Source: Phenylobacterium sp. (GTDB lineage: Bacteria > Pseudomonadota > Alphaproteobacteria > Caulobacterales > Caulobacteraceae). From it: a stretch of 64,000 bases of DNA. Positions 1 through 64,000 of the stretch are shown one piece after another. Location: NCBI RefSeq assembly GCF_022402485.1, contig NZ_JAKRSA010000033.1, positions 1-64,000 of the forward strand, read 5' to 3'. The position numbers and the translations under genes were made by a program. Within the stretch, counting starts at the first letter, position 1. The number at the start of each line of letters is the position of its first letter. The notes under the pieces are model-generated. The model made no database searches. It was not told where the DNA came from and worked only from the letters and a program-made list of their open reading frames with translations.

Positions 1-59
1 TTCACCCGGGGCTTGACGTTGTAATCGATCACCCGTTTGACCGGGACCAACACCTTCAT
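1..59 (-). CDS. etfB: Electron transfer flavoprotein beta subunit, N-terminal fragment
   Basis: Only the first 19 codons are inside the window; the gene runs off the left edge. They read MKVLVPVKRVIDYNVKPRV, which I recognise as the highly conserved N-terminus of alphaproteobacterial EtfB. EtfB pairs with EtfA to carry electrons from acyl-CoA dehydrogenases to ETF:quinone oxidoreductase at the inner membrane. A cobalamin adenosyltransferase gene and a methylsuccinyl-CoA dehydrogenase, a likely ETF client, lie just upstream, so the neighbourhood fits acyl-CoA metabolism. The call rests on the short N-terminus alone. Confidence 0.85.
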   Translation of the reverse strand, partial: MKVLVPVKRVIDYNVKPRV

Positions 60-189
60 GAAAGCCTCAAATTCGCATTGCGTAAGAATGGGACGCACGG
101 GGCATAACGTTTCCCGCGCGGTTTGCAAGACAGGGACATGGGGCATTTTGCGCCAATGTCGACCCCAGCCACGGAGAAAATGACCGACA

Positions 190-459
190 ATGAGCTATCC
201 GATGGGCCGCACCATTGAACGCCTGAAGTACATTTTTGCCGGAGTCTTCGCGCTCTGTCTGGTCGGCATCTTCGCCTATCAGGCCCATGTTGTGTGGCCG
301 CAGGAGCGCTGCGAGGCCCAGGGTGACTGGTGGGATCCCGATGGTCGGGTGTGCGCCCGCCCGGTGCTGATCTCCGACATCACAGGTCGGACCATCCCCG
401 AACGTCAGGCCGCTGAGGCGGCGGCAGCCGAGGCCGCCACGTCCGCGCCGGTCCCTTGA
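190..459 (+). CDS. Small single-pass membrane protein, unknown function
   Basis: This 89-aa protein has a basic N-terminus, one hydrophobic helix at about residues 14-32 and a short soluble part with two cysteines (sequence around RCEAQGDWWDPDGRVCARP). The tail is rich in Ala and Glu. I do not recognise a named family. The Cys-bounded W-D-P-D-G stretch recurs in small Caulobacterales membrane proteins, and a periplasmic disulfide loop is possible. It is divergent from etfB and converges on the cobalamin adenosyltransferase gene, with stop codons 4 bp apart. Confidence 0.6.
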   Translation: MSYPMGRTIERLKYIFAGVFALCLVGIFAYQAHVVWPQERCEAQGDWWDPDGRVCARPVLISDITGRTIPERQAAEAAAAEAATSAPVP

Positions 460-463
460 GGCG

Positions 464-1039
464 TCAGCCCCGGGTGGCACCGGGGGTCCAGAGCACATCA
501 AGCGCGCCGTTGGCATTGGCCCGCCTTGCAGCCACGAACAGCAGGTCGGACAGGCGGTTCAGGTACTTGAGGGCCGGGGTCGCCACCGGTGCCGTAAGGG
601 CCAGGCTGATGGCGGCGCGCTCTGCCCTGCGGCAAACCGTCCGGGCCTGATGCAAGGCGGCTGCCGCCGGTGTTCCCCCGGGCAGCACAAACGAGTTCAA
701 CGGGGCCAGATCTGCATTGATCTGGTCGATTTCCTGTTCAAGCCGCGTCACCTGACCCTCGGTGACCCGCAGAACCCGGGCGGGGTCCTCGTTGTCCACC
801 GGCGGATTGGCGAGATCAGCCCCGAGGTCAAAGAGATCGTTCTGAATGCGCTCGAGCAGGGGGTGCAACAGAACATCCCCCGCAGTGTGCAGGCGAGCCA
901 GGCCCAGGCACGCATTGGTCTCATCGACGGATCCGTAGGCCTCCACGCGCAAATCCGTCTTGGACACCTCTTCGCCGTTGGCCAGGCGGGTGGCACCTTG
1001 ATCGCCCGTTCGGGTGTAGATGCGGTTGAGGACGACCAT
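464..1039 (-). CDS. PduO-type ATP:cob(I)alamin adenosyltransferase
   Basis: The enzyme transfers the adenosyl group of ATP to cob(I)alamin, making the coenzyme B12 used by acyl-CoA mutases. The family hallmarks appear in order: IYTRTGDQGAT near the N-terminus (ATP binding), VDETNACLGLAR, RIQNDLFDLGADLA, PGGTPAAAALHQARTVCRRAER and, near the C-terminus, YLNRLSDLLFVAARRAN. The product is 191 aa, normal for the family. I chose the ATG at 1039 because the conserved part starts right after it; the longer frame upstream overlaps the HIG1-type gene and has no family sequence. It lies 7 bp downstream of that gene on the same strand, probably in one transcript running on towards etfB. Confidence 0.92.
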   Translation of the reverse strand: MVVLNRIYTRTGDQGATRLANGEEVSKTDLRVEAYGSVDETNACLGLARLHTAGDVLLHPLLERIQNDLFDLGADLANPPVDNEDPARVLRVTEGQVTRLEQEIDQINADLAPLNSFVLPGGTPAAAALHQARTVCRRAERAAISLALTAPVATPALKYLNRLSDLLFVAARRANANGALDVLWTPGATRG

Positions 1040-1046
1040 GGTGGGT

Positions 1047-1253
1047 CTACCCGCCGTAGGTGTTGCGCCACCAGACGGCGGCCACAAGGATGGCGACAGC
1101 TGCGGCTTGGAGAACGACCCTAAGTCGCATAAGTTTGTTGGAATAGGACCGTCCGAAGTCGCCGCCCCGGAACAGCGCAAAAATGCCCACGCCCAAGGTC
1201 AATGTCACAGCGAGCAGACTCGCGGGGATCAGCAGGGCGAAGATCTGGGTCAT
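1047..1253 (-). CDS. Twin-transmembrane HIG1-domain protein
   Basis: This 68-aa protein has two hydrophobic helices (about residues 4-28 and 46-62) joined by the short basic loop RGGDFGRSYSNKLMRLRV. The loop, with the pattern GGxFxxxxSNxLMRxRV, is the signature of the bacterial HIG1_N twin-transmembrane proteins. In other organisms HIG1 proteins associate with respiratory supercomplexes; the role of the alphaproteobacterial forms is less clear. It is the first gene of the run leading into the cobalamin adenosyltransferase gene and etfB. Confidence 0.8.
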   Translation of the reverse strand: MTQIFALLIPASLLAVTLTLGVGIFALFRGGDFGRSYSNKLMRLRVVLQAAAVAILVAAVWWRNTYGG

Positions 1254-1675
1254 GGCCTGTCATCAAATTGCTTAAGCGTCACAGCCAATGTAGGGCGTCT
1301 GCCCGCAATTGCACGAAACTGATGTCGACTCGCAGTTGCGATATTCATTGATCGAATTCAACGAAATTCATTTTCCACCGTCGTTTCTACCCGGCCAAAA
1401 ATTTCACGCTTAACACCTCGTTTCTGCACATGTTTTGTCTGCGACAACCCGTCGCGCCCCCCCGGCTGCCTATTTCCGTTATCCCCTCGACCCAAGGAAT
1501 TCTAAGTCGAGTTGTTGAACGCATTCGCTGAAAGTGTTGCCTTAGGGTGCCCTGGGTGCTTTGCGTTCTGGCCGAAAACCAGCGTCCCACGACCACCTGG
1601 CTCCCCCCAGGGGCCGTACTCGGACGCCATCGCCGTTGGTCTCCCCCACCACGGCAATCTGGAGTTGAGACAAAG
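1254..1675. other. Intergenic region between divergent HIG1-type and TetR genes
   Basis: About 420 bp with no convincing gene. The stretch around 1340-1376 is clearly richer in A and T than its surroundings and contains an imperfect repeat of attcattga/aattcaacg words, as expected of divergent promoters. A reading frame does extend upstream of the TetR gene to 1547, but its extra residues are not family-like. I see no hairpin with a T-run and no RNA gene. Confidence 0.4.
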
Positions 1676-2326
1676 ATGAAGCACGTCGCTGAGGTCGATA
1701 GCCAGGCCGAAACCCGCGTCCGCATGCCCACCCGGCGGGCCATGGCCAAGCAGCAAACCCGGGCCAAGGTGCTTGCTGCCGCCCGGGAGCTGTTCAGCAC
1801 GGAGGGCTATGAGGGGGCGACCATCCGGGACATTGCCGCCTCGGCCGGCATGTCCACCGGTGCGGTTTTCGCGAATTTCGCCGACAAGTCGGAGCTCTTC
1901 CGCGAGATCATGGTTTTCGACATGGCCGCCGTGCTGGAGGCCATGAATGAGGCCGCAGCCCGGGGGCGGACCGTGGATGACGCCCTGCTGAAGGCGTTTG
2001 GCGCAGGCTACACCTTCTATCGCGGTCAGATTCATCTGGTCCGGGCGGCCCTTGGCCTATCCTGGTCCTGTGACACCGGCCCTGCCCTCAGAGAGCTTCC
2101 AGCCATGCAGGACACGGTCGAATTGTTCGCCGAACAATTGGCGCTGGGCGTTCAACGCGGCGAATTATCCCAGGAATGCGAGATCAAGCTGCGGAGCCAG
2201 ATGCTGTTTGACAGTTACCTGGCCAACTATGCCCATGCGGTGTTTGGCGGCTGGAGCCTGGAAGCGCTGCAGGCCCGATCCCGGGATCAGATCCGGGTGA
2301 TCCTGGCCGGCGCTCGCCGGGGGTAG
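1676..2326 (+). CDS. TetR/AcrR family transcriptional regulator
   Basis: A 216-aa regulator. The N-terminal helix-turn-helix is typical of TetR: RAKVLAAARELFSTEGYEGATIRDIAASAGMSTGAVFANF is spread over about residues 29-68. The C-terminal two thirds are a variable all-helical ligand domain. The ATG at 1676 has a GGAG about 12 bases upstream; in-frame ATGs at 1724 and 1742 also precede the HTH and cannot be excluded. A second TetR gene starts 12 bp after the stop, so the two are probably co-transcribed. The acyl-CoA dehydrogenase converging from the other side is the natural candidate target, but I see no operator. Confidence 0.88.
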   Translation: MKHVAEVDSQAETRVRMPTRRAMAKQQTRAKVLAAARELFSTEGYEGATIRDIAASAGMSTGAVFANFADKSELFREIMVFDMAAVLEAMNEAAARGRTVDDALLKAFGAGYTFYRGQIHLVRAALGLSWSCDTGPALRELPAMQDTVELFAEQLALGVQRGELSQECEIKLRSQMLFDSYLANYAHAVFGGWSLEALQARSRDQIRVILAGARRG

Positions 2327-2338
2327 GAGAGCGGCACG

Positions 2339-3055
2339 GTGAACTCCCCCCAGGGAAAGTGGCTTGCTACCGGAGCCCATGCCGGGTCTCCTGTGAATGG
2401 GAAACATTTCAGGACGCGCCGTCAGAGCGCGCTTGGGGGGAAATTGAATCAACGCCAGACCCAAAAGGAGGCGACGCGCCGCCGCGTGCTCGACGCCGCC
2501 AGGGACCTGTTCGAGACGGTGGGGTACGAAGAAACCACTGTGCGGGAGATCGCCACCCAGGCCGGGGTCGCGGTGGGCAGCGTGTTCACCTGCTTTGCCT
2601 CAAAGGCCGAGGTGCTCAGCCAGGTCATGCTGGACCGGCTGGAGGATCTCTATGCCGAGCTCGACCGCATCACACCGCACCTGCGCGGGTCGGTGGTTGA
2701 CCGGTTGTCGTCGATTTTTGCCCTGCACTACGCTTTCGAGACCCGGCGTACGCCCTTGTTTCTGGCCCATATTGCGGCCGCCTACAGCTGGCGACCCGGG
2801 TCCGACGCCGTGCCTTACGGCCGCAATCCTCGGCTGAGGGGCATGATTTTCGACTGTATTGCCGAGGGACGCGAACGGGGCGAAGTGACCCAAGAGGCGG
2901 ATATCGCGCTGATTGTCGACACCTTGATGGCCGCCTACGCCTGGAACTACCGACTGGCGGCCTGGGAACAGGCTGGACCCGATCAGATGAGCGCGGTCCT
3001 TGAACGCCAGATCACCCTTATCGCTGAGGGGTTCCGCCCCTCGGCCGCAGCCTGA
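2339..3055 (+). CDS. TetR/AcrR family transcriptional regulator (second of a tandem pair)
   Basis: The HTH is recognisable at about residues 46-90 (RRRVLDAARDLFETVGYEE, then TVREIATQAGVAVGSVF). The GTG start has a good Shine-Dalgarno (AGGAG, nine bases upstream) but gives a 35-residue leader with no family similarity. A TTG at 2444, preceded by a G-run, would start just before the HTH and give about 203 aa, the family norm. The HTH half is alike in the two neighbouring regulators and the ligand half is not, consistent with an old duplication or two sensors acting on related promoters. The gene ends 12 bp from the convergent methylsuccinyl-CoA dehydrogenase gene. Confidence 0.85.
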   Translation: MNSPQGKWLATGAHAGSPVNGKHFRTRRQSALGGKLNQRQTQKEATRRRVLDAARDLFETVGYEETTVREIATQAGVAVGSVFTCFASKAEVLSQVMLDRLEDLYAELDRITPHLRGSVVDRLSSIFALHYAFETRRTPLFLAHIAAAYSWRPGSDAVPYGRNPRLRGMIFDCIAEGRERGEVTQEADIALIVDTLMAAYAWNYRLAAWEQAGPDQMSAVLERQITLIAEGFRPSAAA

Positions 3056-3067
3056 GCTTCTCGAGCT

Positions 3068-4717
3068 TCAGTTTGCCCCCTCCAGGAGCCTGCGGGCGAT
3101 CACTTGGGCCTGAATCTCGCCGGCCCCTTCGAAGATATTGAGGATACGCGCGTCGGCGAGCAGACGGCTGACCGGCTGTTCTACGGCAAATCCCGTACCC
3201 CCATGAATCTGCACGGCATTGTCTGCGCAGGCCCAGGCGATGCGGGCCGCCGTCAGCTTGGCCATGCCAGCTTCCAGATCGCAGCGCCGGCCTGCATCCT
3301 TGGCCCGGGCTGAGAACCAGGCCAGCCGACGGGCACCGAGAATTTCAGCGGCCATCATGGCCAGCTTGTCCGTGACTCTGGGGAAGCGGGTCAGAGGCTC
3401 TCCGAACTGTCGGCGGGCCAGGCCATAGTCCAGGGCCAGGTCGAGGGCGTTCTGGGCAACCCCGATCGCCCGGGCGGCCGTCTGGATTCGCGCCGACTCG
3501 AACGTCGCCATGAGCTGGGAAAAGCCCTGACCTTCCTGAGCCCCCAGCAGGGCATCCTCCGGGACGGCGAAACCGTCAAAGGCGATCTCGTACTCCTTCA
3601 TGCCCCGATAGCCGATCACGGCGATCTCGCCGCCACTCATGCCGGGGGCGGGAAAGGGGTTGGTGTCGTCCCCGCGGGGCTTCTGGGCCAGCAGCATTGA
3701 CAGGCCCCGGTGGTCGCGGCTGGCGGGATTGGTGCGAACCAGCAGGGTCATCAGGTCGGCGCGGGCGGCGTGGGTGATCCAGGTCTTGGCCCCCGTCACG
3801 CGCCAGGCACCATCCCGAAGTTCTGCCCGGGTTCGCAGGGAACCTAGATCGGAGCCTGCCTCGGGTTCGGTGAAGACCGCCGTGGGCAAGAGGGCACCTG
3901 AGGCGATGGCCGGCAGCAACTCTGCCTTCTGTGGACCTGTTCCGTGGGCCAGGATCAGCTCGGCGGCGATCTCCGAGCGAGTGCCCAGGGACCCGACGCC
4001 AATATAGCCCCGAGACAGAGCCTCGGAGACCACGCACATGGCGACCTTGCCGAGCCCCGCACCCCCGTGGGCTTCGGGCAGGGTGAGGCCAAACACTCCC
4101 AGCTGGGCCAGCTCCTCAATCAGAGGCAGGGGGATGAGTTCGTCGCGCAGGTGCCAGCCGTGGGCGAAGGGGGTGATCTTGTCCCGGGCAAACGCACTGA
4201 ATTGCTCGAAGATCGCCTGATGGGTTTCATCCAGGCCGCTGGCCTCCAGGGATGGCTGGCCGCGGGTGGCCTCCAGCAGGGCCACGATCCTGGCCCGGGC
4301 GGGCGACCCACCATGGGGGGCGAGGTCGGCGATCAGCGGCGTCAGGCGGGTCGGATCGAACCCCAGATCGGCCGGCCGGACCATCTCCCCCTGGCTCATG
4401 GGCAGGCCGCCGGCCAGCTGGCTGAGATACTCATGCGCCAGCAACAGCGCAGGTCGCAGACTGGCCTCGTTCAGGTCGCCGGCGGACTCAAGCGCCTCTG
4501 CCCAGGTCGCGGTCTGGCGCAGGGTCTGGGCATAGGCCGCCGCCCAGGCCAGGCCGTGGGCGGCATGCTGACCGTCGTCCAGGGCTGTGCGGTCGAGGCG
4601 GCCGTCGGGGGCCAGGCGGGCAAGCACTGCCGCCCTGGCCTCGGCCACACAGGTCTCGGCGGCATCGGCGGCGGCTGCAAGCCGCGCCACGGGGTCATGG
4701 GGTAGGTCTGGGATCAT
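3068..4717 (-). CDS. mcd: (2S)-methylsuccinyl-CoA dehydrogenase
   Basis: Mcd oxidises (2S)-methylsuccinyl-CoA to mesaconyl-CoA in the ethylmalonyl-CoA pathway of acetate and C1 assimilation, passing electrons to ETF. At 549 aa it is about 150 residues longer than ordinary acyl-CoA dehydrogenases. The extra N-terminal domain (around HAAHGLAWAAAYAQTLRQ) is the feature I associate with Mcd. The C-terminal part has the normal fold: TEPEAGSDLGSLRTRA (FAD/substrate loop), ARRQFGEPLTRFPRV, QIHGGTGFAVE, and the end NIFEGAGEIQAQVIARRLLE. An adjacent etfB and a B12 adenosyltransferase (the pathway needs ethylmalonyl-CoA mutase) support the call. A closely related long acyl-CoA dehydrogenase of other specificity is the alternative. 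Confidence 0.8.
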   Translation of the reverse strand: MIPDLPHDPVARLAAAADAAETCVAEARAAVLARLAPDGRLDRTALDDGQHAAHGLAWAAAYAQTLRQTATWAEALESAGDLNEASLRPALLLAHEYLSQLAGGLPMSQGEMVRPADLGFDPTRLTPLIADLAPHGGSPARARIVALLEATRGQPSLEASGLDETHQAIFEQFSAFARDKITPFAHGWHLRDELIPLPLIEELAQLGVFGLTLPEAHGGAGLGKVAMCVVSEALSRGYIGVGSLGTRSEIAAELILAHGTGPQKAELLPAIASGALLPTAVFTEPEAGSDLGSLRTRAELRDGAWRVTGAKTWITHAARADLMTLLVRTNPASRDHRGLSMLLAQKPRGDDTNPFPAPGMSGGEIAVIGYRGMKEYEIAFDGFAVPEDALLGAQEGQGFSQLMATFESARIQTAARAIGVAQNALDLALDYGLARRQFGEPLTRFPRVTDKLAMMAAEILGARRLAWFSARAKDAGRRCDLEAGMAKLTAARIAWACADNAVQIHGGTGFAVEQPVSRLLADARILNIFEGAGEIQAQVIARRLLEGAN

Positions 4718-4791
4718 GGATCAGGTTCCGCCCGGTCGGTCGACGTACTCTCCCGACCCCTATACGATGTAAGCCAAACCGGGGAGCCGCC

Positions 4792-5418
4792 ATGATCACT
4801 GTTCACCATCTCAATGAATCCCGCTCGCAACGGATTCTCTGGCTTCTGGAGGAGTTGGGGGCTGAGTATGAGATCAAGGCCTATGCCCGGGATGCGACCA
4901 CCCGGCTCGCGCCTGAGGCGCTGCGCGCCATTCACCCCTTGGGCAAGTCGCCAGTGATCACCGACGGGTCCGCGACGGTGCATGAGTCGGGCGCGATCAT
5001 TGACTATCTGATCCGCCATCACGGGGCAGGCCGCCTGCAGCCGCAAACCGGTGGGGCGGACTACGAAGCCTATCTACAGTGGCTGCATTATGCCGAGGGC
5101 TCGGCCATGCTGCCGCTGATGCTGCAGATGTACGTGATGCGCCTGGGCGAGGCAGGTGGGCCCTTGCATGAGCGGATCGCCAGCGAGATCGACAATCACA
5201 TGTCCTATCTCGACCAGGCTCTGGCCGGCCGGGATTACCTCATGGGACAGGCCCTGACCGGCGCCGACATCCAGATGAGCTTTGTGGGCGAGGTCGCCCG
5301 GGCCTTCGGGCTGCTGCCGAAATACCCCAATGCTGAGGCCTGGCTTGACCGGCTGCACGCCCGCCCTGCCTATCAGGCGGCCATCGCCCGGGGCGGCCCC
5401 TACGCCCTGGGACGCTAA
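4792..5418 (+). CDS. Glutathione S-transferase family protein
   Basis: A 208-aa cytosolic GST. The N-terminal thioredoxin-like domain (about residues 1-80) carries the GSH-binding pattern NESRSQRILWLLEELG, the cis-proline segment GKSPVI (about 51-56) and the ESGAIIDYL motif (about 65-73). The rest is the all-helical domain with the conserved GxxxTxADI-type motif, here GQALTGADIQMSF. The catalytic Ser is probably in NESRSQR. The substrate is unknown. It is divergent from mcd with a 74-bp shared promoter region. Confidence 0.88.
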   Translation: MITVHHLNESRSQRILWLLEELGAEYEIKAYARDATTRLAPEALRAIHPLGKSPVITDGSATVHESGAIIDYLIRHHGAGRLQPQTGGADYEAYLQWLHYAEGSAMLPLMLQMYVMRLGEAGGPLHERIASEIDNHMSYLDQALAGRDYLMGQALTGADIQMSFVGEVARAFGLLPKYPNAEAWLDRLHARPAYQAAIARGGPYALGR

Positions 5419-5441
5419 GGCTTCCGCCAGCGCTGAGCGGG

Positions 5442-6239
5442 CTAGAAGCGATCCCCGAAAGGATCGTCCAGCATTCCGTCCAGAAAGTCGAAGGTCGCTG
5501 CCTTGGTGAGGGCGTGGGGGATGGCCGAGAAGTGGTCGCAACCGACCACGGTGATGCCCCGTCCATGGGGGAAGGCGCGGGCCAGGCCGTCAGGGTCGCC
5601 CGCCCCATCATCCCGCTGTCCGGCGACCACAAGCACGGGCATCTCCAGCTGGCCCATGGCGTCGACATCCAAGGGCGGGTTTTTGGCCTGAACAAAGGCC
5701 GCCAGGGCCCGGCGGTCCTCCCCCTGTTCATCTGCGAACTGACGGAAACTGCGCAGCATGGGGTGACTGATTGACGCAGGGTCATCTGCCAGCATGGCCT
5801 GCGACATGGAGTCCATGGGCGCACCTTCCAGCCGGGGTTCAAGCAGTCGCTCACCGACGCCCCCCAGAATCAGATTGGCGATCCGGTCAGGTGCCCCCAG
5901 GGCCGCGGCCAAGGCGGTCCGTGCGCCCATCGAATAGCCGAACAGATCCACCCGATCGAGATTCAGGTGATTAATCAACGCGATAATGTCGCTTCCCAGG
6001 GCTTCGCGACCATAGGATTCGGGATCGTAGAGCTTCTGGCTCTCCCCGTGGCCCCGCTGGTCGAGGGCCACGCAACGGGTCCCACGGCGCTCCAGGGCGG
6101 CGTACCAGCCGGTGCGTCGCCACCCTTCCTTGCGGTTGGACGCAAAGCCGTGGACCAAAATCATGGTCCGGAGGGTTTCACCTGCGGGGGGTAAATCATC
6201 AAAGGCGATTTCAACGCCGGCGTTCAGGAATGAGGGCAT
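5442..6239 (-). CDS. Alpha/beta-fold hydrolase
   Basis: A 265-aa soluble hydrolase. The core motifs are clear: HGFASNRKEGW near residue 30 (oxyanion-hole HG), DQRGHGES at about 60-67, the nucleophile elbow GYSMGA with Ser103, and a late GCDHFS with candidate catalytic His236. The substrate cannot be read from the sequence; esterases and lipid or lactone hydrolases share these motifs. I chose the ATG at 6239 because the upstream extension of the frame has no family character and overlaps the divergent gene. Confidence 0.85.
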   Translation of the reverse strand: MPSFLNAGVEIAFDDLPPAGETLRTMILVHGFASNRKEGWRRTGWYAALERRGTRCVALDQRGHGESQKLYDPESYGREALGSDIIALINHLNLDRVDLFGYSMGARTALAAALGAPDRIANLILGGVGERLLEPRLEGAPMDSMSQAMLADDPASISHPMLRSFRQFADEQGEDRRALAAFVQAKNPPLDVDAMGQLEMPVLVVAGQRDDGAGDPDGLARAFPHGRGITVVGCDHFSAIPHALTKAATFDFLDGMLDDPFGDRF

Positions 6240-6314
6240 TAAAGGCTCAATAACGCGGATATTCGACGGTGACCCTGAAGCCACGCCTATTGTGGAAGAT
6301 GGCAGGAGAGTTGG

Positions 6315-7298
6315 ATGGACAGCGCGCGCCCCGATCAATCGATCGATCTTACCATGGACCGGATCGAGCGTGAGGCAAAGCGCGCGGCTCAGGCCAAGGC
6401 TGAACAGGCGCGTTTTGGCGGCACCCAAGAGGGGCGTGTGGGTCCGGCCGCTGAGGCTGAGGCCCTTGCCGCCAGGGTGGCTAGCCTGGTGCATTGCCAC
6501 CGTGTGGCCTATCGTCCCCGGGACTGGGCTGTAGTAGCCGCCCGCCCGCGCATCAATATTGTCCGCACCCATGAGCGGGAGGCTGAGGCCCGTCAGGCGT
6601 TCCACGCTTATCGCCCCGGCTGGCTGGCCCAGCTGTTCGGTGCCGACCGTGACAAGCGCCGTCTATTGGCGGCCAGGGTCGCCGAAGCGGCCAGCGAGGA
6701 CGAACAGGCCTACCGCAAGGCCTGGCGCGAAGCCCAGGTCCACAATGCGGAGATCGACTACGCCTGTAAGCTCGCCGAGCTCGACATGCGCACGATCAAT
6801 GAGTCCCTGGCCGAGCACACCCGGCTCGCCGAGGTCTATTCGGCGGTGGAGCGTTTCCGCTTCGTCTCGCCGGCCAAGGGCCATCTCCAGATCATGATTG
6901 AAGCCCTCGATCTGTCGGCCATGCCAGCCGAGGAGGCTGAGCGTCTGCCTCAGGGCCGCGCCATGTTCCGCCCCGCGCCTCTAGGTCGCCGTCATCAGAT
7001 GCAGGGGGCCAATGTTTGTGCTGTAGCCCTGCGGTTTGCTGTCGAAATGCTGGGGTTCCTGCCCCTCGACGCGGTCGAGGTGGTGGTCCATGGGGACCTC
7101 CGCGATCCTCGGACCGGACTCTTTGAGCGCCACCCGATCCTGCAGTTGACCCTCACCCACACCCAGGCGGCGCGTACGCCCTTTGAGCGGGCCGACCCCA
7201 TGGCGCTTGCCGCTCAGCTGGGGGCCCGCGTCAACTGGACGATCCAGGGCGGCTTTGCCCCCATCGAGCTGGTGGAGCCCCCGGGCCAGGCGCTCTGA
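6315..7298 (+). CDS. Conserved coiled-coil protein of unknown function
   Basis: A 327-aa protein I do not recognise. Residues 12-60 are charged and helical, and 85-190 form a long Ala/Glu/Arg-rich stretch compatible with a coiled coil around a short hydrophobic patch (YRPGWLAQLFG). From about residue 230 a compact alpha/beta-looking part follows: CAVALRFAVEMLGFLPLDAV, a short acidic turn, then HPILQLTLTHTQ. There is no signal peptide or membrane helix. Codon use looks like that of its neighbours. It stands alone, divergent from a hydrolase and convergent with the Rieske gene. Confidence 0.65.
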   Translation: MDSARPDQSIDLTMDRIEREAKRAAQAKAEQARFGGTQEGRVGPAAEAEALAARVASLVHCHRVAYRPRDWAVVAARPRINIVRTHEREAEARQAFHAYRPGWLAQLFGADRDKRRLLAARVAEAASEDEQAYRKAWREAQVHNAEIDYACKLAELDMRTINESLAEHTRLAEVYSAVERFRFVSPAKGHLQIMIEALDLSAMPAEEAERLPQGRAMFRPAPLGRRHQMQGANVCAVALRFAVEMLGFLPLDAVEVVVHGDLRDPRTGLFERHPILQLTLTHTQAARTPFERADPMALAAQLGARVNWTIQGGFAPIELVEPPGQAL

Positions 7299-7323
7299 GG
7301 CCCATGACCTTCCAATCCGCCGG

Positions 7324-8094
7324 TCAGGCCTTCAGCAGCCAGAAGGCTGGATGATCTGACCAGAGGACCTCTGTCTGTCGGGTCTGGTGTGCCGTGATCG
7401 GCGTCAGGCAGGTCAAGGACAGGACCTGGCGCTTGCCCACAGTCACGTGCGCCCAACGTAAGCCCGGCGCGCCGAAGGCGACCTCCATTTGAGGCCGCCT
7501 GCCCAGGATGGCATAGGGACGGCTGTCCGGCACACGGGGGGTGTCCTTCAGATCCAAAGCCGCGCGCGCAAAAGGGGTGTCGAGGATCATCTGCCCGACC
7601 CGCTTGGGCTTACCCATAGCCACGCCAGGAAGGACCGGCGGGGCGGTTTCCGGCTCACCATCAAAGCGGGGGTCAGAGCTGAACCAGATGAACACCAGGC
7701 CCTGGCTTTCACGCACCGGATAACGCCGAACCCGGATCTTGCTCACATCCATCGCCTGGTCGGCCACCAGGGAGGGAATGGCGGTGCAGGCGCCGTCCAG
7801 GCCAAAGCGCCAGCCGTGATAAGGGCACTCGACGCTCTCGCGGCCATTGGCCTCGGTGGTCAGCTTGCCCGCTGAGAGCGGTGCGGACCGGTGCGGGCAG
7901 ATGTCACGGACGGCATAGACTGCGCCCTGACGACCCCGTCCTATAAGGATCGGTTCCCCCAGGATCTCAAACCGCTGCAGCTTGCCCGGTCGCAGGTCGC
8001 GGGCCATTGCGGCAAAATGCCAGACATCGGTCAGAGCGCCTTGGCCGGGACCGACTGGCGGGGGGCTGAGGTCTGTGGCGTCGCTCACAGGCAT
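7324..8094 (-). CDS. Rieske 2Fe-2S protein, degenerate aromatic ring-hydroxylase homologue
   Basis: The N-terminal Rieske domain is intact: CPHRS (Cys66, His68) and CPYHGW (Cys90, His93) are the 2Fe-2S ligands. The order DVWHFAAMARDL...LGEPILIGR matches alpha subunits of ring-hydroxylating oxygenases of the VanA/PobA-like type. Those are about 340-350 aa with a mononuclear-iron site built on a D-x2-H-x4-H pattern; here the matching stretch reads LDLKDTPRVPDSRP, with no His. A family segment also seems missing after it, and the protein stops at 256 aa where relatives continue. It may be a decaying gene or a Rieske protein with electron-transfer function only. It follows the GH13 gene by 7 bp. 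Confidence 0.75.
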   Translation of the reverse strand: MPVSDATDLSPPPVGPGQGALTDVWHFAAMARDLRPGKLQRFEILGEPILIGRGRQGAVYAVRDICPHRSAPLSAGKLTTEANGRESVECPYHGWRFGLDGACTAIPSLVADQAMDVSKIRVRRYPVRESQGLVFIWFSSDPRFDGEPETAPPVLPGVAMGKPKRVGQMILDTPFARAALDLKDTPRVPDSRPYAILGRRPQMEVAFGAPGLRWAHVTVGKRQVLSLTCLTPITAHQTRQTEVLWSDHPAFWLLKA

Positions 8095-8101
8095 GATGTC
8101 C

Positions 8102-9709
8102 TCAAGGGCATTTGAGGAAGCGGCAGGCGTGGGGCCCGAGGGCCAGTCCGCCCGGCAGGGCTTCACAGTCGCCTGAGGACACGGGCAACACTTCCCCACC
8201 GGTCAGACGCGGATGTTCCGCCCGGGCGGTTCGTCCGCTCAAGTTAAACACACAGGCAATGGTCTGGCCCTCATGGCGCCGCAGGAAGGCGAGCACCGGC
8301 TCAGGTGTGTCCAGGATCTCGATGTCCCCGTGGGTCAAGGCCCGGGAGGCTTTGCGCAGGGTGATCATCTGCCGGGCGAAGGCCAGGGTGGACTTGGGAT
8401 CCAGCTCCTGTCGGTCCACGGCCAGGGGGCGGTGGCTTTCGGCGGCAGGCAGCCAGGCCGCGCCATTGGAAAAGCCCAGATGTACGGCGTCGGATCGCCA
8501 GGGCATGGGCGTCCGCGCCCCATCACGCCCCTTGGCGATGGGCCAGTAGAGGTCCCCCACCGGATCGCGCAGCTCCCCACGGGACAGCTCGGCCTCCGGA
8601 AGGCCAAGCTCTTCGCCCTGATACAAGAGGATGGTGCCCCGCAGGGCCATCAGCAGGGCCAGCATCAGCCGGGCCACCGACGCTCCGGCCTCTGGACCCC
8701 CAAGCCGGGTGACGGTCCGGGGCACATCGTGGTTGCAAAAAGAGATCGTCGGCCAGTGCTGCGGGTGGGCCGCAAGGGTTTCGCAGTGATCCTTGAATAG
8801 CTGGGCGGTCATCCGCCGCGCCTTCAGAAGGACGAAGGTATAGGCCGAGTGCAGCCCCTCATCGGGCGCGCCATAGGCCCCGCACCGCGCCTCTTCCTCG
8901 GAGAACTCGCCAAACACGAAGCGGTCGGCCCCGTGCGCCTCCACCCGGCGGCGGACCTCGTCCAGCAGGGGAATGGTCTCTGGCAGATTGGCGTCGAACA
9001 GGTGCCGCTGCATATCGCTGGCATGGGCCCAGGCTGCCCGATCCCGGTCGGCCGCCGGTATGGGGGGATTGTCCCGCAGCGCCCCGTCATGGAGGAAGGC
9101 GTTGGCCACATCCAGGCGAAAGCCGTCTGCCCCACGGGAGAGCCAGGTGTCCAGCACCGTGAGGGCGGCGGCCTTGGCCTGGGGTTGTCGCCAGTTCAGC
9201 TTGGGCTGCTGACGCAGGAATTTGTGGTGATAGTGCTGCCGACGCGCGGGCTGGTAAGCCCAGGCTGGGCCGCCGAAGACGCTCAGCCAGTTGTTGGGCG
9301 CGGTTCCGTCATCGGCGGGATCGGCCCAGACATACCAGTCGGCCTTGTCCCCCTCAGGGCCTTCATCCCGACTGGCGGTAAACCAGGGGTGCTCGTCTGA
9401 GGTATGGGCCAGGACCTCATCCAGCAGAACCTTCAGGCCCAGGCCATGGGCGGCCTTCGTCAGGGCCTGGAAATCTTCCACTGACCCATAGTCGGGGTGG
9501 ACGTCGTCATAGTCGGAGACATCATAACCCCAGTCCCGATTGGGCGAAGGGTGGATGGGGGAGAGCCAGATTGCGTCCACGCCGAGGCTCTTCAGATAGT
9601 CCAGCTTGGCCATGACGCCCGCAAGGTCGCCATGGCCATCGCCGTCGCTGTCGAAGAAGCTGCGGACGTAGATGTGGTAGACCACCGCCCCCTTCCACCA
9701 GGGGGCCAT
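8102..9709 (-). CDS. GH13 family alpha-glucosidase
   Basis: A 535-aa glycoside hydrolase of the oligo-alpha-glucosidase type. Catalytic landmarks are all present: region I DEVLAHTSDEHPWF (about 97-110), region II GFRLDVANAF with nucleophile Asp200, region III VFGEF with acid/base Glu268, and region IV FCNHD with Asp328. The N-terminus WWKGAVVYHIYVRSFFDSDGDG is typical. There is no signal peptide, so it probably acts in the cytoplasm on malto- or isomalto-oligosaccharides or trehalose-like sugars. It starts one base after the clpP-like stop and runs into the Rieske gene; the three may be one transcript, with no obvious shared pathway. Confidence 0.9.
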   Translation of the reverse strand: MAPWWKGAVVYHIYVRSFFDSDGDGHGDLAGVMAKLDYLKSLGVDAIWLSPIHPSPNRDWGYDVSDYDDVHPDYGSVEDFQALTKAAHGLGLKVLLDEVLAHTSDEHPWFTASRDEGPEGDKADWYVWADPADDGTAPNNWLSVFGGPAWAYQPARRQHYHHKFLRQQPKLNWRQPQAKAAALTVLDTWLSRGADGFRLDVANAFLHDGALRDNPPIPAADRDRAAWAHASDMQRHLFDANLPETIPLLDEVRRRVEAHGADRFVFGEFSEEEARCGAYGAPDEGLHSAYTFVLLKARRMTAQLFKDHCETLAAHPQHWPTISFCNHDVPRTVTRLGGPEAGASVARLMLALLMALRGTILLYQGEELGLPEAELSRGELRDPVGDLYWPIAKGRDGARTPMPWRSDAVHLGFSNGAAWLPAAESHRPLAVDRQELDPKSTLAFARQMITLRKASRALTHGDIEILDTPEPVLAFLRRHEGQTIACVFNLSGRTARAEHPRLTGGEVLPVSSGDCEALPGGLALGPHACRFLKCP

Positions 9710-9710
9710 G

Positions 9711-10316
9711 TCAGACCGCCGTCGCGTTCTCGATGATCTTCGAGACCAGCCCGTACTCGACGGCCTTCTCGGCGTTCATCCAGAAGTTCCGCTCGGTGTC
9801 CTGGACCACCTTTTCGTAGGTCTGACCGGTCTCGCGGGCGATGATGCGGTTGACCCGCTCACGCATCTTCACGATTTCCTGGGCCTCGATCTGAATGTCC
9901 GAGGCCTGGCCCCGCACGCCGCCCATGGGCTGGTGCAACAGGAACCGGGTGTTGGGCAGACAGAAGCGGTTTTCCTTGGTGGCACCCAGGAAGATGTGGG
10001 CACCGGCGCTGGCTACCCAGCCTGTGCCGATCACCTTCACCTGCGGTCCACAGTAGCGAATCATGTCGTGGACGGTGTCACCGCTCTCCACATGGCCGCC
10101 GGGGGAATTGACGAAGACCTTGATGTCGCCCTTGCCGTCCGAGGCCAGGGCGAGCAGCTGGGCGGAGACGCGCTCAGCCAGCCGCATATCGATCTCGCCG
10201 AAGATGAGGACCGTGCGCGACTTGAACAGGGCGTTCTGCACCGGTCCCGAGGTCATTGGCATGTCGGGAAGGCGGCCCTTTTCGTCGTCGTCGTCATCTT
10301 CGAGACGGAAACCCAT
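9711..10316 (-). CDS. ClpP-family serine peptidase, Asn-triad variant
   Basis: A 201-aa ClpP homologue. The nucleophile is Ser103 in TGWVASAGA and the base His128 in LLHQPMGG, both in family positions, as is NSPGGHVESGD. The third residue differs: E. coli Asp171 lies in DTERDRF, while here the match is DTERNFW, putting Asn177 in the triad. Listeria ClpP1 has a comparable Asn. The N-terminus carries the acidic run LEDDDDDEKG instead of a usual propeptide. It is probably a second ClpP paralogue, possibly active only in mixed complexes; the main clpP with clpX and lon is not in this window. Confidence 0.85.
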   Translation of the reverse strand: MGFRLEDDDDDEKGRLPDMPMTSGPVQNALFKSRTVLIFGEIDMRLAERVSAQLLALASDGKGDIKVFVNSPGGHVESGDTVHDMIRYCGPQVKVIGTGWVASAGAHIFLGATKENRFCLPNTRFLLHQPMGGVRGQASDIQIEAQEIVKMRERVNRIIARETGQTYEKVVQDTERNFWMNAEKAVEYGLVSKIIENATAV

Positions 10317-10549
10317 TACGCTCTCCTAGATTCATCAGTGGGTCGGAACGTGCGACTTGCAGCGCCCCGCCGCAAGGGGGCAGCGTGATCCTGTCCCCAT
10401 CCGTCGCCGAAACCCCTGCACCTTTCGTTCCAGTTTGGGCAGGTCAGGGCGCTTTGTCCCTGAACATTGGTGCGGGCGTCCAGGCCTCGCCTCAGGTGGA
10501 GGCAGGGGGTAAGGTCGGGCTCAGACCCCCGACGCCCGCATCAAGGACC

Positions 10550-11302
10550 ATGGCCGGCTATCGCGCACCCCGACATCCGCAGGTGGAGGCCCATGCCCGC
10601 CGTCAGACCCTGATCGCGCGTCTGGTGGGGCTGGCGATGTTGTGGATTCTGCTCCTGGCGCTGGCGCTTGTTGCCGAACGGTCCATTCCCGATCAGCACC
10701 TGCCGTGGACGCCGCTCAGCGTCATTGACCCCGTAGGCGCCGCCACTCGGGCCAAGGCCGCCCGTACCGGCCAGGACGCGGGCGCCTGCCGGGCGGTGCT
10801 GGCCAAGGGCGGGTTGACCTATCAGATTGCACCGGAGACGGAGGACGGGTTCTGCTCGGTGAAGGACGCGCTGCAGTTCACCGGCGGCATGGCCCCCTTG
10901 GCGCCCACTGACGTGGTGATGACCTGCAAACAGGCCCTGGCCGTGGCCATCTGGGAACGGCAGGTGGTGCAGCCTGCCGCGTTTGAAACCCTTGGCCAGG
11001 CGGTGGTGGCGGTAGAGCACTACGGTGCCTTTTCCTGTCGCCGGATCTACAACCAGCAGGCCGGGCCCCCCAGCGAACACGCCAGCGCCAATGCCCTGGA
11101 TGTATCCGGCTTCCGCCTGGCCGATGGGCAGGTGGTGCGGCTCAAGGACCATTGGGATGATCCGGGGCCGAAGGGCGTCTTTCTGCGTCAGGTCCGGGAC
11201 GGAGCCTGCAAGGTGTTCCTGACCACTCTGTCGCCGGACTACAACGAGGCCCACCAGGATCACTTCCACCTGGACATGGGCGGGCGGCCCCTGTGCGCCT
11301 GA
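10550..11302 (+). CDS. Extensin-like C-terminal domain protein, membrane anchored
   Basis: A 250-aa protein with an N-terminal transmembrane anchor (about residues 25-43, LVGLAMLWILLLALALV) and a periplasmic domain of the Extensin-like_C type. Features are CRAVLAKGGL, FCSVKDAL, a repeated single-Cys pattern (MTCKQAL, FSCRRIYNQ), SEHASANALDVSGFRL and the terminal HQDHFHLDMG. The His/Asp cluster in the last two resembles the zinc site of LAS-type cell-wall peptidases, so a peptidoglycan role is possible but inferred. The ATG at 10550 was chosen because upstream codons show no family sequence. Confidence 0.82.
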   Translation: MAGYRAPRHPQVEAHARRQTLIARLVGLAMLWILLLALALVAERSIPDQHLPWTPLSVIDPVGAATRAKAARTGQDAGACRAVLAKGGLTYQIAPETEDGFCSVKDALQFTGGMAPLAPTDVVMTCKQALAVAIWERQVVQPAAFETLGQAVVAVEHYGAFSCRRIYNQQAGPPSEHASANALDVSGFRLADGQVVRLKDHWDDPGPKGVFLRQVRDGACKVFLTTLSPDYNEAHQDHFHLDMGGRPLCA

Positions 11303-11410
11303 TCCCACCCCGGCCGGCTTGACCCCACCTCGGGGGGCGCCGCAAATGACGCCCACTCATAAGGACATTGTCTCAGGGGCCAACGCGCCCCGCAGTCTGG
11401 GAAACGCGCC

Positions 11411-12172
11411 ATGGAATTGTTTGATCTCACCGGCAAGGTCGCGGTGATCACCGGATCCTCCCGGGGCATCGGCAAGGCCATCGCCGAACGCATGGCCGAC
11501 CATGGTGCCAAGGTGGTGATCTCCTCGCGCAAGGCTGGGCCCTGCGATGAGGTGGCTGCGGCCATCAATGAAAAGCACCCCGGTGCTGCCATCGCCGTGC
11601 CGGCCTCGATCTCCTCGAAAGAGGATCTTCAGCGGCTGGTGGACGAGACCAACAAGGCCTTCGGCAAGATCGACATCGTGGTCTGCAACGCCGCCACCAA
11701 CCCCTATTTCGGGCCCATGGCCGGGATCGGCGACGACGCCTTCCGCAAGATCCTCGACAACAACATCATCGCCAACAATTGGCTGATCCAGATGGCGGCG
11801 CCGCAGATGCGGGAGCGTAAGGATGGGGTGGTGATCATCATTTCGTCCATCGGCGGCTTGCGCGGCTCCACCGGCATTGGCGCCTACAACATCTCCAAGG
11901 CCGCCGACTTCCAGCTGGCCCGCAACCTCGCCGTGGAGTTCGGGCCCGACAACATCCGCGTCAACTGCATCGCGCCGGGTCTGGTCAAGACCGACTTCGC
12001 CAAGGCCCTGTGGGACACCCCCGAAGCCGAAAAGCGCTCCAGCGCCAACAATCCCCTGCGCCGCCTGGGCGAGCCCGACGACATCGCCGGGGCGGCGGTC
12101 TTCCTGGCCTCCCGGGCCGGGGGCTGGCTGACCGGTCAGGCGATCGTGGTCGACGGCGGTGCCACCTGCTGA
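11411..12172 (+). CDS. SDR family NAD(P)-dependent oxidoreductase
   Basis: A 253-aa classical short-chain dehydrogenase. The cofactor motif TGSSRGIG lies at about residues 15-22, the NAG-equivalent is CNAATNPYFG, and the catalytic Ser/Tyr/Lys are in ISSIGG and YNISKAA. The C-terminus FLASRAGGWLTGQAIVVDGG is typical. Resemblance to DHRS4-like carbonyl reductases is only a family impression. The stop is followed after two bases by the GNAT gene, so the two are probably translated from one mRNA. Confidence 0.9.
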   Translation: MELFDLTGKVAVITGSSRGIGKAIAERMADHGAKVVISSRKAGPCDEVAAAINEKHPGAAIAVPASISSKEDLQRLVDETNKAFGKIDIVVCNAATNPYFGPMAGIGDDAFRKILDNNIIANNWLIQMAAPQMRERKDGVVIIISSIGGLRGSTGIGAYNISKAADFQLARNLAVEFGPDNIRVNCIAPGLVKTDFAKALWDTPEAEKRSSANNPLRRLGEPDDIAGAAVFLASRAGGWLTGQAIVVDGGATC

Positions 12173-12174
12173 GC

Positions 12175-12627
12175 ATGGGCGTTCCGGCCTATGTTTTCAC
12201 ACCGGCCGGGCCCGAACACCTGGCGGCCCTGACCGACCTGCGGCTGGCGGTGATGGCCGACAGCTTCAACCGCATCGGCCGCTTTGATCCGGAGCGGGCC
12301 AGGGTCTGGTTCGCCGACACCTATCGCCCCGAAACCACCCGGCTCATCCTGGTGGATGGGGAAATGGCCGGCTGCGTCGCCTTCCATGCGGTTGAGGCCG
12401 GCGTCCTGAAGTTGGAGCACTTTTACCTTGATCCCCGCTGGCAGGGGCGGGGCCTGGGGACGGCCATACTGGACGGCCTGCTGGCGGAGGCCGATGCCGC
12501 CGGCGCCCGGGTGATCCTGACGGTGCTACGCCAGAGCGATGCCCAGCGCCTCTATGAGCGCCGGGGCTTTACGGTCACCGGCCGCGATGACCTCGATGTC
12601 TATATGGAGCGCCCCGCCAGGGTCTGA
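12175..12627 (+). CDS. GNAT family N-acetyltransferase
   Basis: A 150-aa acetyltransferase with the acetyl-CoA pyrophosphate loop RWQGRGLGTAIL (motif A, R/Q-x-x-G-x-G/A) at about residues 89-100 and the C-terminal AQRLYERRGFTVTGRDD. The N-terminal part AGPEHLAALTDLRLAVMADS is the usual variable acceptor region. The substrate is unknown. Its 3' end overlaps the convergent aminotransferase gene by 28 bp. Confidence 0.88.
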   Translation: MGVPAYVFTPAGPEHLAALTDLRLAVMADSFNRIGRFDPERARVWFADTYRPETTRLILVDGEMAGCVAFHAVEAGVLKLEHFYLDPRWQGRGLGTAILDGLLAEADAAGARVILTVLRQSDAQRLYERRGFTVTGRDDLDVYMERPARV

Positions 12628-13784
12628 GACGCTAGGTCCCGGGCCTTGGCCAGCCGCCGTGCGCCCTCGTCCAGGGTGGCGTCAGACTTGGCAAAACAGA
12701 GCCGCAGGATCGTGGTGACCGGGTCAGTCTCATAAAGCGCCGAGACCGGGATGGTGGCCACGCCGGCCTCACGCACCGCCAGAAGGGCGAAGTCCCGGTC
12801 GGCCATGGTGACCCCGGAGGCGGCCAGGTCGACATTGATGAAATAGGTGCCTTGTGAGGGCAGGACCGAAAAGCCCTCGGCCTCAAGGGTGCTGGCCAGG
12901 CGTTGCTGGCTGGCAGCCAGGCTGACCGGCATCGTCGTCCACCAGTCGTCCAGGGTCTCCAGACCGAAGGCCACGGCGACCTGCAGATTCGGCGGTGTGG
13001 TGAAGGTCAGGAACTGGTGGGCCTTGGCCAGCAGACGGGCCAGGGGGGCTGCGGCGCAGATGAAGCCCACCTTCCAGCCGGTCAGCCCGAACATCTTGCC
13101 CGCTGAGCCGATTTTCACGCAGCGTCCGGCCATGCCTGGATAGGTCAACAGCGGGCGATGGACGGCGGGAGAGAACACCACCTGCTCCCAGACCTCGTCG
13201 CAGATGGCGATCAGATCGTGGGCCACACAGATTTCGGCCAGCAGGCTTAAGTCCTCGTCCGGCACCACCGCGCCGGTAGGATTGACCGGGGTGTTCAGCA
13301 CCAGGAACCGGGTCTTCGGCGTGATCGCCGCCTCAATCATGGCCCCGGTGAACCGCCAGTGGGGCGGGGATAGCGAGATGAGTTTGGGTATGCCGCCAGC
13401 CCGCCGGATCAGCGGCAGATAGGCGTCATAGAGCGGCTGGAAGACGATCACCTCGTCGCCGGGCTCGATCAGGGCCAGGAAGGCCGCCGCCAGGGCCTCG
13501 GTGGCCCCTGAGGTGACCACCACCTCGGTGGTGGGATCGAAGGTGAGCCCCTGGGTGCGGTGATAATGTGCGGCAACGGCGGCCCGCAGTTCTGGCAGGC
13601 CGGCCATGGGCGGATACTGGTTGTAGCCATCCAGCACTGCCTCGGCCGCCTTGCGGCGCAGGGCTTCAGGCCCAGGATCGTCGGGAAAGCCCTGGCCCAG
13701 ATTGATCGCCCCATGCGCCCGCGCCAGTCCGCTCATCTCCTCGAAGATGGTGGTCGGCAGGGCTGCAAAGGTGGCGTCAGGCAT
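12600..13784 (-). CDS. PLP-dependent class I/II aminotransferase
   Basis: A 394-aa fold-type I aminotransferase of the methionine/kynurenine aminotransferase-like group. Family features are INLGQGFPDDPGP near the N-terminus, TSGATEALAAAF (PLP phosphate), NTPVNPTGAVV (Asn-Pro-x-Gly), ICDEVWEQVVF (Asp binding the PLP pyridine nitrogen) and Lys230 in IGSAGKMFGLTGWKVG forming the internal aldimine. A broad-specificity 2-oxoacid transaminase is likely. It is upstream of no obvious partner; typA lies 37 bp downstream. Confidence 0.9.
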   Translation of the reverse strand: MPDATFAALPTTIFEEMSGLARAHGAINLGQGFPDDPGPEALRRKAAEAVLDGYNQYPPMAGLPELRAAVAAHYHRTQGLTFDPTTEVVVTSGATEALAAAFLALIEPGDEVIVFQPLYDAYLPLIRRAGGIPKLISLSPPHWRFTGAMIEAAITPKTRFLVLNTPVNPTGAVVPDEDLSLLAEICVAHDLIAICDEVWEQVVFSPAVHRPLLTYPGMAGRCVKIGSAGKMFGLTGWKVGFICAAAPLARLLAKAHQFLTFTTPPNLQVAVAFGLETLDDWWTTMPVSLAASQQRLASTLEAEGFSVLPSQGTYFINVDLAASGVTMADRDFALLAVREAGVATIPVSALYETDPVTTILRLCFAKSDATLDEGARRLAKARDLASQTLAGRSI

Positions 13785-13821
13785 GGGACGATCCCGATCG
13801 TCGCTCCGGGCCTTGGGCGGC

Positions 13822-15654
<1,833 letters not shown>

Positions 15655-15858
15655 GGGAAACCTTTTCCGGAAGCGGCGGCTTTTAGGGGACAAGACGCCC
15701 CACGGCTAGCGCGAACTGGTCACAGGCAGGTCGGAATCGGCCCGCCCCTTGTGCGTTGCAACACGAAATCACCCGTGAGCGCGCCGCATCATGCCATTGA
15801 AAACGCTAATCTTACCCTTCTAGGCCCCAATATGTTCGCGGTTGCGACATTTTTTCCC

Positions 15859-15887
15859 TTGTTCTTTTTTGCGGCGCACCGTAGATT
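15859..15887 (+). promoter_or_regulatory. Candidate sigma-70 promoter of a small RNA
   Basis: TTGTTC (15859-15864) and TAGATT (15882-15887) are separated by 17 bp inside a T-rich stretch, an arrangement expected of a housekeeping promoter. The predicted start falls at about 15893-15895, just before the first hairpin of the candidate RNA. No protein gene on this strand could use it. Confidence 0.4.
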
Positions 15888-15893
15888 TTGACC

Positions 15894-15978
15894 GTGAGGC
15901 GTCTCCGGACGTCTCTGCCCTTCCTGGGCGTTTCCTCCCTAATGAACTGGCCGCGCTTTTTAGCGCGGCCTTTTTTTT
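15894..15978 (+). ncRNA. Candidate small regulatory RNA with three hairpins
   Basis: About 85 nt between typA and the N-formylglutamate amidohydrolase gene, on the strand opposite both. Hairpin 1 is GAGGCGTC/GACGTCTC closed by a TCCG tetraloop (15896-15915; UNCG-type loops are unusually stable). Hairpin 2 is GCCC/GGGC (15917-15929). A single-stranded TTTCCTCCCT (15931-15940) follows, complementary to Shine-Dalgarno sequences. The third hairpin is a perfect intrinsic terminator. I did not recognise a named RNA family. The layout resembles C-rich-loop alphaproteobacterial riboregulators, which is inference. Confidence 0.6.
15949..15978 (+). terminator. Intrinsic terminator
   Basis: A perfect 9-bp stem (GGCCGCGCT/AGCGCGGCC) with a 4-nt loop is followed by eight T residues on the plus strand. 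On the minus strand the hairpin has no T-run after it, so it does not serve the N-formylglutamate amidohydrolase gene. It implies a plus-strand transcript ending here. Confidence 0.9.
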
Positions 15979-15995
15979 GGCCTTCGCCAGGGGGG

Positions 15996-16907
15996 CTAGG
16001 TGAGCGCGGACCAGTCGTGCCCGGTCAATCTGACGCTCAGGGCGGCGATGTCGGCCTGCAGGCGATTGAAGCCGGCGGTCGGGGTGAGGGCGGCCTCATC
16101 CAGATACAGTGCCCGGTTCAGCTCGATCTGCAGGGCGTGCACCCCGCGGGCCGGGCGGCCATAGTGTTCGGTGGTGTAGCCGCCGGCATAGGGGGTGTTG
16201 CGCACCACCCGGTAGCCGCGGGCCTCCAGCTCCACCTCCACCAGACGGGTCAGGCTGTTGGCGCAGGAGGCACCGAACCGGTCGCCGAGCACCATGTCGC
16301 AGCCGCCGGCCCCGGCGGCCTTGGCGGCGGCGGTGGGCATGGAATGCCAGTCCACCAGAATGGCCACCCCGTGGGCCGCCTGTGCCTCGGTGATCAGCTG
16401 GTTGAGTGCTGTGTGATAGGGGCGATGCGCCCGGTCAATCCGCCCTTGCGCCTCAGCGAAGGTCAGCTTGCGGGCGTAGATCTCCTGGCCTTCGGACACC
16501 ACCTTGGCGATGGCGCCGAGGCCTGCGGCGACCCGGGCGGTGCGGCTGCGGGCGAAGTCCGGCAGGGCGTCGGCGAACATCGCCGGATCGAGCTCAAAGG
16601 CGTCGCGGTTCACATCTATATAGGCGCGCGCATAATTGGCGGTGATCAGGGCCGCGCCGGCCGCCGGGGCGGCGTCTACCAGCTGATCCACAAAGGCATC
16701 CTCGGATCGCCGGATCGCCTTGGCGTCCAGTCGGGCGGCCGACATCATATCGTCCGGATAGAGCCGGCCGGAATGGGGGGAGGCGAAGATTATCGGGGTC
16801 GGTGGCGGGGCGTCTGGACCCCCGGCGCGGCGCACCTGAAAGCCCGCCGGCGCCAGGGCGGCCGGCTCTGCGACATCAAGGGGCTCTACCGCGGACATGG
16901 CGCGCAT
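15996..16907 (-). CDS. N-formylglutamate amidohydrolase family protein
   Basis: About 303 aa. N-formylglutamate amidohydrolase cleaves N-formyl-L-glutamate in histidine breakdown; many alphaproteobacterial homologues sit outside hut operons and their substrate is unproven. Family sequence includes IIFASPHSGRLYP, ANYARAYIDVNRD, DWHSMP and the C-terminal HALQIELNRALYLDE. Three close in-frame starts (16934, 16907, 16898) exist and none has a strong ribosome binding site; I give the middle one. It is divergent from cpdR, an arrangement I associate with Caulobacterales. Confidence 0.85.
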   Translation of the reverse strand: MRAMSAVEPLDVAEPAALAPAGFQVRRAGGPDAPPPTPIIFASPHSGRLYPDDMMSAARLDAKAIRRSEDAFVDQLVDAAPAAGAALITANYARAYIDVNRDAFELDPAMFADALPDFARSRTARVAAGLGAIAKVVSEGQEIYARKLTFAEAQGRIDRAHRPYHTALNQLITEAQAAHGVAILVDWHSMPTAAAKAAGAGGCDMVLGDRFGASCANSLTRLVEVELEARGYRVVRNTPYAGGYTTEHYGRPARGVHALQIELNRALYLDEAALTPTAGFNRLQADIAALSVRLTGHDWSALT

Positions 16908-17018
16908 ATGACGATGCGCCGGGCGCCGGGTCAAACGGATCGGGGCGGCAGTTCATCGGGGATTTACAAACCCACCCCTATGGTCGCCCCTATGAAAGAC
17001 GATGCCCTGGACGCGCCC

Positions 17019-17375
17019 ATGCCCCGCATTCTTCTTGCCGAGGACGACGACTCCCTGCGCGGCTTCCTGGCCCGGGCCCTGGAACGGGCCGGCTATGAGG
17101 TGCGCGCCTGCGCTGACGGGGAGGAGGCGGCCTCGGTCCTGGATCAGAACTGGGACCTGCTGCTCACCGACATCGTCATGCCCGGCATGGATGGCATCGA
17201 GGTGGCCCGACTGGCGGCGGCCCGTAATCCGTCCCTGCGCATCATGTTCATCACCGGCTTTGCCGCCGTGGCGCTGGCGGCGGGGGACTCTGCGCCGGCC
17301 GGCGCGAAGGTCCTCTCCAAGCCCATCCACCTGCGCGAGATCGTCGCTGAGGTGGAGCGGATGATGGCCGCCTGA
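17019..17375 (+). CDS. cpdR: Single-domain response regulator CpdR
   Basis: CpdR, 118 aa, is a receiver-only protein which, when unphosphorylated, brings ClpXP and its substrates (including CtrA and PopA-linked targets) to the Caulobacter cell pole; CckA-ChpT phosphorylation turns it off. The receiver residues are complete: acidic pair in LLAEDDD, phospho-acceptor Asp51 in LLLTDIVMPGMDG, and Lys101 in LSKPIHL. The family-specific FITGFAAVAL is present. The ATG at 17019 gives the exact length of known CpdR; upstream in-frame ATGs add a nonconserved leader. Confidence 0.93.
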   Translation: MPRILLAEDDDSLRGFLARALERAGYEVRACADGEEAASVLDQNWDLLLTDIVMPGMDGIEVARLAAARNPSLRIMFITGFAAVALAAGDSAPAGAKVLSKPIHLREIVAEVERMMAA

Positions 17376-17473
17376 GGCCGGCATCCCTGTGGCGGCTTTC
17401 AGCCCTTGCACAGGGACAAGCCGCCCGTTATACCGCCGCCCTTCCCGTCCCCCCCAAAAGGGGCCGCCCTTAT

Positions 17474-17548
17474 GGACGCGTAGCTCAGCGGGAGAGCACC
17501 TCGTTGACATCGAGGGGGTCACAGGTTCAATCCCTGTCGCGTCCACCA
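17474..17548 (+). tRNA. tRNA-Val (anticodon GAC)
   Basis: The full cloverleaf can be drawn: acceptor GGACGCG/CGCGTCC, D stem GCTC/GAGC, anticodon stem CCTCG/CGAGG with loop TTGACAT, T stem ACAGG/CCTGT with loop TTCAATC, discriminator A and an encoded CCA. The anticodon GAC reads valine codons GUC and GUU. A 6-bp hairpin (CACCCC/GGGGTG, 17551-17572) follows directly. The tRNA borders an accessory stretch. Confidence 0.97.
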
Positions 17549-18038
17549 TTCACCCCTACACTTTTCGGGGTGAGCCTTAGACACTTGAAATTGTCCCGAC
17601 TTCTCCGCGGCATGAGCGGAATGCGCCGCTGAATTTCGGCTCTCCGTTAGGGCTGATCAGCGCAAGACCAGCCAAACTCGCACCATGGTCTCTGAGCCTA
17701 TTGCGAGAGTGTAGGTTTCGCCGATTCTGACTTACCAGGAGCCGGATTCGTTATCCGAAACCGAGCCGTCAATCCTTATTGCCTGTATCCCCCCTCATCG
17801 GACAGGTGATCAGGAAGTTTTGTCGCCATCGCTTCGTAACTGTCCTAGTTCCCCAGGACGGCGCTGTATGTTCTTGTTTTGTTCTTGACGTTACCGCGCA
17901 TTTTCAATAGGCTTTTGTTGCGGTGAGTAAGTGCGGCCGAGCCAACGCACGTCACGATCACCGTCTTCCCGCGAATCCCAGATGTCGCTGAACCGTCCGA
18001 GCAGGCGGTGCGACGTCATGCCTTGATGGAGAGCGCGC
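17549..18038. other. Gene-poor, lower-GC spacer between tRNA-Val and the toxin-like gene
   Basis: About 490 bp with no supportable gene on either strand. Base composition is visibly less GC-rich than the neighbouring core genes, with T-runs at 17870-17920. A hairpin lies just behind the tRNA. No integrase or transposase remnant can be read. The composition and the position behind a tRNA suggest acquired DNA. Confidence 0.5.
17885..17913 (+). promoter_or_regulatory. Candidate promoter for the toxin/immunity-like pair
   Basis: TTGACG (17885-17890) is followed after 17 bp by TAGGCT (17908-17913). This is the best sigma-70-like pair upstream of the toxin-like gene and would give a leader of about 120 nt. 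The -10 match is only moderate. Confidence 0.3.
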
Positions 18039-19226
18039 ATGGCGTGGAGAGATGTCAGTCCTGCAGACTTGGAAGGTGAGGCACTGCGACGATGGTACCT
18101 TCGCTCGCCCGACGATGTTGAGCGAAGACAACGAGCCGCGGCGGACGCACGCTACCAGGCGTTCTTCGCCCCACAGCACCTAGCCCAGCCGCCATCGGCC
18201 TTTCGCCCAGCCGGGGAACCATCGCACGGCGCGCGAGGCGCTTCGATCAACACTTATATCGGGTTCAGCGAGGATGACCCAGGGTGGACCTCCACCTGGC
18301 ATGCCGGCGGGCCGAGCGGATGGCGACGAGACGAGACCCCAGGCGCGAATGGCGGGGCCAGACCGGTCCCCCTGCCCTCGCCAGCGCGCGGTCGGAAGGA
18401 TGAAGGGAGCCAGCCCGCTCCCCTTTCCCCATACTCGCCGGCAGGCGGGTCGTGGCCGGTTCCGCTGTCCCCGATACTTGCGAGCCACCCGCCATCCAGC
18501 GTCGACTTCTCGACGGCGGCACCGTCGGTTCGATCGATGTCCTACCGGCCGGAGCAGCCGGCCACTCCCAGCGAGGTCAGTCAACAGGCGTCCGTAACCC
18601 GGTCGCCGCGTCACGGGATTTGGATCGCAGGCCGTCAGCCCGGCGAGTTGGAGCCCTCCCGCACGGAGGTCTTTCGGCGGGGGCCTGATGGCAAACTCCA
18701 CGCGATTCCCGGCTGGCGCACGACAGGTCCGTTCGAGTTCGGCGAATGGTCGCGCATGTTCGACTGGGGTGGCGTCGCGGGCGACCTGACTGACATCACC
18801 ACTGGTGTCCTCGACTTCATGATAGGCGGAGGGCTTGCAGGAGAGATCGTCAAAGGCCTCGGTTACACGATAGGACCGGACATTGTCCGAGGGATGGTGC
18901 AGGGCCATCGCGCCTGGGCAAAGTTCCTTGGTGGCCCCGCCAAGCAGGACCTGGCACGACTCCACCAGAGCCTGCATACAATGTTGCATCGTGATCTGGC
19001 AGCAGAACTCAAAGCGGCCGGCTTTCCGCGCGTCGGGGGGCGGGGAGGCGGCATAGGGAATTGGGCAGAGTACTTCGCAGAAAACCCCGGAATGCAGGAC
19101 GAGGCCATAGCGATCCTGCGGAGGGTGACTCGGGAGTTCGACCGCAAGAATGGAACGAAGGTATCGAGGTACCTGGACGAGGCCCTGGTGAAAGGTAAGG
19201 CTTCCGCGTCCCCGCCCTCCCCATAA
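18039..19226 (+). CDS. Polymorphic-toxin-like protein, His-rich nuclease-like C-terminus
   Basis: A 395-aa protein of modular build. Residues 1-45 (RRWYLRSPDDVERRQRAAAD) form a short charged helical module. Residues 50-200 are Pro/Ser/Gly-rich, low-complexity linker. Residues 235-285 are hydrophobic and Gly-rich (FMIGGGLAGEIVKGLG). The last 110 contain GHRAWAKFLGGPAKQ (His290), then HQSLHTMLH (His309, 313, 317), resembling the HHxxxKxLGG...LH...H pattern of LHH/AHH-type HNH toxin domains. The first His pair is GHR, not HH, so activity is uncertain. There is no signal peptide, PAAR or Rhs core. GGAGAG precedes the ATG. The 13-bp gap to the next gene fits a toxin-immunity unit. Confidence 0.55.
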   Translation: MAWRDVSPADLEGEALRRWYLRSPDDVERRQRAAADARYQAFFAPQHLAQPPSAFRPAGEPSHGARGASINTYIGFSEDDPGWTSTWHAGGPSGWRRDETPGANGGARPVPLPSPARGRKDEGSQPAPLSPYSPAGGSWPVPLSPILASHPPSSVDFSTAAPSVRSMSYRPEQPATPSEVSQQASVTRSPRHGIWIAGRQPGELEPSRTEVFRRGPDGKLHAIPGWRTTGPFEFGEWSRMFDWGGVAGDLTDITTGVLDFMIGGGLAGEIVKGLGYTIGPDIVRGMVQGHRAWAKFLGGPAKQDLARLHQSLHTMLHRDLAAELKAAGFPRVGGRGGGIGNWAEYFAENPGMQDEAIAILRRVTREFDRKNGTKVSRYLDEALVKGKASASPPSP

Positions 19227-19239
19227 TCGAGCTTCGCCT

Positions 19240-19854
19240 ATGCCCCCTACAGATCCACCCATCCAGCGCTGGCTATGGTACGATACCGAGACGGCTGACT
19301 GTGTCTCATTGGATCGATCGTCCTATGTTGAGGCCTTCTTCGATGGCAGGCCGGTCCCGCTTCCAGAATGGGTCTGCACCTCGCCCGATGGTGGTCTCCA
19401 CAAGAACGCCGGCCTCCTCGCGCTCGATGTTGATATCGCCGAAGCGCCAAACGTCCGCGATGAACTCAACTGGACGTGCGACTATGTTGTCCAGCTCGTC
19501 GCGCACAGCTGGCTCGACGAGATTCGCGATCTCATAGACGAAGAACGTATTGGACTAGGCGTTCTTCGCGAGAAGGGCGAAGTTGTCTCGGGATGGTCGA
19601 CGATTCACGAGCGTCGGCCGCCCGTTCTTCTTGCCACTGAAGGACACGTGAAAACTTGTCCGATCTGCGGCCATTCTTACACGGTTCTTCATGGGCGCGA
19701 GTACTTCTCAGATCCTGAGGTGATTGGGAGGCCGCTCATCGTCAACAGCAATGGACTGTTCGTCCGCGAAGACATCGCTAGAAGCCGAAACCTGCGAACC
19801 CCGCGGGGAGCATTTGAGCCGGGCGTGATCGAACTCGAAGCAAGGCGCTTTTAA
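19240..19854 (+). CDS. Putative immunity protein, Imm11/CXXCG-like
   Basis: A 204-aa soluble, acidic protein directly downstream of the toxin-like gene. It has RWLWYDTETADCVSLDRS at the N-terminus, a CTSPDGGLH stretch, one CPICG knuckle at about residue 145, and the end LIVNSNGLFVREDIARSRNL. The general plan, with a late FVREDIARS-type helix, reminds me of Imm11 and double-CXXCG immunity families, but only one CXXC is present. The function is inferred from size, acidity and position after a toxin-like gene. Codon choice is a little less GC-biased than in the core genes around it. Confidence 0.5.
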   Translation: MPPTDPPIQRWLWYDTETADCVSLDRSSYVEAFFDGRPVPLPEWVCTSPDGGLHKNAGLLALDVDIAEAPNVRDELNWTCDYVVQLVAHSWLDEIRDLIDEERIGLGVLREKGEVVSGWSTIHERRPPVLLATEGHVKTCPICGHSYTVLHGREYFSDPEVIGRPLIVNSNGLFVREDIARSRNLRTPRGAFEPGVIELEARRF

Positions 19855-20421
19855 GCGCCGCTGCGGAGACAAGTGAGCTCCTCACTGCATCCACCACCAT
19901 TCCTGGCCCTTTCCTCTCAAGGCCCTTTCCTCTCAAGGCCCTGTTCTCTCGAGGCCCTGTCCTCTCGAGATAAGACGAGACCGGTTACGCAGCCCATCTG
20001 ATTCGCCCTGCCCCGTGGCTGAGACCTTCCGGAAGGGCCCATCGCGCCCACCGACAAACGCGTCCCCACCGAAATCACGGGACTGTCAAAACAGACGCCG
20101 TCAGCTGCGGCAGAGGGCCGGATTTTAGCTTCCGTTGCGGAAACCGGGGGCGTGTCTTGCGCTAATCGCCCCGATTAGGGTTTTTCAGGCGCGGTCCAGC
20201 CCTCGCCCGCAAAGTCTTGTCGAGGTGCAGGTATGCTTACAAACCCAGCACCCCTAAGGGATTCACGCGAGAACCTTGCGCTCGGGTCAGAGAGTCTGGT
20301 TATCTGTCAGCCTTGAAAAAATTCTGGCGCTTTTGCAAAAGGTGCCGGATTATCGTTTTTGCTCACGGGTCAAAATCCTCATTCCATAAGGGGATCGGCG
20401 CCAAGAGGGGGAAGGAAACCA
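19855..20421. other. Intergenic region with tandem repeat, upstream of the TonB receptor
   Basis: About 570 bp without a credible gene. The left part holds four 16-bp direct repeats (listed separately). The right part (20300-20420) is the leader of the TonB-dependent receptor, with a T/A-rich stretch at 20310-20370 and a strong ribosome binding site just before 20422. A stretch at 19886-19902 resembles the 3' end of tRNA-Val (gcatccaccaccattc against gcgtccaccattc); this may be chance. Confidence 0.5.
19905..19968. repeat. Four tandem 16-bp repeats
   Basis: Units 1 and 2 are identical (ggccctttcctctcaa). Units 3 and 4 differ from them at two or three positions each (ggccctgttctctcga, ggccctgtcctctcga). 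The last two units also create an inverted ctcgag...ctcgag arrangement. The array sits 50 bp after the immunity-like gene. Confidence 0.9.
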
Positions 20422-23400
20422 ATGTTGAAACGTTCATATTTCTGCGGCGGCTCGGTCATGGCCGTCGCCTTGGCTATGGGGGCTGTCGGTTCGGCGGCCG
20501 CTCAAGAGGCCACGGTGGTCGAAGAAGTCGTCGTCACCGGTTCATTCATCGCCGGCACCCCGGAAGACGCCGCCCTGCCGGTGGACGTCCTGGGCGCGGC
20601 TGAACTGGAACGCCAGGGCTCGCCCAGCGTGGTCCAGCTGGTGAAGTCGATCAGCGCCTCGCAGTCGGCCATCGGCGAAAGCAACCGCTATAACGGCGGC
20701 GCGGGCACCGCGACCATCAACCTGCGCGGCCTCGGCTCGTCGCGGACCCTGGTCCTGATGAACGGCCGGCGTCTGGCCGACTCCACCCAGGCCGCCTTCC
20801 AGGGCGGTGGTCAGGACCTCGGCTTCGTGCCCACCGCCGCTGTCGGCCGGGTCGAAATCCTGAAGGACGGCGCTGCGGCGACCTACGGCTCCGACGCCGT
20901 CGGCGGCGTGGTCAACTTCATCACCCGCAAGGATCTGGACGGCTTCGAAATCGACGCCGACTACATGTTCATTGACGGCTCTGACGGGGACTACACCCTT
21001 GACGTCGCCTGGGGCAGCCAGTTCGACCGAGGCAATGTCCTGGTCACCGCCGGCTACCGCGCCCGTTCGCGTCTGGACATCAACGATCGCTCCTGGGCCC
21101 GCACGCCCATGGACGCCGTGTTCTACGGCGGCTGGTCGGGTTCGTCGAACCCTGGCTACTACGGTACCCCGGGCGGCACGACCTTCTTCCGCGATAATGG
21201 CTGTAACGAACTGGGTGGCCAGCTTACCGCCGGGGTTGTTCCGACCAGCAGCACGGCCATCGGCAGCGTCTGCCGCTTCCAGTTCTCGGCCTTCAACGAC
21301 CTGGTGAACGAGGAGCATCACTACCAGCTCTTTAGCGAGCTGAACTTCGACCTCACCGACACGGTCAGCTTCCACGGCGAAGTGGCCTGGAAGCGCACCG
21401 ATGTGCCGAACCAGCGCATCTCCCCGGCCAACCTGACCACACAGTTCCCGACCCCGATCTCGGCGGGCGGCACCTCAGGCTCGACGGCGCCCCGTGGTTT
21501 CAACGGCCAGGTGCCCTACTTCGTGCCGGCCTCCAACCCGGGTCTTATCGATCTGCGCACCACCTGCGCGGCCCCGCTTACGGCGGCTCAATGCGCGGCC
21601 ATGGGCGGCGGCGTCACCATGGCGCGGGCCTTCTGGCGGGCGATCGCCCATGCCGGTCATCCGACCAATCCCGATGGTGCCGACTATCAGGACATCCAGA
21701 ACAATTCGTTCCGGGTTTCCGGCGGCTTCAAGGGTGAGTTCGGCAATGGCATCGGCTGGGATGCGTCCCTGACCTATATGAATGTTGAGTCCACGGTCAC
21801 GACCAACGACCTGCTGGTGAACCGTATCCAGCATGCCTTGAACGGTCTGGGCGGTCCGGGCTGTAATCCGGCCACGGGTGTCGCTGGCGTCGGGGCCTGC
21901 CGTTACTTCAACCCCTTCACCAACAGCATCGCGGTCAGCGCGGTCAATGGGGCCAACAACCCGTTCTATCGCGGCGGTGCCAATCCTGCCGTCCTGAACA
22001 ACGCCGCTCTGGTGGAGTGGATGTATGGCACCTACACCAACGTCAACACCAACGACCTGCTGGTGGCTGACCTGGTGTTCAACGGCCAGACCGGCATTGA
22101 GTTGGGTGGCGGCGCCATCGCCTGGGCCGCCGGCGCTCAGTTCCGTTACAACCGGACCCGGGAAGACTGGGAAGGCCTGGGCGATGTGAAGGCAACGCCT
22201 TGCGTCGACTCCATCGACGATGGTCTGCCGCTCTGCTCCGATCCGGTCGGTCCCTTCGTGTTCTTCGGCGCCCAGGAAGACCTGGATGTCGATCGGGACG
22301 TCGAGGCCCTGTTCGCCGAAGTCCGTCTGCCCTTCACCAACGACTTCGAGATCAGCGCCGCCGTTCGCCACGAAGAGTTCGGCGGTCAGGTGGGCGCCAC
22401 CACCAACCCGAAGATCTCGGCGCGCTGGCAGGCCACCGACTGGCTGGCCTTCCGCGGTTCGGCGGGCACCACCTTCCGCGCTCCGGCTCAGGCTTCTGTC
22501 TCTCCGGGCAGCAGCAAGGGCGTGGCCAATATCGGCGGCAGCTACCGCGCCGTCGTGACCGGCAACAACCCAGGCCTGCAGCCGGAAACTGCCACTACCT
22601 ACAACCTCGGTGTCATCCTCGACGCCGGTGCCTTCAAGGCCACGGTGGACTACTTCCGGTTCGACTTCGAAGAAGAACTGGTCCTGGAGCCCACCAACGC
22701 GATCTTTGCGTCCCTGAACTGCGCCAATCCGGCGATCGTGGCCCGTTTCATCTTTGACGGTGCCTGCTCGGCGGCAAACACGCTCAGCGTCAGCCGCTTC
22801 ATCGTCAATGGTCCCGAAACCAAGACCTCGGGTCTCGACTTCAAGGCCCAGTACGACTTCGACGACTTCTTCGGCACTGACATGCTGGACGCCCGCGTCT
22901 CCATGGGCGTCGACGGCACCTATCTGCTCACCTATGACCGCGGCGCCTTCACCCTCTTCGGGGCTGACAATGTGATCATCGAAGCGGCTCAGGACCGTGT
23001 CGGCCGTCATGAACTGGTGGCGGAGTTCTATTCCTACCCGCGGCTCCGGGCGACCGGGTTCATCAATGTGAACGGCGGCGACTGGAACCTGCGCTACCAG
23101 CTCCAGTATCGTGAAGGCACCCAGCAGATCGGTGCCCCCTGCCCGGCCAGCGGCGCCAGCGCCGCCTGCCGTTATGACCGCGCCTCGGCCACCTTCGTGG
23201 ATGTGGGCAAGACCGACGACTTCTGGCAGCACGACCTGAACCTGCAGTACGACCTGCCCTGGAACAGCACCGTGAATGTGGGCATCCAGAACCTCCTGGA
23301 TACCGACCCGCCGTTTGCGCAGTCGATGTACAACTACGACTACACCAACGGTAACCCGCTGGGCCGTACCCTCAAGATCGGCGTCAAGCAGCGCTTCTAA
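20422..23400 (+). CDS. TonB-dependent outer-membrane receptor
   Basis: A 992-aa receptor importing an unidentified ligand across the outer membrane with TonB energy. A signal peptide (about residues 1-28, ending GSAAAQ) is followed by a TonB box-like EEVVVTGS. The plug domain runs to about 165 with LRGLGSSRTLVLMNGRRLA, VEILKDGAAATYGSDAVGGVVNFITRK, and a beta barrel ends in GRTLKIGVKQRF with a terminal Phe. The length and plug match the Caulobacterales group often linked to glycan, peptide or plant-compound uptake. ATG 20422 has the purine-rich GAGGGGGAAGGAA upstream. No periplasmic or inner-membrane partner is adjacent, so the substrate stays open. Confidence 0.93.
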   Translation: MLKRSYFCGGSVMAVALAMGAVGSAAAQEATVVEEVVVTGSFIAGTPEDAALPVDVLGAAELERQGSPSVVQLVKSISASQSAIGESNRYNGGAGTATINLRGLGSSRTLVLMNGRRLADSTQAAFQGGGQDLGFVPTAAVGRVEILKDGAAATYGSDAVGGVVNFITRKDLDGFEIDADYMFIDGSDGDYTLDVAWGSQFDRGNVLVTAGYRARSRLDINDRSWARTPMDAVFYGGWSGSSNPGYYGTPGGTTFFRDNGCNELGGQLTAGVVPTSSTAIGSVCRFQFSAFNDLVNEEHHYQLFSELNFDLTDTVSFHGEVAWKRTDVPNQRISPANLTTQFPTPISAGGTSGSTAPRGFNGQVPYFVPASNPGLIDLRTTCAAPLTAAQCAAMGGGVTMARAFWRAIAHAGHPTNPDGADYQDIQNNSFRVSGGFKGEFGNGIGWDASLTYMNVESTVTTNDLLVNRIQHALNGLGGPGCNPATGVAGVGACRYFNPFTNSIAVSAVNGANNPFYRGGANPAVLNNAALVEWMYGTYTNVNTNDLLVADLVFNGQTGIELGGGAIAWAAGAQFRYNRTREDWEGLGDVKATPCVDSIDDGLPLCSDPVGPFVFFGAQEDLDVDRDVEALFAEVRLPFTNDFEISAAVRHEEFGGQVGATTNPKISARWQATDWLAFRGSAGTTFRAPAQASVSPGSSKGVANIGGSYRAVVTGNNPGLQPETATTYNLGVILDAGAFKATVDYFRFDFEEELVLEPTNAIFASLNCANPAIVARFIFDGACSAANTLSVSRFIVNGPETKTSGLDFKAQYDFDDFFGTDMLDARVSMGVDGTYLLTYDRGAFTLFGADNVIIEAAQDRVGRHELVAEFYSYPRLRATGFINVNGGDWNLRYQLQYREGTQQIGAPCPASGASAACRYDRASATFVDVGKTDDFWQHDLNLQYDLPWNSTVNVGIQNLLDTDPPFAQSMYNYDYTNGNPLGRTLKIGVKQRF

Positions 23401-23415
23401 GGCGCGAAATCGCAG

Positions 23416-23483
23416 CCCGGCGGCTTAGCCGCCGGGTCGCACATCTCGATCGGCGTCGCCTTCGGGCGGCGCCGATTTCATTT
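23416..23483 (+). terminator. Double hairpin downstream of the TonB receptor
   Basis: A 9-bp stem CCCGGCGGC/GCCGCCGGG with a TTA loop (23416-23436) is followed by a 12-bp stem with one G-T pair around a TTCG tetraloop (23449-23476). TTCATTT comes after the second stem. The second hairpin is a plausible intrinsic terminator with a weak T-run. Confidence 0.7.
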
Positions 23484-23508
23484 GGGGCCATGGCCTATAC
23501 CGCTCCGT

Positions 23509-23931
23509 TCAGGGGCGGCGACCCTTGGGCAAGGCCTCGACCTCGGTGAGCGTCAGCTTGCGCACCGCCCGGACCATGCACCGCTGCGCCCCGAGGGGGC
23601 CTGGTGAGATGATGGTGGCGTCTGAGCCCCGGCAAACGCTCGATCCCGAACGGGAGACCACCCCAAGCTGGTGGGTCCAGTCGATGTCCGGACAGGGGGC
23701 AAACAGCGCCATCTCATAGACATCGCGCACCCCGACCCGGAGGTAGAGGGTCTGATCATCGGGGGCGCTGAAGCCGGTGACGTTGCGGGTGAAGAAACAC
23801 TCCCGAGGCCCAGAGACCGTATCGCCAGACCCCGGGGCGTTTCCCCCCGCTGAAGTGGGCGCGCAGGCACTCAGGGCGACCGTGGCCAAGCTGAACGCGA
23901 CAAACACTGGGGTGAGGCGGGACACAGGCAT
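23509..23931 (-). CDS. DUF6491 family lipoprotein
   Basis: A 140-aa exported protein with a lipobox (ATVALSAC, Cys at about residue 22), so lipid-anchored in the envelope. The mature part matches the small alphaproteobacterial DUF6491 family: RECFFTRNVTGFSAPDD, LYLRVGVRDVYEMALFAPCPDIDW, and IISPGPLGAQRCMVRAVRKLT. Four conserved cysteines probably form disulfides. No function is known. ATG 23931 has GGAG seven bases upstream; an earlier ATG at 23943 is less well placed. Confidence 0.8.
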   Translation of the reverse strand: MPVSRLTPVFVAFSLATVALSACAPTSAGGNAPGSGDTVSGPRECFFTRNVTGFSAPDDQTLYLRVGVRDVYEMALFAPCPDIDWTHQLGVVSRSGSSVCRGSDATIISPGPLGAQRCMVRAVRKLTLTEVEALPKGRRP

Positions 23932-23985
23932 GATCGGCTCCATCCGATGTCGAGATTGAGGGCAGACTGAGCGCCGAACATGGCC

Positions 23986-25800
23986 TCAATCGGGCCGCCC
24001 GCCCGATCGTTTCAAGGCCCGCCGCCGAAACCGGTCAGGATCCACCAGATCGGCCATCTCCCGGGGCAGGGGCGAGGGCGAGCCGGCGATCATCGCCGCG
24101 ACATGGTCTGCCAGCAGCGGAGCCAGGCAGAACCCCCGCGATCCTAGGCCGCCCAGCACATAGAGCCCCTGAATCTCAGTTTTCCCCGCCAGGGGCAGCC
24201 GGTCGGGGGTGACCGCCCGCACTGACGCGCGGCCTTCAAGGGAGCCGCCACCGGCCTTAGCCGCCAGGTCAGGCATCACCTCGGCCAGGGTATCGAGGTT
24301 CGTCTGATGCTCGTGATCGCGGACATCGTCGCCTGTGTCATCCCGGACATGGGTGGCGCCAAAGACCAGCCCCTCAGGGGCTTGAGCCACATATCCCCCC
24401 CAGGCGATGCCAGGGGATGAGAGGCCTGGCGCGAGGGATATCTGACCCCGCACCGGCGACAGCGGCAGGCTGTCGACCAGGGCCTTCATCTGGGCTCCGG
24501 CACACCCCACCACGGCAGCGCCCCGCCAGATCTCTGCACCCTCCGGGCCCCTGAGGATAAGGCCCTCGTCGACCTGTTCCAGTCCGGTAATCTCCACCGC
24601 GCGGACAGGACCCAGCCAGGCCTCTAGAATGGCGCTCGGCCGCACCACCTTCGCACTCGCCTGGAGGAGCCCCTCGCCCACGGGTGGGCCCGCCCAAGCC
24701 GTAGCCTCCGCCGCCGTCAGGGTGTGCAGGGCACTCGGCTCGAACAGGTTCGAGGCCGCAATCTGGGCAAATCGCGCCGGGTCGCGGGGCTGCCTGGCCA
24801 GCTGCAGCACGCCCTCGCTCAGCACCGCACCCGGAAGGTCGGCATAAAGCCCCACCGCGCGGTCCAGGGCCTGGGCGAACAGCCCGGCCAAGGGACCAAG
24901 GCCAGCGTCCAGGCGCGGGGTCACCAGGGCGGCGGCATTGCCCGAGGCGCCCGCCCCTGGCCCGTGGGCGTCCAGCACGTCGACATGGGCACCAAGCGCG
25001 CGCAGGGCCCTCGCCATGGCCGCCCCGGCGATGCCAGCGCCGATCACCGCGACCCGGGGGGCCGTCGGCTCATCCGCTGCCGCATCGGTACGCCAGGCCT
25101 CCAGGCGCTCGCGTTTGCGCCCATGGCCTGGGCGCTTGGCCACCTCCAGCCCAGTGGCCGCCAGGCCACGGCGGACGGCACCGGCAACCGTAAATGTGGC
25201 CAGCCGGCCCCCGGGCGCTGTCCGGGCCGCGACCTTCGCCAGGAGGTCATCGCGCCACATGTCCGGATTGAGGGCCGGGGAGAACCCGTCGAGAAACCAG
25301 GCGTCAGCCTGACCGCTCCAGGCGCTCAAGGCCGCATCGGCGCTCATCACCGCCACATCCATGACGGTATTCAACTCAGGCAAGTCTACCCGATGAAAGC
25401 CCCGACGTTGTCCGGGCCACCGGGAGGTCAGCAGGTCCGCCAGCTCAGCCAGTTCTGGCCAGGCGGACAAGACCTCTGCGGCTGTTGTGGCGGTGAGGGG
25501 ATGGGCTTCCACTGAGAAGATATGCAGACGACCTTCTGCCGGTCTCGTCCGCGTCCAAAGCTCCAGAAGGGCCAGGATGTTCAGGCCTGATCCCAGGCCG
25601 AGTTCCCCGACGGTGAAGCTCCGGCGTCCGGCCCAGCGTTCGGGCAAGCCGCAGCCCTGCAGGAAGACCGTCCGTGATTCGGCCAGGCCATCCTCGGTGG
25701 AGAAGTAGATGTCGCCGTAAAGCCGCGACCGCGGCTGGCCCTGGCTATCCATGACCAGGGGTGATTCTGGGTCAACAGGGGCAGGGCGTTCGGCGGTCAT
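23986..25800 (-). CDS. mnmC: Bifunctional tRNA-modifying enzyme MnmC
   Basis: A 604-aa fusion that finishes mnm5U(34)-type modification of wobble uridines. The C-terminal FAD module removes the carboxymethyl group and the N-terminal MnmD module methylates the amine. The methyltransferase half shows GELGLGSGLNILALLELW (SAM loop) and DAWFLDGFSPALNPDMW. The oxidase half starts at about residue 245 with VAVIGAGIAGAAMARALRALG and ends with GLGSRGFCLAPLLADHVA. The length is normal for full MnmC. It begins with ATG at 25800, behind the terminator of the upstream lipoprotein gene. Confidence 0.93.
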   Translation of the reverse strand: MTAERPAPVDPESPLVMDSQGQPRSRLYGDIYFSTEDGLAESRTVFLQGCGLPERWAGRRSFTVGELGLGSGLNILALLELWTRTRPAEGRLHIFSVEAHPLTATTAAEVLSAWPELAELADLLTSRWPGQRRGFHRVDLPELNTVMDVAVMSADAALSAWSGQADAWFLDGFSPALNPDMWRDDLLAKVAARTAPGGRLATFTVAGAVRRGLAATGLEVAKRPGHGRKRERLEAWRTDAAADEPTAPRVAVIGAGIAGAAMARALRALGAHVDVLDAHGPGAGASGNAAALVTPRLDAGLGPLAGLFAQALDRAVGLYADLPGAVLSEGVLQLARQPRDPARFAQIAASNLFEPSALHTLTAAEATAWAGPPVGEGLLQASAKVVRPSAILEAWLGPVRAVEITGLEQVDEGLILRGPEGAEIWRGAAVVGCAGAQMKALVDSLPLSPVRGQISLAPGLSSPGIAWGGYVAQAPEGLVFGATHVRDDTGDDVRDHEHQTNLDTLAEVMPDLAAKAGGGSLEGRASVRAVTPDRLPLAGKTEIQGLYVLGGLGSRGFCLAPLLADHVAAMIAGSPSPLPREMADLVDPDRFRRRALKRSGGRPD

Positions 25801-25846
25801 CGGGGCCCATAGCTTGTCTGCGGACGTTTAGGACACCGCCCATAGC

Positions 25847-25874
25847 AAAAGGGCCGCCCCGGAGGACGGCCCTT
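25847..25874 (-). terminator. Intrinsic terminator of the Ala-rich lipoprotein gene
   Basis: On the minus strand AAGGGCCG/CGGCCCTT forms a long stem with one internal mismatch and a 4-nt loop, followed by a short T-run. It lies between the lipoprotein gene and mnmC and should separate their transcripts. Confidence 0.8.
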
Positions 25875-25905
25875 CATCAAAAACGCCGAAGCGCTTTTAA
25901 ATGGC

Positions 25906-26178
25906 TTACTGAGCCGGGGCTGCAGCCGGAGCAGCAGCGGCGTCAGCCGCGGGAGCCATGGCGTCGGCAGCAGCTTCACCAGCGGCGTCAGCAGCGACTT
26001 CAGCGGTCGCGGCGGCGTCAACGGCCGTGTCGGCGGCAGCTTCGGCGGTCGCGGCTTCGGTGGTGGCTTCAGCGGCGGCTTCGTCGGCGGTTTCGGCGGG
26101 CTGGCCGCAGGCGGCGACGGAGAGGGCGGCGACGGCAGCGCCGGCCACGAGCAGCTTGCGAAGAATTTCGGAGGTCAT
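25906..26178 (-). CDS. Alanine-rich small lipoprotein
   Basis: A 90-aa protein with a clear lipoprotein signal (LLVAGAAVAALSVAAC, Cys at about residue 24). The mature chain is almost entirely Ala with Glu, Asp, Thr and Pro, with repeated EAAAEA/DAAA words. It is acidic and probably helical or extended. No family can be assigned from such low complexity; a structural envelope lipoprotein is a guess. Its own terminator and isolation suggest a single-gene, possibly abundant, transcript. Confidence 0.7.
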   Translation of the reverse strand: MTSEILRKLLVAGAAVAALSVAACGQPAETADEAAAEATTEAATAEAAADTAVDAAATAEVAADAAGEAAADAMAPAADAAAAPAAAPAQ

Positions 26179-26391
26179 GTCCCTGGTCCCCTGGAATGGA
26201 GGTTGATTGCGCCTGGCGCGCCTATTCCCCGGACCCGAAGGGCCGAAGCTTCAGCAACACTGCGCAGCACAGGAATATGCCGGTGTGGGGTCCGGGGGCA
26301 AGGGGCAAATCACGCCGCCGTGATCACTTTTTTACCCAATCCCCACCATGTCACTCATTCTAGGGGCTCTGGGGCACCCAACGGTTCAGAC

Positions 26392-27261
26392 CTAGCCTTC
26401 GGCGGGGATGGCCGAGAGGGCTTCTTCCAGCTCCAGGAAGCTCGGCTGGGAGGCCGATGGCACGTTCCCACGACCAATCTCGACGGAGATCTGGGCGGCA
26501 TTGCCATGCAGGTGGGCGACCAGAACGGCCTGGATGATTTTGTAGAAGGCGCCTTCTTCCTCGACCACGGCATTGAGTCGCGCGGCCAGGGGACCGACCA
26601 TCCCGTAGGCCATGAACACCCCGAGGAAGGTGCCCACCAGGGCGCCGCCGATCATGCCCCCCAAGACCTCCGGCGGCTCGGTGATCGAGCCCATGGTCTT
26701 GATGACCCCGAGCACGGCGGCGACGATGCCCAGGGCGGGCAGGCCATCGGCCATGTTCTGAAGGGCGTGGGCCGGCGCCAGGGCTTCGTGGTGGTGCTTT
26801 TCGAGCTGCTTTTCCATGGCGTCTTCGACCTGGTGGGGATCCTCCAGGTTCATGGTCATCATCCGCAGGGTGTCGCAGATAAAGTCCACGGCGAAGTGGT
26901 CCTTGGTGATCTTCGGATAGCGGGAGAAGATGGTGCTCTCACCAGGGTTCTCGATGTGACTTTCCAGGGCGATGACGCCCTTGGACTTCATCGTCTTGGT
27001 CAGCAGGAAGAGCAGCGACAGCAGGTCGCGATAGTCTGACGCCTTCCACTTCGGTCCGGCGAAGGCCTTGGCGATACCGCCAAAAACCGCCTTGATGACC
27101 CCCATGGAGTTGGCGATCAGGAAGGCGGCGATTGCAGCGCCAAGGATGGCCATCAGCTCGTAGGGCAGAGCATAGAGGATGATCCCCATCTTCCCGCCGG
27201 CCCACAGGTAGCTGCCGAACACCATGCCGAACAGCAGGATGATGCCGATGATCTGAAACAT
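26392..27261 (-). CDS. motA: Flagellar motor stator protein MotA
   Basis: MotA and MotB form the proton-driven stator of the flagellum. This 289-aa protein has four hydrophobic helices (about 1-20, 32-52, 172-192, 203-223) and a large cytoplasmic loop between the second and third. Family sequence includes the N-terminal IIGIILLFGMVFGSYLWAGG, RDLLSLLFLLTKTMKSKG, the proline-bearing VLGVIKTMGSITEPPEVLGG and GALVGTFLGVFMAYG. motB is not adjacent, as is usual in Caulobacter. The gene is divergent from an MFS transporter with about 110 bp between them. Confidence 0.95.
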   Translation of the reverse strand: MFQIIGIILLFGMVFGSYLWAGGKMGIILYALPYELMAILGAAIAAFLIANSMGVIKAVFGGIAKAFAGPKWKASDYRDLLSLLFLLTKTMKSKGVIALESHIENPGESTIFSRYPKITKDHFAVDFICDTLRMMTMNLEDPHQVEDAMEKQLEKHHHEALAPAHALQNMADGLPALGIVAAVLGVIKTMGSITEPPEVLGGMIGGALVGTFLGVFMAYGMVGPLAARLNAVVEEEGAFYKIIQAVLVAHLHGNAAQISVEIGRGNVPSASQPSFLELEEALSAIPAEG

Positions 27262-27373
27262 GACGCCTACGGGTCCCCGTCTATTCCCGGCGGAGCATCG
27301 GGGTTAATGCTTAATGCCCGGTGTGCGGCGAACCTAATTGCACCGCCGTACGGCCCGCATTAACAGCGGTCAC

Positions 27374-28702
27374 ATGTCCACTTCATCGCCCCCGCCCGTG
27401 GATCTGCCCAAACGCTCGTTTGCGATCATCTTCGGGGTGTCTCTGGCGACGGCCATGGGAAATACGGGGCTGATCTCAGTTCTGCCGGCCATTGGGCGAT
27501 CGATCGGCATTCCCGATCCCCTGGTGGCGGCGGTGTTCTCCCTGTCGGCACTGCTTTGGGCGTTTTCCTCGCCGCTGTGGGCGCGGGCCTCGGACCGTTA
27601 TGGGCGAAAGCCGCTGATGCTGGTCGGGCTCAGCGGGTTCATGGTCTCGATGATCTGCTGTGGCCTGGTGGTGAATGCGGGGCTGCGCCATTGGGCCACG
27701 CCCATGGTGATCTTCGTGTTCTTCCTGTTCGCCAGGGCGCTGTTTGGCCTGTTTGGCGCCGCCTCAAATCCGGCCACTCAGGCCTATGTGGCCGAGCACA
27801 CGGCGCCTGAAAAACGCACCCAGGCCATGTCCAGTCTGGCAGGTGCCTTTGGTCTGGGCACCGTTATCGGCCCCTTTCTGGCCCCCCTGCTGATCCTGCC
27901 GTTTCTGGGGCTCTCTGGCCCCCTGTTCGGCTTCGCCCTCATCGCGGCGGTGATGCTGTTCATCGTCTACCGCTATCTGCCGGAAAGCCCCTTCGCCGCC
28001 GAGACCCGGGCGCGAACCGACGCCGAGGCGGAGACCCGCAAGGCCAATCCCGACATCAAGCAGACCCCCATGTGGCGCGATCCCCGCATCACGCCCTTCC
28101 TGATCTACGGCTTCCTGGTCTCGGCCTGCCAGACCGCCCAGGGTCAGACCCTGGGGTTCCTGATTATCGACAAGCTCGCCCTGTCGCCGGCGGCGGCTCA
28201 GGGCTTCATCGCCATCGCCATGATGTTTGGCGCCATGGCTGGGCTGCTGGCCCAGTGGGGCATCATCCGGATGTTCGAGATGACGCCTCGCCAGCTGCTG
28301 CGTTGGGGGGTGGCGGTGGCGGCCCTGGGCAATGTGATCGTCGCCTTTTCCCCCGACTACTGGTCGGTGGTGGCAGGATACGCCATTTCCAGCCTGGGCT
28401 TCGGCTTCGCCCGACCGGGCTTCACGGCCGGCTCGTCCCTCGCCGTCAACATGGGCGAACAGGCCCGCGTCGCCGGTGCCATCGCCGCCGTCAACGGGGT
28501 CAATGTGGTCCTGGCGCCGTTCTTTGTCTGGCTCTACCAGCTTATCCCGTGGGCCCCGTTTGCGCTGAACGCCGCGATCATGGCCGGACTGTTCTACTAT
28601 GCCTTCCGCAGTCCCCAGCTGCGCAACGCTGACCCTACGCCGGCCACCCGGGCCGATGCGGCCCAGGCCACCCTCGACCGCCGCGACGAGTCCGGGCAAT
28701 AG
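27374..28702 (+). CDS. Major facilitator superfamily transporter
   Basis: A 442-aa inner-membrane protein with about 12 hydrophobic helices. The loop between helices 2 and 3 carries the MFS motif A as WARASDRYGRKPLMLVG. A central cytoplasmic loop (about 215-240) splits the two six-helix halves. The substrate is unknown; drug-efflux MFS proteins (TetA-like group) look most similar. I chose ATG 27374 because the upstream codons are not hydrophobic or conserved. Confidence 0.88.
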   Translation: MSTSSPPPVDLPKRSFAIIFGVSLATAMGNTGLISVLPAIGRSIGIPDPLVAAVFSLSALLWAFSSPLWARASDRYGRKPLMLVGLSGFMVSMICCGLVVNAGLRHWATPMVIFVFFLFARALFGLFGAASNPATQAYVAEHTAPEKRTQAMSSLAGAFGLGTVIGPFLAPLLILPFLGLSGPLFGFALIAAVMLFIVYRYLPESPFAAETRARTDAEAETRKANPDIKQTPMWRDPRITPFLIYGFLVSACQTAQGQTLGFLIIDKLALSPAAAQGFIAIAMMFGAMAGLLAQWGIIRMFEMTPRQLLRWGVAVAALGNVIVAFSPDYWSVVAGYAISSLGFGFARPGFTAGSSLAVNMGEQARVAGAIAAVNGVNVVLAPFFVWLYQLIPWAPFALNAAIMAGLFYYAFRSPQLRNADPTPATRADAAQATLDRRDESGQ

Positions 28703-28723
28703 GCCGCACGGGGTGAGCCGCCC

Positions 28724-30001
28724 TCAGGGCTGGGCTGTGGCCTCGGCCCGCAGGCGGCGGACCATCTCCAGGGACAGGTAGCCGTCCGCTATCAGGCCTC
28801 GGCTGGCCTGGTAGGCCCGCAGGGCCTTGCGGGTGTTGATCCCGACAATGCCGTCGGGAGCACCGGGATCAAAGCCCAGGCGGGCCAGGGCCTGCTGCGC
28901 GTCGCTGCGGTCGGTGAGCGCCAACGGGGTTTCCTGCGGCCAGTCCCGAACCAGCATGCCCTCGCCGGAAAGCCGCTGGGCCAGCAGCCCGACCCCCAGG
29001 GCGTAGGCGGTGGAGTTGTTGTACCGCCGGATCATGAAGTGGTTGTGGAACACCAGGAACAGGGGCCCGCCCGCGCCTGAGGGGGCGATCAGCTCGGCCG
29101 GTGCCTGTTGATCGGCCGCAGAGAAGGGCCGGCCATCGGCGGCGCGAACTCCCCGCTCGGCCCACCAGGCCGGAATCTCGCGGGGCCCTTCGGTGAGGCT
29201 GTAGTCGAACCCCGCCGGGACGGTGACTTCCCGGTGCCAGCTTTCCCCCCGGCGCCAGCCGGCCTTGGCCAACAGGTTGGCGGCCGAGGCCAGGGCGTCG
29301 GTGGACGACCCCCAAAGGTCTCGCCGCCCATCCCCATCCCCGTCAATGGCGGTGGTCATGAAGGTGGTGGGAATGAACTGGGTCTGGCCCATGGCACCGG
29401 CCCAGGAGCCCACCAGCCGCGAGCGGGTAAACTCCCCCGACCCGATCATCTTCAGGGCGGCCATCAACTGGTCTTCGGCAAAGGCCTGCCGCCGCCCGTC
29501 CGCCGCCAGGGTGGCCATGGAGCGGATCACGTCAAAGTCGCCGAGGATGGCGCCAAAGCCCGATTCCAGGCCCCAGATGGCCACCAGGACGTCCCGGGGG
29601 ACCCCGTGCCGAGCCTCAATCTGGGACAGGGTCGCCAGGGCGTCCCGACGGCGGCGGCCGATGGCGATGCGATCCTCGCTAACGACCCCGCGGATATAGT
29701 CGCTGACCGGACGGGAAAACTCTGGCTGGCGGGAATCGAGGGCGGAAATCCGGTCATTGGGGGTCAGCCCCGCCAGCTCACGGTCCAGCAGCTCTGCGGG
29801 CATGCCAGCCCGCACGGCCTTGATGTAGAAGCTCCGCAGCCAGGTATCGAAGGTCGGGCTGCCGGAGGGTGCCAGTCTTACCACTGGCTCTGGGTTATGG
29901 GGCGTCGGGGTGGCGGGTGCCAGGGCCAGCTGCGGCGCAAGGCCGGTAGCTGGGTCGGCGCAACCGGCCACGAGCAGAACAAGGAAAGAGCGACGATCCA
30001 T
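28724..30001 (-). CDS. MltB-type lytic murein transglycosylase
   Basis: A 425-aa exported enzyme that cleaves the glycan backbone of peptidoglycan. A short N-terminal signal ends at a lipobox-like LVAGC (Cys14), so it is likely an outer-membrane lipoprotein. The SLT_2 domain follows: AIWGLESGFGAILGDFDVIRS with catalytic Glu, and GSWAGAMGQTQFIPTTF. The last 65 residues form a peptidoglycan-binding domain (ALARLGFDPGAPDGIVGINTRKALRAYQ). The domain order is complete. Its stop lies 21 bp from the convergent MFS gene. Confidence 0.9.
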   Translation of the reverse strand: MDRRSFLVLLVAGCADPATGLAPQLALAPATPTPHNPEPVVRLAPSGSPTFDTWLRSFYIKAVRAGMPAELLDRELAGLTPNDRISALDSRQPEFSRPVSDYIRGVVSEDRIAIGRRRRDALATLSQIEARHGVPRDVLVAIWGLESGFGAILGDFDVIRSMATLAADGRRQAFAEDQLMAALKMIGSGEFTRSRLVGSWAGAMGQTQFIPTTFMTTAIDGDGDGRRDLWGSSTDALASAANLLAKAGWRRGESWHREVTVPAGFDYSLTEGPREIPAWWAERGVRAADGRPFSAADQQAPAELIAPSGAGGPLFLVFHNHFMIRRYNNSTAYALGVGLLAQRLSGEGMLVRDWPQETPLALTDRSDAQQALARLGFDPGAPDGIVGINTRKALRAYQASRGLIADGYLSLEMVRRLRAEATAQP

Positions 30002-30162
30002 CCGCCGACCATAGGGCGCATAGGCCGCCGCCTCAATCGCTCTAGGACTAAAGAGCCACGAAAGACCACCCAGATCGCGTCAGGTGGATATCGCCGAATG
30101 GCTCCAGGGCGATCGCCCTCTATCCCACTTGAAACTGGTCAATTCCGCCCCCAAACGGCATG

Positions 30163-30208
30163 AAAAAAGGGCCTGGAAGCGCCGTTTTGGCCAGCCTTCC
30201 AGGCCCTT
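30163..30208 (-). terminator. Intrinsic terminator of the SDR gene
   Basis: On the minus strand AAGGGCCTGGAAG and CTTCCAGGCCCTT pair perfectly over 13 bp around a 16-nt loop, followed by four more T residues. It sits 26 bp after the SDR stop codon. Confidence 0.9.
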
Positions 30209-30233
30209 CTCGCAGGCCCCTCGCCGAGGGTAC

Positions 30234-31049
30234 CTAGACCAGTTCGGACGGCTTGATGCCCAGCTCCTTCAGCAGGGGCTCGGCATAGTCCACCCGGCCG
30301 GTCATGGTCTTGGGATCGGCCTTGGCCAACTGGTAAACCGCCTCAGCGATGAACTCGATGGGCTGCACCCGGTCCTTGGTCTGTTCGTTGATCAGGCCGT
30401 GCACGGCGACACCAGGGGTGTCCACCAGGCCAGGGGAGACCACATTGACCGCAATCCCATCTGCCTGGACCTCGGACGCCAGCCCGGTGGTGAACCGCTC
30501 CAGAGCCGCCTTGCACAGGCCATAGACCGTGCCGCCGCGCCCGCCGCCATAGGGCTGTTTGGGATGGATGCCTGCGGGCGAAGAGATGTTGACGATCGAG
30601 CCCCAGCCCTTGGCCCGCATGCCGGGCATGACCAGCTGAGCCAGATGGAAGGGGGCATAGACTTGCACCTCCATCATTAGCTTGAAGCGCTTCTCGGTGA
30701 AGTCCTGCACCGGCATGAAATAGGTGATGGCGGCGTTGTTGATCAGGATGTCGATACTGCCGAAGGCGTCTTGCGCCTCCTCTACCAGCCGCTCGCGTTC
30801 GGAGGCCTGGGCGAGGTCGGCCTTGACCAGAACCGCTTCGGCACCGGCGGCTTTCAGGCGCTCTACCGTGTGGGCCAGGGTGCCGGGCAGGCGGCTCTCG
30901 CCCTCCTGGGCTGTCCGGGCCGAGACGACGACCTTGGCGCCCTCCATGGCCAGTCGGGCGGCGATCGCCTCGCCGATACCCCGGCTGGCACCGGTGACCA
31001 GGGCGGTCTTGCCCTTCAGGGTCCCGTTCGGATTTATGGTCGCTGACAT
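30234..31049 (-). CDS. SDR family oxidoreductase (HSDL2-like)
   Basis: A 271-aa short-chain dehydrogenase. TGASRGIG lies at about residues 20-27, NNAAITYF is the NAG-type motif, and the active site has Ser in NISSPAG and Tyr/Lys in YGLCKAALE. The insert HPKQPYGGGRGGTVYG before the catalytic Tyr is longer than in most SDRs. ATG 31049 follows a GGAGGATC ribosome binding site. The substrate is unknown; it is a single-gene transcript with its own terminator. Confidence 0.88.
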   Translation of the reverse strand: MSATINPNGTLKGKTALVTGASRGIGEAIAARLAMEGAKVVVSARTAQEGESRLPGTLAHTVERLKAAGAEAVLVKADLAQASERERLVEEAQDAFGSIDILINNAAITYFMPVQDFTEKRFKLMMEVQVYAPFHLAQLVMPGMRAKGWGSIVNISSPAGIHPKQPYGGGRGGTVYGLCKAALERFTTGLASEVQADGIAVNVVSPGLVDTPGVAVHGLINEQTKDRVQPIEFIAEAVYQLAKADPKTMTGRVDYAEPLLKELGIKPSELV

Positions 31050-31235
31050 AATGAATGATCCTCCCATGACTTAATTCTTATGGGAGAAGCCTCGCGCCTT
31101 TGGTGCCCTCCTGCAAGCGCGTCGAGCGCCGGCACCGGGGCCCCCGTTGACTCCTTGGGGTCCGACCCGTATATGCGCCGGCTCTGTTGGTAACCCTCTG
31201 AAGGACGGCGCGCGGCGACGCGCGAAGACAAGCTC

Positions 31236-31361
31236 ATGAAGGTCAGAAGCTCGCTGAAGTCGCTGAAGACGCGTCACCGCGACTGCAAGCTCGTTCGCCG
31301 CAAGGGCGTGGTCTACGTCATCAACAAGACGGACCCGCGCTTCAAAGCCAAGCAGGGCTAA
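31236..31361 (+). CDS. rpmJ: 50S ribosomal protein L36
   Basis: A 41-aa basic protein beginning [18 protein letters not shown] and ending DPRFKAKQG. This is the longer, zinc-free alphaproteobacterial L36 form, with [18 protein letters not shown] typical of the family. It binds 23S rRNA in the large subunit. The reading frame is below usual size cut-offs, so it is easily missed. A HAD phosphatase gene starts 19 bp downstream. Confidence 0.95.
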
Positions 31362-31380
31362 GCACGGCCGGCACCCGGGG

Positions 31381-31983
31381 ATGGCTAAGGCAGTCCTCTG
31401 GGATATCGGCAATGTGGTGGTCCGCTGGGACCCGCGGACGCTGTATGCGAAAATATTCCAGGAGCCGGCCGAACTGGACCGGTTCCTTTCGCATGTCTGC
31501 ACCATGGTCTGGCATGTGAACCACGATCTGGGTGTCACCTTCGCGGAAAACCGCAAGGGCCTGATCGTGCAGTATCCGGAGTACGCGCCGCAGATCGAGG
31601 CTTGGGAAACCCGCTGGTGGGAGATGTTCTCCGGAACCATCCCGCAGACCGAGGCCGCCATCGAGGCCCTGCACCAGCGCGGCGTGCCGCAGTTTGGCCT
31701 GACCAACATGTCCCACGAGGTGTTCGACGGGGTGATCGCCATGAGCCCGGCGTTTGCCCGTCTTGAGGGCTATGTGGTCTCTGCCGAAGAAAAACTGATC
31801 AAGCCCGATCCACGCATCTACGCCATCGCCTGCGCGCGCTTCAGTCACGCCGCCGGCGACATCCTCTTTGTGGACGACAGCGCTGCCAACATTGCTGCAG
31901 CCCAGGCGTTCGGCCTGCAGACCCACCACTTCACTGACCCGGACGCCCTACGCCCGGCGCTTGAGGCCCACGGGCTGCTCTGA
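31381..31983 (+). CDS. HAD family phosphatase
   Basis: A 200-aa haloacid dehalogenase-type hydrolase of the YihX-like subgroup. The nucleophile motif reads LWDIGNVVV (Asp8, with Asn replacing the usual second Asp two to four residues on), motif II is FGLTNMS, Lys is in EEKLIKPDPRIY and the metal site is ILFVDDSAANI. Relatives dephosphorylate sugar phosphates; the substrate here is unknown. It probably shares a transcript with rpmJ. Confidence 0.88.
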   Translation: MAKAVLWDIGNVVVRWDPRTLYAKIFQEPAELDRFLSHVCTMVWHVNHDLGVTFAENRKGLIVQYPEYAPQIEAWETRWWEMFSGTIPQTEAAIEALHQRGVPQFGLTNMSHEVFDGVIAMSPAFARLEGYVVSAEEKLIKPDPRIYAIACARFSHAAGDILFVDDSAANIAAAQAFGLQTHHFTDPDALRPALEAHGLL

Positions 31984-32058
31984 CGGATTTCGTTCGGCGC
32001 AGATGCGCGGTAGGGTCCGCCGCTTCAAACCACCCTCGACTCGGAAGACGCGTTTCCC

Positions 32059-32325
32059 ATGGCTGACGACAGCGCCCACATCGACATTCTCAACACCACC
32101 GCCCAGGGGCAGCTGAAGAGCATCATTGAGCGGATCGAGCGCCTGGAGCTGGAAAAGGCCGAGGTCGCCGAGCAGATCAAGGAAGTCTTCGCCGAGGCCA
32201 AGGGCAACGGCTTTGATGTGAAGGTGCTGCGCAAGGTGGTCCGCCTGCGCAAACAGGACCGCGCCAAGCGACAGGAGGAGGAGGCGATCCTCGACCTCTA
32301 TCTTTCGGCGCTCGGAGAGATTTGA
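32059..32325 (+). CDS. gapR: Nucleoid-associated protein GapR (DUF2312)
   Basis: GapR, 88 aa, binds overtwisted AT-rich DNA ahead of replication and transcription forks and stimulates topoisomerases in Caulobacter. The sequence is close to the known protein: STAQGQLK-like [17 protein letters not shown], then [20 protein letters not shown] and the C-terminal [19 protein letters not shown]. It is all-helical with an N-terminal coiled coil for dimerisation. Its stop overlaps the TTG start of the next gene. Confidence 0.95.
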
Positions 32326-32636
32326 AGAAGGCCCCGCCAGATCCGAGGGCCCAGGCCAAGCGGGCGGCGCTGAACGCGCTCAAGCGCGCGAGGCGGGAAG
32401 CCGCGCGCACAGGCGTTGAGCTCTCCGAATGGGAAGGCGAATTTCTGGGTTCGGTAGAGGACCGGGTCAAGACCTATGGCCGGGCTTTCGGCGACCCGGA
32501 AAAGGGCGCACCAGGCCAGGCCCTGTCTGCTCTGCAGCATCGCAAGCTCAAGGAAATTTCGGCCAAGGCCAAGGGCGAGAAAAAGCCCATGGTCCGGCGC
32601 GGCTTCGCCCGCAAACAGCGTGAGGCAGAGGACTAG
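32322..32636 (+). CDS. Small basic protein translationally coupled to gapR
   Basis: A 104-aa Lys/Arg/Ala-rich protein. The likely TTG start overlaps the gapR stop (TTGA), which suggests coupled translation. The N-terminal 30 residues ([20 protein letters not shown]) are a strongly basic helix. The middle [24 protein letters not shown] is amphipathic and the end is again basic. I recall similar short proteins next to GapR-like genes in Caulobacterales but know no function. A role with DNA, RNA or GapR would be inference from charge and coupling. Confidence 0.7.
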
Positions 32637-32673
32637 GTCCGAGGTCTTGCTCGCCGCAGCCGCAGTTCAAAGA

Positions 32674-32755
32674 GGGACACAAAGGACAGGTAGAAGGCAC
32701 AAAGGCCACGAAGAGGCCTCTGTGTCCTTCGCTTCCTTTGAGTCCTTCGTGTCCC
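32674..32755. repeat. Long imperfect inverted repeat with AAGGACAC-type words
   Basis: The arms begin gggacacaaaggac and end gtccttcgtgtccc, and a perfect GAGGCCTC palindrome sits at the centre (32713-32720). Within the arms, short words such as aaaggac, aaggcac and aaggccac recur every 10-12 bases. The element lies between two convergent genes (the one after gapR, and tacA) and could fold into a long hairpin on either strand. It looks like a dispersed intergenic repeat, not a simple terminator. Confidence 0.75.
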
Positions 32756-32792
32756 AACTTTCTTTCGCTGACGCGCAAAGGGCAGAGCGCCC

Positions 32793-34280
<1,488 letters not shown>

Positions 34281-34458
34281 TTGAAGACACCACCTGTACC
34301 GGACGCCCGCCTCTTCGGACGGGGCTCATTTGTCACGGATTGATACAGGTCGCCGGTAAAGGCGGGGTTTCGCAAAGCTGAGTCGGGGGTTAACGGCGCC
34401 GGCTTGACCAGAGCCCCTGTGAGGTCCCTTCTGACCCTGCAAAGGGGAGGGACGGGTC

Positions 34459-35127
34459 ATGTTCGTCGGGCATTATGCCGCCGCGATCGCTGCCAAGGCG
34501 GTCGAGCCGCGTGGGCCGCTCTGGGCCTATGTCCTGGCCGCCCAGGCTGTGGATATCGGCTGGGGTGCCTTGATCATCACCGGCGTCGAACGCTTCTCCG
34601 TCAATCCTGACCTGCCGGGCAGTGTCCTGGTGCTGGAGCATATGCCCTATACCCACGCCCTGCCCTCAGCGGTGGGATGGTCGATCCTGGGCACCCTGGC
34701 CGCCCGTCTGGTCCTTCGGCTGCCCTGGGCTGTGGCGGTGATGATCGGCGCGGTGGTGTTCTCTCACTGGCTGCTGGATTTCCTGGTCCATAGGCCCGAT
34801 CTGGCCCTGTGGTTCGGTGGGCCCAAGGTGGGGCTGAGCCTCTGGAATTATCCGGTCCCCGAGCAGGCGGTGGAGATCGGCCTGATCGCCATGGCGGGCG
34901 CCGCCTGGGCCTGGAGCCGGGGACGCCAAGGTCTGGGGCCCATCGCCGCTCCAGCCTTCATCGGCTTTCTGGTGGCCCTGCAGATCACCGCCATGCTCCT
35001 GCCCAGCGACGGGGACCCTGTCGGGACGGGGGTGTCGGCCATTGCAGCCTTCCTGGTCGTGGTCCTGGTGGCGGCCTTCGCTGACCGCGGGCCGCGCCCC
35101 GCAAAGGCGAGACCTGCCGACGACTAG
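34459..35127 (+). CDS. Multi-pass membrane protein, possible YdjM-like hydrolase
   Basis: A 222-aa inner-membrane protein with about six hydrophobic helices. The N-terminal MFVGHYAAAIAAKAVEP, then HMPYTHALP and VFSHWLLDFLVHRPD place several His and Asp residues at helix ends. That spacing resembles the YdjM/metal-dependent membrane hydrolase superfamily (GHxxxA...TH...SHxxxD). Activity is not demonstrated for most of these. It is alone between tacA and a PQQ dehydrogenase. Confidence 0.7.
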   Translation: MFVGHYAAAIAAKAVEPRGPLWAYVLAAQAVDIGWGALIITGVERFSVNPDLPGSVLVLEHMPYTHALPSAVGWSILGTLAARLVLRLPWAVAVMIGAVVFSHWLLDFLVHRPDLALWFGGPKVGLSLWNYPVPEQAVEIGLIAMAGAAWAWSRGRQGLGPIAAPAFIGFLVALQITAMLLPSDGDPVGTGVSAIAAFLVVVLVAAFADRGPRPAKARPADD

Positions 35128-35215
35128 GCCCGAATACGGGCATTGTCTGGGTGGGCCAGAAGGCCATAGTACGCGCCAAGGGCCGGGAAACGCGGCCGGG
35201 CCGGGGAGGGCCGCC

Positions 35216-37324
35216 ATGAAACTCAAAGTCACACTCATCGCCCTGGCGTGCGCCAGCCTGCTCGCCGCCTGCCAGGACGCCGGCGGATCGAGGCCTGTGG
35301 ATCAGGCCCGAATGGAGGCCGCCGAGGGCAATGCCGAATGGCTGTCCTACGGCCGGTCCTATTCCGAGCAACGGTTCAGCCCCCTGACTCAGATCAACAC
35401 CAAATCGGTGGGGGAACTGGGCCTGGCCTGGTCCTATGAGTTCGATACCGACCGAGGTCAGGAAGCCACGCCGATCGTCAAGGACGGGGTGCTCTACACC
35501 ACCACGGCGTGGTCCAAGGTCTATGCTTTTGACGCCAGCACCGGGGCGCTCAAATGGTCCTATGACCCCAAGGTGGCCGGGGAAAAGGCCTTCGACGCCT
35601 GCTGTGACGTGGTCAATCGCGGGGTCGCGGTCTGGGGCGGCAAGGTCTATGTGGCGGCCCTCGACGGCCGGCTCATCGCCCTGGACGCCGACACCGGCAC
35701 CGAAGCCTGGTCGGTTCAGACCACAGACACCGCCAAGCCCTACACCATCACCGGTGCCCCTCGGGTCATCAAGGGCAAGGTGCTGATCGGCAATGGCGGC
35801 GCAGAGTACGGGGTGCGCGGCTATCTGTCGGCCTACGATGCTGAGACCGGCGCCATGGCCTGGCGATTCTACACCGCGCCCAATCCTGACGGTAAGCCGG
35901 ACGGGGCGGCCTCGGACGCCATCCTGGCGGAAAAGGCGGCTGGCACCTGGTTCGGAGAGGGCTGGAAGGCCACCGGCGGCGGGGCCACGGTCTGGGACTC
36001 CATGGCCTATGACCCCAAGCTCGACTTGCTCTATGTGGGTGTCGGCAACGGCACCCCCTGGAACCACGAGAAGCGCTCGGACGGGAAGGGGGACAACCTG
36101 TTTGTCTCCTCGATCCTGGCGCTGAAACCCGACACCGGTGCCTATGTCTGGCACTATCAGACCACGCCGGGCGAGAGCTGGGACTATACCGCGACCCAGC
36201 ATATGATCCTGTCGGACCTGACCATCGAGGGTAAATCCCGTCAGGTGCTGATGCAGGCGCCCAAGAACGGCTTCTTCTATGTTCTGGACCGGGCCACCGG
36301 CGAGCTGATTTCCGCTGAGCCCTTCGTGCCGATCAACTGGGCCACTGGCGTCGACAAGACCACAGGTCGTCCGATCGAGGCGCCGGGTGCCCGCTACCGC
36401 GACGCCCCGTCCCTGCAGATTCCGGCACCCTTCGGAGCCCACAACTGGCATCCCATGGCCTTCAATCCGCAGACCGGACTGGTCTACATCCCGGCCCAGG
36501 TGGTGCCCTTCGCCTACATGAACGACGCCAACTATCGTCACGAGCCCGGGGCCTGGAACATCGGCACAGACTTCCTGGTCAACGCCCTGCCCGACGACGC
36601 CGCCCAGCTGGCGGGTCTGAAGGCGATGGTGAAGGGTCAGCTGATCGCCTGGGATCCAGTGGCCCAGAAGGCCCGCTGGACCGTGGAGCACCCCTTCTTC
36701 TGGAACGCCGGCGTTCTCACCACCGCAGGCGGTCTGGTGTTCCAGGGGGCGGCTGAGGGAACCTTCTCGGCCTATGACGCGGCCACCGGTGCCAAGCTCT
36801 GGTCCTATGAGACGGTGAACGGGGTCATCGCACCGCCCTCGACCTATGAGATCGACGGCGAGCAGTATGTGGCCCTGATGGTGGGTTATGGCGGTGCTGG
36901 GGCCCTGTCCTCCCCGGCCCTGCTGCCCGACCGTTCGCGTCTGCCCGGCCGGCTGCTGGTCTTTAAGCTGGGCGGCAAGGCGACGACGCCGGCTTATGAC
37001 CTGCCGCAGGTCGAGCCGCTCGACCTGACGGGCATCAGCTCCAGGGGGAATGCGACCGCCGGCTTCTCCAGCTATCAGCAATATTGTCAGGTCTGCCACG
37101 GATCCAACGCCTCTGGGCGATTCCTGCCGGATCTGAAGCGCTCGCAGATGCTGCTGTCGGCCGACAACTGGTCTTCGGTCGTCCTGGATGGGGCCCTGGC
37201 CCCCCGGGGGATGGCCAGCTTCTCCCGCTTCCTGTCACCGGCCGAAGCCGAGAACATCCGCGCCTATGTGCTGACCGAGGCGCGCAAGGGTTCGGTGAGC
37301 CTTGCAGCCAAGACCGGGAGTTAG
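35216..37324 (+). CDS. PQQ-dependent quinohaemoprotein alcohol dehydrogenase
   Basis: A 702-aa periplasmic type II alcohol dehydrogenase. The eight-bladed propeller carries repeated tryptophan-docking motifs (GALKWSYDPK, GTEAWSVQT, GAKLWSYETV), the vicinal cysteine pair DACCDVV next to PQQ and catalytic-site GESWDYTATQ. A C-terminal cytochrome c domain has one CQVCHG haem site and a Met-rich end (RGMASFSRF). Alcohols are oxidised and electrons pass from PQQ to haem. The signal ends in LLAAC, a lipobox, so this one may be membrane-tethered. No PQQ synthesis genes are in the window. ATG 35216 follows GGGGAGGG. Confidence 0.92.
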   Translation: MKLKVTLIALACASLLAACQDAGGSRPVDQARMEAAEGNAEWLSYGRSYSEQRFSPLTQINTKSVGELGLAWSYEFDTDRGQEATPIVKDGVLYTTTAWSKVYAFDASTGALKWSYDPKVAGEKAFDACCDVVNRGVAVWGGKVYVAALDGRLIALDADTGTEAWSVQTTDTAKPYTITGAPRVIKGKVLIGNGGAEYGVRGYLSAYDAETGAMAWRFYTAPNPDGKPDGAASDAILAEKAAGTWFGEGWKATGGGATVWDSMAYDPKLDLLYVGVGNGTPWNHEKRSDGKGDNLFVSSILALKPDTGAYVWHYQTTPGESWDYTATQHMILSDLTIEGKSRQVLMQAPKNGFFYVLDRATGELISAEPFVPINWATGVDKTTGRPIEAPGARYRDAPSLQIPAPFGAHNWHPMAFNPQTGLVYIPAQVVPFAYMNDANYRHEPGAWNIGTDFLVNALPDDAAQLAGLKAMVKGQLIAWDPVAQKARWTVEHPFFWNAGVLTTAGGLVFQGAAEGTFSAYDAATGAKLWSYETVNGVIAPPSTYEIDGEQYVALMVGYGGAGALSSPALLPDRSRLPGRLLVFKLGGKATTPAYDLPQVEPLDLTGISSRGNATAGFSSYQQYCQVCHGSNASGRFLPDLKRSQMLLSADNWSSVVLDGALAPRGMASFSRFLSPAEAENIRAYVLTEARKGSVSLAAKTGS

Positions 37325-37362
37325 GGGTGGCAGCGCGGGCAGGGCGTGCTTAGATCGGCGGT

Positions 37363-39153
37363 ATGAACGCACCGCTGAAAACCGACACCCTGCCCGAATG
37401 GCGCCTCGATGACCTCTATGCCGGGCGCGATGACCCGAAGATCGAGGCCGACCTCGACCGGGCCCGCAAGGCCGCCGCCGATCTGCTGACCTATAAGGGC
37501 CTGCTGGTCGCCGCGCGGGCTGAGCCACAGGTGCTGGGCCAACGTCTGGACGAGACCATCGCGCTCTATGAGGTCGGAACCAATGCCCTCTACGGGGTCG
37601 GGGCCTATGCCTCCCTGTCGTCCAGCACGGCCCGGGACAATCCGGCCTGGGCGAAGTTCGAGGGGGATTTCCGCACCAAGGCCGCGATGATCGGGGCCGA
37701 GACCCTGTTCTTCACCCTGGAGATCAACCAGCTGGACGAGGGCGAGCTGGCCGCTGCCCTGGCCGCCCATGCCCCGGCGCAGCGCTGGTTGCCCTGGCTG
37801 CGCCGGGTGCGCCTGTCGCGGCCCCATGAGCTGAGCGCCGAGCTTGAGCGGCTGATGATCGACCGGGGTCCTGGGGTCGCCAACTGGATGCGGCTCTATG
37901 ACGAGACCCTGGCCAAGCTCACGGCCAAGGTGGGGCCTGAGACCCTGACCCTGCCGGAGACCCTGAACCGCCTATCGGACCCCGATAGCGCCCGCCGCAA
38001 GCAGGCCGCGCAGGGTCTGGCCAAGGCCCTGGAGGCGCGGACCTCCACCCTGGCGCTGTGCCTCAACACCTTGGCCTATGAAAAGCAGGTGGATGACCGC
38101 TGGCGGAAGTATCCCCAGCCGGCCTCATCGCGCCATCTGGGCAATGAGGTTGACGCCGACGCCGTCGAGGCCCTGGTGGAAGCCGTGACCGACGCCTATC
38201 CCGCCGTCAGCCATCGCTATTACGCCCTGAAGGCCAAGGTCATGGGCCGCAAGCGCCTGGATTACTGGGACCGCAACGCCCCTCTGGATGCGGCTCCGCC
38301 CCGGACCTACAGCTGGCCCCAGGCCCAGGACATGGTTCTGGAGTCTTTCCAGGCCCTGGCGCCCCGGTTTGCCGACACCGCCAAGACGTTCTTCACCCAG
38401 CCCTGGATCGACGCCCGTCCCCGGGCCGGCAAACAGTCGGGGGCCTATTCCCATCCGGTGAGCGCCGACCGGCACCCCTATGTGTTCATGAACTATATGG
38501 GCGAGCGGCGGGACGTGCTCACCCTGGCCCATGAGCTGGGCCACGCGGTGCACCAGACCCTCTGTGCGCCGCTCGGCACCCTTCTGGCCGACACACCCCT
38601 GACGCTGGCCGAGACGGCCTCCATCTTCGGCGAGGGCCTGGTGTTCGAGCGCCTGATGGCCAATGCCAGCAAGGAGGAGCGTCGCGGTCTGCTGGCGGGC
38701 AAGATCGAGGATGGCCTGAACACGGTGGTCCGGCAGATCGCCTTCCACAAGTTCGAGACCCGCTTCCATGCCGCCCGTCTGCAGGGGGAGGTGTCCACCG
38801 ACCAGATCTCATCCATCTGGATGGAGGTGATGGGGGAAAGCCTTGGCCCCGCCATCAAGCTGAACTCCGGCTATGAGCACTACTGGGCCTATGTCAGCCA
38901 CTTCGTGCACGCGCCCTTCTATGTCTACGCCTATGCCTTCGGCGACCTTCTGGTGCGGGGCCTGATGGAAAAGCGCCGGGAGGACCCCACGGGGTTTGCC
39001 CCGCTTTATGAGGACCTGCTCGCTGCTGGCGGCTCCAAGACCTATGTGGAGGCTCTGGCCCCCTTCGGCCTCAACCCTCGGGAAAAGGCCTTCTGGGCGG
39101 CGGGCATGACGCAGATGGAGCGGCTGGTGGACGAGTTCGAGGCTCTCGTCTGA
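37363..39153 (+). CDS. pepF: Oligoendopeptidase F (M3B metallopeptidase)
   Basis: A 596-aa cytoplasmic zinc peptidase that trims oligopeptides. The zinc motif HELGHAVHQ is at about residues 389-397 and the downstream third ligand lies in TLAETASIFGEGLVFE. The N-terminal helical domain begins WRLDDLYAGRDDPKIEADL and the late EHYWAYVSHFVHAPFYVYAYAFG is family-typical. The length is normal. It follows the PQQ dehydrogenase gene by 38 bp, probably with its own promoter. Confidence 0.93.
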   Translation: MNAPLKTDTLPEWRLDDLYAGRDDPKIEADLDRARKAAADLLTYKGLLVAARAEPQVLGQRLDETIALYEVGTNALYGVGAYASLSSSTARDNPAWAKFEGDFRTKAAMIGAETLFFTLEINQLDEGELAAALAAHAPAQRWLPWLRRVRLSRPHELSAELERLMIDRGPGVANWMRLYDETLAKLTAKVGPETLTLPETLNRLSDPDSARRKQAAQGLAKALEARTSTLALCLNTLAYEKQVDDRWRKYPQPASSRHLGNEVDADAVEALVEAVTDAYPAVSHRYYALKAKVMGRKRLDYWDRNAPLDAAPPRTYSWPQAQDMVLESFQALAPRFADTAKTFFTQPWIDARPRAGKQSGAYSHPVSADRHPYVFMNYMGERRDVLTLAHELGHAVHQTLCAPLGTLLADTPLTLAETASIFGEGLVFERLMANASKEERRGLLAGKIEDGLNTVVRQIAFHKFETRFHAARLQGEVSTDQISSIWMEVMGESLGPAIKLNSGYEHYWAYVSHFVHAPFYVYAYAFGDLLVRGLMEKRREDPTGFAPLYEDLLAAGGSKTYVEALAPFGLNPREKAFWAAGMTQMERLVDEFEALV

Positions 39154-39224
39154 TCGAGAGGCTTCTCGCGGCGAATCTCGCCCGAAGGCTTGTCATTTTT
39201 CAAACGGGCGTTAGTCAGCGGAGT

Positions 39225-39695
39225 ATGTCCGATGATCTGACTCCCCTGCAGGCCGCCGTCGTTCCGGACGGCTATGTGATCAACCTGTGGCAGCGTGGCT
39301 TTGGCCGGACCGTCGGCCCGTTTTATTCCAAGCGGGACGAAGCCAACAACGAGATCATGGCCTTCCGGGTGGAAGAGCACCACGCCAACGGCATGAACAA
39401 CTGCCATGGCGGCATGCTGATGAGCTTCGCCGATATGGCCTGGGGCCGGGTGATCTCCAATCAGCGGGAGATCGGCTGGGTCACGGTACGCCTGACCACC
39501 GACTTTCTCTCCGGCGCCCAGATGGGCGACTGGGTGGAAGGCGGCAGTGAAATTATTTCCGAGCAGGACGACATTTTTACGGTCCGCGGCAAGATCTGGT
39601 GCGCAGACCGTCTCCTGATGACCGGCTCGGGCGTGTTCAAGGGCCTTCGCAACATCAAGCGCACCCCTGGCGATCGCCAGGCGCGACAGGCCTGA
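39225..39695 (+). CDS. PaaI-family hotdog thioesterase
   Basis: A 156-aa single hotdog-domain protein. HHANGMNNCHGGMLMSFAD is the PaaI-type active-site helix, with its conserved G-G and Asp. A beta strand TVRLTTDFLSGAQMGDWVE follows. Such enzymes hydrolyse aromatic or medium-chain acyl-CoA. Its stop is four bases before the ATG of an alpha/beta hydrolase, so the two are one unit. Confidence 0.87.
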   Translation: MSDDLTPLQAAVVPDGYVINLWQRGFGRTVGPFYSKRDEANNEIMAFRVEEHHANGMNNCHGGMLMSFADMAWGRVISNQREIGWVTVRLTTDFLSGAQMGDWVEGGSEIISEQDDIFTVRGKIWCADRLLMTGSGVFKGLRNIKRTPGDRQARQA

Positions 39696-39699
39696 CCCC

Positions 39700-40758
39700 A
39701 TGACCGATCAAACCAAGCCCCCCCCCGCCGTGGCCGCCGCCGAATTTGAGGATGACCGCCCGGTCCCGTCTAAGCCTGGTGAACTTCCTCCGGAAGTCCA
39801 AGCGCCCCTGGCCCCCTTCAAGGGCGAAAAGCCGCCCACGCCGGCCTGGTTCGATGATGCCATTGCCCAGGCACCGGAGCGCAGCTTCGTCACATCTCTG
39901 GGCACTCAGATCGAGGTGCTGACCTGGGGCCAGGTGGGCAAGCCGGGTCTGCTTTTGGTGCATGGCAATAGCGCGCACGCCGACTGGTGGAGCTTCATCG
40001 CCCCCTATCTGGCCGAGGACTACCGTGTCGCCTCCATGTCCCTGGCCGGCATGGGGGCTTCGGACTGGCGGGAAACCTACGCCTTCCAGGATTTCGCCGA
40101 GGACGCCGAGGCGGTGGCCAAGGCGACGGGGCTATATGAGGGTGGTCGTAAGCCCATCTATATCGGCCACTCGTTCGGGGGCTCGCAGGTGTTCTATGCC
40201 GCCAGTCGTCATCCCGAACGGATGGCGGCTGCGGTTCTGGTGGACACCGGCTTTGGCGGTCCGCCGCCCCAGGCGCGCGAAGAGATGGAGCGCCGCATGG
40301 AGCAGGTGCGCAACATCCCCACCCCAGACCGCCCCAAGCGGGTCTATGCGACTCTGGAACAGGCGCTCAGCCGGTTCCGCTTCATGCCGCCCCAAGCCGC
40401 TGGAAACCTGTTTGTTGCCGACTTCATCGCGCGCAAATCCCTGAAGCGCGCGCCCCTGGAGGATGGATCGGGCGAGGGTTGGACCTGGATGTTCGATCCG
40501 GCCATGTGGAACAAGCTCGACCGCAGCGCCATGACCGCGCTCGTCACTGAGGGACCGCCCAGGGTCGAGGTGCCGGTGGCGCATCTGCACGGGGAGCAGT
40601 CTCAGGTCATCGCCCGGCGCCAGGACGGTCGACCCAATCCGCTGCCGGCCGACATGATCGAGATCGCCATTCCCAATGCCAACCATCACGTGATGGTCGA
40701 TCAGCCCCTGGCCTTGGTGGCGGCGCTGCGTGCGCTGCTGAAGGTCTGGCCGGCTTGA
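39700..40758 (+). CDS. Alpha/beta-fold hydrolase with proline-rich N-terminus
   Basis: A 352-aa hydrolase. The first 55 residues are Pro-rich and unlike the family. After that come LLVHGNSAHADWW (oxyanion loop), the nucleophile GHSFGGSQ with its Ser at about residue 159, and the late NANHHVMVDQP with catalytic His. No signal peptide is present. The substrate is unknown. It is coupled to a thioesterase, which suggests acyl-CoA or ester metabolism. Confidence 0.85.
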   Translation: MTDQTKPPPAVAAAEFEDDRPVPSKPGELPPEVQAPLAPFKGEKPPTPAWFDDAIAQAPERSFVTSLGTQIEVLTWGQVGKPGLLLVHGNSAHADWWSFIAPYLAEDYRVASMSLAGMGASDWRETYAFQDFAEDAEAVAKATGLYEGGRKPIYIGHSFGGSQVFYAASRHPERMAAAVLVDTGFGGPPPQAREEMERRMEQVRNIPTPDRPKRVYATLEQALSRFRFMPPQAAGNLFVADFIARKSLKRAPLEDGSGEGWTWMFDPAMWNKLDRSAMTALVTEGPPRVEVPVAHLHGEQSQVIARRQDGRPNPLPADMIEIAIPNANHHVMVDQPLALVAALRALLKVWPA

Positions 40759-40823
40759 GCCGGCGCGCGCTCTCGTGTAGCACCACAAACTATCAGGTTC
40801 CGTAAGAGAGAGACCCGGCCGCC

Positions 40824-41063
40824 ATGGGCGAACAGGCTTCCGACTACACGCGCGGCGAAATGGAGATCCAGGAGCAACTGGCCACCTATGACCTGTTCAT
40901 GGGCATGACCAAGTGGGGCTCCCTGGCCATCACCGCCTTCCTCCTGCTGTTCACGGTGTGGTTCTGCACGCCGCTTGGCTTCATGGCCGGTCTGATCTCG
41001 GCGGTGGTGACCACCGTGGTCGGCATCGTGCTGCTGCGCGATAAGCCCGACCAGGCCCACTAG
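40824..41063 (+). CDS. aa3-type cytochrome c oxidase subunit IV
   Basis: A 79-aa protein with an acidic N-terminal segment (YTRGEMEIQEQLATYDLFMG) and two hydrophobic helices to the C-terminus. The pattern MEIxEQxATYxxFMxxxKWGS is the signature of the alphaproteobacterial oxidase subunit IV. It stabilises the aa3 oxidase in the inner membrane. In many alphaproteobacteria it stands, as here, just upstream of pntA. Confidence 0.93.
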   Translation: MGEQASDYTRGEMEIQEQLATYDLFMGMTKWGSLAITAFLLLFTVWFCTPLGFMAGLISAVVTTVVGIVLLRDKPDQAH

Positions 41064-41088
41064 ACCTCGACCTAGGGCAGACGAAAGT

Positions 41089-41119
41089 CGCCGCCGGCTC
41101 TCGTTGGGAGCCGGCGGCG
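41089..41119. terminator. Strong hairpin between the oxidase subunit IV gene and pntAA
   Basis: A perfect 12-bp stem CGCCGCCGGCTC/GAGCCGGCGGCG with a 7-nt loop lies 26 bp after the stop codon. There is no T-run on either side, so it is a terminator candidate or mRNA-stability hairpin. Confidence 0.6.
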
Positions 41120-41250
41120 TCGTCATGCTTGCAGGGCGCGTACAGGCTCAATTCAAACATCTGTTCGGCGATCCCTGATGGATTTCTGGACAAGGACCCA
41201 CTGACATCCCTAAGGTCCGCCGGCTTTTACGCCCCGGGGGGACCTCGACC

Positions 41251-42378
41251 ATGGCCGTTATCGCCGTCACCAAGGAACGCCGCGACGCGGAAACCCGCGT
41301 CGCCTTGACGCCCGACACAGCAAAGAAGCTCATCGCCTCCGGGTTCAGCGTGATTGTGGAGTCCGGTGCCGGCGCGTCCTCGTATTATCCGGACGCAGAC
41401 TATGCGGCGGCTGGTGCTGAGCTTGGTGATCTGGCCGCTGTCCTGGGCAAGGCCGAGATTCTGTTCAAGGTGCGCGGCCCCACGGCCCCTGAGATCGCCG
41501 GGCTTAAGGCCGGGGCCATCGTGGTCGGCATGCTCAATCCCCACCAGGACAAGGCCACCCTCGAAGCCCTGGCGGCCCAAGGGATCAGCGCCTTTTCCAT
41601 GGAGTTCGTCCCGCGGATCACCCGGGCCCAGGTGATGGACGTGCTGTCCTCCCAGGCCAACCTCGCCGGCTATCGCGCCGTGCTTGAGGCGACACATGCC
41701 TATGGCAAGGTTTTGCCGATGATGATGACCGCCGCCGGCACCGTGGCCGCCGCCAAGGTCTTCGTCATGGGGGCTGGTGTTGCGGGGCTGCAGGCCATTG
41801 CCACGGCCCGGCGTCTAGGGGCAGTCGTCACCGCCACCGATGTACGGCCCGCCGCCAAGGAGCAGGTGGAGAGCCTGGGCGCCAAGTTCGTCGCCGTCGA
41901 GGACGAGGAATTCAAGGCCGCCGAGACGGCTGCGGGCTACGCTAAGGAGATGAGCGCCGAATACCAGGCCAAGCAGGCAGCCCTGGTGTCCGAGCATATC
42001 CGCAAACAGGACATCGTCATCACCACCGCCCTGATCCCGGGCCGCCCGGCCCCGCGCCTGGTCAGCGCCGCCCAGGCCGCTTCGATGCGCCCGGGTTCGG
42101 TCATCGTCGACCTGGCCGTGGAGCAGGGGGGCAATGTGGAGGGTGTGGTGGCGGGCGAGGTGTCTGAGACCGGCGGGGTCAAGATCGTTGGCTACGCCAA
42201 CCTGCCTGGCCGGATCGCTGCGGATGCCTCGGCCCTCTATGCGCGCAATCTCTTCGCCTTCGCCGGTCTGTTCCTGAACAAGGACGGCGCCTTCGCCCCC
42301 GACTTCGAGGACGAGATCCTCAAGGCCGCCCTGGTGACCCAGGGGGGCGCGGTGGTTCACCCCGCCCTGGCCCGCTGA
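41251..42378 (+). CDS. pntAA: NAD(P) transhydrogenase subunit alpha part 1
   Basis: A 375-aa soluble NAD(H)-binding domain I of the proton-translocating transhydrogenase, which makes NADPH from NADH at the cost of the proton gradient. It begins [18 protein letters not shown] and includes [23 protein letters not shown], the Rossmann loop [20 protein letters not shown] and [14 protein letters not shown]. Alpha is split, as usual in alphaproteobacteria: membrane helices are on the next gene, 25 bp on. The three genes run without a break. Confidence 0.95.
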
Positions 42379-42403
42379 CCCTGATCAAGAGAGGATGACC
42401 CCC

Positions 42404-42724
42404 ATGGAATCCGTCGATCCCACCGTCTTCCGTCTGGCGATCTTCGTGCTCGCCATCTTCGTGGGCTACTACGTGGTCTGGAGTGTGACGCCGGCCTTGC
42501 ACACGCCCCTGATGGCGGTGACCAACGCCATTTCCTCGGTGATCATCGTCGGCGCCCTGCTGGCCGCCGCAGCCCAGGGGGTGGACGGTGATGGGCTCAG
42601 CGGCAGTGTCATGATCTCCAAGGGCGCAGGTGCCCTGGCGGCGGCCCTTGCGGCGGTGAACATCTTCGGCGGCTTCCTGGTCACCCAGCGCATGCTCGCC
42701 ATGTACAAGAAGAAGCAGAAGTAG
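42404..42724 (+). CDS. pntAB: NAD(P) transhydrogenase subunit alpha part 2
   Basis: A 106-aa integral membrane protein carrying the domain II helices of alpha. Three to four hydrophobic segments include [20 protein letters not shown] and [20 protein letters not shown] chose ATG 42404 over 42395 because the GAGAGG sequence is at proper distance only from the former. It contributes to the proton channel together with PntB. Confidence 0.92.
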
Positions 42725-42747
42725 AGCCGGGCTTTAGGGGGCTAACC

Positions 42748-44163
42748 ATGAACGCCAATCTCGCGGCCATTCTCTACCTCGTTTCCGGGGTGCTCTTCAT
42801 CCTGGCCCTGCGCGGACTTTCCAGTCCCGAGACCAGCCGTGCCGGCAACCGCAACGGCATGATCGGCATGGCCATCGCCGTGGGCACGGTCATGGCCACC
42901 TTGCTGGGCCAAGGTGCCCTGGACGTCCTGACCCTGGCCTTGATCCTGGGGGGCGTGGCCATCGGTGGTGGCATCGGCGCGGTGATCGCCCGCAAGGTGC
43001 CGATGACCTCGATGCCCCAGCTGGTGGCCGCCTTCCACAGCCTGGTCGGTCTCGCCGCCTGTCTGGTGGCGGTGGCGGCGATCTATACCCCAGAAGCCTA
43101 CGGCATTGGTGTGGCCGGGGCGATCTCGCTGATCTCCCTGATCGAGCTGTCGCTCGGCCTGGCCATCGGAGCGGTGACCTTCACCGGCTCGGTGATCGCC
43201 TTTGCCAAGCTGAACGGCAATATGAGCGGTGCGCCGATCCTGCTGCCGGCCCGGCATCTGCTCAACCTGGCCATTGCGGCCGGCATCGTGGCTCTGATGG
43301 TGATCCTCGTGGTCAGTGGCGGCGCAGCCGTCTGGGCCTTCTGGGGCATCTTCGCCCTGGCCCTGCTGATCGGCATCACCCTGATCATCCCCATTGGCGG
43401 TGCCGACATGCCCGTCGTGGTGTCGATGCTGAATTCCTATTCCGGCTGGGCGGCCGCAGCCCTGGGCTTCACCCTGGAAAACACCACCCTGATCATCACC
43501 GGGGCCCTGGTGGGCTCGTCCGGGGCGATCCTGTCCTACATCATGTGCAAGGGGATGAACCGGTCCTTCGTCTCGGTGATCCTCGGGGGCTTTGGTGCCG
43601 ATGATTCCGCCGCTGCAGCCGGGGGCCACGTGGAAACCCGGCCGGTCAAGCAAGGCTCGGCTGAGGATGCGGCCTTCATCATGAAGAACGCCAGCAAGGT
43701 CATCATCGTACCCGGCTACGGCATGGCCGTTTCCCAGGCCCAGCATGCCCTGCGTGAAATGGGGGATGTGCTGAAGGCCGAAGGGGTCGAGGTGAAGTAC
43801 GCCATTCACCCGGTGGCGGGCCGCATGCCCGGCCATATGAACGTGCTGCTGGCCGAGGCCCAGGTTTCCTATGACGAGGTCTTCGAGCTCGAGGACATCA
43901 ATTCGGAGTTCTCTACCGCCGACGTGGCCTTTGTCATCGGGGCCAATGACGTGACCAATCCCGCGGCCAAGACCGATCCGACCTCGGCCATCTACGGCAT
44001 GCCGATCCTGGACGTGGAAAAGGCGCGGACTGTGCTGTTCGTGAAACGGGGCATGAGCTCAGGCTATGCAGGCGTCGACAACGAACTGTTCTTCCGGGAC
44101 AACACCATGATGCTGTTTGGTGACGCCAAGAAGATGGTCGAAGGTATTCTGAAGTCCCTCTAG
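42748..44163 (+). CDS. pntB: NAD(P) transhydrogenase subunit beta
   Basis: A 471-aa protein with an N-terminal domain II of about eight transmembrane helices and a soluble NADP(H)-binding domain III from about residue 295. Domain III shows IVPGYGMAVSQAQHALREM, VKYAIHPVAGRMPGHMNVL, and VIGANDVTNPAA, all family hallmarks. The length is standard. It ends the pnt operon. Confidence 0.96.
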   Translation: MNANLAAILYLVSGVLFILALRGLSSPETSRAGNRNGMIGMAIAVGTVMATLLGQGALDVLTLALILGGVAIGGGIGAVIARKVPMTSMPQLVAAFHSLVGLAACLVAVAAIYTPEAYGIGVAGAISLISLIELSLGLAIGAVTFTGSVIAFAKLNGNMSGAPILLPARHLLNLAIAAGIVALMVILVVSGGAAVWAFWGIFALALLIGITLIIPIGGADMPVVVSMLNSYSGWAAAALGFTLENTTLIITGALVGSSGAILSYIMCKGMNRSFVSVILGGFGADDSAAAAGGHVETRPVKQGSAEDAAFIMKNASKVIIVPGYGMAVSQAQHALREMGDVLKAEGVEVKYAIHPVAGRMPGHMNVLLAEAQVSYDEVFELEDINSEFSTADVAFVIGANDVTNPAAKTDPTSAIYGMPILDVEKARTVLFVKRGMSSGYAGVDNELFFRDNTMMLFGDAKKMVEGILKSL

Positions 44164-44340
44164 GCGCTGTCACGCTGCCTCATGGTAAAGAGAGCTTAAA
44201 CAGGCTGACCGCGCCTAATTGTCGCTGTTGCATTGGGTGTTGATGTCTCGAACATTCATTAACCCCTGCCGCCTATGACCTGCCGCGCAGGTCAGGGCCT
44301 TGTGGGGTCAGGACCGTACTGCCGATAGAACAGTCGGGAC

Positions 44341-45057
44341 GTGCCTTTGTCTGAGACCGCCATCGCCCCGGAGGGCGGCCTGCAACGCCTGGGCGTCATG
44401 CTCTTTGGGGCCGTCCTGGCCCTCAGCGCTATCACCTTGGCCCATGCCGCCCTCCCACGCCCTGAGGCCAGGCCTGAGCCTGAGGCGACATTCACGCCGC
44501 CGCCGCCGGCGCGGGTGTTCGTCGCCTTTCAGTCCCCCCTGCCGAACCACATGATCAACTCGCCCTTTGGCCTGCGCCAGATGCCGTGGGAGACCCATGG
44601 CCGGTTGCACGCGGGAGTGGACATCGCCGCGCCGTTCGGCGAGCCGGTTCTGGCCGCCGCCGATGGGGTGGTTAGCCGTGCAGGCCTTTGGCCGGGCTAT
44701 GGCCGTATGGTGGAAATCACCCACGCCGGGGGATTGGTCACCCGCTATGCCCATCTGGGCGCCGTGGTGCCTGGTCTTCGTCGGGGGCATCGCCTGAAGG
44801 CCGGAACGCCCCTGGGTGAGGTCGGCTCCACGGGGGTCTCCAGCGGTCCCCATCTGCACTTCGAAATCCGCGACCGTGATGACCGGCCGCTGAACCCGCT
44901 CTATTTCCTCGGCCGCCGGTTCGCCCAGGCTGATGACCTGCCCCTTGACGCCGCCGCCCAGGTCTCCCCCCGGGTGCGGATGGCGCAGGTCTCAAACATC
45001 CCGGAGTCCAAGCGCAGCCTTATGGCCGCCCGGGGTCTCATCGAAACCGGGGACTGA
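44341..45057 (+). CDS. M23 family (LytM-type) metallopeptidase
   Basis: A 238-aa protein with a signal anchor (about residues 15-36), a short Pro-rich stretch and an LytM domain. The zinc ligands are in HAGVDIAAP (about 93-97) and HLHFEIRD (about 171), with the fold-typical YGRMVEITHAGGLVTRYAHL between. It probably cleaves peptidoglycan crosslinks in the periplasm or activates amidases. The start is GTG. It converges on tilS with stops two bases apart. Confidence 0.88.
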   Translation: MPLSETAIAPEGGLQRLGVMLFGAVLALSAITLAHAALPRPEARPEPEATFTPPPPARVFVAFQSPLPNHMINSPFGLRQMPWETHGRLHAGVDIAAPFGEPVLAAADGVVSRAGLWPGYGRMVEITHAGGLVTRYAHLGAVVPGLRRGHRLKAGTPLGEVGSTGVSSGPHLHFEIRDRDDRPLNPLYFLGRRFAQADDLPLDAAAQVSPRVRMAQVSNIPESKRSLMAARGLIETGD

Positions 45058-45059
45058 CC

Positions 45060-46343
45060 TCAGGTACCGGCGTCAGGCTCCCGGGTCACTAGGCCTGCTG
45101 CGGCCTCAAATCGGGCCTGAACCAGGCTTCTGATCTCGCCCCGCTCCGGCTGCAGGCAGACCTGATCATTGGCGTTGATCACCACGGGCAGGGCCCGCCG
45201 GGCTGCTGGAACCAGGGCCTGCACCAGCCTTCGGTCCAGGCTCGACAGACGCCCCATACGCCCGGCGAGCGCTCCGATGCGTTCTCCGGACCCGGTCGTC
45301 GTCACCACAAACCGCCCGTCCCAAAGGGTTGGCGCGCTGGCGCAGAGCGCGATCTCGCCCAGGCCCCCCCGCGCCGCCTCGCCGGCCTCCCGCAGGATCG
45401 TAATGGCCTGTGAGTCGGCTTCGATCCTCGCTCCGGCCAGGGTGGCGGTGAATGGGTCTGGTCCGGCGACCTGGTCGGCCAGACGGTCGAGGGCATCCCG
45501 ACGCGGCGGGGAGGTTCCGCCCCCGGCGCAGAGGCAGGCGATGGACAGCAATCTGGCCAGGGGCGCGCGGTGGGCCGTCTGCAATGGTCCCCGATCCCAG
45601 CTGAGGAGTCCGGCCCAATGATGACGGGCCAGCTGGCCAAGGGGTGCCAGGTCCTGTTCAGCCGACGGAGGCGGCGACGCCGGCCTTGGGGGGGCTTCCG
45701 CCAGCTTGGCCCGTGCCCTGGCGCGGGCGAAGGTCAGGTTCTCATTGGCGGGGTCTTCGATCCAGCTCAGGGGCTGCTGCTCCAGCATGGCGCGCAAGGC
45801 AGCCCGGCGGGTGGTCAACAGGGGGCGCAGGAGGAACAGGTCACGTCCCTCGGGCCAGGCGGGGCTGGGGGACCAGATCCGGGGCTCTGAGGTCGTTGCC
45901 CCGTCCTGACGCATCTGCTGGGCCTCCAGCCCGTCGTCGGCGGTATGGCCCATCAACAGCACCCGGGCGCCATGGCGCCGGGCCGCCTGGGCCAACAGTC
46001 GATGCCTTGCGTCCCGGGCCGCCGCTGGAAGCCCCTGATCGGGCTTGTCGCCGGTCCAGGTCAGACCTTCGAAGGGCAGGCCAAGCCGCTCTGCAACGGC
46101 CTGGCAGTGGCGCGCCCAGGCCTTCGCCATGGACTGTAGCCCATGATCCACATGCAGCACGATCAGGCGACGCCCATGGGACTGGCTCCAGGCCTGGGCG
46201 ATCAGCAAAAGGGCCAGGCTGTCGCCGCCGCCGGAGAAGGCCACGGCCAGGGGCGCAGGGGAGGCCTTGCTGAGGCGGGCCTCGAAGTGCGCCGCTGCGG
46301 CCGCATGGACGGCCGAGGGTGCAGACTCCGGGGTCAGCCGCAC
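45060..46343 (-). CDS. tilS: tRNA(Ile)-lysidine synthetase TilS
   Basis: TilS converts C34 of tRNA-Ile(CAU) to lysidine, allowing AUA decoding. This 427-aa protein has the PP-loop SGGGDS at residues 37-42, HVDHGLQ, ARDARHRLLAQAARRHGA and the HTADDGLEAQ motif. The C-terminal domain is diverged. It overlaps the stop of cpoB by 10 bp. In many alphaproteobacteria ftsH follows; here an inverted M23 gene does. Confidence 0.92.
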   Translation of the reverse strand: MRLTPESAPSAVHAAAAAHFEARLSKASPAPLAVAFSGGGDSLALLLIAQAWSQSHGRRLIVLHVDHGLQSMAKAWARHCQAVAERLGLPFEGLTWTGDKPDQGLPAAARDARHRLLAQAARRHGARVLLMGHTADDGLEAQQMRQDGATTSEPRIWSPSPAWPEGRDLFLLRPLLTTRRAALRAMLEQQPLSWIEDPANENLTFARARARAKLAEAPPRPASPPPSAEQDLAPLGQLARHHWAGLLSWDRGPLQTAHRAPLARLLSIACLCAGGGTSPPRRDALDRLADQVAGPDPFTATLAGARIEADSQAITILREAGEAARGGLGEIALCASAPTLWDGRFVVTTTGSGERIGALAGRMGRLSSLDRRLVQALVPAARRALPVVINANDQVCLQPERGEIRSLVQARFEAAAGLVTREPDAGT

Positions 46344-47206
46344 CGGGCCTGGGTGCGCGCCGCTGCGGCCCGTGACTGGATGGAGGGCGCCGCCGAGGGG
46401 TAGCGCCGCGACAGCTCCGCCAGGGTCTGGCAGGCCTCGCTGGCGCGGTTCAGGGCGATCAGGGACCTGGAGAGCTCCAGAACCCCATCGGGTGCCCAGG
46501 CCGTGGTCGGCCAGCCGCGAATGGCGGCGATGAAGGCGGTGGCGGCCTCGGTGTCGGCACCGCGCACCACCAGGGTCTTGCCGAGCCAGTAATGGGCCTC
46601 GGCCGTCTGGGCGGTGTTGGTGTGGGTGGCGACGAACGCCTCAAAGGCCGCCTCGGCCCCATCATAGTCGCCACTGAGCATCAGGCCCCGGGCCCGGTCG
46701 AAATCCGCCTGGGGCGAGCCACCGGAGCGCGGGTTGAGAGGCTGCGCTCCAAAACTCGACGGTGCGCTGGCCTGAGAGGCCGGCGGGACGCCCGTGAACA
46801 CCTCCAGGGCGGCGATCTTCTGGTTCATGGCGGCCAGCTGGCCTTCCAGGGCGACGGTCTTGTCCCGGCTCTGGCGGAGCTCGAAATTGGTGGTTTCGAT
46901 CTGGCCGTTCAGCCGGGTGATGACACTTTCCAGATCCGCAAGCCTGCGGCTCAGCTCCTCGATGCGGTAGTCGGTCTCTGCTGGCTGCACCACCACCGGG
47001 CGGCCGGTGTCACGGCCCTGGAACACGATGGCCCGGAGTTCGCGCACCACCTTCTCCATCCGCTCAACTCGACGGGCGTCACGGACATCGAGGGGGTCTT
47101 CCATCGAAGTCTGGGCCAGGGCCAGGGTCGGGGCCGTCGCCGGGGCCAACAGGCTCAAGGATAGGGCGAGGGCGGCGGGCAGGGCGAAGCGTCGGCGAGC
47201 GGTCAT
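46334..47206 (-). CDS. cpoB: Cell division coordinator CpoB (YbgF)
   Basis: A 290-aa periplasmic protein linking Tol-Pal to peptidoglycan synthesis. A signal peptide ends near residue 32 (TLALAQ). A coiled coil for trimerisation covers about 75-140 (RIEELSRRLADLESVITRLN). TPR repeats follow from about 170 (DFDRARGLMLSGDYDGAEAAFEAF is interrupted by standard TPR positions). ATG 47206 is chosen because the signal peptide begins there. It follows pal with 150 bp and a terminator-like hairpin between. Confidence 0.9.
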   Translation of the reverse strand: MTARRRFALPAALALSLSLLAPATAPTLALAQTSMEDPLDVRDARRVERMEKVVRELRAIVFQGRDTGRPVVVQPAETDYRIEELSRRLADLESVITRLNGQIETTNFELRQSRDKTVALEGQLAAMNQKIAALEVFTGVPPASQASAPSSFGAQPLNPRSGGSPQADFDRARGLMLSGDYDGAEAAFEAFVATHTNTAQTAEAHYWLGKTLVVRGADTEAATAFIAAIRGWPTTAWAPDGVLELSRSLIALNRASEACQTLAELSRRYPSAAPSIQSRAAAARTQARCG

Positions 47207-47310
47207 GGTCAGATCATCTATGTTGCCGAAGAGCCGAAATTGCGGCGCAGGCCACACCATGGGCCGGCGCAGCCCCGGTGCCAATGGCCGGGGCCTTGGT
47301 CGCACAGCAA

Positions 47311-47336
47311 AGAGGGGACCCCAAGGGATCCCCTCT
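47311..47336 (-). terminator. Terminator-like hairpin after pal
   Basis: On the minus strand AGAGGGGA pairs with TCCCCTCT over 8 bp around a 10-nt loop, followed by TTG. The T-run is short. It lies 27 bp after the pal stop and may reduce read-through into cpoB. Confidence 0.55.
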
Positions 47337-47362
47337 CGCCGTCAGATGCGTCGTCTCAGGTA

Positions 47363-47908
47363 CTAGTTGGCACCCGAGGTGATCGCGGTATGGGCGTTCC
47401 GGTTACGCTGATAGGCGTCTTCCGAGGTGCCCGGATCGATCGGACGTTCCTTGCCGTAGGACACCGTGGTGATCCGGCTGGACGACACGCCGCGGGAGAC
47501 CAGGAAGTCGCGCACGGCGTTGGCCCGGCGGGCACCCAGGGCGAGGTTGTACTCGCGGGTGCCGCGTTCGTCGGCATTGCCTTCCAGGCGAACCATGACC
47601 GACGGATAGCGGTTCAGCCAGGCGGCCTGGGCGGCCAGAACCGGGGCGGCGTCAGCGCGGACCGAATAGGAGTCAAAGTCGAAATAGACCCGGTCCCCGA
47701 CATTAATGGTGAAGTCCTGCCGGGTGCCCGGTAGCGGACCCTGGTTCACGGCCGGCGCTGGCGCGGGTTCAGTATAGGGGGCCGGGCCCGGGCCAGGGGT
47801 CGGCGTCGGGGTAGGCTTCGGCCGGGAAGCGCAGGCGGAGACAGAAGCCGCGGCTAGAGCGATCACCGCAAATTGAACGGTGCGCTTGGCGAGGGAAGCA
47901 GTGGTCAT
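47363..47908 (-). CDS. pal: Peptidoglycan-associated lipoprotein Pal
   Basis: An outer-membrane lipoprotein (181 aa) that binds peptidoglycan and TolB during constriction. Lipobox ASVSAC (Cys26), then a Pro-rich tether (PTPTPTPGPGPAP), then the OmpA-like domain with VYFDFDSYSVR, LEGNADERGTREYNLALGARRA (diaminopimelate-binding Asp/Arg) and ITTVSYGKERP. The tether is longer than in enterobacterial Pal. It lies 134 bp after tolB. Confidence 0.95.
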   Translation of the reverse strand: MTTASLAKRTVQFAVIALAAASVSACASRPKPTPTPTPGPGPAPYTEPAPAPAVNQGPLPGTRQDFTINVGDRVYFDFDSYSVRADAAPVLAAQAAWLNRYPSVMVRLEGNADERGTREYNLALGARRANAVRDFLVSRGVSSSRITTVSYGKERPIDPGTSEDAYQRNRNAHTAITSGAN

Positions 47909-48042
47909 CTTCAGGTCATTCCTTGTTTAGCGGTTCTCACAGGCGGCGCACCGAGCGCCAGAGACAAAGGGATTATGCTCAAGCTTTATGACGCCATTGG
48001 ACTAAGCCAACAATACATTCACGGCGCTCCTGTGTTCACTTA

Positions 48043-49341
48043 TCAGTTGAGCAAGGGAGACCATGCCGGGTCCGATCCTGACTGCGGATAAGGTGCCGGT
48101 CGGACGATCCGGCCAGTGACGTCAACCGACCACAAACGCGCCGCGCCGCCGGGCGTTTCCCGGGTGAACATGAGAACTCGGCCATTGGGTGCCCAGGTGG
48201 GCCCTTCATCCAGATAGCTGGTGGTCAGAAGGCGCTCGCCTGAGCCGTCCGGACGCATGACGCCGATGTGGAACTGCCCGCCGGCTTGCTTGGTAAAGGC
48301 GATGAATTCTCCACTGGGGCTCCAGACCGGGGTCATGTAGCGCCCAGTGCCGAAGGAGATCCGCCGGGCCCCGGAGCCGTCAGCGTTCATGACATAGATC
48401 TGCGGACTGCCCCCCCGGTCAGAGTTGAAGGTGATCTGGCCACCATCGGGGGAGAAGGACGGTGAGGTGTCGATGGAGGGGTCGGAGGTCAGGCGGCTGG
48501 AAGCCCGGCTGCGCAGGTCCATCACATGGACATCGGTGTTGCCGCCGCGCTCAACCGAGAACGCCACCTTGCTGCCGTCGTGGGAGAAGCGCGGGGCGAA
48601 CACCATGCCGTTGAAGGATCCCAGGCTCTCCCGGCGACCGGTTTCCAGGTTGAACAGGTAGATCGACGACCCCTCAGGCCGCAGGGCCATATAGGTGATC
48701 TCCTGGCTGGTGGAGGAGAAGCGCGGCGTCATGACGATGTAGGAGCCGTCGGTCAGGTAGCTGGGATTGGCCCCGTCCTGGTCCATGATGGCCAGCCGCT
48801 TGATCCGGTTGATCCGCCCCCCGCTCTCGGCGACGAACACCACCCGGGTGTCGAAATAGCCCTTCTCCCCGGTTAGGCGCTCATAGACGGCGTCAGAGAT
48901 TTTGTGCGCCACCCGGCGCCAGTTTTCTGAGGTCGAGGTGAACTGCATCCCCAGGAGCTGCTGTTCGGCAAACACGTCCCACAGGCGGAAGTTCACGGTC
49001 AGGCGGCCGGTGCCGTCGACGGTGACCTCCCCGTTCACCAGGCCCTGGGCGTTGATCGTCTTCCAGTCGGCGAATCTCGGCTGAAATCGGATGTCCAGGT
49101 CGCGTTCGATGAAGGCCGCCTCATCGATGGGCCGGAACAGGCCCGAGCGTTCCAGATTGCTGGTGATCACCTGGGCGATCTCTGCGCCCCGATCGCCGCG
49201 AAAGCTGGGCACGGCCACGGGGAGGGGCTGAATGTCCCCCCGGTTGACGTCCACCTCGATCTGGGCGCGGGCCGGGCTGGTGAAGGCGCCGGCCGACAGC
49301 AAGGCCGCTGTCAGGGCGACGAACAGGGTCCGCAGTCGCAT
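48043..49341 (-). CDS. tolB: Tol-Pal system protein TolB
   Basis: A periplasmic protein, 432 aa, with a signal peptide to about residue 26 (TSPARAQ), an N-terminal D1 domain ([14 protein letters not shown]) and a C-terminal six-bladed beta propeller. The propeller shows repeated PxFSxDGxxxxF and [20 protein letters not shown]-type blades (split here to stay short). It shuttles between TolA and Pal. It is the fourth gene of the tolQRAB run, 14 bp after tolA. Confidence 0.95.
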
Positions 49342-49355
49342 GGGCTAGTTGCTCC

Positions 49356-50219
49356 TCAATTGTCGGCGCACGCCTGGGCGGCGTTGAAGGTCACGGCGAT
49401 CTGGTCGCCATAGAATTCCCGGGGGAGGGTGGTGAAGGGGGCGGCGCTGAAGACGGCACGGATGGCCCGTTCGGCGGCGGCCCGGGTTACCGGATCGGTG
49501 GAGTTTTCCTGGCCGCCGGCCCGGACATCACCCACCACCCGGCCATCGCTGCCCAGGCGGAAGGTGACGCGGACCCGGACATTGCGCGCGGCCTCGACTT
49601 CGCAGTTGGGGTTCCAGCGGCGCTGGAGTTCCTCTGAGAGCCCGGACATGGCCGCCCCCGTGAGGCCGCTGCCGGTTGTGGGCCGGGCCTGGGTGGCGGT
49701 CTCGGGCCGGGCGGCACCCCGAGTGGCCGATGAGCTCTGAGACCCCTTCAGGCTCGAGGCCAGGGCGTCCAGATCAAGGGCGTTGTCCTTCTTGGGCGGT
49801 GCCTGCGGGGCTGGCTTCGGCGCGGGGGCCTTTGGGGCAGGTTTCGGGGCCGGCGCGGGCTTGGGAGGTGGCGTCGGCGCAGGCTTCGGAGCCGGGGCCT
49901 TGGGCGCAGGCTTGGGAGCGGGTTGCGGCACAGGCTGAGGCACCGGCTGGGGCACCGGCTGGGGCTCGGGCTCGGCTACCTGCGCCTCAATTGGCGCGTC
50001 TGGTTCGGGGGTTTCGGTCTGGGCGGCCAGATCTTCTGGCCCCTGCACGGCGGGGCGCGGGTTCTGGGGGATCGAGCTGACGATATTGATCGGCACGACG
50101 GCCCCGACCCTGAGTTCCCGGTCCCACGGCCATGGCACCAGGGCAGCAGCCAGCACCCCCCCATGCAGCAGGGCCGAAAACAGGAGGGCTGGGCTCAGGT
50201 CCGACCGTTCGCCGCGCAT
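49356..50219 (-). CDS. tolA: TolA-like protein with Pro/Ala/Lys-rich spacer
   Basis: A 287-aa inner-membrane anchored protein that couples TolQR energy to TolB/Pal. One transmembrane helix at about residues 9-27. Residues 65-150 are a repetitive spacer of PAPKPAPKAP and PQPVPQPV units in place of the Ala-rich helix of enterobacterial TolA. The C-terminal TolA/TonB-type domain begins near SEELQRRWNPNC and includes VRVTFRLGSDGRVVGDVRAGG. Its place between tolR and tolB fixes the identity. Confidence 0.9.
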   Translation of the reverse strand: MRGERSDLSPALLFSALLHGGVLAAALVPWPWDRELRVGAVVPINIVSSIPQNPRPAVQGPEDLAAQTETPEPDAPIEAQVAEPEPQPVPQPVPQPVPQPAPKPAPKAPAPKPAPTPPPKPAPAPKPAPKAPAPKPAPQAPPKKDNALDLDALASSLKGSQSSSATRGAARPETATQARPTTGSGLTGAAMSGLSEELQRRWNPNCEVEAARNVRVRVTFRLGSDGRVVGDVRAGGQENSTDPVTRAAAERAIRAVFSAAPFTTLPREFYGDQIAVTFNAAQACADN

Positions 50220-50228
50220 GGGCTGTCC

Positions 50229-50714
50229 TCAGCGCGCTGCTTGATCCGCGCCCGAAGATGGGCCGCCGGTCTCGGTGAGCAGATTGATGGAGGTAAAGCC
50301 TGAGCTGGCCAGGGCGGCCATCACCTGGGCGACCACGGCATAGTTGGTCCGCCCGTCGGCGCGCACATAGATCGGGCGCTCCGTCGCCCCATCGGCCATG
50401 GCCACCAGCCGTGGCGACAGGCTGGAGAACGCGGTCTCCTCTTCGCCGATGTAGATCGTCCCATCGGCACGCACCGATACGGTGAGCGGCTCAGACTGGT
50501 CAGGAATGGCGCTGGCCTCGGTCTTCGGCAGCTCTAGCGGCACACCCACGGTCAGCAGGGGGGCAGAGATCATGAACACGATCAGCAGCACTAGCATCAC
50601 GTCCACCAGGGGCGTGACATTGATTTCCGAGAGCGCGCCCCGGCGACTTGAACGCCGGCGTCGGCGTCCGCCGCCGCCCCCGGCTGAATAGGCATCGTGT
50701 GAGGACAGGGCCAT
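50229..50714 (-). CDS. tolR: Tol-Pal system stator protein TolR
   Basis: A 161-aa protein of the ExbD/TolR family with one membrane helix (about residues 33-55). The proton-carrying Asp is in the conserved EINVTPLVDVMLVLLIVFM. The periplasmic part contains IYVRADGRTNYAVVAQVMAALASSGF. A basic Gly/Arg-rich N-terminus (GGGGGRRRRRSSRRGA) precedes the helix. It is 4 bp after tolQ. Confidence 0.95.
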   Translation of the reverse strand: MALSSHDAYSAGGGGGRRRRRSSRRGALSEINVTPLVDVMLVLLIVFMISAPLLTVGVPLELPKTEASAIPDQSEPLTVSVRADGTIYIGEEETAFSSLSPRLVAMADGATERPIYVRADGRTNYAVVAQVMAALASSGFTSINLLTETGGPSSGADQAAR

Positions 50715-50718
50715 CGGC

Positions 50719-51429
50719 TCAGACCCGATCGCTCAGGCGCCGCTGGATGGCGGTGGCGAGATCGTCGGCGAACCCTTCCAGCCGCCCGCTGTAGCGGGCC
50801 GCGTCAGACGAGAACTTGTTGTAGGCCACATAGGCCGGAATAGCTGCGGCCAGGCCAATGGCGGTGGCGAACAGGGCCTCAGCGATAGCCGGTGCCACCA
50901 CGGTCAGGTTGGTGTTCTGTTGGATGGCGATGGCCTGGAAGGCGTCCATGATTCCCCAGACCGTGCCGAACAGGCCGACAAAGGGCGAGGCGGTGGCGAC
51001 GATGGCCAGCAGGGGTAGGCCTTCCTCCACCCGGGCGCTTTCCCGGGCGATGATTGCGTCCAGCATCCGGTCGATCCGCTGGATCAGGAACCCAGCCTGG
51101 CTGTCGCTGGCCAGGCCCTTGGTGCGGGCCTCGCGCCATTCCCGAAGGGCCGACTGCAGCATCCGGGGCAGGGCCTGGCGGGGGCGCTCACCGGCCTCCT
51201 GGGCGATATCTTCCAGAGACCGACCTGAGGACACCTGGTCCTCGAACTGGTCCGCGTGGCGATTGAGGGCGGCGAACCGCAGCAGCTTGTCAACAATGAC
51301 GGCCCAGGAGAACAGGGAGGCCAGCACCAGGCCGATCATCACCGACTTGATGACCCAGTCGGCGCGCATGAACAGCGCGACCATGGAGAAACTCTCGGCG
51401 GTCAAGGTGCCGTAGGCGGCGGGGTCCAT
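50719..51429 (-). CDS. tolQ: Tol-Pal system protein TolQ
   Basis: A 236-aa MotA/TolQ/ExbB-family protein with three helices (about 25-45, 140-165, 172-195). LPLLAIVATASPFVGLFGTVWGIMDAF contains the conserved GLFGTVWG of the second helix, and IAEALFATAIGLAAAIPAYVAYNKF the third. It forms the proton channel with TolR. It is the first gene of tolQRAB-pal; 185 bp separate it from ybgC, so a promoter may lie there. Confidence 0.96.
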   Translation of the reverse strand: MDPAAYGTLTAESFSMVALFMRADWVIKSVMIGLVLASLFSWAVIVDKLLRFAALNRHADQFEDQVSSGRSLEDIAQEAGERPRQALPRMLQSALREWREARTKGLASDSQAGFLIQRIDRMLDAIIARESARVEEGLPLLAIVATASPFVGLFGTVWGIMDAFQAIAIQQNTNLTVVAPAIAEALFATAIGLAAAIPAYVAYNKFSSDAARYSGRLEGFADDLATAIQRRLSDRV

Positions 51430-51614
51430 GCGATGTGGGCTCCGTTTTCGACAGGGCGAGGTCGCCCCTGGCTGAAGTGAAACGCTGCAGTGGCAAACTT
51501 AAGGCGCCCGATCGTGACGATCACGCGCCTACCCCCTGCAGTGGAACAACAATAGGGTTACTCAAAGCCTGTCATCGGCCCGATCTTGCCGCCAACCTTC
51601 CGGCGGCTACGGAT

Positions 51615-52097
51615 TCAGGATGCGTCGGTGGCCGCAAAATAGGGCGCCAGCAGGGTCGTCATGCCCGGTGGCGGCTTCTTTGGGCGCCCATCCAGGCCGA
51701 TGCAGGCCGCCAGGACTGCGGCCTGGGCGATCAGGGTTTGCCCCCGGACAATCCTCTGGCCGATGAACAGCCTGGGCCCCTTCACCGCGTCATAGGTGGT
51801 GCGGACCTGCAGGGCATCGTCGATGCGGGCCGGCGCCTTGAAGTCGAGCTCCATGCGCACGACGGTGAAAGCGCTGGGGCTTTCCTGGTCCAACAGGTCA
51901 GAGTGGCGCAGTCCGGCCAGCCGCAGGAAGTCGGACCGCCCCCGTTCGAAATAGCGCAGATAGTTGCCGTGATAGACCACCCCGGTGAAGTCGGTGTCCT
52001 CATAATAGATGCGCACCGGCAGCACGTGCTCTCGGCCTTCGATCCAGCCGGCCGAGGGTTCGCCCGTGGGGGAAGGCTCGCCTGTGACAGGGGTCAT
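51615..52097 (-). CDS. ybgC: Tol-Pal-associated acyl-CoA thioesterase YbgC
   Basis: A 160-aa hotdog thioesterase; catalytic Asp is in the conserved RIYYEDTDFTGVVYHGNYLRYFERGRSDFL (about residues 29-58, quoted as RIYYEDTDFTGVVYHGNYLR). It hydrolyses acyl-CoA or acyl carrier protein thioesters at the inner membrane. About 25 extra N-terminal residues are Pro/Gly/Glu-rich and family-atypical. It lies 17 bp downstream of ruvB. Confidence 0.92.
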   Translation of the reverse strand: MTPVTGEPSPTGEPSAGWIEGREHVLPVRIYYEDTDFTGVVYHGNYLRYFERGRSDFLRLAGLRHSDLLDQESPSAFTVVRMELDFKAPARIDDALQVRTTYDAVKGPRLFIGQRIVRGQTLIAQAAVLAACIGLDGRPKKPPPGMTTLLAPYFAATDAS

Positions 52098-52114
52098 GGG
52101 GGCTCCGGGGTCGG

Positions 52115-53146
52115 CTATTCGTCGAACAGGGGGGCCTGGGTCGTTCCAGGCGGTTGGGGCGGCGGGGTGAGACCCAGGTGCGCATAGGCCTTGGCGCAGG
52201 CCACCCGACCCCGAGGGGTGCGCTGAATAAAGCCCTGCTGCATCAGATAGGGCTCGATGACATCCTCCACGGCATCCCGCGCCTCGGCGATGGCATAGGC
52301 GATGGTCTCGACCCCGGCAGGGCCGCCGCCGTAGTTGTCGATCAGGGCGCGCAGATAGCGCCGGTCCAGGGAGTCCAGGCCGACCTCGTCCACCTCCAGC
52401 CGTGCCAGACCCCGGCTGGCTGCGCCCTTGTCGATGGCCGCTGCGCCCTCGGCCGCCGCGAAGTCCCGGACCCGGCGCAGCAGCCGACCGGCCACCCGGG
52501 GCGTGCCCCGGGCGCGGGCGGCGATTTCGGCGGCACCATCCCGGGTCAGGCTGACCCCCATCTTGCCCGCCGCATGGCTCAGCACCTTGATCAGTTCGTC
52601 GGTGGTGTAGAATTCCAGCCTTACCGGGATGCCGAACCGGTCGCGTAAGGGGGTGGCCAGCAGCCCGGCCCGGGTGGTCGCCGCCACCAGGGTGAAGGGG
52701 GCGAGATCGATGCGGATCGAGCGAGCCGACGGACCTTCGCCGATGATCAGGTCCAGGACGTGATCCTCCATGGCGGGGTAGAGGATCTCCTCCACATTGG
52801 CCGCCAACCGGTGGATTTCGTCGATGAAGAGAACGTCGCCCGCCTCAAGATTGGTCAGGATGGCGGCCAGGTCCCCGGCCTTGGCCAGGACGGGGCCGGA
52901 GGTGGCGCGGAAATTGACCCCCATCTCCCGGGCGATGATCTGGGCCAGGGTCGTCTTGCCAAGGCCCGGTGGGCCAAACAAAAGCACATGATCCAGGGTG
53001 TCGCCCCGGTCCCGGGCGGCCTGGATGAAGACCCGCAGATTGGCCTTGGACTGCTCCTGGCCGACGAACTCCAGCAGAGTCTGGGGGCGATAGGCCCGGT
53101 CGCTGCCCTCCATTGGCGCGGCCTCGCCACTGACCAGCCGGCTCAT
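52115..53146 (-). CDS. ruvB: Holliday junction helicase RuvB
   Basis: A 343-aa AAA+ motor that drives branch migration with RuvA. Walker [13 protein letters not shown] is at about residues 58-69, Walker [15 protein letters not shown] near 112, sensor 1 [11 protein letters not shown], and the C-terminal winged helix ends [12 protein letters not shown]. The length is standard. Its ATG overlaps the ruvA stop by four bases. Confidence 0.97.
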
Positions 53147-53763
53147 CGGCCCAGCTCCTGCAGGGCGGCCTTGATCAGGGCCGGCGTCAGAGCGGCCTCA
53201 CCCAGCCGCTGGGCTGCAGCCTCCACCAGGCGCCTGGCCTGCGGCTCAGCGACCCCCAGGCCGATCAGGGCGGCCACGGCCTCGCCTGTGGCCGAGGGGG
53301 CGGGCACGGGCTCGCGCGCGTCTGCGCCGGGGGCAAACGCGCTGACCGGCAGGTCGGTAAGGGGTTTGTCCTTGAGCTCGGTGGCGATCCGCAGGGCGAG
53401 CTTGGGCCCCACCCCCTGAGCCCGGGCGATGGCGGCCTTGTCCTGGCGGCTGGCGGCGGCGGCCAGCTCAGCTGGGGGCAGCACGTCCAGGACCGACAGG
53501 GCGGCCTTCGGTCCCACTCCCTGGATCTCCTTGAGGATCAGGAAGGTGCGACGCTCGTCCCGGGTGAGAAAGCCATAGAGGCGCATGCCCGCCTGCTCGC
53601 TCCACTGGGTCTCGATGTGCAGCAAGGCCTCTTCCCCAAGCGGGGGCAGACGCGACAGGGTGCGCGCGCCGCAGCGGACCACATAGCCCACCCCCATCAC
53701 ATCGATCAGGGCGTCCTCCTCGCCGATCTCGGCGACCGTGCCGCGCAGCCGACCGATCATCAC
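53143..53763 (-). CDS. ruvA: Holliday junction-binding protein RuvA
   Basis: A 206-aa tetrameric DNA-binding subunit. The OB-fold domain I starts [16 protein letters not shown], the two helix-hairpin-helix motifs are in [14 protein letters not shown] and [19 protein letters not shown], and domain III ends [20 protein letters not shown]. It overlaps ruvC by four bases and ruvB by four, a tight operon. Confidence 0.97.
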
Positions 53764-54278
53764 GCCATGTTCCTCGAGAGCGCCCGCGTCGCCAGGCTTC
53801 TGGCGGTGCGGGCGTGCGCGTGGGCGATGGCCACCGCCAGGGCGTCGGCGGCGTCGGCGGTCACCCCGCCCGCGGCTGGCAGCAGCCGGGCAATCATGAA
53901 GGCCACCTGGTCCTTGTCGGCACCGCCTGTGCCGACCACGGCCTTCTTGACCACGGTGGCGGCGTATTCAGACACCGGCAGGCCGGCGCGGGCCGGCACC
54001 ACCAGAGCCATGGCGCGGGCATGGCCGAGCTTGAGCGCGCTGGCGGCATTGTTGTTCATGAAGGTCTCCTCCACCGCAGCCTCGTCAGGCTGGTGTTCGG
54101 CCACCAGGGCGCTGATGGCCTCAAACAGCACCAGCAGGCGCTCAGAGAAGGGCAGGGTTTCCTTCGGTGCGATGACGCCGTGGGCCACATGGGCCAGGCG
54201 CGCGCCCTCAATGGTGATCACCCCCCAGCCGGTGCGGCGGAGGCCGGGGTCCAGTCCAAGGATTCGCACAGCGGCCAT
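53760..54278 (-). CDS. ruvC: Holliday junction resolvase RuvC
   Basis: A 172-aa RNase H-fold endonuclease that cuts Holliday junctions. The acidic catalytic residues are in [14 protein letters not shown] (Asp10), [22 protein letters not shown] (Glu) and [16 protein letters not shown] (two Asp). It is the first of ruvCAB; an RNase H-like gene and yebC lie upstream on the same strand. Confidence 0.97.
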
Positions 54279-54361
54279 GGGCGACTCTATAGGCGTGTTC
54301 GGGGATTGTTCCTACCAGCCGATTAGCCCGCCGCAGGGTTAAGGGGGTGTTTAGACCGTCC

Positions 54362-54850
54362 CTAAAGGCCGCGGATCTTGGCGAGGTTCGGTCGGGGAAT
54401 GGCGCTCTTGAACGTCCCCTTGGTCTTGGCCTTGTCCCGGGCAAGCTCCGCCCAGGCGGCGGCGAACCCTGCGGGGGTCCGAGAGTCAGCCGGCTGAGTG
54501 CGGACCAGGCTGAGTGCCCGCCCGGTCAGGGCCTTGGCGATCACCTCCCAGGACTTGGCCTCTGGGTCCAGATCCCCGGATGCATTGACCCAGCCTGCGG
54601 TTCGCCGGGCGGACATGGTGCGGACCCCCTCGATCAGTCTGGCATCAGAAAGGTGCAGGGCCACCGCCGCGCCCTCCGGCAGGTCGGCCAGGGCCGCCTG
54701 CAGGGCCGCCACGCCAAAGGCCTCGGCCTCGATCTCACGGGCCCCGCCGGCGGCGCCCGTGAGGCCCTCACCGTGCTCACACAGCCAGGACCAGCCCCCG
54801 GTCCGATAGGGGGCCTGATGGTTGATCTCGATCCAGAGGCGCAGGGTCAT
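54362..54850 (-). CDS. RNase H-like fold protein of unknown function
   Basis: A 162-aa protein between yebC and ruvC. Its N-terminal 75 residues look like an RNase HI fold: a strand LRLWIEINH, a GG loop followed by WSWLCEHGEG, then REIEAEAFGVAALQAALADL, a strand with HLSDARLIEGV. Candidate acidic residues (Glu7, Glu42, Asp69) align only loosely with the RNase HI D-E-D set; the canonical first DGS is absent. The end (DKAKTKGTFKSAIPRPN) is basic. It may be a divergent nuclease or a nucleic-acid-binding relic. Confidence 0.6.
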   Translation of the reverse strand: MTLRLWIEINHQAPYRTGGWSWLCEHGEGLTGAAGGAREIEAEAFGVAALQAALADLPEGAAVALHLSDARLIEGVRTMSARRTAGWVNASGDLDPEAKSWEVIAKALTGRALSLVRTQPADSRTPAGFAAAWAELARDKAKTKGTFKSAIPRPNLAKIRGL

Positions 54851-54895
54851 GAGCCCGGGGGGCGTCCAGTCCCGTCAACGGGCCTGGAATGGGCC

Positions 54896-55642
54896 TTAAC
54901 CCGCATAGGTCTCCAGGTCTGAGTCGGAGACGTCATAATTGCCATAGACGTTCTGGACATCGTCATCGTCTTCCAGGGCGTCGATCAGCTTCATCAAGGT
55001 GGCGACCGGCTCACCCTCCACCGGAGTCAGGGTCTTGGGCCTCCAGGCGATGGCGGTGGACTTGGGCGCGCCCAGGGCGGCTTCCAGGGTCTGGGCCACC
55101 TCTGAGAGGTCTTCGAAGGCGGTGTAGATGGTGTGGGTGTCCTCGTCGGACTCCACATCCTCGGCACCGGCCTCGATGGCGGCTTCCATGACCTTGTCTT
55201 CCGACCCGACGCTGGCCGGATAGACGATCTGGCCCACCCGGTCGAACATGAACGAGACCGAGCCAGTTTCCCCCAGATTGCCGCCGTTCTTGGAGAAGAT
55301 CGCCCGCACATTGGCCGCGGCCCGGTTGCGGTTGTCGGTCAGGGCTTCGATGATCAGACCCACCCCGCCGGGGCCGAAGCCCTCATAGCGGATTTCCTCA
55401 TAGGCCTCGGCGTCGGCACCAGAGGCCTTCTTGATCGCCCGGTCGATATTGTCCTTGGGCATAGACTCCGCCTTGGCATTCGCCACAGCCAGGCGCAGGC
55501 GGGAGTTCATGGCCGGATCGGGCATCCCCGACTTGGCCGCCACCGTGATCTCGCGGCTGAGCTTGGAGAACAGCTTGGAGCGCACCGAATCGGCGCGGCC
55601 CTTGCGGTGCATGATGTTCTTGAACTTTGAGTGTCCGGCCAT
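54896..55642 (-). CDS. yebC: YebC/TACO1 family protein
   Basis: A 248-aa protein of the YebC family, formerly called transcriptional regulators, with recent evidence for helping ribosomes through proline-rich stretches. The N-terminus [15 protein letters not shown] and [17 protein letters not shown] are diagnostic, followed by [20 protein letters not shown] and the C-terminal [19 protein letters not shown]. It is the probable first gene of the yebC-ruv operon. Confidence 0.96.
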
Positions 55643-55743
55643 GGGTGCTGTTCGGCTCTTGGGCTGGTCTATGAAACAGGCGAGCGCCGCTTCTAGCGCT
55701 CGCCGGGGCGCAAGGCAAAACCTCGCGCCCCTTGATCAGCGTC

Positions 55744-56535
55744 TCAACGGGCGCTGGTGCGCTTGCCCACCGGGTGGGACGACGACAAGCCGCCGTCCAC
55801 GGCGATGGCCTGGCCGTTTACATAGGAGGCCTCATCGCTGGCCAGGAACAGGGCCATGTGCGCGATCTCATCGGGGACGCCGGCGCGCTTGAGGGGATTG
55901 AGCTGGCCGATCCTGTCCTCGGTGCCCCGGGCGCGGGCGAAGTCGAACACCCCTTGCGTCATGCCGGTCTCGATGAGGCCGGGGCAGACGGCGTTGACCC
56001 GAACGCCCGTGCCATAGAGCTCATTGGCTGCGGTGGTGGCCAGGTTGATGACGCCGGCCTTGGAGGCCGAATAGGAGGCCGGACCAGCGCCGGACCGGAT
56101 GCCGGCCACCGAAGCCGTGCAGATGATCGAGCCCTTGCCCTTGGGGACCATGATCTTGCTGGCGTGCTTGATGGCCAGGAAAGGACCGATCAGGTTGATC
56201 CGCAGCACCTCGGTCCAGATCTCCGGGGTCAGTTCGAAGAACGGCGTCGGCCCACCGGTGATCCCGGCATTGGCGTAGACCACGTCCAAGCCGCCATAGG
56301 CGTCCACAGCCCGCTGAATATAGGCCTGCACAAAGGCCTCGTCGCCCGCGTCGCCGGTCATGGCGATGGCCTGACCTCCGTGGGCCTGGATGGAGGCAGC
56401 GGTCTCCTCGACGGTGTCGGCGCGGTCGACACAGACAACCCGGGCACCCTCCCGGGCAAAGAGGGTGGCGCTGGCCCGGCCGATGCCGCTGGCCGCGCCG
56501 GTGACCACGGCCGAAAAGCCTTCGAGGCGTCCCAT
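55744..56535 (-). CDS. SDR family oxidoreductase
   Basis: A 263-aa classical SDR. The cofactor loop TGAASGIG lies at about residues 12-19, NAGITGG at 91, Ser in CTASVAG and Tyr/Lys in YSASKAG. The C-terminal [20 protein letters not shown] is typical and is followed by a basic tail ([10 protein letters not shown]). The substrate is unknown. It is 26 bp downstream of a hydrolase gene, with a quinone oxidoreductase before that; the three may be one catabolic operon. Confidence 0.88.
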
Positions 56536-56561
56536 GAAACTCTCCCTAGTCGTAACTGAGG

Positions 56562-57401
56562 TCAGCGCGCTCGCTCTGCGGCGGCGACAATGGCGTCGAT
56601 GATGGTGTCATAGAGCGGTTCAGGCAGGTCGTGACCCATGCCCGGAATAATCCGCAGGTCCGCCCTAGGGATCGCCTTGGCCGTGGCCTCGCCGCCGGCC
56701 ATCGGGATCAGCGGATCGGCTTCCCCATGCAGGACCACCGTAGGCACGTTGAGCCTGGTCAGCTTTTCGGTCCGGTCGCCGCTGGCCCCGATGGCCCCGC
56801 GCTGACGCTGAACGCCTTTGGGATTGAAGGCCCGGCGCATTTCCGAAAGAACCCGGTTGCGCAGCGCGTCCTCTGTCCACGGATAGCCCGGACTGCCGAT
56901 GGTCCGGGCATTCTTCATCCCGTAGGCAACAAAGGCTTCCTCGTCGAGTTTAGGGTCGGGGGCCACCTGGGTCAGCACAGCGGCGGCTTCGGGGGTCGCG
57001 TCCATGGTGCCCGGCGCGCCGGTAGCCGACATGATCGAGGTCAGGGAGCGCACCCGCTGGGGATGTTCTATGGCCACGGTCTGGGCGATCATGCCGCCCA
57101 TGGAGACCCCGGCCACATGGGCGGTCTCGATGTTCAGATGGTCCAGCAGGCCAGCGGCGTCGGCAGCCATGTCTGACAGGGTGTAACGGTCGCCAGACTG
57201 GAACCAGGTCGACAGGCCCACATCGCGGTTATCGAACCGGATCGCCCTATAGCCCCGGGCCACCAGCTTCTCACAGAAGAGGATGGGCCAGCGGGTCATC
57301 TGCGACCCCAGGCCATTGATCAGCAGGACGGCCGGGGCGTCATCCGGTCCGAAGGTCTCGTACTCAATCTCGATACCGTTGACGGCGGCGCGGGGCATCA
57401 A
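56562..57401 (-). CDS. Alpha/beta-fold hydrolase
   Basis: A 279-aa hydrolase of the dihydrocoumarin/lactonase-like group. [15 protein letters not shown] is the oxyanion region, [15 protein letters not shown] the nucleophile elbow (Ser at about residue 101), [10 protein letters not shown] the acid and [10 protein letters not shown] the catalytic His. The substrate is unknown. It is probably co-transcribed with the SDR downstream. Confidence 0.87.
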
Positions 57402-57481
57402 GGCCTCCCTGTCATTGCAGGATGTCTGTGCAGATGGAGGACGGCGCAGGCCTGCGCCCGCGCCGTCCGATCATGAGACGA

Positions 57482-58447
57482 TCAAGGGACCAGGATCACC
57501 CGGCCCACGGCCTTGCGGCTTTCGATATAGGCGTGGGCGCCGGCGGCGTCGGACAGGGGGAATTCCTTGTCGATGACCACTTCCAGCTCACCCTTGGCAG
57601 CGTCTTCGATCAACTGCTGGATGTTGTCATGCACCCGGTCCGTGCCGATTTCGGCCCCCAGGAACACGCCGGAGAGTGAGCGATTGCCCCCCATCATCGA
57701 GCCCACATCCACCACCATCGGCTCCCGGCCGGCGGCGCCGACCATGGATACCCGGCCGCGATAGGCCAGGGCGTTGATGGAGCCCTGCAGGGTCGAGCCG
57801 CCGACAGAGTCGACCACCACATCGACGCCCTTGTTGTCGGTCAGGCGGCGAACCTCCTTCACCACGTCGTCGCGGGTGTAGTTGATGCCGTGGTCGAGAC
57901 CCAGACGCTTGAGCTTCTCCAGGCGCTCATCGGAGGAGGCTGTGGCCAGGATGAGCCCTGCGCCGGCCCGCTTGGCCAACTGGATCGCGGCCACCCCGAC
58001 GCCTGAGGCGCCGGCCTGGACCAGGACGGTCTCGCCCTTCTTCATGCGACCGAACTCGAACAGGCAGTCGTGGGCGGTGCCGAAGGTCACCGGAATCGCA
58101 GCGGCCTTGCGCACATCAAAGCCCGCCGGAATCGGCCAGCAGTTGCGGGCCGGCACCGAGCGCAGCTCGGCATGGCTGCCCCAATTGTTCACCGTGGCGA
58201 CCTTCTGGCCGACCTTCACATTGGTAACCTGCTCGCCGATCTCGATGATCTCGCCGGCGGCCTGATACCCCACCACATGCGGGTTGGTCATCAGGGGGCC
58301 ACGCCAGCGATTCAGGGTGTCGCCGCCCTCGATGGCGATGGCCTCGACGCGCAGAATAACGCCCTTGGGGTGGCAAACCGGGTCGGGGATTTCCTCGTAT
58401 TTGAGGACCTCGGGCCCACCATTCTCGTAATAAACTGCAGCCTTCAT
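57482..58447 (-). CDS. Zinc-independent quinone oxidoreductase (MDR superfamily)
   Basis: A 321-aa medium-chain reductase of the NADPH:quinone oxidoreductase type. The N-terminal GroES-like domain lacks the structural zinc cysteines, with only scattered Cys. The Rossmann loop is VLVQAGASGVGVAAIQLAKRAGA, and GVDVVVDSVGG follows. ATG 58447 has a palindrome 25-34 bp upstream. It probably reduces quinones or enones. Confidence 0.87.
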   Translation of the reverse strand: MKAAVYYENGGPEVLKYEEIPDPVCHPKGVILRVEAIAIEGGDTLNRWRGPLMTNPHVVGYQAAGEIIEIGEQVTNVKVGQKVATVNNWGSHAELRSVPARNCWPIPAGFDVRKAAAIPVTFGTAHDCLFEFGRMKKGETVLVQAGASGVGVAAIQLAKRAGAGLILATASSDERLEKLKRLGLDHGINYTRDDVVKEVRRLTDNKGVDVVVDSVGGSTLQGSINALAYRGRVSMVGAAGREPMVVDVGSMMGGNRSLSGVFLGAEIGTDRVHDNIQQLIEDAAKGELEVVIDKEFPLSDAAGAHAYIESRKAVGRVILVP

Positions 58448-58471
58448 GGGGCTCTCCCAAATGACTTAAAA

Positions 58472-58481
58472 CAAACGTTTG
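58472..58481. promoter_or_regulatory. Palindrome upstream of the quinone oxidoreductase gene
   Basis: A perfect 10-bp palindrome CAAACGTTTG lies 25 bp upstream of the ATG, in the only AT-rich patch of this intergenic region. Short AAACGTTT cores occur in operators of TetR-type regulators. The link to any regulator in this window is untested. Confidence 0.35.
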
Positions 58482-58633
58482 ACGCCAAGCCTTCCCATGG
58501 CGCGGCGCGGTCTGCAAGGCGCCCAACGCAGGGTGGCGATTTCCGCCTAGTCCGTTTGGATCATGCGATGTCCAGCCCAAGGCGGCAGGAATGAGGTCAA
58601 CACGACCGCGTTCCCCGTCCAAGGCCATCCCCC

Positions 58634-59809
58634 ATGCGCCTCACCGCCTTCCGCCCGCCCTGGGGCACAGCAGCCCTGGCCGCTGCCCTGCTGCTGGCCC
58701 TGCCAGGGGCAGCATCCAGTCAGGCTGACCCCTTCGGGGCGCTCTATAGCCCGCAGCCAGGGACGGCCCCGGCCAAGGACGCCTCCTCCGGCCGGACCGG
58801 CTCAACCTCGGTCAGCGGGGCTGTGGGGCGCACCTATGCGGGTGCCGACGCCAGCGGACGGGTCAGCCTCGCCCAGCTGGACATGATGCCCGACCACGCG
58901 CCGCCGTTCTCAGTGGCGCTTCAGGGCCATGCGACCCGCTACCTCGCCAACCGGCCGAAGATCATCATTTCTGGCTACACCCTGGCCTTCGTCCAAGGCG
59001 CTACCGCCAGCGCCTTTGGCGGCGGTACGGGTCTGGACACCAGCCAGCGTCGGACTCAGATCGCCACCCGCCTGGTAGGCCTCACCGATACCATGGCTCA
59101 GGACATGGCCGACGCCGCCTATGGCGACCTGGTCGCCCAGCTGAGAGCCGCCGGGTTCGAGGTGCTTGATCCAGCGGGCTTCCAGGCCTCCGAGCAGATG
59201 AGTGGGGTGGCCCGCTACAGCGCTCCGGTGGGCGGCCAGGGCATCATCGACAGTCGCGCCACCAAGGCCTGGGTCGCCTACGGGCCCCGCGCTTTGCCGC
59301 TCATCAAGGGCCATGCGTTTGAGACCGGCATGGGTGCCGTGGCCGCCTCTGGCGCCCTGATGCGGTTTGGGCGCGCCAGCCGCGACCTGGACGCCGTCAT
59401 TATCTCCCCGCGCCTGCTGCTCGACTATGTCGACATGGAGAGTACCGGGCAGCGGACCTATAGCGGCTCGGCCTCGGTGGACGCCGAGCTACGGTTCGGG
59501 ATCAATCCCATCTCCAAGGTGGACTTTGTCTGGGGCAATAATGGCGGCGGGGCCATGCCCGGCTGGTTCACCACCAAGGGCGTCTTCACCCCGCAGCCCT
59601 TTGGCATCCTGGCCCAGACGGCGGATCGTTCGGACTCCATCGCCACCCACAATGCCCTGGTGAGCATCGGCTTCGGGTCGGTCTACCGACAGAGCCTGGT
59701 CTATGACGCCGAGGTCTCCCCCAAGCGCTACGCCGCCCTGAGCCGCGCGGCCTACCAGGGCTTCAACGCCGCCCTGGTGGCCGAGATCCGCAAGGCCCGG
59801 GGCCAATGA
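58634..59809 (+). CDS. Secreted protein of unknown function
   Basis: A 391-aa protein with a signal peptide (about residues 1-31, LALPGAASSQA). The mature part begins with a Ser/Gly/Thr-rich stretch of about 60 residues. Then a mixed region follows: IIISGYTLAFVQGATASAFGGG, LVGLTDTMAQDMADAAYGDL and VWGNNGGGAMPGWFTTKG. I see no catalytic motif or repeat, and no lipobox. It has the feel of a periplasmic or surface protein from a lineage-restricted family. A second exported gene starts 38 bp downstream. Confidence 0.7.
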   Translation: MRLTAFRPPWGTAALAAALLLALPGAASSQADPFGALYSPQPGTAPAKDASSGRTGSTSVSGAVGRTYAGADASGRVSLAQLDMMPDHAPPFSVALQGHATRYLANRPKIIISGYTLAFVQGATASAFGGGTGLDTSQRRTQIATRLVGLTDTMAQDMADAAYGDLVAQLRAAGFEVLDPAGFQASEQMSGVARYSAPVGGQGIIDSRATKAWVAYGPRALPLIKGHAFETGMGAVAASGALMRFGRASRDLDAVIISPRLLLDYVDMESTGQRTYSGSASVDAELRFGINPISKVDFVWGNNGGGAMPGWFTTKGVFTPQPFGILAQTADRSDSIATHNALVSIGFGSVYRQSLVYDAEVSPKRYAALSRAAYQGFNAALVAEIRKARGQ

Positions 59810-59847
59810 TCCTCCCCAACTTCGTCCAACCCTTGGAGTTTTGAACC

Positions 59848-60441
59848 ATGAAGCGCTTGTTCTGCGCCACGGCCGCCCTGGCGCTGATTGCCGGCACCGC
59901 GGTCGCCCAGACCCCAGCCCCCCAAACCCCTGGCCCCCAGACCTCTGGCCCTGAGGCCGCCCCGTCGACGCAGACCACTGCCCAGGCCCCTGGGGCTACC
60001 CCAGCCGAAAGTCCCGCTCCTGTCGCCCCTGTTGCGGCGCCTTTGATCGATTCCAATGTCTATCAGGTGCTGCGTCCCGGCGACCGGGCCATGAGCTGTG
60101 AGCAGATCGGGGCGGAGGCCAACACACTGAACGCCCAGCTGATGGCCGAGCAGGCGGAAGCCGCCAAGCAGGCTCAGCGCGCCAAGCAGGGCCGGGGCAT
60201 GGCCGGCGGCCTGGCCAGCGGCGTCCTGGGCGGCGCGGCCCGCTATGGGCTGGCCCGCGGCATGGTGGGCGGGGCCTTCAGCCCCTTCGCCGCCCAGGCG
60301 CTCAGTGCGGTGGCAGACTCCACCTCCCAAGCTGTGGGTCAGGCCGTGGCCGCCGGGGGCGAGGTCGCCGCGCCGACCGTGTCGCCTCAACAACAGCGGA
60401 TGAACCACCTGCTTGGTCTCTACCGCGAAAAGGCCTGTTAG
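59848..60441 (+). CDS. Exported Ala/Pro-rich protein of unknown function
   Basis: A 197-aa protein with a signal peptide ending IAGTAVAQ (about residue 21). A Pro/Thr-rich linker (TPAPQTPGPQTSGP) spans to about 65. A helical part with an SCEQIGAEANTLNAQLMAEQ stretch and a Gly/Ala-rich segment follow, ending in NHLLGLYREKAC with a terminal Cys. It is co-directional with the preceding exported gene, and a strong terminator closes the pair. No function can be assigned. Confidence 0.7.
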   Translation: MKRLFCATAALALIAGTAVAQTPAPQTPGPQTSGPEAAPSTQTTAQAPGATPAESPAPVAPVAAPLIDSNVYQVLRPGDRAMSCEQIGAEANTLNAQLMAEQAEAAKQAQRAKQGRGMAGGLASGVLGGAARYGLARGMVGGAFSPFAAQALSAVADSTSQAVGQAVAAGGEVAAPTVSPQQQRMNHLLGLYREKAC

Positions 60442-60506
60442 GAGCGTCCCTACCCCTGTGGCGACGTCGGCCGGGCTTGGGGGAGTTCCGGCCTCATCCT
60501 GACGGA

Positions 60507-60534
60507 GAGAGCGCAGTCTCAAGACTGCGCTCTC
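60507..60534 (+). terminator. Intrinsic terminator after the two exported proteins
   Basis: A perfect 12-bp stem GAGAGCGCAGTC/GACTGCGCTCTC closes on a TCAA loop. ATTCGTTTTG follows. It lies 65 bp after the stop codon of the second secreted protein and 84 bp before the patatin start. Confidence 0.8.
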
Positions 60535-60617
60535 ATTCGTTTTGGGCCCCCTTTATGGACATGCCGACCCCGGCGCCTGATCCTGTTCTCAAAGACAGGA
60601 ACGGGCGGGAGAACGAT

Positions 60618-61511
60618 ATGAGCAGGGCTCTGGTACTGGGCGGCGGTGGGCCGGTGGGTATTGCGTGGGAATCTGGCCTCATCGCTGGCCTCGCCGAGGC
60701 CGGCGTCGACCTGGGAGCGGCGGACTTTATCCTTGGTACGTCGGCAGGTGCTTTTGTCGGTGCCCGGCTGGCCATGGGCGATCCCGCCGCCGACCTCGCT
60801 ACCCCGATCCTGGCTGAGGCTGATCGGCCCCGAGCAGCACCGGCCAAGGCCGGCGAGCCTAAGCCCGCTGGCCCTGACCTGACCCCTCTGATGCGGATGA
60901 TGGCTGAGGCGCGTTCCGGCTCCAGGCCGCCCCAGGCGGTCCGCGCCGATATCGGGGCCTTTGCCCTGGCCGCCGATACGGTGGATGAGGCGACCTTCAT
61001 CGCCTCCTTTGGCCGGACCTTCGCCAGCCTGGGGGAGAACGCCTGGCCTGAGCGGGGTTTTGCTTGCACCGCCGTCGACGCCCTGACCGGCGACTTTCAG
61101 CTTTGGACAAAGGAGTCTGGCGTCGGGGTGGGCCGTGCGGTGGCCTCCTCCTGTTCGGTGCCGGGGGTCTATCCTCCGGTCACCCTGAACGGGCGGCGCT
61201 ATATCGACGGGGGCATGCGCTCCTCTCTGAATGCCGACATGGCCAAGGGGCATGACCTGGTCGTCCTGGTGCAGGTGCGGGGCGGAGCCTCGGCAGGCCC
61301 CGCCGCCGACGCCATGGCCGCGCAGCTCGAGGGGGAGATCGCCGTGCTCAAGGCCGGCGGTGCCGAGGTGGTGCTGATCAGTCCCGACGCCGGCAGCGCC
61401 TCGGCCATGGGGGTGAATCTGATGAACTTCGCCCGCCGGCCGGAGGCCGCCCGGGCCGGAGTTGAACAGGGTCGCGCCGAGGCCGCGCGGATCGCCGCAG
61501 CCTGGGCCTGA
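60618..61511 (+). CDS. Patatin-like phospholipase
   Basis: A 297-aa acyl hydrolase with the Ser-Asp dyad. The oxyanion loop LGGGGPVGIAW starts at about residue 8, the nucleophile GTSAG has Ser42 and the second dyad residue is in YIDGGMRS (Asp at about 197). There is no signal peptide. Such proteins cleave acyl chains from phospholipids or other lipids. ATG 60618 was chosen for the family start; upstream in-frame codons cross the terminator. Confidence 0.88.
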   Translation: MSRALVLGGGGPVGIAWESGLIAGLAEAGVDLGAADFILGTSAGAFVGARLAMGDPAADLATPILAEADRPRAAPAKAGEPKPAGPDLTPLMRMMAEARSGSRPPQAVRADIGAFALAADTVDEATFIASFGRTFASLGENAWPERGFACTAVDALTGDFQLWTKESGVGVGRAVASSCSVPGVYPPVTLNGRRYIDGGMRSSLNADMAKGHDLVVLVQVRGGASAGPAADAMAAQLEGEIAVLKAGGAEVVLISPDAGSASAMGVNLMNFARRPEAARAGVEQGRAEAARIAAAWA

Positions 61512-61604
61512 CGATCTAGCCTTCCCTTACGGCGCCCTTTCTAGAAGCCACCACATTGATGGCGGCCGCCCCGTCGCGCCTGCATTTTCTTTGAGGGATA
61601 TTCC

Positions 61605-62417
61605 ATGGACGCCGCCGTGCCCGTTCGCCTGCACGATTTCGATGAAGCCCTGTCGCTGACCCCCGCCGGCCCCCGCCTGTGGGACTCCAGGATCGACAAG
61701 CGCTACTGGAACATGATCGGCCCCTGGGGGGGCTGGACCGCCGCCCTGCTGCTGAAGGCGGTTCTGGCCGAGGGCGACCATGGTGGAACCCCGGTGGCCA
61801 TGACGGTCAATCTGATGGGGGGCCTGGACGAAAGTCCGCTGCAGATCGTCACCCGACCGGCCCGCCAGGGCAAGTCGGTGGAATTCTGGACCTCCGAACT
61901 CGTCCAGAACAATACGCCGGTGGCCATGGCGATGGTGACGCTGGGCCAGCGGCGGGAGACTTACTCCACCCATGAGGCCAGCTTTCCTGAAGGTGTGAAG
62001 CCCCCTGAGGCGATCGAGAGCATCCCCGCCCGTCCGGGCTTCTTCACCGCCATGTTCGAACAGCGCCCAGTCCAGGGCTCGGCCCCGCTGCAGGAGAATC
62101 CCGACAGCCTGACCCGCAACTGGATGCGTGACCATCAGGCCAGGCCTCTGGACTATGTGCTGCTGGCGGGGCTGGCCGATGTCTTCGCCCCGCGGATCTT
62201 CTATCGCAGCGCCGAGCGGCGACCGGCCTCGACGGTGAGCATGAGCGTATATTTCCACGCCACGCCGGCGGAGCTGGAGGCCGTCGGGGGCGACTTCATC
62301 CTCGGCGACGCCAAGGCCCGGCGGTTCGAGAGCGGCTTCTTCGACCAGCATGGGGCGCTGTGGTCCCGGGATGGGGTCCTGCTGGCCACCACCGAACAGC
62401 TCTGCTGGTTCAAATAA
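61605..62417 (+). CDS. Double-hotdog acyl-CoA thioesterase family protein
   Basis: A 270-aa protein with two hotdog halves, the first containing WNMIGPWGGWTAALLLKAVL and MTVNLMGGLDE, the second YVLLAGLADVFAPRIFY and SMSVYFHATPAEL. This is the TesB-like thioesterase family (acyl-CoA to free acid plus CoA). It stands alone; a hairpin separates it from the convergent dehydrogenase gene. Confidence 0.82.
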   Translation: MDAAVPVRLHDFDEALSLTPAGPRLWDSRIDKRYWNMIGPWGGWTAALLLKAVLAEGDHGGTPVAMTVNLMGGLDESPLQIVTRPARQGKSVEFWTSELVQNNTPVAMAMVTLGQRRETYSTHEASFPEGVKPPEAIESIPARPGFFTAMFEQRPVQGSAPLQENPDSLTRNWMRDHQARPLDYVLLAGLADVFAPRIFYRSAERRPASTVSMSVYFHATPAELEAVGGDFILGDAKARRFESGFFDQHGALWSRDGVLLATTEQLCWFK

Positions 62418-62451
62418 GGCGACTTCCCTCGGTGTGGGGATCAGCCCTCCT

Positions 62452-62482
62452 CCTCATGCTCGGCCTGGTGCCGAGCATGAGG
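62452..62482. terminator. Hairpin between convergent genes, possible bidirectional terminator
   Basis: CCTCATGCTCGGC and GCCGAGCATGAGG pair perfectly over 13 bp around a 5-nt loop. No long T-run is seen on either strand. Its place between the thioesterase and UDP-sugar dehydrogenase stops fits termination for both. Confidence 0.65.
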
Positions 62483-62493
62483 TTGGTTGGGGG

Positions 62494-63867
62494 CTAGGCC
62501 TTGCGGACCTGATCGGCGAAGTCGGGGGCCAGTCGGCCCACCGCGTTACGGGTGTCGACCACCAGGGGGACCAGCCTCGTCAAGGTCGCATAGTCCACCA
62601 GGTCATGGTCGGTGCAGATCACCGCGCAGTCATAGGTCGCCAGGACCGCCTCATCCCAGCCTATGGAGACCATGCCGGCCACCTCGGGGTGTTCCCCATT
62701 GTCAGGGGCCACAGGGATGTGCGGATCATAGTAATCCACCTGCGCTCCACGTTCCCGCAGCAGGCGGATCACATGCAGGGACGGGCTTTCGCGCATGTCG
62801 TCGACGTTCTTCTTGTAGGCCAGTCCCGCTACGAGGATGCGGGCGCCGTTCACCGCCTTGCCCTGGCGGCTGGACAGGGACTCGGCCACCGCCTCCACAA
62901 CCCGCCGGGGCAGGGCGGCGACCACGTCCCCGGCCAGCTCGATGAAGCGGGTGGCCTCCCCGTGCGCCCGGGCCTTCCAGGTCAGGTAGAAGGGATCGAT
63001 GGCAATACAGTGCCCCCCCAGCCCTGGCCCCGGATAGAAGGGCATATAGCCAAAGGGCTTGGTCTTGGCCGCATCGATCACCTCCCAGATGTCGATGTCC
63101 ATGCTTTCGAAGACCACCTTCAGCTCATTGACCAGGGCAATATTGACCAGTCGGAAGATGTTTTCGGTGAGCTTCACCGCCTCGGCGGTTTTCAGGTCGC
63201 TGACCGGCACCACCTTGGTCAGGGGGGCATAGACGGCGATGGCCATCCGCCGTTCGGCGTCGGTGTCAGCGCCCACCACCTTGGGGATGGTGGTCGCCCC
63301 GAAGTCGATATTGCCGGGGTCCTCCCGCTCGGGGCTGTAGGCGATGGCAAAGTCGATTCCGGACTTCAGGCCGGTGGCGGCCTCCAGGATCGGGCGGATC
63401 AGTTCCTCGCTGGTCCCGGGATAGGTGGTGGATTCCAGCACCACCAGCTGTCCCCGCCGCAGATGCCGCGCGATCATCGCCGCACAGTCGGCCACGAAAG
63501 ACAGGTCCGGCTCCCGGTGCACATTGAGCGGCGTCGGCACGCACATCAGCAGGGCGTCGGCCCTGGCCAGACAGGCCTCATCGGCGGTGGCTTCCAGGCG
63601 GCCGGTGGCACCCATGGCCGCCACCCGGGCGTCGGAGATGTGCTTGATATAGCTGCGTCCGTCCTGCAGGGCGGTGATCTTGGTCTCATCAGGATCAAAG
63701 GCCAGGACCTTGAACCCCTTGCCAATAAAGCCCTCCGCCAGGGGCAGGCCCACATAGCCCATGCCGATCACGCCAATGGTCAGGTCCCGGGAATGCGCCC
63801 GCGCCTCAAAGGCCTCCGCCATCTCATCCGGCGTCGGATGATCTCCGCCCTGGCGCGTCCCGCTCAT
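62494..63867 (-). CDS. UDP-N-acetyl-D-hexosamine (nucleotide-sugar) 6-dehydrogenase
   Basis: A 457-aa dehydrogenase of the WbpA type, oxidising UDP-sugars to uronic acids for surface polysaccharide. The NAD loop IGVIGMGYVGLPLAEGF lies at about residues 31-47. The active-site Cys is in PGPGLGGHCIAIDPFYL, Lys/Asp in VNIALVNELK, and the UDP domain begins LVAGLAYKKNVDDMRESP. The length is standard. Its ATG overlaps the stop of the upstream aminotransferase gene (ATGA), so the sugar pathway genes are coupled. Confidence 0.9.
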   Translation of the reverse strand: MSGTRQGGDHPTPDEMAEAFEARAHSRDLTIGVIGMGYVGLPLAEGFIGKGFKVLAFDPDETKITALQDGRSYIKHISDARVAAMGATGRLEATADEACLARADALLMCVPTPLNVHREPDLSFVADCAAMIARHLRRGQLVVLESTTYPGTSEELIRPILEAATGLKSGIDFAIAYSPEREDPGNIDFGATTIPKVVGADTDAERRMAIAVYAPLTKVVPVSDLKTAEAVKLTENIFRLVNIALVNELKVVFESMDIDIWEVIDAAKTKPFGYMPFYPGPGLGGHCIAIDPFYLTWKARAHGEATRFIELAGDVVAALPRRVVEAVAESLSSRQGKAVNGARILVAGLAYKKNVDDMRESPSLHVIRLLRERGAQVDYYDPHIPVAPDNGEHPEVAGMVSIGWDEAVLATYDCAVICTDHDLVDYATLTRLVPLVVDTRNAVGRLAPDFADQVRKA

Positions 63868-64000
63868 GTGTTTCGACCGGCAAAGGCCCGGATGGCGGAG
63901 ATGATCTGATCCTGCACGTCGGCCTCCAGATAGGGGTGCATGGGCAGGCTGATGACGCGCTCGGCCGCAGCCAGGGTCACCGGCATGCCCCCCGGTCCCA
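63864..64000 (-). CDS. DegT/DnrJ/EryC1 family sugar aminotransferase, C-terminal fragment
   Basis: The last 44 codons are inside the window; the gene continues past the right edge. They contain MPVTLAAAERVISLPMHPYL followed by EADVQDQIISAIRAF, which is the characteristic C-terminus of PLP sugar aminotransferases (WbpE-like). The stop overlaps the next gene's ATG. With the UDP-sugar dehydrogenase this marks the end of a polysaccharide or glycan-modification cluster. Confidence 0.88.
   Translation of the reverse strand, partial: GPGGMPVTLAAAERVISLPMHPYLEADVQDQIISAIRAFAGRNT

Follow-up and report, generated by a model that had tools for sequence, protein, structure and literature searches.

The window analysed here, a 64,000-nt stretch of Phenylobacterium DNA, carries on its plus strand a predicted small RNA that by its sequence is the Phenylobacterium counterpart of alphaR8, the family of S. 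meliloti MmgR and Caulobacter SisA. Assignment to alphaR8 is made by covariance score, 10-mer core and terminator, and assignment as the SisA counterpart by synteny. The RNA family itself is known and the Phenylobacterium sRNA is a further copy of a widespread regulator; what appears new against the portions of the literature covered is that a PhaR-type dyad is conserved in sisA-type promoters across the Caulobacteraceae and that a second dyad lies at a fixed distance from it. The family match, the conserved structure, the synteny and the conserved dyads are established here. Taken as a whole, we hold with considerable confidence that this is an alphaR8 sRNA that would repress through its seed, be controlled by a PhaR-type promoter dyad and be released by polyhydroxybutyrate (PHB). 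Positions of the features are collected in Table 1.

Table 1. Features of the sRNA locus and its neighbours, numbered along the window.
Feature	Position	Strand	Remarks
typA	13822..15654	-	divergent; TIGR01394 931.5 bits, cut-off 757.3; start read from sequence
Distal dyad TGCGTTGCA	15752..15760	.	118 bp upstream of proximal dyad
Predicted sRNA promoter TTGTTC-17 bp-TAGATT	15859..15887	+	hexamers 15859-15864 and 15882-15887
Proximal dyad TGCGGCGCA, PhaR-type YGCRNYGCR	15870..15878	.	in promoter spacer
alphaR8 (suhB/mmgR, SisA-type) sRNA	15894..15978	+	RF00519 match, fold z
5' hairpin GAGGCGUC-UCCG-GACGUCUC	15896..15915	+	8 pairs, one G-U; UNCG loop
Middle hairpin GCCC-UUCCU-GGGC	15917..15929	+	4 pairs, predicted fold
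Unpaired seed UUUCCUCCCU	15931..15940	+	alphaR8 10-mer core; unpaired in predicted fold
Intrinsic terminator	15949..15978	+	9-pair stem-loop 15949-15970, eight T/U 15971-15978
FGase-family gene	15996..16934	-	convergent; PF05013 256.3 bits

An Rfam scan of the window, the check proposed in an earlier note made from the letters alone, was positive. Two matches exceeded their cut-offs, a tRNA and the sRNA at 15910-15985, the latter matching the full RF00519 model (suhB/mmgR, alphaR8; model positions 1-77) with 63.2 bits against a gathering cut-off of 41 bits. Besides this covariance score, the RNA has an unpaired UUUCCUCCCU located 3' of a weak hairpin and a Rho-independent terminator, and the 10-mer core is part of the alphaR8 definition given in the available sections of PMC12559287. 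A permissive search of 15700-16100 returned weaker matches below cut-off, the best of which was SorX (RF02784, 33.2 bits, cut-off 46.6); membership of this family and of SorY (RF02651, 23.8 bits, cut-off 111) was rejected. A CCUCCCU segment before the terminator is shared with the SorX alignment. The first reading of the letters had named neither the known family nor the operator-like dyads.

The position of the -10 element places the predicted start of the sRNA at about 15894-15896. An 85-nt RNA (15893-15977) folded into three hairpins (5', middle and terminator) with -42.3 kcal/mol, compared with -23.7 ± 2.9 kcal/mol for shuffled 85-nt RNAs (z = -6.42; 0 of 200 equally stable). The elements that the earlier note had described were all found: the UNCG-capped 8-bp hairpin, the second hairpin, the exposed TTTCCTCCCT, which lies in the segment that is unpaired in the predicted fold, and the terminator with its eight Ts. 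Fourteen of the 20 nt of the 5' hairpin fall outside the Rfam match, whose model leaves this hairpin unpaired. The terminator stem covaries; the terminator scan by itself was within expectation, with two terminators found in 13000-19000 against 3.4 expected in shuffles.

Conservation was assessed in Caulobacteraceae rows with linkage to FGase, typA or both, of which 61 non-redundant ones remained once 11 identical rows had been removed; loci from other alphaproteobacteria (L069-L112) and unlinked copies were excluded. These rows are relatives of each other without statistical independence and, because they were chosen by the exact 10-mer, invariance of the 10-mer across them is by construction. 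The structure alignment A1 contained 59 rows, as L044 and L048 were omitted because their 5' ends are without the hairpin; the 5' hairpin is therefore not universal. The three-hairpin structure was paired in 94.3% of 1210 cells (shuffled mean 86.0%), 13 of the 21 pairs were changed on both sides (7.9 in shuffles) and 79 cells carried double changes (21.1 in shuffles). None of 500 shuffles reached these pairing and covariation values, and when partners were slid only 34-54% of cells were paired. Two-sided changes occurred in six of the eight pairs of the 5' hairpin, where 88.5% of cells were paired with part of the rows out of register, and in six of the eight pairs of the main terminator helix. 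The four pairs of the middle hairpin were invariant in all 59 rows and hence give no covariation evidence either way. A second alignment, A2 (37 rows), was 99.1% paired, a flattering value because its rows were hand-picked for register. The compensatory changes that the earlier note had looked to for support are thus seen in the 5' hairpin and the terminator. Together with the Rfam match and the published Caulobacter SisA (PMC12559287), this covariation supports the proposed stand-alone RNA of about 85 nt and argues for a likely translational regulator with an exposed anti-Shine-Dalgarno segment.

The RNA had been placed beside typA and an amidohydrolase gene, and TIGR01394 and PF05013 matches confirmed both genes on the minus strand; the sRNA overlaps neither coding sequence. 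The FGase-family gene scored 121.9 bits against TIGR02017, the N-formylglutamate deformylase equivalog, below the cut-off of 278.75, and its nine relatives at 83-89% identity came from genomes of Phenylobacterium or Caulobacteraceae. Convergence of sRNA and FGase was kept in the linked relatives, and a typA start was readable upstream on the opposite strand in 47 of the 61 rows, linkage being judged only within the sequence stretch around each locus. Position downstream of an FGase-family gene marks SisA orthologs, and it was found in the window copy as in its relatives; for Caulobacter SisA this linkage is published (PMC12559287). C. crescentus SisA (CCNA_R0014, PMC12559287) also shares the UUUCCUCCCU after a weak hairpin and the terminator, whereas the Phenylobacterium sRNA is distinguished by a proximal dyad with a second dyad at 118 bp. 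With S. meliloti MmgR it shares the RF00519 family and a PhaR-type dyad within the -35/-10 region. However, a single PhaR site is tabulated for mmgR in the available part of PMC12542648, while Phenylobacterium has two at fixed spacing, and linkage to typA is seen in Phenylobacterium.

Matches to RF00519 above the cut-off were present in 39 of 40 Phenylobacterium genomes sampled and, at the family level, in 57 of 60 Caulobacteraceae genomes sampled. The source genome has two such copies, the window copy and a sibling with 62.8 bits (L002; C33 near 18465, 1440-1580) located between acetyltransferase-family and TauE-family genes. The sibling has neither the 5' hairpin nor an upstream dyad and is probably under different control from the window copy. 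A third match (L003, 36.1 bits, below cut-off) was rejected, as it is a terminator directly after a gene and has no 10-mer; we take this gene to encode ribosomal protein S4. In one group of alphaR8 paralogs from Phenylobacterium (L005, L006, L007, L011, L014 and L126), the dyad is not in the promoter spacer but close to the probable start site, only 43 nt before the seed. A Devosia MAG (L074) contains three tandem alphaR8-like copies beside FGase, with seeds at 4906, 5316 and 5645.

Both hexamers of the promoter proposed in the earlier note are present, and support for it comes from conservation of the elements around the dyad. The hexamers agree with the E. coli consensus at three of six (TTGACA) and four of six positions (TATAAT) and were absent from the list produced by a sigma-70 scan; the case for the promoter therefore rests on conservation. 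The dyad between -35 and -10 was found by aligning the upstream regions. YGCRNYGCR was present in the spacer of all 61 Caulobacteraceae rows compared with 819 of 17037 control windows (4.8%), and TGCN3GCA in 57 of the 61 compared with 3.2% of 11270 control windows. In 59 of 61 rows the dyad is flanked by TTG and TA at constant distances, an arrangement seen in 0 of 17037 control windows; this comparison is flattering because the pattern was written after the rows had been viewed. The proximal dyad of the window is slightly weaker than that of most rows, its left arm being TTGC rather than GTGC. Within the 110 nt that precede the seed, at least one YGCRNYGCR dyad was found in 16 of 17 linked or nearby copies from other alphaproteobacteria and in 11 of 22 unlinked Caulobacteraceae copies. 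Five loci from other alphaproteobacteria (L074, L093, L096, L100 and L107) carry paired dyads ahead of the sRNA whose members are separated by about 20-22 bp, a spacing that differs from the 118 bp of Phenylobacterium.

YGCRNYGCR is the core of the S. meliloti PhaR motif (PMC12542648). According to the available text of that study, PhaR shifts the mmgR promoter in EMSA and mutations in the palindrome abolish the shifts; a review, as far as its text was available, reports that the -35/-10 region of mmgR contains a conserved dyad and that AniA/PhaR controls the gene negatively (PMC8401924). The motif core occurs here at TGCGGCGCA and TGCGTTGCA, and PhaR is encoded in the same genome (TIGR01848, 163.5 bits; PF07879 and PF05233 matches), as it is in all 60 sampled Caulobacteraceae genomes. 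This genome also encodes PhaC_N, the N-terminal domain of PHA synthase (254.2 bits), and a Phasin_2 gene preceded by two PhaR-type dyads. The pattern TTKTGCNNNGCAMM had eight hits at six places in the source genome, among them both sRNA dyads and the phasin promoter, and its reversed form had three hits; the plainer TTGTGCNNNGCA had 13 hits compared with three for its reverse. Two PhaR-type dyads 15 bp apart also precede a 35-codon frame, MFAAIERFLALWLAPLANELARMPPSAQRDLLIGL (L225; C17 near 109350, 1489-1634), which could possibly encode a small PhaR-controlled protein.

A literature search covering titles and the openings of abstracts found no report on the Phenylobacterium RNA or on PhaR control of SisA, and the text of the SisA paper (PMC12559287) contains no occurrence of PhaR and none of typA. 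The claim of novelty is limited in that the primary work on the mmgR promoter and on alphaR8 phylogeny is known as citations only. As described in the sections of PMC12559287 available, SisA is nearly constitutive in Caulobacter and the paralogs sisA-D have no common upstream motif, which disfavours a strong PhaR switch in that organism.

A second dyad was present 105-135 bp upstream of the proximal dyad in 47 of the 61 rows, at a spacing of 110-131 bp with a mode of 118 bp (20 of 47). It was found in 46 of 47 typA-linked rows but in only one of 14 rows without typA, and in that lone row (L118) the site lies inside an upstream reading frame; the distal box therefore goes with typA linkage. This association favours an alternative in which the distal dyad is the operator of a divergent typA promoter, the fixed distance between the dyads reflecting a fixed typA start followed by a variable leader. 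We regard this alternative as a serious contender, although we would put it somewhat short of even. What counts against it is that in typA-linked rows the distal dyad keeps its distance to the proximal dyad (SD 3.0 bp) and not to the typA ATG (SD 38.3 bp, range 66-277), and that the typA strand shows no conserved -35/-10 near the distal dyad. In 44 rows that were less than 75% identical between the dyads, the distal dyad and its edges were conserved and the remainder hardly at all, with the divergence overstated where spacing varies because identity was taken ungapped. The spacings in the 47 rows, 110-131 bp, followed no clear whole-turn rule of helical phasing; we claim neither such phasing nor a site for a bending protein between the dyads, which was also considered. 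Two readings of the distal dyad stand, namely a bridged operator partner for the sRNA or the box of a divergent promoter of fixed place, and the box may serve typA.

The remaining explanations concern what binds the dyads and what the RNA does. It is unlikely, in our estimation, that a regulator other than PhaR binds the dyads. The comparison was limited to the short core YGCRNYGCR, whose occurrence in control windows leaves room for such a protein, but the same motif class has been proven for PhaR by EMSA at mmgR (PMC12542648, available part), and PhaR is found throughout the sampled family, with the same boxes in the phasin promoter. We consider it quite improbable that the sRNA acts mainly in cis. 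Read-through from FGase would in that case produce an RNA antisense to the sRNA, with AGGGAGGAAA, that either titrates the sRNA or comes under its regulation. A gap of 17 nt separates the FGase stop from the sRNA U-run, and no U-run comes after the hairpin on the minus strand (15850-15996), so an antisense RNA by FGase read-through is possible, and the convergence is conserved; yet the sibling and paralog copies are located away from FGase, and SisA works in trans on reporters (PMC12559287, available sections). That the hairpins arose by chance and yield no RNA is something to which we give practically no credence: the terminator scan by itself would be compatible with it, but the Rfam match, the fold z, the covariation and the conserved upstream elements all argue against it.

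The explanation that we prefer is therefore the PhaR-controlled alphaR8 sRNA. By homology, it would be transcribed from its own promoter, end at the intrinsic terminator and most likely be bound by Hfq; gel shifts have shown Hfq binding for R0014, the RNA since renamed SisA (PMC11005374, available part). The exposed UUUCCUCCCU would, again by homology, reduce translation of a group of mRNAs by pairing with their purine-rich ribosome-binding regions. Because a PhaR dyad lies in the promoter spacer, free PhaR probably represses the sRNA, with binding predicted from the motif, and stored polyhydroxybutyrate would titrate PhaR and so release the sRNA. The second dyad may let PhaR bridge both sites, a loop suggested by spacing. 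We further propose, as a rather doubtful extension, that across Caulobacteraceae sisA is a switch that senses carbon storage directly, in which PhaR forms a short DNA loop over the sRNA promoter between two operators about 118 bp apart and stored PHB releases the sRNA as a broad translational repressor; the same loop could possibly also gate the divergent typA. If functional, the two-dyad arrangement would tie PhaR, a sensor of storage polymer, to a major seed-pairing sRNA of the Caulobacteraceae, and if the loop reading is true the Caulobacter feast-famine circuit (SisA/CrfA) would be placed under a PHB sensor.

The available sections of PMC12559287 describe Caulobacter SisA as an Hfq-associated RNA that represses its targets via the 10-mer; with a C40G change a target reporter is no longer repressed, and during carbon starvation SisA-D are sponged by CrfA. 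A search for AGGGAGGAAA, which is exactly complementary to the 10-mer, gave five matches in the source genome, two of which are in the alphaR8 genes; the others are opposite a long frame, inside a long frame and in a CYTH-CHAD leader. None of these three places resembles a separate sRNA gene, so none was accepted as a CrfA sponge, the search being confined to exact 10-mer complements and too crude to exclude CrfA. The CYTH-CHAD leader (L143; C17 near 131924, 1501-1535) has the perfect seed complement 24 nt before a GTG start. Its predicted pairing with the sRNA is -22.2 kcal/mol, matched by 0 of 3000 random windows, but this strength is circular because the leader was picked by the same complement pattern; the gene is a candidate target only. 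For the phasin leader the predicted pairing energy of -6.9 kcal/mol was less favourable than that of 92% of the background, which disfavours direct sRNA-phasin pairing in the stretch tested. Predicted pairing was likewise weak for the typA (-7.5 kcal/mol) and FGase (-6.7 kcal/mol) leaders and ordinary for phaR (-14.2 kcal/mol, a strength reached by 14.9% of 3000 random windows).

We also surveyed AGGGAGGAAA in 11 genomes of genus g13 and 10 Phenylobacterium genomes, viewing 30 and 26 loci, respectively, and 20 further stretches in g13 after alphaR8 copies had been removed by a simple rule. The loci viewed included more alphaR8 copies, repeats, intergenic and coding places, and one recurrent ribosome-binding site. 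The last was found in four g13 genomes (L161, L165, L203 and L204), where the ribosome-binding site directly preceding a gene whose product starts with MKT is a perfect complement of the seed; this gene is likely a recurrent alphaR8 target in genus g13.
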